From the IMG/VR virus record IMGVR_UViG_3300044641_005590, positions 1 to 21,212 of that record: DNA of 21,212 nt; one strand, written 5' to 3'. The translations under genes were made by a program, and so were the position numbers. Each line of letters starts with the position of its first letter. Within the stretch, counting starts at the first letter, position 1. This DNA is from a virus. Below, piece after piece: positions 1 through 21,212 of the stretch. The notes under the pieces were generated by a model. That model worked only from the letters and a program-made list of their open reading frames with translations, was not told where the DNA came from and made no database searches.

Positions 1-309
1 GTATGCGAGTTTCATCATTCGATCATATTTGAACGCTGTTATATGCTTTTCGTTATCAGGTTCTTCTAGAGCCTCTAATCGTTCACGTTCCCCCTGATAG
101 ACATCTCTCCACTCTCTCATCTTTTCCAAATCAGAAATCATATCTTTCTTGAGAATTTGATTAGGGTTTTCACTTGCGATCATTCTTCCCTCTCCTAGGG
201 CGAAGCAGAAAGATAGAAATTCTCTATGATATTTTTGTGCTTCATCTTTGGATAGTTTGTAAGACGGCCATGCGATAAAATTAATAAAGTCGTATAGTTT
301 ATTTTTCAT
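1..309 (-). CDS. hypothetical protein, 3' end outside window
   Basis: An open frame starts at the ATG at 307-309 and runs 103 codons to the left edge without a stop, so its C-terminus is missing. The start overlaps the end of the upstream gene by 11 bp and has an AAAGGAT ribosome-binding site a few bases upstream. The visible protein begins MKNKLYDFINFIAWPSYKLS, and its second half is rich in charged helix-forming residues (Arg/Glu runs around residues 65-90). I recognise no domain. It is the last visible gene of the leftward early operon that contains the ImmA-like peptidase, so it is probably expressed with it. Confidence 0.75.
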   Translation of the reverse strand, partial: MKNKLYDFINFIAWPSYKLSKDEAQKYHREFLSFCFALGEGRMIASENPNQILKKDMISDLEKMREWRDVYQGERERLEALEEPDNEKHITAFKYDRMMKLAY

Positions 310-541
310 TTTTATCCTTTGATTGATTTTTTATTTCTTTTTTGATGTAATCTCGCATCGGGGTAAAATCTTCAGGGGTCTTATCAAAAGTCCAACTAAA
401 CTTTAGCTTGCCTGTAGGTCTTGCAGTGTAGATTACAAAGTGAAACGCCACTCGATCCGAGTCGAAAAGATCAAATGCAAGAGCTGTTACGCCTTCCTCC
501 GCTCTAAGTTCCTTTAAAAATTCTTCTAGTCCTAGTGTCAT
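299..541 (-). CDS. hypothetical small protein, 80 aa
   Basis: The protein has a mixed composition, with an acidic helical N-terminus (LEEFLKELRAEEG) and a central segment of alternating hydrophobic residues (VAFHFVIYTARPTGKLKFSW) that looks like a beta hairpin, then a Lys-rich tail. No family is recognised. It has a strong ribosome-binding site (GGAG followed by an A-rich spacer) that lies inside the last codons of the upstream ImmA-like gene; the two genes abut without a gap. Its own end overlaps the next gene by 11 bp. Position and spacing indicate translational coupling in one leftward operon. Function unknown. Confidence 0.75.
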   Translation of the reverse strand: MTLGLEEFLKELRAEEGVTALAFDLFDSDRVAFHFVIYTARPTGKLKFSWTFDKTPEDFTPMRDYIKKEIKNQSKDKNEK

Positions 542-1027
542 TTATTTTTCTTCTCCTTGTTTGTTTAATCTGAAATTCATAGCTGATAAAGGCACCCCGA
601 ACAAATTAGCTAAGATAGGCGTGTGAGTTGGTGATAGTCCCCATTTCTCCATTTCCTTTTTAATCATGTGTTCTGGCATTAATAAGTAAGCTGCAAATTT
701 ATTTGCTTCTTCCGCTAAATCATCAGGTGATGAACTTTTGCCATCTCTTAGTAAAATATCTCGGTCGACATCTGTATGCATAACTGCATGCCCCAATTCA
801 TGTGCCAAAGTAAACACCATTCGCTTTGGTGGTCTAGTAGAGTTAATCAAAATCTTATTTTCTTTCCTGAAAAAAGCACCTTCTATTTCATGTTCTTTGC
901 TGTTTTTCTCTGATTGAAAATACTCTACTTGAAAGCCTTCTTTTTCACAAATCATGAAAATATCAACAACAGGCTCCTGTATATTGTATTTATCGAGTAA
1001 ATTCAAGGTAATAGTTTCAATTGTCAT
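542..1027 (-). CDS. ImmA/IrrE-type zinc metallopeptidase
   Basis: The sequence shows a HELGH zinc-binding motif at residues 76-80, preceded by a hydrophobic helix (RMVFTLA), and a downstream EEANKFAAYLLMP segment at about 106-118 that supplies the third zinc ligand Glu. This arrangement is diagnostic of the ImmA/IrrE family. At 161 residues it is about the normal length for the single-domain form. In mobile elements such as ICEBs1, ImmA cleaves a helix-turn-helix repressor encoded next to it and so induces the element. Here no such repressor is adjacent; the neighbours are unknown small proteins. The start at 1027 overlaps the upstream gene by 11 bp and has a GGAG ribosome-binding site. Cytoplasmic enzyme. 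Family assignment is secure; the substrate is not visible. Confidence 0.92.
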   Translation of the reverse strand: MTIETITLNLLDKYNIQEPVVDIFMICEKEGFQVEYFQSEKNSKEHEIEGAFFRKENKILINSTRPPKRMVFTLAHELGHAVMHTDVDRDILLRDGKSSSPDDLAEEANKFAAYLLMPEHMIKKEMEKWGLSPTHTPILANLFGVPLSAMNFRLNKQGEEK

Positions 1028-1298
1028 TTGTTTTTTCTCCTGTTTCTTTATCGAGTCTTTCTATTAAATAGGGGAAACCTGTTAATCCACCTATAATTAA
1101 TTCCATTTCTCGGTAATTACGTGCAGAGTTGCACCTCTGAGGTGTTTGATAATTTGGCGAATTGTAGTATAGGGTTACTTCGTTTCTGCCAATTTCAACA
1201 TATTGTTTTGTAAAAAAAGTAACGCCTTCTCGATCAATTTGCTTAGTCAATTGATTGGCTAATCTTTCTACACATTCTTTACTTCTTTCTTCGTTCAT
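1017..1298 (-). CDS. hypothetical protein, 93 aa
   Basis: The N-terminal third is an amphipathic helix (KECVERLANQLTKQI). A strand-rich middle (VTFFTKQYVEIGRNEVTLYY) follows, then a polar segment with one Cys at about residue 56. No domain is recognised and no membrane segment is visible. The ATG at 1298 directly follows the TAA of the upstream gene and has GGAGAAG about 9 bases upstream, within the last codons of that gene. The C-terminus (DKETGEKTNDN) again reads through the ribosome-binding site of the next gene and overlaps the ImmA-like gene by 11 bp, suggesting coupled translation. Confidence 0.7.
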   Translation of the reverse strand: MNEERSKECVERLANQLTKQIDREGVTFFTKQYVEIGRNEVTLYYNSPNYQTPQRCNSARNYREMELIIGGLTGFPYLIERLDKETGEKTNDN

Positions 1299-1532
1299 TT
1301 ATTTTTCTTCTCCTGTTTGTTGTTCAAGTAATAATTTGTCAATTAAAGCTTTTTTTTCAAGCAGAAACGCCTTCTCCGTTTGGAGTTCTTCAAGTTCATT
1401 GTCTTGTTTTGTTTTTATTTCTAATTCTTTTTTTTGGAACCCTATAAGTTCTTGTTTCGCGTAAGATAAAGTTAATTTTAATTTTTCGATAAAAGTGGTT
1501 AGTGTTTCTGCTTTTATTTTTTTACTTTTCAT
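1299..1532 (-). CDS. small coiled-coil protein, 77 aa
   Basis: The whole protein is predicted helical and highly charged. From about residue 20 to 70 leucines and other hydrophobics recur at heptad-like spacing between Lys/Glu runs, for example ELEIKTKQDNELEELQTEKA. This is typical of a coiled coil, so it likely self-associates or pairs with another small early protein. No family is recognised. It sits in the leftward operon, begins directly after the upstream stop codon, and uses a GGGAG ribosome-binding site contained in the upstream gene. Its own last residues (TGEEK) encode the ribosome-binding site for the next gene. Confidence 0.7.
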   Translation of the reverse strand: MKSKKIKAETLTTFIEKLKLTLSYAKQELIGFQKKELEIKTKQDNELEELQTEKAFLLEKKALIDKLLLEQQTGEEK

Positions 1533-1718
1533 TTAACCCTCTCCCTGCTTGTTTTTTGCTTTCAAGATTAAATTTCCCGAAATATCATCTAGAGCTTCTT
1601 CGTTTAAAATTAACCTTTTAATCAACAGGTTTAAGTCTCTGCTGGTGATAGTTCCATCAATGTATAGCTCAAAACTTTTGCCCTTAGTGAGTATACCTCG
1701 CTCATATAATTTCATCAT
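1533..1718 (-). CDS. hypothetical small protein, 61 aa
   Basis: A short basic protein with a central acidic-hydrophobic region (DLNLLIKRLILNEEALDDIS) and no recognised family. There are two consecutive ATG codons at 1718 and 1715; the first overlaps the TGA of the upstream gene, which carries a GGAGAG ribosome-binding site about 6 bases before. Either could serve, differing by one residue. The C-terminus (NKQGEG) matches the pattern seen at the other junctions of this operon. Support comes from the packed operon context and the ribosome-binding site rather than from homology. Confidence 0.65.
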   Translation of the reverse strand: MMKLYERGILTKGKSFELYIDGTITSRDLNLLIKRLILNEEALDDISGNLILKAKNKQGEG

Positions 1719-1978
1719 CTCTCTCCTTGCTTGTGCCTTCTGCGAATTTCATCTAAATATTCTAGTAGTTTAGGTCTCCATTCGTGCTTTTTATTCGCTA
1801 TGTAATTTCTGATATGCTTTCCTAACTGTTCTTGTATCTGCTCTTCTGTTAATTCAGGATTAGCAAGTTTAAAAGCCCCTATTTTCAAATCTAAGTCTTT
1901 GTAAAGAGGATTATTAGTAACAGGTGGAAGCATAGTCCAAGCAAGTGAATTATCTAATCTTATTTTTTTCTCTTCCAT
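1715..1978 (-). CDS. hypothetical protein, 87 aa
   Basis: A mostly helical, basic protein with a Pro-Glu turn (NPELTEEQIQEQLGKHIRNY) and a Lys/Arg-rich C-terminus (LDEIRRRHKQGER). The basic tail could contact nucleic acid, but no domain is recognised. The ATG at 1978 follows the stop of the 247-residue upstream gene directly, with AGGAG located 10-12 bases upstream. Its stop codon overlaps the start of the next gene. It lies immediately downstream of the putative DNA-binding/replication protein and should be co-transcribed with it. Confidence 0.7.
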   Translation of the reverse strand: MEEKKIRLDNSLAWTMLPPVTNNPLYKDLDLKIGAFKLANPELTEEQIQEQLGKHIRNYIANKKHEWRPKLLEYLDEIRRRHKQGER

Positions 1979-2722
1979 TTAAAACAATTCTCCTAATGAT
2001 TGAAAGCCTACTGGATTAACTGGTTTATCGGCTATTAACGGCTTGTATGGATATGCTGCATCCATTTCTTTTTTCTGTTCCTCTTTGCAGCGTTGGGCGT
2101 AATCCTCGGCTTGGTGATAGTACTTTGCGTTTTCTTCCTCTTCGGTTAAAAGAGCAGGTAAATCTTTTAAATTCTCATAGTGTGGAGTTGCCACGGCTTT
2201 AGTATTAATGCCGTGTAAAGAGTTCAAGTAGGCTAATGTCTCTTCGTTCTTTTTCTTGAGAATCTCATCACGCCTTGAGACTGTAGAATCTTTAATGATT
2301 AACCACTTAGCTATGGCTTTATCGCTAAACATGTTAGGCATTGAAAGAGGCACGTTATTCTCTTGGAGGAACTTATCATTACAGGCACATTTATAAAAGT
2401 GCTTCATTTTCTCTAAGCCGTGCTTTTTCAGTTGAGCTTTCAGGAATTGAACATCTTTTACACCTAGCTTATAAGCCTTCCAGCCTTGTGTTTTAGGTTG
2501 TTCTATTATCCACGCCCATAATTCGTGAAAAGTTGTATTTAATTCAGACCTAGCAGGATCTTCGGTCTTTTCTTTTTTAACTACTGGTTTTAATTCCCTA
2601 GTATTCGAGGGAATTAAAATCATTCTTTTAAAGAAGTAATTCCATGATTCGTCTTCGTCTTTTAATTCATTCAATTGCTCGAATATTTCAGTTTTAATTT
2701 TAATTTGTGTAGTTTCTTGCAT
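1979..2722 (-). CDS. putative DNA-binding early protein with RHH-like N-terminus
   Basis: The first about 35 residues (TTQIKIKTEIFEQLNELKDE, then ESWNYFFKRMI) have the strand-helix-helix pattern of ribbon-helix-helix proteins: a short alternating beta strand followed by two helices. Residues about 55-150 form a helical region with Trp and Leu repeats ending in MPNMFSDKAIAKWL, reminiscent of C-terminal segments of phage replisome-organiser proteins. This is a resemblance by eye only. The rest is acidic and helical. I chose the ATG at 2722 (247 aa) because a perfect TATAAT lies 7 bases upstream, which predicts a transcript beginning at or next to this ATG. A GTG at 2758 would add 12 residues but precedes that promoter and has no ribosome-binding site. 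First gene of the operon running to position 1; possible initiator or regulator. Confidence 0.65.
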   Translation of the reverse strand: MQETTQIKIKTEIFEQLNELKDEDESWNYFFKRMILIPSNTRELKPVVKKEKTEDPARSELNTTFHELWAWIIEQPKTQGWKAYKLGVKDVQFLKAQLKKHGLEKMKHFYKCACNDKFLQENNVPLSMPNMFSDKAIAKWLIIKDSTVSRRDEILKKKNEETLAYLNSLHGINTKAVATPHYENLKDLPALLTEEEENAKYYHQAEDYAQRCKEEQKKEMDAAYPYKPLIADKPVNPVGFQSLGELF

Positions 2723-2735
2723 AATTTTTATTATA
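2723..2735 (-). promoter_or_regulatory. leftward promoter -10 box, leaderless start predicted
   Basis: On the minus strand a perfect TATAAT (2735-2730) is followed by AAAAATT and then the ATG at 2722. The normal 6-8 base distance from -10 to start site places the 5' end of the mRNA at or within a base or two of the ATG. No Shine-Dalgarno sequence is present. The -35 region is weak (GTGCAA at 17 bp spacing). It would drive the leftward early operon. Confidence 0.5.
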
Positions 2736-2798
2736 TCAATAAGGGGGCAGGATTGCACCCATTTTTATTTAATTATATTTATTTATCTGTAATTCCTG

Positions 2799-2808
2799 AA
2801 TCCTCGCT
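2799..2808 (-). repeat. AGCGAGGATT repeat, copy 1
   Basis: Minus-strand AGCGAGGATT, about 77 bases upstream of the ATG at 2722. One of three copies, all in gene-free DNA of the left arm. Confidence 0.5.
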
Positions 2809-3156
2809 CTAGGCTTACCTATCGAGCTATCAAGGATTACTTGACAGTTCATCACCCAAGATATTATTTTAATTAAAGACAGATTTAATAAATTCATAAT
2901 TATTCTATATTCCTTGATCTAGCTTGATGATAGTACTACTCCCTTACAAATTAATGTTATTGATTATTTTTAAAAAATATGCTACAAAAGAGCTATTTAC
3001 TAGTATCTACTGTTTGTAAGTCATTCGACTGAGTTCAGTACTAGAACCGTAAACCGTAAGATTTTAAGTAAAAAGATGAATAAGAGTTTTTCGAGAATAT
3101 TTTTTTAAAAAAAACTTTATTCCAAAATTAAAATTTTGGCAGATTTACTTTTCCAG

Positions 3157-3166
3157 AATCCTCGCT
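3157..3166 (-). repeat. AGCGAGGATT repeat, copy 2
   Basis: Minus-strand AGCGAGGATT in the middle of the gene-free region, next to the CCAAAATT dyad (3122-3139). Like copy 1 it is preceded on that strand by CTA (CTAAAGCGAGG versus CTAGAGCGAGG). Confidence 0.5.
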
Positions 3167-3214
3167 TTAGCAGATTTAAAAAATAGGCTTTAATTAAGGA
3201 ATAACTACTAATTT

Positions 3215-3284
3215 GTATGTATAAATACAGTATTAATCAGTATGTATATATACAGGTTTATGTGTATTTATACATACTGATTAA
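3215..3284. promoter_or_regulatory. three TGTAT-NN-ATACA operator-like palindromes in a large inverted repeat
   Basis: TGTATAAATACA (3218-3229), TGTATATATACA (3243-3254) and TGTATTTATACA (3263-3274) share the dyad TGTATNNATACA and lie at 25 and 20 bp centre-to-centre. The first two are preceded by GTA and the third is followed by TAC, so the shared core is 15 bp in opposite orientations. Copies two and three also form the arms of a 22-bp inverted repeat (3233-3254 with 3263-3284, one mismatch, 8-base loop). Short AT-rich dyads in a cluster are typical of binding sites for a small dimeric repressor such as a ribbon-helix-helix protein. No binding protein is proven. Confidence 0.6.
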
Positions 3285-3325
3285 GTAATGAATAACGGCT
3301 CTAGGTTTGGTTATCCAGTCTTAAC

Positions 3326-3342
3326 GGTGACGAATTGTCACC
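3326..3342. repeat. GGTGAC inverted repeat
   Basis: GGTGAC (3326-3331) and GTCACC (3337-3342) are separated by GAATT, and flanking TTAAC/GTTATTAA extends the symmetry imperfectly. No T-run follows on either strand, so an intrinsic terminator is unlikely; a protein-binding site or RNA structure is possible. Confidence 0.45.
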
Positions 3343-3455
3343 AGTTATTAAGGATTAGATGACACTTGAACTATGAATGACATCAGACATTATATTTTTA
3401 ACCGTACGCTGACTAGCTATACAAGACCACCCGTAGATATAACAAGCAAAATCTT

Positions 3456-3689
3456 TTAGGTTCTCTCCTTGTCATTAACCGAAATATCTAACTCAATGCC
3501 ATAGTTTTTTAATTCATCTAAATTCTCATGCAGCATGTCGAGCGTGTAACCCAACATTGAAGACGGAACATACTCAGCTAATACATATATTTTATTTAAT
3601 CTATACTTGGCCTTAAACTCAACAGAACTTGATAAATTCATAAACTCAAACTTTTTGTTTAATTCTTTTGTTACTTCTCTTACTGACAT
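3456..3689 (-). CDS. hypothetical protein, 77 aa
   Basis: I place the start at the ATG at 3689, not at the upstream GTG (3740), because this ATG has the same leader (AAAGGAAAAAAAGAAA) as the neighbouring gene starting at 4083, and the longer version would only encode that leader. The protein starts MSVREVTKELNKKFEFMNLS, then has a strand-like segment (YRLNKIYVLAEYVPSSM) and a helical, acidic C-terminus with the sequence MLHENLDELKNYGIELDISV. It is probably a small alpha/beta protein of unknown function. No family is recognised. Confidence 0.7.
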   Translation of the reverse strand: MSVREVTKELNKKFEFMNLSSSVEFKAKYRLNKIYVLAEYVPSSMLGYTLDMLHENLDELKNYGIELDISVNDKERT

Positions 3690-3727
3690 TTTTCTTTTTT
3701 TCCTTTTGTTGTTTGCTTGATGATAGT
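3690..3727 (-). promoter_or_regulatory. leader and ribosome-binding cassette, copy A
   Basis: Minus strand: ACTATCATCAA (3727-3717), then a short AC-rich spacer and AAAGGAAAAAAAGAAA directly before the ATG at 3689. The first bases overlap the stop codon of the upstream gene. Nearly identical to the cassette at 4084-4114. Confidence 0.6.
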
Positions 3728-4083
3728 TATACAGACTCACGCTTCACGTGATAAGCCTCTAAGTTTTTTTCTTTTATTTTTTCCTTAAAATTAAAATCAG
3801 TAGCGTATTTATTTCTTAATTTCTCATTTCTCTTGGACTTAGACGGAGCAAGAGACTTGTTATATTCCTTCATAATCTTAATCTGCTCTGATTCGCAGTA
3901 AGATTCTAATTGCAATTCGTCATATCCAGATTCACTAGATTTGACATGCTTATCTATGCACTGATTCGCATAGATTATAGATTCGTGCATACTATGAGGA
4001 ATATCTTTAAGGCACTCAGTGCCTTCAACGTCATACATTCTTATCGCATAAGTAATTTTTTCTCTTAATTCTGATCTTTTCAT
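3727..4083 (-). CDS. hypothetical basic protein, 118 aa
   Basis: The N-terminus (MKRSELREKITYAIRMYDVE) is helical. The C-terminal half is strongly basic (SKSKRNEKLRNKYATDFNFK, then EKIKEKNLEAYHVKRESV) and could bind nucleic acid. No domain is recognised. The ATG at 4083 is preceded by AAAGGAAAAAAAGAAA, a good ribosome-binding site with an A-rich spacer. It lies in a leftward series of unrelated small genes and is followed after a shared leader cassette by the 77-residue gene. Function unknown. Confidence 0.75.
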   Translation of the reverse strand: MKRSELREKITYAIRMYDVEGTECLKDIPHSMHESIIYANQCIDKHVKSSESGYDELQLESYCESEQIKIMKEYNKSLAPSKSKRNEKLRNKYATDFNFKEKIKEKNLEAYHVKRESV

Positions 4084-4114
4084 TTTCTTTTTTTCCTTTT
4101 TGTTTGATGATAGT
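4084..4114 (-). promoter_or_regulatory. leader and ribosome-binding cassette, copy B
   Basis: Minus strand: ACTATCATCAA (4114-4104), ACAA, then AAAGGAAAAAAAGAAA before the ATG at 4083. It lies just downstream of the stop of the gene at 4120-4425, the same placement as copy A relative to its upstream gene. Confidence 0.6.
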
Positions 4115-4119
4115 TTTAA

Positions 4120-4425
4120 TTAACTTGACCACTTAGCTATTTTTTTTAAAACTTCTAATAAATCAAATTCATCAGGATCACCTAGTACGAACTCAACTTC
4201 ACTGTTGATATAACCGCGTATAGCCTCTTTAATGCTAATATCACCATACTCTAACTGATAATATTCATTAGCGTAAAAATCATCTGATCCTACTTCTCTG
4301 ATTCCTACGATACCATCAGCATAATTAGTTATTAATAGCGAATTATCACCAGCTTGACACTGAAAGAAGTCCTGCTTCTCTAGTTCGTCTTGTTTTTGTA
4401 TGCTCATTGATATTATTTTTCTCAT
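4120..4425 (-). CDS. hypothetical acidic protein, 101 aa
   Basis: An acidic protein with alternating hydrophobic and polar residues (NSLLITNYADGIVGIREVGS) suggesting a beta-rich N-terminal half, followed by helices (DISIKEAIRGYI; DEFDLLEVLKKIAKWSS). Overall it looks like a small folded domain. I do not recognise the family. The ATG at 4425 has GGAG 8-9 bases upstream. Small acidic early phage proteins are often host-enzyme inhibitors or DNA mimics, but nothing here proves that. Confidence 0.7.
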   Translation of the reverse strand: MRKIISMSIQKQDELEKQDFFQCQAGDNSLLITNYADGIVGIREVGSDDFYANEYYQLEYGDISIKEAIRGYINSEVEFVLGDPDEFDLLEVLKKIAKWSS

Positions 4426-4482
4426 TTTGTTTACTCCAGTTTTAAGCAGTTTTAAGACTTGCTTAGGTCTCTTGATTACTAA

Positions 4483-4590
4483 TTAGTTCGATTCATGTTT
4501 CCATTCATACACCGTCTTAGCTATTGCTAATAGCCAAAAAGGTGACAGTAGAACTGCTACGCCGATTACATTGATTATTATTTCTTGCAT
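4483..4590 (-). CDS. 35-residue single-span membrane peptide
   Basis: The ATG at 4590 opens a 35-codon frame ending in TAA at 4483. It encodes MQEIIINVIGVAVLLSPFWL and then LAIAKTVYEWKHESN. Residues about 4-24 form an uninterrupted hydrophobic segment long enough for one membrane span, followed by a charged tail. AAAAGGAAAAAA lies just upstream as ribosome-binding site, matching the A-rich style of the neighbouring genes at 3689 and 4083. It is too short for most gene finders. Small early membrane peptides in phages include superinfection-exclusion and lysis-timing factors; the role here is unknown. Confidence 0.6.
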   Translation of the reverse strand: MQEIIINVIGVAVLLSPFWLLAIAKTVYEWKHESN

Positions 4591-4606
4591 TTGATTTTTT
4601 CCTTTT

Positions 4607-4625
4607 AGCGAGACTCAGTCTTGCT
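4607..4625. promoter_or_regulatory. 19-bp imperfect palindrome
   Basis: AGCGAGACT-C-AGTCTTGCT is symmetric in 8 of 9 base pairs around a central base and lies 17 bp upstream of the membrane-peptide start. It could be an operator. A partly related CTTGCTTAGGTCT occurs at 4459-4471. Confidence 0.35.
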
Positions 4626-4795
4626 TAATCTCTATATACCCTATAGTACCATGTCATAACTAAGAATGGGTTAAACATTTGATTTATTTTTAAAATATTT
4701 TTTCAATCAAATAGCCTATAAACCTTGAAATGCAGTACTAGACCAGCTTTCAAGAGATTGTATGGTTATAACATGATGCATTAAATATATTTAAT

Positions 4796-5047
4796 CTACA
4801 ACTTCTCTTGGAATTTTGCCTTCTCGATTTTTGTTAGATTCTCAGCAATACTTTTTATCTTATAGTTTTTGGCTTTCAATATATTGACTTCTGCTTTTTT
4901 ACTGTTCCATTCGTCCAGCTGCTTCACTAAGTCTTTTATTTTTTTCTCTTGATCTCTCGTCGTCTTTAACAACTTGTCGATAAACTCACGATTGCACTTA
5001 ATCGTTCTCTCTAAATGCTTGATTTTATTCTCTTGCTCTTCTGACAT
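4796..5047 (-). CDS. small coiled-coil protein, 83 aa
   Basis: The protein is almost entirely charged helix with hydrophobic residues at heptad-like spacing (KIKHLERTIKCNREFIDKLL, KKIKDLVKQLDEWNSKKAEV), ending KIEKAKFQEKL; a coiled coil that probably dimerises. One Cys is at residue 18. It is the outermost leftward gene next to the divergent control region. The ATG at 5047 has only a weak purine stretch (TAGAAG) upstream, so translation may be modest. An AGCGAGGATT repeat lies 43 bases before the start. No family recognised. Confidence 0.65.
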   Translation of the reverse strand: MSEEQENKIKHLERTIKCNREFIDKLLKTTRDQEKKIKDLVKQLDEWNSKKAEVNILKAKNYKIKSIAENLTKIEKAKFQEKL

Positions 5048-5089
5048 GCTTCTATTTTAGTTTAGTTTGATTATTTTGGGGGATTGTTT

Positions 5090-5099
5090 AATCCTCGCT
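5090..5099 (-). repeat. AGCGAGGATT repeat, copy 3
   Basis: Minus-strand AGCGAGGATT, 43 bases upstream of the ATG at 5047, in the leader of the outermost leftward gene. Confidence 0.5.
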
Positions 5100-5145
5100 C
5101 GAAAGGAAAGAAGTAATTACAAAGTAACTACATAATCAGATTGAA

Positions 5146-5169
5146 AACGCTATAGTGAACTATAGAGTC
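5146..5169. promoter_or_regulatory. CTATAG-N4-CTATAG dyad, copy 1
   Basis: Read on the minus strand: GACTCTATAG, TTCA, CTATAGCGTT. It aligns without gaps with the two dyads before the tail operon (12544-12567, 12572-12595), differing at only a few positions. The two CTATAG hexamers are 10 bp apart, one helical turn, so a dimeric protein could grip one face. It lies about 100 bp upstream of the leftward gene at 5047. Confidence 0.6.
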
Positions 5170-5424
5170 AAAATAATATAGAGTTATCTTGAGCAAAGTA
5201 CTGATTGTAGAGCCATTGTAGCGTTTGATTCAGATAACACGCAAAAAACATAGCAATATTACAGCAAATAGACACCATTATTTATAATCGCTTTAAACAA
5301 GAGCAAATAAACTATTGGCTGTGTTCACTGGTTTATTGGGTAATTCATACAGCATACAGGCACATAGCCGCCTTAGCTTCACTGATTATATTATTATCCC
5401 AGCCCCAGCTTCCTATTTGCCCCA

Positions 5425-5490
5425 ATAAGAGATAGCCGATAAAAAATGATAAGAGATAGCCGATAAAAAACATGATAAGAGACAGCCGAT
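5425..5490 (+). repeat. three iteron-like 16-bp direct repeats
   Basis: ATAAGAGATAGCCGAT occurs at 5425-5440 and 5449-5464, and as ATAAGAGACAGCCGAT at 5475-5490 (one change). Each is followed by an A-rich spacer (AAAAAATG, AAAAAACATG, AATGAG). The spacing is 24 and 26 bp. Evenly spaced direct repeats beside AT-rich DNA resemble replication iterons, but binding sites for a regulator would look the same. Confidence 0.65.
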
Positions 5491-5762
5491 AATGAGCTAG
5501 TTAATAGAAAAATAGCCAATTGCTTTAGACGGGGTTGGGGGGTGTACAGAGTCCAGCTTCCTAATCATCTTTAATCCCCACATACTAGAATCTCAAAATT
5601 TCAAAATCAAAGACCTTACTAAGCAATCAATCAAAAGCATCACAAGACTTCTTTAAAATCGTCAAGATTAAAAGAAAACTATATTAAAGCCTAATTATCC
5701 CAAGAAAGAAAACAAATCAATTTAAAGCGATTTGAACGGGCAATAAACAAAATTAAGAAAGT

Positions 5763-5772
5763 GGTATAGTGT
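5763..5772 (+). promoter_or_regulatory. rightward promoter element GGTATAGTGT
   Basis: TATAGT (5765-5770) ends 6 bases before the ATG at 5777, predicting a transcript that begins at the start codon. No Shine-Dalgarno and no good -35 are visible. Shares GGTATANTGT with elements at 6024 and 12600. Confidence 0.45.
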
Positions 5773-5776
5773 CTTC

Positions 5777-5944
5777 ATGGAAATAGAAGAAATAGAGGAT
5801 TTAAAGAAGCAGGCAAAGGTTATATCTGAGGCACGTATTGAGAATATGAGGGGGTATGACAAAATGGTTCAAGAAAAGAATTCTAATTTTGTAAACAATG
5901 CTTATAAAGCTCTTTATGGGAAGAATAAAGCGGGCAATAAATAA
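5777..5944 (+). CDS. small charged protein, 55 aa
   Basis: The ATG at 5777 opens a 55-codon frame ending in TAA (5942-5944). The protein begins MEIEEIEDLKKQAKVISEAR and ends in a basic tail (YKALYGKNKAGNK). It is probably helical with no membrane segment. No family is recognised. Support is the promoter-like TATAGT 6 bases before the ATG, matching two other transcription starts in the window, and its place as the first rightward frame after the control region. It could be an early or pre-late regulator. A chance frame cannot be excluded. Confidence 0.5.
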   Translation: MEIEEIEDLKKQAKVISEARIENMRGYDKMVQEKNSNFVNNAYKALYGKNKAGNK

Positions 5945-6041
5945 AACACCTTATTAAACCGAAAGACTAGAGTGTCTAATGCAGGCTAGTGAGAGCTAGG
6001 GGTATAAAGTTCCGCCGAGCGGTGGTATATTGTAATTACGG
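5945..6041 (+). promoter_or_regulatory. structured spacer and promoter before the late genes
   Basis: Contains CTAG-TGAGAG-CTAG (about 5986-5999), a CCGC-CGA-GCGG hairpin (6012-6022), and GGTATATTGT (6024-6033) whose TATATT ends 10 bases before the ATG at 6042. There is no T-run after the hairpin, so termination is unlikely. The promoter would give a leader of only about four bases for the first late gene. Sites just upstream of small-terminase genes can hold packaging signals; nothing here proves one. Confidence 0.4.
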
Positions 6042-6260
6042 ATGAGTGAATCTAAGCTAATAATGTATGGTTCCTATAGAGTTTCAAAGGATTATCCAGA
6101 TCAGAGAGTTAAACGTTTGCGTTATCTTGGTCCAATTGTGAAGGGTGGGGTTACTTGTTATTCTTTTGATTTATGTTTACCTAATGGAATTTTCAGAGAA
6201 ATATTGACAGAGGATCAAGTTAATAAATATATTGAATGGAAGCACTATGAGCGAATCTAG
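6042..6260 (+). CDS. hypothetical protein, 72 aa
   Basis: Basic small protein with a likely beta-rich core (RYLGPIVKGGVTCYSFDLCL) and a helical C-terminus (LTEDQVNKYIEWKHYERI). Not recognised. It has no clear Shine-Dalgarno; its TATATT promoter element is only 10 bases upstream, so translation may start on a very short leader. It overlaps the following small-terminase candidate by 14 bp, indicating that it is the first gene of the packaging operon. It might be an HNH-adjacent or terminase accessory protein by position, but no motif supports a specific role. Confidence 0.7.
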   Translation: MSESKLIMYGSYRVSKDYPDQRVKRLRYLGPIVKGGVTCYSFDLCLPNGIFREILTEDQVNKYIEWKHYERI

Positions 6261-6603
6261 GGATTTTTTCAAAAAAAAAGATTTCAGTATTCAAGCTGAG
6301 AGGTTAGAGTTATACGAAGGCTTAAAGCGACTAGAGGATGCTGCTGAAGAATTAGACCCAGTAAATGCTGCTAAGGTTTTGTTAGATGCGAAGGGTTCTA
6401 GGATAAAGTTGTTAAATGATATGCAGAATTCGATTTATGCAGAGGAAAAGATTGAGATTGCTATAGAGGCTACTCGTAAGCAGGCAGATAATAGCAATGT
6501 TAAGTTTTTCATTCCGACGTTTAGAGAGATTAAGGATGAGCATGGTAGGATACGTTTAGTTCCGACTAAGGCGAATACTGAGGAGATGAAGTTAATTGAG
6601 TGA
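6247..6603 (+). CDS. putative terminase small subunit
   Basis: The start is set at the ATG at 6247, which has TGGAAG about 8 bases upstream; a TTG at 6232 would add five residues without such support. The 118-residue protein is largely helical (RLELYEGLKRLEDAAEELDP, AAKVLLDAKGSRIKLLNDMQ) with a more extended C-terminus (IPTFREIKDEHGRIRLVPTK). Small terminases are small helical, oligomer-forming DNA-binding proteins normally encoded directly before the large subunit, as here, with a short overlap. The assignment rests on position, size and helical content; I do not recognise a defining helix-turn-helix motif. Confidence 0.55.
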   Translation: MSESRDFFKKKDFSIQAERLELYEGLKRLEDAAEELDPVNAAKVLLDAKGSRIKLLNDMQNSIYAEEKIEIAIEATRKQADNSNVKFFIPTFREIKDEHGRIRLVPTKANTEEMKLIE

Positions 6604-8392
6604 TGAAAAATTATTTTACGCAGTAAATCCTACTGGTGCATTTAGATCTTTTAGTGATGATGAGCTAAAAAAGCATGAAGAGCTAAGGACTGAACATTTT
6701 GAAAAATTGCTCGCTGCTGGTCTTGCTAAGCCTGATGATTACGATGATAATAGTTGGCGTGAATTAAGTGATGATGATTGGCGTGAAAGGCAACGGAGAA
6801 AACGTCACCAATACCCAAAGCCTGAGTCATCAGATATAGGGAAACACCCAAATTGGCGTGAGATTGCAGAAGATAAGAATCACCCTTTGCATTATCAGAA
6901 TGTTTATGATGCAAGCGAGTATGTAGCTCCTGTTGAGACGTTTGATAGTAAGGTAACTGCTGAGGAATGTAACGAGATTTTAGGTAATCTTTGGGGGAAG
7001 TTTGAGCCGACGTTTTATCAATTTGAGTGGTTTAAGTTTTTCAATCAGCGTGATGATAAAGGGCGGTTAAAGAGGCATTTAGATGGGATTGCTATAGTTC
7101 ATAGGCGTGCGGGGAAGAGTACGGCTATTCCGTTATGTATTGCTTTACCTCGAATGTTAGAGGATAGGGGTTTATATGTTCATGCTTTCCCGAGTTTAAC
7201 GCAGGCAAGGGCGGCGATATGGAATGGTTTAGGCAGGGTTACGAGAGACCCTGATGAGCAGGCGATACCTTACTTGGAGTTGTTCCCTAAAAAGCTTTGG
7301 AAGCGTAAAGATAACCATGCGATGACTTTAGAGTTAGTTAATGGTTCAGTTTATCGTTTAGTTGGGGTAGTTGGTGCAGATGGAACGGCTAACCATTTAA
7401 GGGGTTTAAATCCGATTGGGGTTATATGCGATGAGTACCCTGAATGGCGAAGTGGGGTTTTTGAAGAGATTTTTTCTCCAATTCTTGCACAGAATGGAGG
7501 GTTTAGTTTCAAGGTTGGCACTCCTAAAGGTGAAAATCATGCACATAGGGATTATATGTATAACCTTGAGCATGAATCGGATAAGAAGCGTGCTTGGTTA
7601 TATGGGATTGAGGATACTTATTACAACGATGGCGACCCTGTAATTACTAAAGAGTATGTTGATGAATTAATCGCTAAAGGCATGGATCCTGAAACTGCGA
7701 TGCAAGAATTTTATTGTTCTTTCAAGGCAAGTGCTAGTGGTTCTTATTTTAAACATCAAATGCACGCTATAGATGAAGAGGGCAGAATAACGCATGTACC
7801 GCATAATTCAAATTTGCAGACTTTTGCAAGTTTAGATTTAGCGGAGGGTGAAGATTTGATGACTGCTGTAATTCATCAACACCCTGATAAGAACACCATA
7901 CACATTGTTGATAATTTTGTTTCTAAAGATATGGCAAGTGGGCAGTTTACGGACATGATACGCAATAAATATACAATTGATGTATGGTTTTTGCCGTGGG
8001 ATGCAACAAAACGCCAAGATAAAATGGATAAATTGCAATCAAGGGCGGAAACGTTACGGAAGCAGAAGGGTTTAAAGATTGTTATTATCCCGAAAACGAA
8101 TGATTTAGCGGGCAATATTGAATGGGTTCAAGAAGTTTTAGCTTATTGTTTTTTTGATAAGGAAAGATGCCGCAGATTAATTAATGATTTACGGAATTAT
8201 AAACGGAAGAAAAATGCAGAGGGAGTTTTTACTAAAGTTCCAGTACATGATAAGCATTCGCATAATGCAGATGCGGTTCGCTGTATGGCAAGTGCTTATA
8301 AATTAGATGTAATTCCTGTTCATTCTTTACAGAGGCATAAAAAAATGATTGAATTACCAAGCTTTGCAAAGTATAAACGTGGTGTAAAATAA
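6596..8392 (+). CDS. terL: terminase large subunit (packaging ATPase and nuclease)
   Basis: Drives DNA into the prohead and cuts it. The ATPase half shows a Walker A variant HRRAGKST at residues 169-176, a Walker B motif IGVICDE at 274-280 with Asp279-Glu280, and a VGTPKG coupling motif at about 307-312. The nuclease half shows three spaced acidic sites typical of the RNase H-like fold: Asp414 (SLDLAEG), Asp469 (PWDATKRQ) and Asp559 in HSHNADAVR. At 598 residues the length is normal. The start is TTG at 6596, the only in-frame start near a GAGGAG site at 6580-6585; the ATG at 6603 is in another frame and soon stops. It overlaps the small-terminase candidate by 8 bp. Confidence 0.95.
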   Translation: MSDEKLFYAVNPTGAFRSFSDDELKKHEELRTEHFEKLLAAGLAKPDDYDDNSWRELSDDDWRERQRRKRHQYPKPESSDIGKHPNWREIAEDKNHPLHYQNVYDASEYVAPVETFDSKVTAEECNEILGNLWGKFEPTFYQFEWFKFFNQRDDKGRLKRHLDGIAIVHRRAGKSTAIPLCIALPRMLEDRGLYVHAFPSLTQARAAIWNGLGRVTRDPDEQAIPYLELFPKKLWKRKDNHAMTLELVNGSVYRLVGVVGADGTANHLRGLNPIGVICDEYPEWRSGVFEEIFSPILAQNGGFSFKVGTPKGENHAHRDYMYNLEHESDKKRAWLYGIEDTYYNDGDPVITKEYVDELIAKGMDPETAMQEFYCSFKASASGSYFKHQMHAIDEEGRITHVPHNSNLQTFASLDLAEGEDLMTAVIHQHPDKNTIHIVDNFVSKDMASGQFTDMIRNKYTIDVWFLPWDATKRQDKMDKLQSRAETLRKQKGLKIVIIPKTNDLAGNIEWVQEVLAYCFFDKERCRRLINDLRNYKRKKNAEGVFTKVPVHDKHSHNADAVRCMASAYKLDVIPVHSLQRHKKMIELPSFAKYKRGVK

Positions 8393-8396
8393 GAGC

Positions 8397-8639
8397 ATGG
8401 TATCAGGTGGCGTTCCAAAAGAATTAAGCGAAGAAGAAACGGCAGCTTATGCGTTGCGTAAAGCTAATAAGCAGGCTTTAAAGCAGCTTTCTTTATTAGC
8501 AGAAAGGAAAACGATAAGCGATTTTGATACGAATATTCCATTAACGCCGCTTGAGCAGGCGAAGCAAGATGAAGCTAATAAATTTGGTGGGGGATTAATC
8601 CTACCTAAAAGTAAAAAGAATGAACGAAAAATTATTTAA
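8397..8639 (+). CDS. hypothetical protein between terminase and portal, 80 aa
   Basis: Hydrophilic, helical protein (MVSGGVPKELSEEETAAYAL, LRKANKQALKQLSLLAERK) with a Gly-rich patch (KFGGGLILPKSKK) and a basic end. It starts just 4 bases after the terminase stop and overlaps the portal start by 20 bp, so all three are one operon. Small unrecognised genes at this position in T7-like podoviruses are often head-assembly or portal-associated factors. No family is recognised here. Confidence 0.75.
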   Translation: MVSGGVPKELSEEETAAYALRKANKQALKQLSLLAERKTISDFDTNIPLTPLEQAKQDEANKFGGGLILPKSKKNERKII

Positions 8640-10242
8640 AGCTTTTAGTGATTGTGCGGCTGATCGTTCTAATTACGATAATGAATGGCGGGCAATATCT
8701 GAACATTTAAGCCCTGAATCGAGGGGTTTTAATACAAGTTCTTCTGACGGGTTTGTTGATCAAACTAAAATTTTAGATTCGACTCCTGAAAGGGCAGCGG
8801 AAGATTTAAGCAGTGCTTTAGTATCCATGCTGGCAACGGAAAGCAAGAAATGGGGAAGCTTAAACATTGAAGGGTTTAGTGAAGAAGAAGATTTTGAATT
8901 AAGTAAAAACTTGCAGATTGGTACTAATTTAGTTTTGCAGCATTTAAGCCGCAGCAAAGCGAATTTTTATACAACATTTGGAGATATAGCTGATGATTTG
9001 ATTTTATATGGTCAAGGTTATGGCTATATGCACTCAACGATTGAAGGTAAATCTAGCTATGTTCGCTTTTGCCGTTTGCCGCCTCAAGATTGTTACATTA
9101 AAAGAAATAGCTATGGAGATGTATTTTATTTCTTTAGAAAATATAAATTAGATTTAGATGTTTTATTAGCTGAATTTGATAATTTAGAAAAAGCCGAGTG
9201 CGGTGATTATGAGAAAAAGCAGCTTAGGGAAAGCGGAAAGAAAAACGTAGATATATTACATTCAATAATGAAAACCGAATATGCTAAATCTTTAGGGTGC
9301 AAGATAACTACTACTAAGCCTTATGTGTCTTGTTATTTTATTTATGATACGAAAATCAAGATATGGGAAGATGGCTATTCTCAATTCCCGATACTCGCTC
9401 CATCTTGGAAGCGTAAAGCAGGCTCTTCTTACGGGCGTGGTCCAGGGCATAAAGCTTTGCCCGATATTAAAGTTTTAAATAGCATGATCGAATCTAATCT
9501 AGGTGCAGCGGAGGCAATGGTTACGCCGCCAATGGCAGTACCTTATGATTTATTGGTCGATACTGGAAAGGCTTTAGATTTAAGCCCTAAAGCGATGACT
9601 TATTTATCAATGCAAGAGGCTTCTTTAGCAACAGGGATTATCAAGCCTGAGCCTTTAGTTACAGTGGCGAATTTACCAGTTAGTTTAGAGATGGAAGATC
9701 GCAGGCGTAACGGAATTGCACAAAGTTTCTTTTCTGATTTATTGGTTGATTTTAAAAATGCTGAAATGTCCGCAACTGAAACGAGTATGCGTGAAAATTC
9801 AAGAGTAAGAAAATTAACAAATTACATATTACGCATTCAAGATGAGTTTTTAGCTCCTGCGTTTTTATTTGTTTTTAATCAGCTTAAAGAATGGAAGATG
9901 ATAGATTTTCCCGATGATATGGAGTTAAAGGTTGATTTTACAAGTGCTTTATATGAAGCTTCAAACGCTCAATCAATTACTTTACTTGAAAGAGCATTAA
10001 TAACTTTAGCGAATACTAAATCTATAGACCCATCTGTATTAGAAGCGATTAAAGAAGAGAAGTTTATACAATATGTATTTAAGAAAATCGGTGCTGATTT
10101 AAGCGTGTTAAAATCACCAGCAGAATTAGAAGAAGCAAAAGCACGCAGGGAAGAGACCGCACAAGTAGCGAATATGCAAGGTGCAGCAGGAGCAGCAAAA
10201 GATTTAAGCCAAGCAGTAGCTTTACAACAAGGGGTAATATGA
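8620..10242 (+). CDS. portal (head-to-tail connector) protein, podovirus type
   Basis: Forms the dodecameric ring at one capsid vertex through which DNA enters and leaves. At 540 residues it is close to T7 gp8 (536). Family-typical segments are an N-terminal region (NEWRAISEHLSPESRGFNTS, residues 21-40), the ILDSTPERAAEDLSSALVSM region (51-70), the YGRGPGHKALPDIKVLN segment (271-287) and PPMAVPYD (303-310). It matches by eye the bacteriophage head-to-tail connecting protein family. The C-terminus is Ala/Gln-rich, probably a flexible tail. The ATG at 8620 lies inside the end of the preceding gene, and its TGA overlaps the next ATG by 4 bp. Confidence 0.93.
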   Translation: MNEKLFKAFSDCAADRSNYDNEWRAISEHLSPESRGFNTSSSDGFVDQTKILDSTPERAAEDLSSALVSMLATESKKWGSLNIEGFSEEEDFELSKNLQIGTNLVLQHLSRSKANFYTTFGDIADDLILYGQGYGYMHSTIEGKSSYVRFCRLPPQDCYIKRNSYGDVFYFFRKYKLDLDVLLAEFDNLEKAECGDYEKKQLRESGKKNVDILHSIMKTEYAKSLGCKITTTKPYVSCYFIYDTKIKIWEDGYSQFPILAPSWKRKAGSSYGRGPGHKALPDIKVLNSMIESNLGAAEAMVTPPMAVPYDLLVDTGKALDLSPKAMTYLSMQEASLATGIIKPEPLVTVANLPVSLEMEDRRRNGIAQSFFSDLLVDFKNAEMSATETSMRENSRVRKLTNYILRIQDEFLAPAFLFVFNQLKEWKMIDFPDDMELKVDFTSALYEASNAQSITLLERALITLANTKSIDPSVLEAIKEEKFIQYVFKKIGADLSVLKSPAELEEAKARREETAQVANMQGAAGAAKDLSQAVALQQGVI

Positions 10243-10508
10243 TAAAGTCAATAAGCCGTTATGTGGCTACACTATTTAAAAGCAAAGATGATTATAAAAA
10301 AAGAGTTAAGCAGGCTTATGAAAGTATTCCAGCCGAAACATGGGATTTGATTATTTCAGATTTAATGCTTTACGCTGAATTTAATAAGCCTTGTTGGGAT
10401 GAAAAGTTTACTCCTTTTATTGAGGGAAAAAGAGCAGTAGTATTAAGGCTTTTAGCGAATAAAGAATTAACAGAAAAAGATTTTTTAGCAAATTTAGGAG
10501 AATATTAA
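10239..10508 (+). CDS. Bbp19-like small structural-module protein, 89 aa
   Basis: Located between portal and scaffold, the place held by Bbp19-family proteins in many short-tailed phages. The segment WDLIISDLMLYAEFNK followed by FIEGKRAVVLRLL (residues 60-72) resembles the GKR-containing core of that family; this is by eye. The N-terminus is basic. It overlaps the portal stop as ATGA and ends two bases before the scaffold start, so it is translationally linked to both. Its function in the family is not established; a head-assembly role is inferred from location. Confidence 0.6.
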   Translation: MIKSISRYVATLFKSKDDYKKRVKQAYESIPAETWDLIISDLMLYAEFNKPCWDEKFTPFIEGKRAVVLRLLANKELTEKDFLANLGEY

Positions 10509-10509
10509 C

Positions 10510-11322
10510 ATGAACGAAGAAGCACCAGCATTTAATTTTAGCGAGTTTAAAACTCAATACTTAGGGAATATTCAAGACCCTACCGAAAGGGAAACATTTC
10601 AAAAAAATTTAGAGCCGATAAAAGATGTTCAAGGTTTAGTTACAAGTTACGTTCATGCACAAAAAGCAGTAGGCTCTAAAGTGAATTTACCTAACGAAAA
10701 ATCAGCTCCAGAAGAATGGGATAAATTATTTAACCGCTTAGGCAGACCTGAAAATGCAGATGGCTATGAGATTGAAACACCTGATTATAAGTTTGACGAT
10801 AATGTTTTAAAAGAAATTAAGAAGGCAGCTCACGAGGCAGGCTTAACTAAGACTCAAGCAAATAAGGTTATCGGTTCTATCGCTAAGATGTCTAGGGAAG
10901 CAATGGAAGTTTTAGAATCTTCTAAAGCAGCACAATTAGAAGCAGTTAAAACGGAACGCAGTAAATGGGAAGATTTATCGACGACTGAAACAAAAGTTGA
11001 TTTATTTTTAAAGCAAAATACCAAAAATGTAGAAGATTACGAAAAGCTTAAGAGCTTAATTGATACTGATAATAACTTGTTTAAATTTGTAAAGGATGTA
11101 GCTTTAACGAATACGCCTAAAGATATCGGGCAAACTCAAGCGAATTTATCAGCTAAAGAAACACCTGAACAGGTAGCAGGAAGAATATTAAGCGACAAGA
11201 GTAATTTTAATGATTACTATACTAATGGCGGTCGTAATATGCCTGAAAGCGTAAGAAGGGAATTGCAAGAAGCGATTAATAAATCAAACCCTAAAGAGAT
11301 TGGCAAATATATAAGAAACTAA
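10510..11322 (+). CDS. capsid scaffolding protein
   Basis: Directs major-capsid assembly and leaves the prohead before packaging. The protein has 270 residues (T7 gp9: 307), is acidic, and is helix-rich. The EEWDKLFNR-LGRPENADGYEI segment (residues 68-88) is the hallmark of this scaffold family in podoviruses. A long charged helical region follows (about 100-200), as expected for an elongated scaffold. Its place directly before the major capsid gene fits. The start at 10510 has TTAGGAG about 8 bases upstream, formed by the end of the previous gene. Confidence 0.88.
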   Translation: MNEEAPAFNFSEFKTQYLGNIQDPTERETFQKNLEPIKDVQGLVTSYVHAQKAVGSKVNLPNEKSAPEEWDKLFNRLGRPENADGYEIETPDYKFDDNVLKEIKKAAHEAGLTKTQANKVIGSIAKMSREAMEVLESSKAAQLEAVKTERSKWEDLSTTETKVDLFLKQNTKNVEDYEKLKSLIDTDNNLFKFVKDVALTNTPKDIGQTQANLSAKETPEQVAGRILSDKSNFNDYYTNGGRNMPESVRRELQEAINKSNPKEIGKYIRN

Positions 11323-11329
11323 AGAAATT

Positions 11330-11358
11330 TTGAATCTTTATTAAAAATAGTGTAATAT
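11330..11358 (+). promoter_or_regulatory. promoter of the major capsid gene
   Basis: TTGAAT (11330-11335) and TAATAT (11353-11358) are spaced by 17 bp, a sigma70-like arrangement; an alternative -10 TATAAT lies at 11358-11363. It starts just after the scaffold stop and gives a leader of about 120 bases. It provides extra transcription for the most abundant virion protein. Confidence 0.6.
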
Positions 11359-11370
11359 ATAATTAATTCT

Positions 11371-11428
11371 CAATGAATCCGCTAGCGGGTAGTTCATTGT
11401 TTAAGAATCCGTGTTACGGGTAGTTCTT
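11371..11428 (+). ncRNA. tandem structured RNA hairpins in the capsid-gene leader
   Basis: Two successive hairpins have the same plan. Outer stem, single U, inner stem, apical loop, then GUAG on the 3' side and the outer stem again. Copy 1 (11371-11399): CAATGAA/TTCATTG outside and CCG/CGG inside with CTAG loop. Copy 2 (11403-11428): AAGAA/TTCTT outside and CCGT/ACGG inside with GTT loop. The stems differ while pairing is kept and the asymmetric U/GUAG internal loop is identical, which is covariation within one molecule. This indicates a selected RNA structure, perhaps for mRNA stability or protein binding. Confidence 0.65.
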
Positions 11429-11449
11429 GTTAGAAGAAATTAGTTATAC

Positions 11450-11467
11450 GTTACTCTTTTGAGTAAC
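11450..11467 (+). ncRNA. third leader hairpin
   Basis: GTTACTC-TTTT-GAGTAAC forms a perfect 7-bp stem with a four-base loop. It ends 22 bases before the capsid ATG and 11 before its GAGGT ribosome-binding site. Not followed by a T-run, so not a terminator. It may keep the ribosome-binding site exposed or protect the mRNA. Confidence 0.6.
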
Positions 11468-11489
11468 ACAAATTTAATAGAGGTAAATA

Positions 11490-12467
11490 ATGGTTTATTC
11501 AGTTGATCAGAACTGGATTAATACATACGAGGCAAATTTACATATTTTGTCTCAGCAAATGGACTCAGTATTTGAGGGCATTGTTAAAAAAGGTGATATT
11601 AATTCAGAATTTAAATTTTTCCCACGTATCGGCTCGATTTCGATGTCCGCAAACACTACACCAAATCAAACAACTTCATACTCTGATGTTGCACACACAA
11701 TGCGTTCGGTTGATTTTACGCAATATGATGTAGCTCTTTTTGTTGATAAAAAGCTTGATGTTGCAAGAATGCTAACTGACCCGACAAGTTCTTATGTCAA
11801 GTTAGGTGTTGCAGCTTGGAAGCGTAAGATTGATGAGGTTTGTATTGCGGCAGCTTTAGGCATTGCTGTAGATGGTAAAACTAGAGGTACTAATACAGCA
11901 TTCCCTACAGCTACTAGAACTATCGATGTTAATTACATTGATGGTAACCCAGTAGGTGCAGGCAATGGTACTGGTACTTGGACTAACAGAGCTCAATCTG
12001 GTTTTACTTTAGCTAAAATCTTAAAAGGAAGAGAATTAACTTTAGCTTCTTTTGGTTTAGAAGCAGGCGATAGACTTAATTGTATTGTCGGTCCAGCAGA
12101 AGAAACTGAGTTAATGGGTATTCCTGAATATAAGAATAGAGACTTTAGCGATCAAAGACCTTTTGATAAACAAATGATTTATCAGCCGTACATTGGTACA
12201 TGGTTAGGTATTGATTTCTATAGATCAGTTCTTTTAACGGACACTGACCCAGCGGGTGCAAGTAACCACTACAGATCATGTTTAATGTTCCCTACAAGTG
12301 GACTAGGTGCTTACATTGGTAACAATTTAGAAGTTGATATTCGTCCAAACCCTGAAAGAAGAATGGTTCCGACTATTTATATTTCTGGTGGTATTGGTGC
12401 GGTCCGTATTGAAGAAGTTAAAATGGTTGAAATTAGAACTTCTAGCGGTCTTGTTGATGCTTCTTAA
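11490..12467 (+). CDS. major capsid protein
   Basis: Forms the icosahedral shell. The protein has 325 residues (T7 gp10A: 345) and follows the scaffold gene, as in T7-like modules. The sequence has the look of the podovirus capsid family: an N-terminal helix (INTYEANLHILSQQMDSVFE), an early beta segment (KFFPRIGSISM), then a DVALFVDKKLDVARMLTDPT region typical of HK97-fold spine-helix surroundings, and a Gly-rich domain (GNPVGAGNGTGTWTNRAQSG). It ends in strands (PTIYISGGIGAVRIEEVKMV). A GAGGT ribosome-binding site lies 6 bases before the ATG. The gene has its own promoter, structured leader and terminator, so it can be expressed far above its neighbours. Confidence 0.9.
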   Translation: MVYSVDQNWINTYEANLHILSQQMDSVFEGIVKKGDINSEFKFFPRIGSISMSANTTPNQTTSYSDVAHTMRSVDFTQYDVALFVDKKLDVARMLTDPTSSYVKLGVAAWKRKIDEVCIAAALGIAVDGKTRGTNTAFPTATRTIDVNYIDGNPVGAGNGTGTWTNRAQSGFTLAKILKGRELTLASFGLEAGDRLNCIVGPAEETELMGIPEYKNRDFSDQRPFDKQMIYQPYIGTWLGIDFYRSVLLTDTDPAGASNHYRSCLMFPTSGLGAYIGNNLEVDIRPNPERRMVPTIYISGGIGAVRIEEVKMVEIRTSSGLVDAS

Positions 12468-12501
12468 TGTATAATTAAGTAATTCTTTCATCATAAACCT
12501 T

Positions 12502-12534
12502 AAACCCTCGGCATAAACCCCGAGGGTTTTTTTT
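12502..12534 (+). terminator. strong intrinsic terminator after the capsid gene
   Basis: AAACCCTCGG and CCGAGGGTTT pair over 10 bp around an 8-base loop, followed by a run of eight T. It lies 35 bases after the capsid stop codon and separates capsid from tail transcription. Confidence 0.93.
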
Positions 12535-12543
12535 ATTACCCAT

Positions 12544-12567
12544 AACTCTATAGCTGACTATAGGGTT
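12544..12567. promoter_or_regulatory. CTATAG-N4-CTATAG dyad, copy 2
   Basis: AACTCTATAG, CTGA, CTATAGGGTT: a 10-bp inverted repeat with one G-T pair. It sits between the capsid terminator and the tail-operon promoter, 28 bp from an almost identical copy. Confidence 0.7.
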
Positions 12568-12571
12568 TAAT

Positions 12572-12595
12572 AACTCTATAGTCCACTATAGAGTT
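12572..12595. promoter_or_regulatory. CTATAG-N4-CTATAG dyad, copy 3
   Basis: AACTCTATAG, TCCA, CTATAGAGTT: a perfect 10-bp inverted repeat with a four-base centre. It ends 6 bases before the TATAAT that precedes the tail operon, so a bound protein would cover the -35 region. CCACTATAGAG also resembles the core of T7-type phage RNA polymerase promoters. Confidence 0.7.
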
Positions 12596-12599
12596 TAAG

Positions 12600-12609
12600 G
12601 GTATAATGT
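12600..12609 (+). promoter_or_regulatory. tail-operon promoter, leaderless start predicted
   Basis: GGTATAATGT contains a perfect TATAAT (12602-12607). The ATG at 12614 begins 6 bases after it, at the expected transcription start. There is no Shine-Dalgarno sequence. Nearly the same element precedes the starts at 5777 and 6042. Confidence 0.6.
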
Positions 12610-12613
12610 AAAT

Positions 12614-13189
12614 ATGCTAGTAAACAGGCTTAATGTATTTAATTTAGCTTTAATGCAGTTAGGCAAAGATCCTGTAGTCGATGTTAATACTCATACTGTT
12701 GAGTTAGCGAAGTTAAGAGCAGTTGAGCAAATGGCTTTAGAATCTTTACTCCAATCTCATAGATGGGATTTTGCCATTCAGAAGCAGGAACTAACTTTTG
12801 TTCAAGATTTATTAAACGAGGAATTTATTAAGCTTTATTCAATCCCTAATGATTGTATAGAGATATGGAGAGTTTACGACGTTGAAGGCGAGGATTTAGA
12901 TTATTCAAAAGATAGCCGAGGATTAGCGACAAGTTCAGATAGGGTTTTTATCGAATATACCTTTTTGCAAACTGATTACGGGAAATATGATGCGACGTTT
13001 TGCGAAGCTTTAGCAATGCGAATAGCAGCTTTAGCAGCTCCATCAGTGCAGCATTCAGATTCTAAAACCGATTATATTTCAAGCACGGGGCAAAAGAAGC
13101 AGGCGGTAGCAGCAAGTAAAGCCATTGGGAGAAGTCAAAGGAACTGGGAGCAAAACACTACTTGGTTAAGAAACAGGAATAATTATTAA
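12614..13189 (+). CDS. tail tubular protein A-like adaptor
   Basis: Forms the ring joining portal to tail nozzle. At 191 residues it is close to T7 gp11 (196). The N-terminal NRLNVFNLALMQLGKDP and the LLQSHRWDFA motif (residues 45-54) are characteristic of the family, whose consensus includes a helix followed by an HxW-FA step. The gene sits directly before tail tubular protein B, with its TAA overlapping the next ATG by one base (TAATG). It is the first gene of the tail operon, starts 6 bases after a TATAAT box and has no Shine-Dalgarno sequence. Codon use resembles its neighbours. Confidence 0.88.
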   Translation: MLVNRLNVFNLALMQLGKDPVVDVNTHTVELAKLRAVEQMALESLLQSHRWDFAIQKQELTFVQDLLNEEFIKLYSIPNDCIEIWRVYDVEGEDLDYSKDSRGLATSSDRVFIEYTFLQTDYGKYDATFCEALAMRIAALAAPSVQHSDSKTDYISSTGQKKQAVAASKAIGRSQRNWEQNTTWLRNRNNY

Positions 13190-15336
13190 TGCCTCGAATT
13201 TCAATCAATCAAACTAATTTCACTCAAGGTCAAATCTCTAAGCACTTTGCAGGGCGTTATGATTCTAAAGAATACTTAGAGGGAGCTTTAGAATTAACTA
13301 ATGTAATAGTTAGACCCGAAGGCGGAGTGGTTAGAAGACCTGGAACGAAGCTTATCTATAATGGCGTTGCAGGCTCTAAAGGTATAGGCTTTCAGATAGA
13401 TGGTGGCTCAGCCGCTAAAATACTTTTTCAGCCAAATAATACTATCGTAATTATAGACCCAGTTAGCGGAACTCAAACTTTATCAGGGACAGGCTTGGGG
13501 GTTAATATTCATCACATGGATTATGCGAAGGTTAGAAGCTCTCTAATTATTGTGCATCGTTCTTTTGCTCCAAAAGAATTAAAAAGAACGTTTAATACAA
13601 GCACTTCTTTGTGGGAGTGGAGTATTGGTAATTGGGTTTTTAAAGATGGTCCATGGGAAGAATTAAATTTAAACCCTCAATACAAGTTTAGACCAGAGGC
13701 GGATAATGCTAGCAACTGGGACCCAGTACCATTTAGTGGAGGCGGATTTATTGGTACGGGGAATTTAAAAATTGTAAATAAAAACGATAATCCTGTAAAT
13801 TGGATTGGTACATCGGGAGCCTTATTTGATGCTTTTAGTGTAGGAAGAAAAATCAGATTTAGGCAGATAAATACAAGTCCAGCAGAAGAAAAATGGGCGG
13901 TATTTACAATTAATTCTAAAAATACAACAGACGTAAATGTTACAGTAGACCCCGAATATCCTTTTTTAAATGCGGGAATTAATCATCATTCTAAAAATTG
14001 GCGGTTAAGTGCATGGTATCCAAACAATTACCCTGACAAAGTAGCACTTCATCAAGATAGATTATGGTTTTTCCGTGATGGTTGGAGATGGGCGACAAAG
14101 GCAAGCGATTTAGACACGTTTAGTCCGTCAATCCCAAGCTTAAATGATGACACTTATCAAGTTACAAACGATTCAGCAGTTTCAATAGAAGGTATCTCGG
14201 CTAATTCAGAAAGCCCTAAATGGGCGGTAAGTTATCAAGCTTTGCACACTGGCACGGATGGAGGCGGGCAAATTATTCAAGGGCAAAGCACTTATGCAGC
14301 GATTACCCCAAGCACTGTTAGTATCGCTAGCCAGCATGGTTTACCCGTTGGTGAAGTTAAACCCGTTTTAGGCAGATATTTATATTTTACTGATAGCTCG
14401 CAGAGGCGTATTTTTAGGCTTGAATATCAATATATTTACAATGCTTTTTTACCGATTGAAGTTACTGCTAATCAACATGACTTATTTGATATTGGAATTA
14501 AGGATATGGAGTTTATTAATTATCCTTGGAAAATGTTATGGGTAGTTTTAGAGGATGGTTCTATTGCAGTTGGAACAATGGACGATAAAGAAGAAAATTT
14601 TGCGTGGTCAAAAATTGTTTTAGCGAATAATAACAAGGCAAGATATATATTTTCTACGCTAGAAGATTGGGTTTTTCCTGCGAAGCAAAAAGTTTATATA
14701 GTAGATGCTGGCGGGGATATAATCCAGTTTGGAGATATTGAAACACGAAAAGCTGATAGCTTAACAACATTCATTTACACTGGTTCATCCCCGTACACTG
14801 CTAGCGTAGTGTATGACACAGAAGAATTCTTATTAGATTATTTAACTGAATATGAATCAGGAACCAGTTTTAATCTTTCTACTTTGCTATCTACTCAGTC
14901 GCTGGTAATTAAAACAACTTATGCAAATTATTTAACTAAATCTGAAACGATAACACCAGCAAATGATTATCAAGTAGGTGCAAGCTTTTATGCTTCTATG
15001 AGATTAAAACCAGTAGATTATATTCAATCTCAAACGTCAAATAAAAAAGATTTAAAATCATTTCAAAGAATATTTTTTAATTTAGTAGATTCAGGCGAAT
15101 TTCAGATAGCAGAAGAAAATACTATGCCCGAGGGGGCTTTAGTATGGAAGGATGTTAAATTTTGGGATGCGAATAGCAATGTAACTACTCCACCAGCTTT
15201 ATTTACAGGAGAAAAAGAAATAGATTATGGTTCAACTCAAACTTTTAAGCCTACTCTATTAATCAAGCAAACAAAAAATGTACCATTCCAAGTAAACTCA
15301 GTAAGCTATGACATTAATATTAACGAGATCAAGTGA
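13189..15336 (+). CDS. tail tubular protein B-like nozzle protein
   Basis: Forms the tail nozzle below the adaptor ring. It has 715 residues (T7 gp12: 794). The N-terminus matches the family signature: an NFTQGQISKHFAGRYD-like opening, then KEYLEGALELTNVIVRPEGG and the VVRRPGTKLI segment ending at residue 56. The remainder is beta-rich with many aromatic residues (DRLWFFRDGWRWATKASDLD, RYLYFTDSSQRRIFRLEYQY), consistent with a beta-propeller-like body. No receptor-binding domain is obvious. The ATG overlaps the preceding stop by one base; its end overlaps the next gene by 29 bp. Confidence 0.9.
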   Translation: MPRISINQTNFTQGQISKHFAGRYDSKEYLEGALELTNVIVRPEGGVVRRPGTKLIYNGVAGSKGIGFQIDGGSAAKILFQPNNTIVIIDPVSGTQTLSGTGLGVNIHHMDYAKVRSSLIIVHRSFAPKELKRTFNTSTSLWEWSIGNWVFKDGPWEELNLNPQYKFRPEADNASNWDPVPFSGGGFIGTGNLKIVNKNDNPVNWIGTSGALFDAFSVGRKIRFRQINTSPAEEKWAVFTINSKNTTDVNVTVDPEYPFLNAGINHHSKNWRLSAWYPNNYPDKVALHQDRLWFFRDGWRWATKASDLDTFSPSIPSLNDDTYQVTNDSAVSIEGISANSESPKWAVSYQALHTGTDGGGQIIQGQSTYAAITPSTVSIASQHGLPVGEVKPVLGRYLYFTDSSQRRIFRLEYQYIYNAFLPIEVTANQHDLFDIGIKDMEFINYPWKMLWVVLEDGSIAVGTMDDKEENFAWSKIVLANNNKARYIFSTLEDWVFPAKQKVYIVDAGGDIIQFGDIETRKADSLTTFIYTGSSPYTASVVYDTEEFLLDYLTEYESGTSFNLSTLLSTQSLVIKTTYANYLTKSETITPANDYQVGASFYASMRLKPVDYIQSQTSNKKDLKSFQRIFFNLVDSGEFQIAEENTMPEGALVWKDVKFWDANSNVTTPPALFTGEKEIDYGSTQTFKPTLLIKQTKNVPFQVNSVSYDININEIK

Positions 15337-15661
15337 TAAATTAAATCAAATAAATGACCCTTATGTTCAAGATAGATTAAGGGAGCGAGGCGTTGAAACT
15401 TTAGCTTTAGAGGACGGGGATAAACTGCTTGCGATTGCTACTATTTATTCCGATTTTACATGCGATTTTATTTTATTAGAAGAATTATCAAGCTTAGGTA
15501 AACTTAAATTTCTTAAAGAAATTAGAAAAAGCCTGAAATTAACAGAGGAAAGTATCTTTGCTTTTTGCAAAAAAGAAGGGATTAAGGAAAATCGTTTATT
15601 AAGGTGGCTTGGTTTTAGACCCGCAGGGGAAATTCACGAGTATAATGGTTATATATGGTAG
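15308..15661 (+). CDS. GNAT-like small virion protein (T7 gp13-like position)
   Basis: A 117-residue alpha/beta protein. A strand pair (KLLAIATIYSDFTCDFILLE), a central helix pair and the C-terminal RLLRWLGFRPAGEIHEYNGYIW resemble the closing LGF-strand of GNAT acetyltransferase folds. In T7 and relatives the equivalent position, between nozzle and internal proteins, is held by gp13, an assembly factor with a similar fold. The canonical acetyl-CoA loop (Q/RxxGxG/A) is not visible, so catalytic activity is doubtful. It overlaps the nozzle gene by 29 bp and the following gene by 7 bp. The start has only a weak ribosome-binding site, so it may depend on coupled translation. Confidence 0.65.
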   Translation: MTLILTRSSDKLNQINDPYVQDRLRERGVETLALEDGDKLLAIATIYSDFTCDFILLEELSSLGKLKFLKEIRKSLKLTEESIFAFCKKEGIKENRLLRWLGFRPAGEIHEYNGYIW

Positions 15662-16074
15662 ACCCAGCAACAGCAGCAGCCTTAGCTAAAATGAGTATAG
15701 ACTTTGGGAAAGGTCTATTTGGTGCTATTGCCGCAAGAAGAAGGGCGGCTTATGTTGGTAAACAATTAGATGAACAATCTAAAATGCTTTCAATCCAATG
15801 GAATAGAAAGATAACCGAATCAGTGGGGCAAGTTGTAGGCGGTTTAGGTGATCGAGGGGTTAGTTTTTCAGGCTCAATTATGGACTTAGCCTTAGATACT
15901 GCTTTTGATGGAACACTACAGAAGCAAGCACAGAAAAGGCAAATTGAAGCAGAAAAACAAAAGGCTTTAGCTTTAGGTTCAGAGGCGGCATTAGCGGCAC
16001 TTGGTAAAGGTGTTGGAGATGCAATAGGTACTGGTGCTGAATATAAGGTAAAACAAGCAGAGGATAATAAATAA
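15655..16074 (+). CDS. internal virion protein B-like (T7 gp14-like)
   Basis: At 139 residues it is shorter than T7 gp14 (196). An Ala-rich N-terminal helix (AAALAKMSIDFGKGLFGAIA) is followed by a GVSFSGS motif (residues 68-74) of a type common in this family, then a charged helix (QKQAQKRQIEAEKQKALALG) and a hydrophobic Ala/Gly stretch (SEAALAALGKGVGDAIGTGA). Such proteins are ejected first and form a pore in the outer membrane. It overlaps its neighbours by 7 bp and 1 bp. The family call rests on position, motif and composition. Confidence 0.75.
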   Translation: MVDPATAAALAKMSIDFGKGLFGAIAARRRAAYVGKQLDEQSKMLSIQWNRKITESVGQVVGGLGDRGVSFSGSIMDLALDTAFDGTLQKQAQKRQIEAEKQKALALGSEAALAALGKGVGDAIGTGAEYKVKQAEDNK

Positions 16075-18896
16075 TGGGATATGCTTTTTTTGGTGGAGCG
16101 GCAGAAGGCTTAAGCGATAGTATAGATAGAATCGGTGCGATGGTTGATAGGCGTGTCGAGATGGAGCAGGGCATTGAAGCTGTTAAATTATCTAATGATT
16201 TCAATGTAGCCTATGAGCAATCATGGGCAAAAGCCCAAGAGGAAGACCCTTTAGATGGTAATTTTGTTCAAAGGCAAAGTCAAAGTTTTGATACTCTTAA
16301 AAGTCAATATTTAAACAACATTAAGAATAAAAACGTAAGGTTAAAATTTGAAGCTCTTGCAACAAAAGACAAGGGCAACTATATGAGCAAGTCGGCTTTA
16401 TGGGAGACGGAAGCCAAGCGAGTAAGAATTAAACAGGATGCGATGGATATTGAATCTGTAAGCTCTGGCTATGTGTCAAACATTGCAGAGAATACAGGCG
16501 ATATAGCCGCTACTCTTGCAGAGGTTGATGCTCAAGTGGGTAGAATGACTGCTTCATATTCAGGTTTACCAGTAGAGGAACGAATTAAAGCAGTACAGCA
16601 AGTTAAAGACAAATTTGTTTTATCGGGTGTTGATGGCATTACAAGAAAAATACAAAATGATTATGTTACTGGGGATATTGATGAGGAAACAGTCGCTAAA
16701 AGATTTGATGAACTTGGAGATACTATTAATAGTCCTGAATTTATTGGCAGCACTGAGCTTAGGCAAAGGCTTATAGATCAGGTTAGTGCTAAAAAGATAA
16801 CGGCTTTAAACCAGCTTAAGGCTTACAATGACGGAGTAATTGAAAAGAGATTTAAGTCATATCTTGATTTAGCAGCGAAGGGCGAAGCAGTCGAAGACCC
16901 TAATCTGTTAAATAGAGCTTTAAAACTCGGCAAGACAGCAGAGCAGAAAGAAGAAATCCAAAGAGAATATAATATTGCTTTAGAAAAAGGCAAAGCGGCT
17001 ACTTCTGTTTTAAATGGCGATATCGGTTCAGTATCGGACACTGTAACGGATTTAAACAGAAGGGCGGAGACGGCTTCAAGTGCTGGTAATTACGAAGAAG
17101 CACAAAAGCTTTTAGAAGCAGCAAGTGCTATCCAGCAAGGTGGTACGGCTATGATTAAGGCTATCAAAGAAGATCCAGCAGGAACAGCAATAGCCAATGA
17201 TGCAATATTGCAACAAGCTTATCAGGAGGGAGATAAAGAAAAATTCTTTAGAGGTTTAGTTACGAAGTTTGGGATGATGACCCCAGCAAATAAATTGATG
17301 CCTATTCCTGCCGCCGAAAAAGCAAGGTTAGTTAGCACTTTGGTTAATGGTTCTCCTGATGAAGTTGGCAGAGCCATTAAAGGGCTTGAAAGCTGGAATA
17401 TTAAAACTGATTTATTAAAAGATGATACTACTCCGATGGATATTATTATTAATGAAATCTCTAAAGATGTTATAAAGCAGACAGAGAAAACAGGCGATAG
17501 ATCGGCTTTAGCTTTGCTTTGGTACGGAGACAATGATCTTAAGCGTGGTACTTTAATGAAGTATCTTAAAACGCCTATCAGTGCAGATAACAGCAGTTTA
17601 AAGAAAGAAGAAGTTAATAAGGCGATTGAAAAGGTTATAAAGCCTTATGTTTTAGGTTTTGAAAAGCAAGCTGATTTAGCAGGCGGTGCTGGTAATTGGA
17701 TTGTAGCAAATAAAGATATAGTGCGAGGATTAGCATATCAAATAGCCGAGCTTAACCCAAGCATGAAAGGGAAAGCAAGCGAAGCAGTAGCCGAGGCTAT
17801 GCGATTAACGATACAGGATAAATACGTTACACAAAACAAAGGCTCTAATTCAGTTACGATACAGAAAGAATATGCAAGCGAAGGCTATTTATCCTTTTTA
17901 GGCGATAAAAATAAACAAACTTCTTATGCCCTTAGTAATCTTTTTGGTAAAAAAACTTGGGAAGGGATTCACACGGCTTCTCAGAGGGGTGATGAATTTG
18001 GCGGTTTTGGAAAGTTCATTAAAGATGACGTAATGAAGAATTTAAAATTAGAGGCAACAAAAAGAGGGATTAATACAGATAATCTTGATTTAGAAAATAT
18101 TGGGGTAGCTGATTCTTTTAAGCCAAAAACATTAAGCGATACAGGAATGAGCTTTTTAAAAAATTTAGAAACGGTTAAAGGTAAACCAGAGCTTAAAGCT
18201 TACCCAGATACAGACGGGCGTTTTAGTATTGGTTTTGGTACGAAATCTTTCGAGGGAGAGGTCATCACGGCAGAAGAAGCCGAGAGAAGGTTTAGAGAAG
18301 ATATTAAAGGTAGAACGGCAGCAGTAGATCGCATTCAAGATGAAAGAATATCTAGGACAGGCAAAGGCTTAAGCCAAAAACAATATGACGCATTAGTTAG
18401 TTTTATTTATAATCATGGCGAAGGTGAAATGCCTAGTTTGAGATCAGCTGTTATCAGGGGAAATGATGCAGAAGCCGAAAAGCTTTTTAGAACATACGAT
18501 AAATCCACAAGAGGCGGACAAACTAGGCAAGATACGGCTTTAGTCGCAAGAAGAAGCAAAGAGTCTTATTTATACGCAGAGGGAGCTAAAGAATTAGATG
18601 CGGTGGTTAAGCTAACTCCTGAACAAGAAAAGCTAGTAAATCTAAGAGAGGAAGTTACAAGCCGTGTAATTGAAACGGCTATTAGAGATAAGGGAACTTT
18701 TAGACCAGTAGGAAACACTGGCAGGGCTAGGCTTTACGTCAATTACATGATACCTGGACTAAACGCAACCAAGGCTTATCCTTTACCTATCGGGCGTGAA
18801 AGTGGAAATTTTAAATATTTTGAAGTTGATGCGAAGACGGCAGGGTCTTATACTCCGCCAATGCAATATCAAAGGGCTTCTTTTTATTTAGATTGA
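16074..18896 (+). CDS. internal virion (ejection) protein with GH24 lysozyme-like domain
   Basis: A 940-residue protein. The first about 680 residues are mostly helical and charged with no recognised motif, as in T7 core proteins gp15/gp16. Residues about 692-838 form a T4-lysozyme-like domain: LKAYPDTDGRFSIGFGTK (707-724), the LSQKQYDALVSFIYNHGEGE core, and a closing VARRSKESYLY. Such a domain would open peptidoglycan during DNA ejection, as the transglycosylase of T7 gp16 does. Compared with T4 lysozyme, Asp20 is kept (Asp712), Thr26 is Ser (718), and the position of catalytic Glu11 holds Gly703 or Lys702 depending on a one-residue gap, so activity is uncertain. A C-terminal about 100-residue extension follows. 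Overlaps the preceding stop by one base. Confidence 0.85.
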   Translation: MGYAFFGGAAEGLSDSIDRIGAMVDRRVEMEQGIEAVKLSNDFNVAYEQSWAKAQEEDPLDGNFVQRQSQSFDTLKSQYLNNIKNKNVRLKFEALATKDKGNYMSKSALWETEAKRVRIKQDAMDIESVSSGYVSNIAENTGDIAATLAEVDAQVGRMTASYSGLPVEERIKAVQQVKDKFVLSGVDGITRKIQNDYVTGDIDEETVAKRFDELGDTINSPEFIGSTELRQRLIDQVSAKKITALNQLKAYNDGVIEKRFKSYLDLAAKGEAVEDPNLLNRALKLGKTAEQKEEIQREYNIALEKGKAATSVLNGDIGSVSDTVTDLNRRAETASSAGNYEEAQKLLEAASAIQQGGTAMIKAIKEDPAGTAIANDAILQQAYQEGDKEKFFRGLVTKFGMMTPANKLMPIPAAEKARLVSTLVNGSPDEVGRAIKGLESWNIKTDLLKDDTTPMDIIINEISKDVIKQTEKTGDRSALALLWYGDNDLKRGTLMKYLKTPISADNSSLKKEEVNKAIEKVIKPYVLGFEKQADLAGGAGNWIVANKDIVRGLAYQIAELNPSMKGKASEAVAEAMRLTIQDKYVTQNKGSNSVTIQKEYASEGYLSFLGDKNKQTSYALSNLFGKKTWEGIHTASQRGDEFGGFGKFIKDDVMKNLKLEATKRGINTDNLDLENIGVADSFKPKTLSDTGMSFLKNLETVKGKPELKAYPDTDGRFSIGFGTKSFEGEVITAEEAERRFREDIKGRTAAVDRIQDERISRTGKGLSQKQYDALVSFIYNHGEGEMPSLRSAVIRGNDAEAEKLFRTYDKSTRGGQTRQDTALVARRSKESYLYAEGAKELDAVVKLTPEQEKLVNLREEVTSRVIETAIRDKGTFRPVGNTGRARLYVNYMIPGLNATKAYPLPIGRESGNFKYFEVDAKTAGSYTPPMQYQRASFYLD

Positions 18897-18908
18897 GAAG
18901 GTTATTAA

Positions 18909-20792
18909 ATGGTAGATATCAATTTAGCTACATTCCAAGATACCCCAGTCCAAGAAGATTTTAGCCTTCTTTCGATTGGGGGAGGCGTTGAAGCACAGCA
19001 AAGAATACAGCAAGGCTTTGAAACAAACACGGGTATCGCTTGGGGTTTGCAAACGGCAGAAGAGGCGGCTTTAAGAGGATTACAGGCTTTAGGCAGAGAT
19101 GACAAAATGCTTACAGCAGATGAAGCAAATAAGGTTTATGGGGTAGAAGGAAAGTTATCTTTCAATGAAGCAATGCCCGAATCAGTGGCTAAATTAAGAT
19201 ATAACAAGCATATTAATTATGAAGCAAGATCAGAGATTTTAAGCCAAGCAGAGCAGGATAACAAGGGTTTAGAATGGTTTATGCAGGGATTAGCTGGTAA
19301 TGTTCCAGCGATAGCGGAGGCGGGCTTTGGCTTTGCGGTGGTTAGTGGGGCGGCTCCATTCTTAATCAAAGCGGCACAGCTTGCTAAATATGGTGCAGCA
19401 GGCGAAGCGATAGAGGCGGCTTTAATTAGTCCTTTTGCTTTTGGTTCAGGTGCAACGACTGGAATCGTTAGGGGTGCAGTTGGTGAAGGTGCTTATGAAA
19501 CCCTTTTACAGGTAGGGATTAAAGCTCAAGCAGATAGAAACGGTTATGACTATGATATCTTATGGGGTTTAGCGAGTATTGCTTTAGGTAGTGCTGGCGG
19601 TGGATTAGGTGGTTTTTTTCTTGGGAAGCAAGCCGATGATATAGCAAGCACTGTTAAAAACTTTGAAACGGCTTTAGATGATTTAGTCGAGTCGGGAGTT
19701 ATCACAAGAGACGGGCAAGCTTCTATCATGTCTAAGATGATGTCTGATATTAATTCAGGCGTAATCACTGACCCGAAAACAGTTAATGCAGCGTTAAGAG
19801 TTGATTATGGAACAGCTTTAAGAAGCAAGATGGATAATCTTTTTGAAAGTGGTTATTTAGATGGGATTATTTCAAAGGCAGAATTAGATAAGCTCGATGA
19901 TGTTAAATTGCAAAAAGTCGCGAACACTTTAAAGTTTAAAGCTTACTTGAAACAACAAGCAGGCGTAGAGTCTCAGGCATTTGTTCAATATCTTGATGAT
20001 ATAGAAATTAAAATATCAAATCTTGAAACGCAAAAAGTCTTAAACGCAGACAACCCTAGAGTTGTAGAGATTATCCAAAAGAAAATAGATGAAGCCTTAG
20101 ACGAAAAAAACGCAATTAATGCAACTAGAAATCAAGAATTTAACAGGATTATTCAAGCAGTATTAAGAGAAACAGCGGAGGAAGGCTTTACTAAAGCGGT
20201 TAGGACTGGTGAAGATTTTATTCCTGTTACGGCAAGGGAAGTTAGTGATTTAACTTTTGATGAGTTTTTAAAAGAGTACAAACTTGCAGCAAACAATGTT
20301 AGAACAAAAAAAATAAAAACTCTTTCTAATTTTTTAAAAATGCACAGGAAGACACAAGTCAATATAGCAAAGCTTTTCAGGCTTATTGACCCAGTGGAAA
20401 ACAATTTCAACTTTCAGGATTTGCTTAAATTAACAGATGATGAGCTAAAAGCAGCTTATACTAAACAGTTACACGGAAGGCAAATCTTAAATTCATCATC
20501 ATTAGAAGAAGCACAAGGAATTTTAAAAGGCACTTTCAAGCAGGCAGATGAGACCTTTAATGAAGCAGTAGCACAGCTAGGCAAAGAAACAGAAGAAATG
20601 CAGAAGGTTGTAAGCAGCTTAGAGAATAAAGACTTAGATGCAATTTTAAAAGATATGAATATCCCAGAAGAAGAGCTTGCAGCGTTTAAAGCTGAAATAG
20701 AAAGCAGTGCAGAATACCAAGATATTCTCAAGACTGATTCTAAATATCAAGGTATGGCAGAAGCGGCACGTTGTGTCTTGGGAGGGTTGTAA
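18909..20792 (+). CDS. internal virion protein, membrane-active (T7 gp16-like N-terminal part)
   Basis: A 627-residue protein. Residues about 60-95 (LTADEANKVYGVEGKLSFNE) resemble the region near the start of T7-like gp16 proteins. Residues 127-240 are rich in Ala, Gly and hydrophobics (AGFGFAVVSGAAPFLIKAAQ; ILWGLASIALGSAGGGLGGF), which fits several membrane-interacting helices used to build a trans-envelope channel. The rest is long charged helices (about 250-620). It follows the lysozyme-domain protein after 12 bases with a GAGAAGG ribosome-binding site and ends flush with the next gene. T7 gp16 has 1318 residues, so this is half-size. Lacks any peptidase or glycosidase motif that I can see. 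Confidence 0.75.
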   Translation: MVDINLATFQDTPVQEDFSLLSIGGGVEAQQRIQQGFETNTGIAWGLQTAEEAALRGLQALGRDDKMLTADEANKVYGVEGKLSFNEAMPESVAKLRYNKHINYEARSEILSQAEQDNKGLEWFMQGLAGNVPAIAEAGFGFAVVSGAAPFLIKAAQLAKYGAAGEAIEAALISPFAFGSGATTGIVRGAVGEGAYETLLQVGIKAQADRNGYDYDILWGLASIALGSAGGGLGGFFLGKQADDIASTVKNFETALDDLVESGVITRDGQASIMSKMMSDINSGVITDPKTVNAALRVDYGTALRSKMDNLFESGYLDGIISKAELDKLDDVKLQKVANTLKFKAYLKQQAGVESQAFVQYLDDIEIKISNLETQKVLNADNPRVVEIIQKKIDEALDEKNAINATRNQEFNRIIQAVLRETAEEGFTKAVRTGEDFIPVTAREVSDLTFDEFLKEYKLAANNVRTKKIKTLSNFLKMHRKTQVNIAKLFRLIDPVENNFNFQDLLKLTDDELKAAYTKQLHGRQILNSSSLEEAQGILKGTFKQADETFNEAVAQLGKETEEMQKVVSSLENKDLDAILKDMNIPEEELAAFKAEIESSAEYQDILKTDSKYQGMAEAARCVLGGL

Positions 20793-21212
20793 ATGTCAAA
20801 GTTTGATAAATGTATCGAAGGTATAAGAAAATCCTCTGACGGGCAGCTTAACGAGTTTGAAGCTAGAGCTTTATTAGAGGCGATGGTTAAGGAACTTGAT
20901 GCGGTCGGAGCAGATCGTTTAGCTGAAATAGAGATGGGCGTTTTAAAGAAGACCGCTCAATCTAAGTTAGTAAAGCAAATTGGTTATATTCGTAATAGTT
21001 TTGCTGAAAAGAAAGCGGTATCTTTTTTACTTGCAGAAGGTAAATCCGAGGCAGCTTTTAAGATGGGTTATCAAAACCTTATCAGGAACACCGAAGCTAG
21101 AACGATGTCTTACAAAAACCAATTTGAACAAATGATTGCGGGGCATTACCAAAAGATATTTGGAAAAGATAGCGGCTTACATGAATTTTTCACACCTGGA
21201 AAAAAGCACGAT
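20793..21212 (+). CDS. putative internal virion protein, 5' part
   Basis: The ATG at 20793 directly follows the TAA of the previous gene, with GGGAGGG about 8 bases upstream. The frame stays open for 140 codons to the right edge, so the protein is incomplete. It begins MSKFDKCIEGIRKSSDGQLN, is helical and charged (RALLEAMVKELDAVGADRLA), and ends in the window near FFTPGKKHD. By its position it may supply the C-terminal half of a T7 gp16-type ejection protein that is split into two genes here. The family is not recognised from the visible part. Confidence 0.7.
   Translation, partial: MSKFDKCIEGIRKSSDGQLNEFEARALLEAMVKELDAVGADRLAEIEMGVLKKTAQSKLVKQIGYIRNSFAEKKAVSFLLAEGKSEAAFKMGYQNLIRNTEARTMSYKNQFEQMIAGHYQKIFGKDSGLHEFFTPGKKHD

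Follow-up and report, generated by a model that had tools for sequence, protein, structure and literature searches.

CTATAG dyads as putative operators at predicted leaderless promoters in a clade of HTVC010P-like podoviruses

The stretch of DNA analysed here (the window) is 21,212 bases long and corresponds to the entire IMG/VR record IMGVR_UViG_3300044641_005590, which is a fragment of an uncultured HTVC010P-like podovirus. It carries a podovirus gene set of terminase, portal, capsid, tail-tube A and B and a lysozyme-bearing virion protein, and its capsid shares approximately 28% identity with the capsid of HTVC010P-type pelagiphages. The capsid gene is followed by an intrinsic terminator (12502-12529, + strand) composed of a 10-pair stem and a T run, which divides the head operon from the tail operon. 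The first gene of the latter (12614-13189, +) is tail-tube A-like (phrog_394, PHROG match 3e-28) and is predicted to be leaderless as it is preceded by a TATAAT-N6-ATG arrangement. Rfam gave no match at gathering scores. Among the other elements of the window is an ImmA/IrrE-type metallopeptidase (PF06114) encoded at 542-1027, for which no partner repressor was recognised within the window. The long non-coding stretch 5' of the terminase genes contains a direct repeat of about 25 bp in three copies (GATAAGAGATAGCCGATAAAAAACAT, 5425-5495), which are found in the related genome G005 too and are perhaps an origin or packaging site. Two small tandem hairpins (ATCCG..CGGGTAG) without an Rfam match are located in the capsid leader (11377-11421), and a similar hairpin pair (GTCCGAAAGGGTAGC) is present in the relative G007.

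Three CTATAG-N4-CTATAG dyads had been noticed in a preliminary description of this DNA, and direct reading of the sequence confirms each of them: aacgCTATAGtgaaCTATAGagtc at 5146-5169, aactCTATAGctgaCTATAGggtt at 12544-12567 and aactCTATAGtccaCTATAGagtt at 12572-12595. The hexamers are 10 bp apart in all three, with starts at 5150/5160, 12548/12558 and 12576/12586. The dyad at 12572-12595 is indeed a perfect inverted repeat, but its arms are 11 bp long (12572-12582 and 12585-12595) and not 10 bp as first described. The placement of the dyads in non-coding DNA also holds, as the comparison of occurrences within and between genes, which had been set beforehand, found 3/3 exact window dyads to be intergenic against our gene list. 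Single CTATAG hexamers show a similar bias, with 7 of 13 lying in the 10.6% of the window that is outside the listed genes. Markov simulations of the window (200 runs per order) yielded mean counts of 0, 0, 0 and 0.005 for orders 1, 2, 3 and 5 against the three exact matches observed, and the reversed pattern, which served as a control, had 0 matches. If 3 mismatches are tolerated, matches are no more frequent than expected by chance, hence the signal is limited to the exact sites. The dyads are real and conserved and do not arise by chance. Our own reading of the listed sites gives the near-palindrome TAASYCTATAGTNNACTATAGRSTTTA as the consensus over all of them, and the putative operator is about 26-27 bp in length.

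Two of the dyads precede the tail operon. The promoter-proximal putative operator (12571-12597, +) has the core CTATAGTCCACTATAG at 12576-12591, flanked by TAACT and AGTTTA, and precedes the tail-tube A gene in all relatives found to have dyads. The distal one (12543-12569, +; core CTATAGCTGACTATAG at 12548-12563) lies 28 bp further upstream and occurs in most relatives, the exception being G004/L013, which has the proximal tail dyad only. A TATAAT hexamer (12602-12607, +) is separated from the proximal dyad upstream by exactly 10 bp and from the ATG at 12614 by 6 bp, and the same dyad-N10-TATAAT-N6-ATG arrangement with exact spacing is present at tail-fibre genes of the relatives. The TATAAT-N6-ATG portion downstream of the promoter-proximal dyads had escaped the preliminary description. 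The hexamer is predicted to be a sigma-70-type -10 box, and the transcript should begin at the start codon and thus be leaderless. If the transcript starts at the ATG the dyad occupies positions -38 to -23, and the -35 region is without a good hexamer.

A TANNNT motif about 12 bp upstream of the start codon is the published signature of leaderless genes (PMC3160421), and a -10 motif next to an open reading frame has also been taken as their sign in a further study (PMC12340547). The same signature is seen here at the same distance and is enriched over other spacings: TATAAT-like boxes stand 6 bp before the ATG at 25 of 358 ORF starts compared with about 3 for each other spacing, in a pool of partly homologous genomes in which not all 25 are independent. 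Within the window such boxes are found exactly 6 bp before the ATG of operon heads at 5777, 8397 and 12614 (+) and at 5047 (-), and they recur in G005, G007, G014 and G016. Leaderless mRNAs are predicted from this pattern across the phage group. At 6024-6042 of the window a TATATT-N6 is followed by ACG where G003 has an ATG and a 199-aa gene, and this is apparently a lost leaderless start.

The scan of viral contigs yielded 21 capsid relatives. All 14 contigs (L004-L017) whose capsid is 93-100% identical and whose sequence continues beyond that gene have a dyad before the tail-tube A gene (14/14); L018 and L024 stop within the capsid gene. In six contigs of the clade that reach further right (G001, G002, G003, G004, G005 and G006) an additional dyad precedes a 441-aa gene that weakly matches the T7 tail-fibre N-domain. 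These relatives show the tail-fibre dyad in a region past the right end of the window, and it had escaped the preliminary description. In alignments of the proximal tail and fibre sites both hexamers and the TATAAT are invariant, and variation affects the S/Y/R/S positions of the flanks and, in the case of the fibre gene, the inner NN as well. No dyad is present in relatives at 53-72% capsid identity (G007, L019, L021, L022, G008). Of these, G007 (72%) has retained TATAAT-N6-ATG at the corresponding genes with no dyad beside it, which implies that the dyad is not required for this promoter type in general. In L014 an insertion (1080-1230) between the terminator and the dyads carries a different repeated dyad, TTRACTC-NN-GAGTTAA. 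G005 (35,758 bp) starts just past the early dyad and has early genes like those on the left of the window at its far end, and therefore appears nearly complete.

The third dyad lies in a divergent control region, where the putative operator spans 5145-5171 (unstranded; core CTATAGTGAACTATAG at 5150-5165) and has no TATAAT at the 10-bp spacing. It is exact in G006 (position 633 of G006r), and one half is degenerate (CTCTAT) in L062 and L005. The adjoining 83-aa gene (4796-5047, -) has a TAAAAT-N6-ATG leaderless signature and is 96% identical in G006r and more weakly conserved, at about 60%, in L005 and L062; it was not found in G019, G014 or G016. Rightward transcription would start from a leaderless promoter without a dyad (5765-5779, +), which consists of TATAGT-N6-ATG with an extended -10 (TGG). 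A non-coding element composed of an inverted repeat around AAGATAA...TTATCTT and TGATTGTAGAGCCATT adjoins the control region (5170-5215) and is conserved in two phage types, being present in G019 (31981-32040) and L079. The half-matching site reported earlier at 4632-4646 does exist (CTATATACCCTATAG), but it is probably not part of the operator set. It is absent from the output of a position-weight scan built from the dyads, and its - strand (TTATGACATGGTACTATAGGGTATATAGAG) resembles the early promoters ATGGTATCATAACAGTATG of G014 and ATGGTATAATAGAAGTATG of G019, so that we take it for a probable degenerate early promoter (ATGGTACTATAG, - strand).

Within IMG/VR the dyad and TATAAT in the N6-ATG context are found in this clade alone. 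The other exact matches are without that context; six of them look incidental and one is L054, an unrelated contig with T7-like virion genes and clusters of CTATAG between its genes. An operator search that included the flanks added G019 (42.7 kb) and L079, in which three dyads about 35 bp apart are located in a divergent control region. This is the only other close occurrence found, and the G019 array has no TATAAT at the 10-bp spacing. G019 differs from the clade in its structural genes and has an early module in common with it, and a 546-aa gene of the tail-fibre region is 97% identical between G019 and G006. The common early module and the near identity of this gene suggest a common host. 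The early module is also present in G014 and G016, which have no dyad. In an attempt to identify the host, GTDB genomes yielded no capsid relative.

The preliminary description had offered two explanations, operators of a phage dimeric regulator or promoters of a T7-type RNA polymerase. The former, taken as operators of a symmetric regulator that may be dimeric and of phage origin, agrees with what is seen: the dyads are symmetric, their sequence is conserved beyond the needs of pairing, they occur in intergenic DNA only and at several promoters, namely those of two late operons and the early control region, and at the late operons the spacing to a sigma-70 -10 box is constant. That they are operators of one symmetric regulator at leaderless promoters of the host RNA polymerase is given a probability of about 0.75. 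The latter, in which CACTATAG is the promoter core for a phage single-subunit RNA polymerase, draws on the similarity of ACTATAG to the T7 promoter core and on the intergenic CTATAG clusters in L054 with its T7-like virion genes, and is scarcely credible. T7 promoters are asymmetric elements of about 23 bp with no -10 box that start at the G of CACTATAG, whereas conservation of the dyads is symmetric and extends over both hexamers and the outer flanks, a TATAAT follows at a fixed 10 bp and the predicted start coincides with an ATG. Furthermore, no polymerase gene (PF00940) was found in five near-complete relatives of 31-46 kb (G005 with 35.8 kb, G003, G019, G014 and G016; the window itself is a fragment), in a search that scored T7 as the positive control at 9.9e-110, and both Skadi-1 and further pelagiphages of the HTVC010P type reportedly have no RNA polymerase and depend on that of the host (PMC10504331). 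An RNA hairpin that serves as a processing site or attenuator would likewise account for inverted-repeat arms as long as 11 bp, but this is very improbable for transcripts that would be terminated upstream of the dyad and are predicted to start downstream of it. The core sequence is invariant, and only 17/31 sites have Watson-Crick pairs at positions 1 and 2 of the palindrome flanks, with no co-variation; this fits a protein that reads DNA half-sites better than it fits a stem in RNA.

For the operators, the following mechanism is proposed. One two-fold symmetric DNA-binding regulator would bind the TAASYCTATAGTNNACTATAGRSTTTA operators, which at the tail and tail-fibre genes are at -38 to -23 of a host sigma-70-type promoter. 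This promoter has a good TATAAT but lacks a recognisable -35, and its mRNA is expected to begin with the start codon. In place of the missing -35 contact, the regulator would most likely turn on the tail and fibre operons, the second operator 28 bp upstream probably assisting via cooperative binding. Through the operator in the divergent region the regulator is probably coupled to early transcription or to its own production. A regulator that differs from this one in direction only would be a repressor, of phage or host, that sits on the -35 region and keeps the leaderless tail and fibre promoters off until late infection, with the early-region sites as its autoregulatory or early operators. 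The position of the site over the -35 region, the multi-operator array in the control region of G019 and the preservation of the promoter position without a dyad in G007 would all suit a repressor. Repression, however, has no need of exact 10-bp phasing to the -10 box at two promoters, and there is no -35 to make the promoter strong unaided, and it is for these reasons that activation is slightly favoured. One of the tail and fibre cassettes may have arisen by duplication of the other, and this weakens the fixed spacing as a sign of activation; if the dyads are operators, repression falls just short of even odds.

The regulator would be encoded by either the phage or the host. A winged-helix-like protein (G005 22090-22605; phrog_191, E=0.019) was rejected as a candidate since it is conserved in the dyad-less G014 and G016 (approximately 80% to G005) and most divergent in the dyad-bearing G019 (61%). 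Small ribbon-helix-helix-like proteins were rejected because they are present in dyad-bearing and dyad-less phages alike and their putative DNA-contact strands differ even though the operator is the same. Such proteins were recognised by eye in G005 (34899-35039), G016, G014, G019 and L062, several of them directly upstream of a DUF3987 primase-like gene, and four that were tested had no match in Pfam; a ribbon-helix-helix-like N-terminus is also fused to a longer protein at 1979-2758 of the window. The 83-aa gene beside the early dyad was discarded because it was not found in the dyad-bearing G019. No early gene is clearly exclusive to dyad-bearing phages, which makes a host factor possible. 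Two phage types of one host may both have co-opted a transcription factor of that host, which is compatible with activation or repression and is a reasonable yet somewhat less than even prospect; it would explain the same operator in two phage types that share the 97% identical tail-fibre-region gene (G019/G006), but GTDB species genomes gave no match to the dyad and TATAAT, a pattern stricter than a host regulon would need. The most far-reaching version, in which a symmetric factor of an undescribed family replaces the -35 contact and switches leaderless late tail operons of the host RNA polymerase without a phage polymerase, from an operator common to two virion types of one host, is speculative and rather unlikely to hold in full.

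The dyads bear on how HTVC010P-like podoviruses that have no RNA polymerase time their late genes. HTVC010P-type pelagiphages (proposed Ubiqueviridae) resemble the window in their homologous capsid (approximately 28%) and similar head-tail gene order, and only a few promoters were predicted in the Skadi study (PMC10504331). HTVC010P and Skadi-3 differ from the window in that they have neither dyads nor an enrichment of TATAAT-N6-ATG. For one such clade the dyad sites provide a concrete cis code made up of putative operator, -10 box and predicted leaderless start, and the operator may serve as a bait sequence for finding the regulator.

The dyad set is ordinary in kind and new in sequence, and among the papers covered by a literature search none combines CTATAG, operator and phage. 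Lambda CII-activated promoters have two short repeats one helical turn apart around a poor -35 and are transcribed by the host RNA polymerase. The dyads share the two short repeats at this distance around a poor -35, but are of other sequence, lie a few bp nearer to the -10 box and consist of hexamers that are themselves palindromic; for a CII-type mechanism an activator gene of that family should be distributed like the sites, and the winged-helix-like candidate is not. In T4 MotA-dependent middle promoters an activator site takes the place of the -35 next to a good -10, and the MotA box, at -30, is a single element without symmetry. The window is alike in having a putative activator site in place of the -35 and a good -10 and differs in the symmetry of the dyad, and neither MotA nor AsiA was found among the proteins scanned. 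The closest correspondence in layout of the start itself is with leaderless sigma-70 promoters, which have a TATAAT-like hexamer 6 bp from the ATG at the heads of operons (PMC3160421, PMC12340547), and to which the window adds a dyad over the -35 region.
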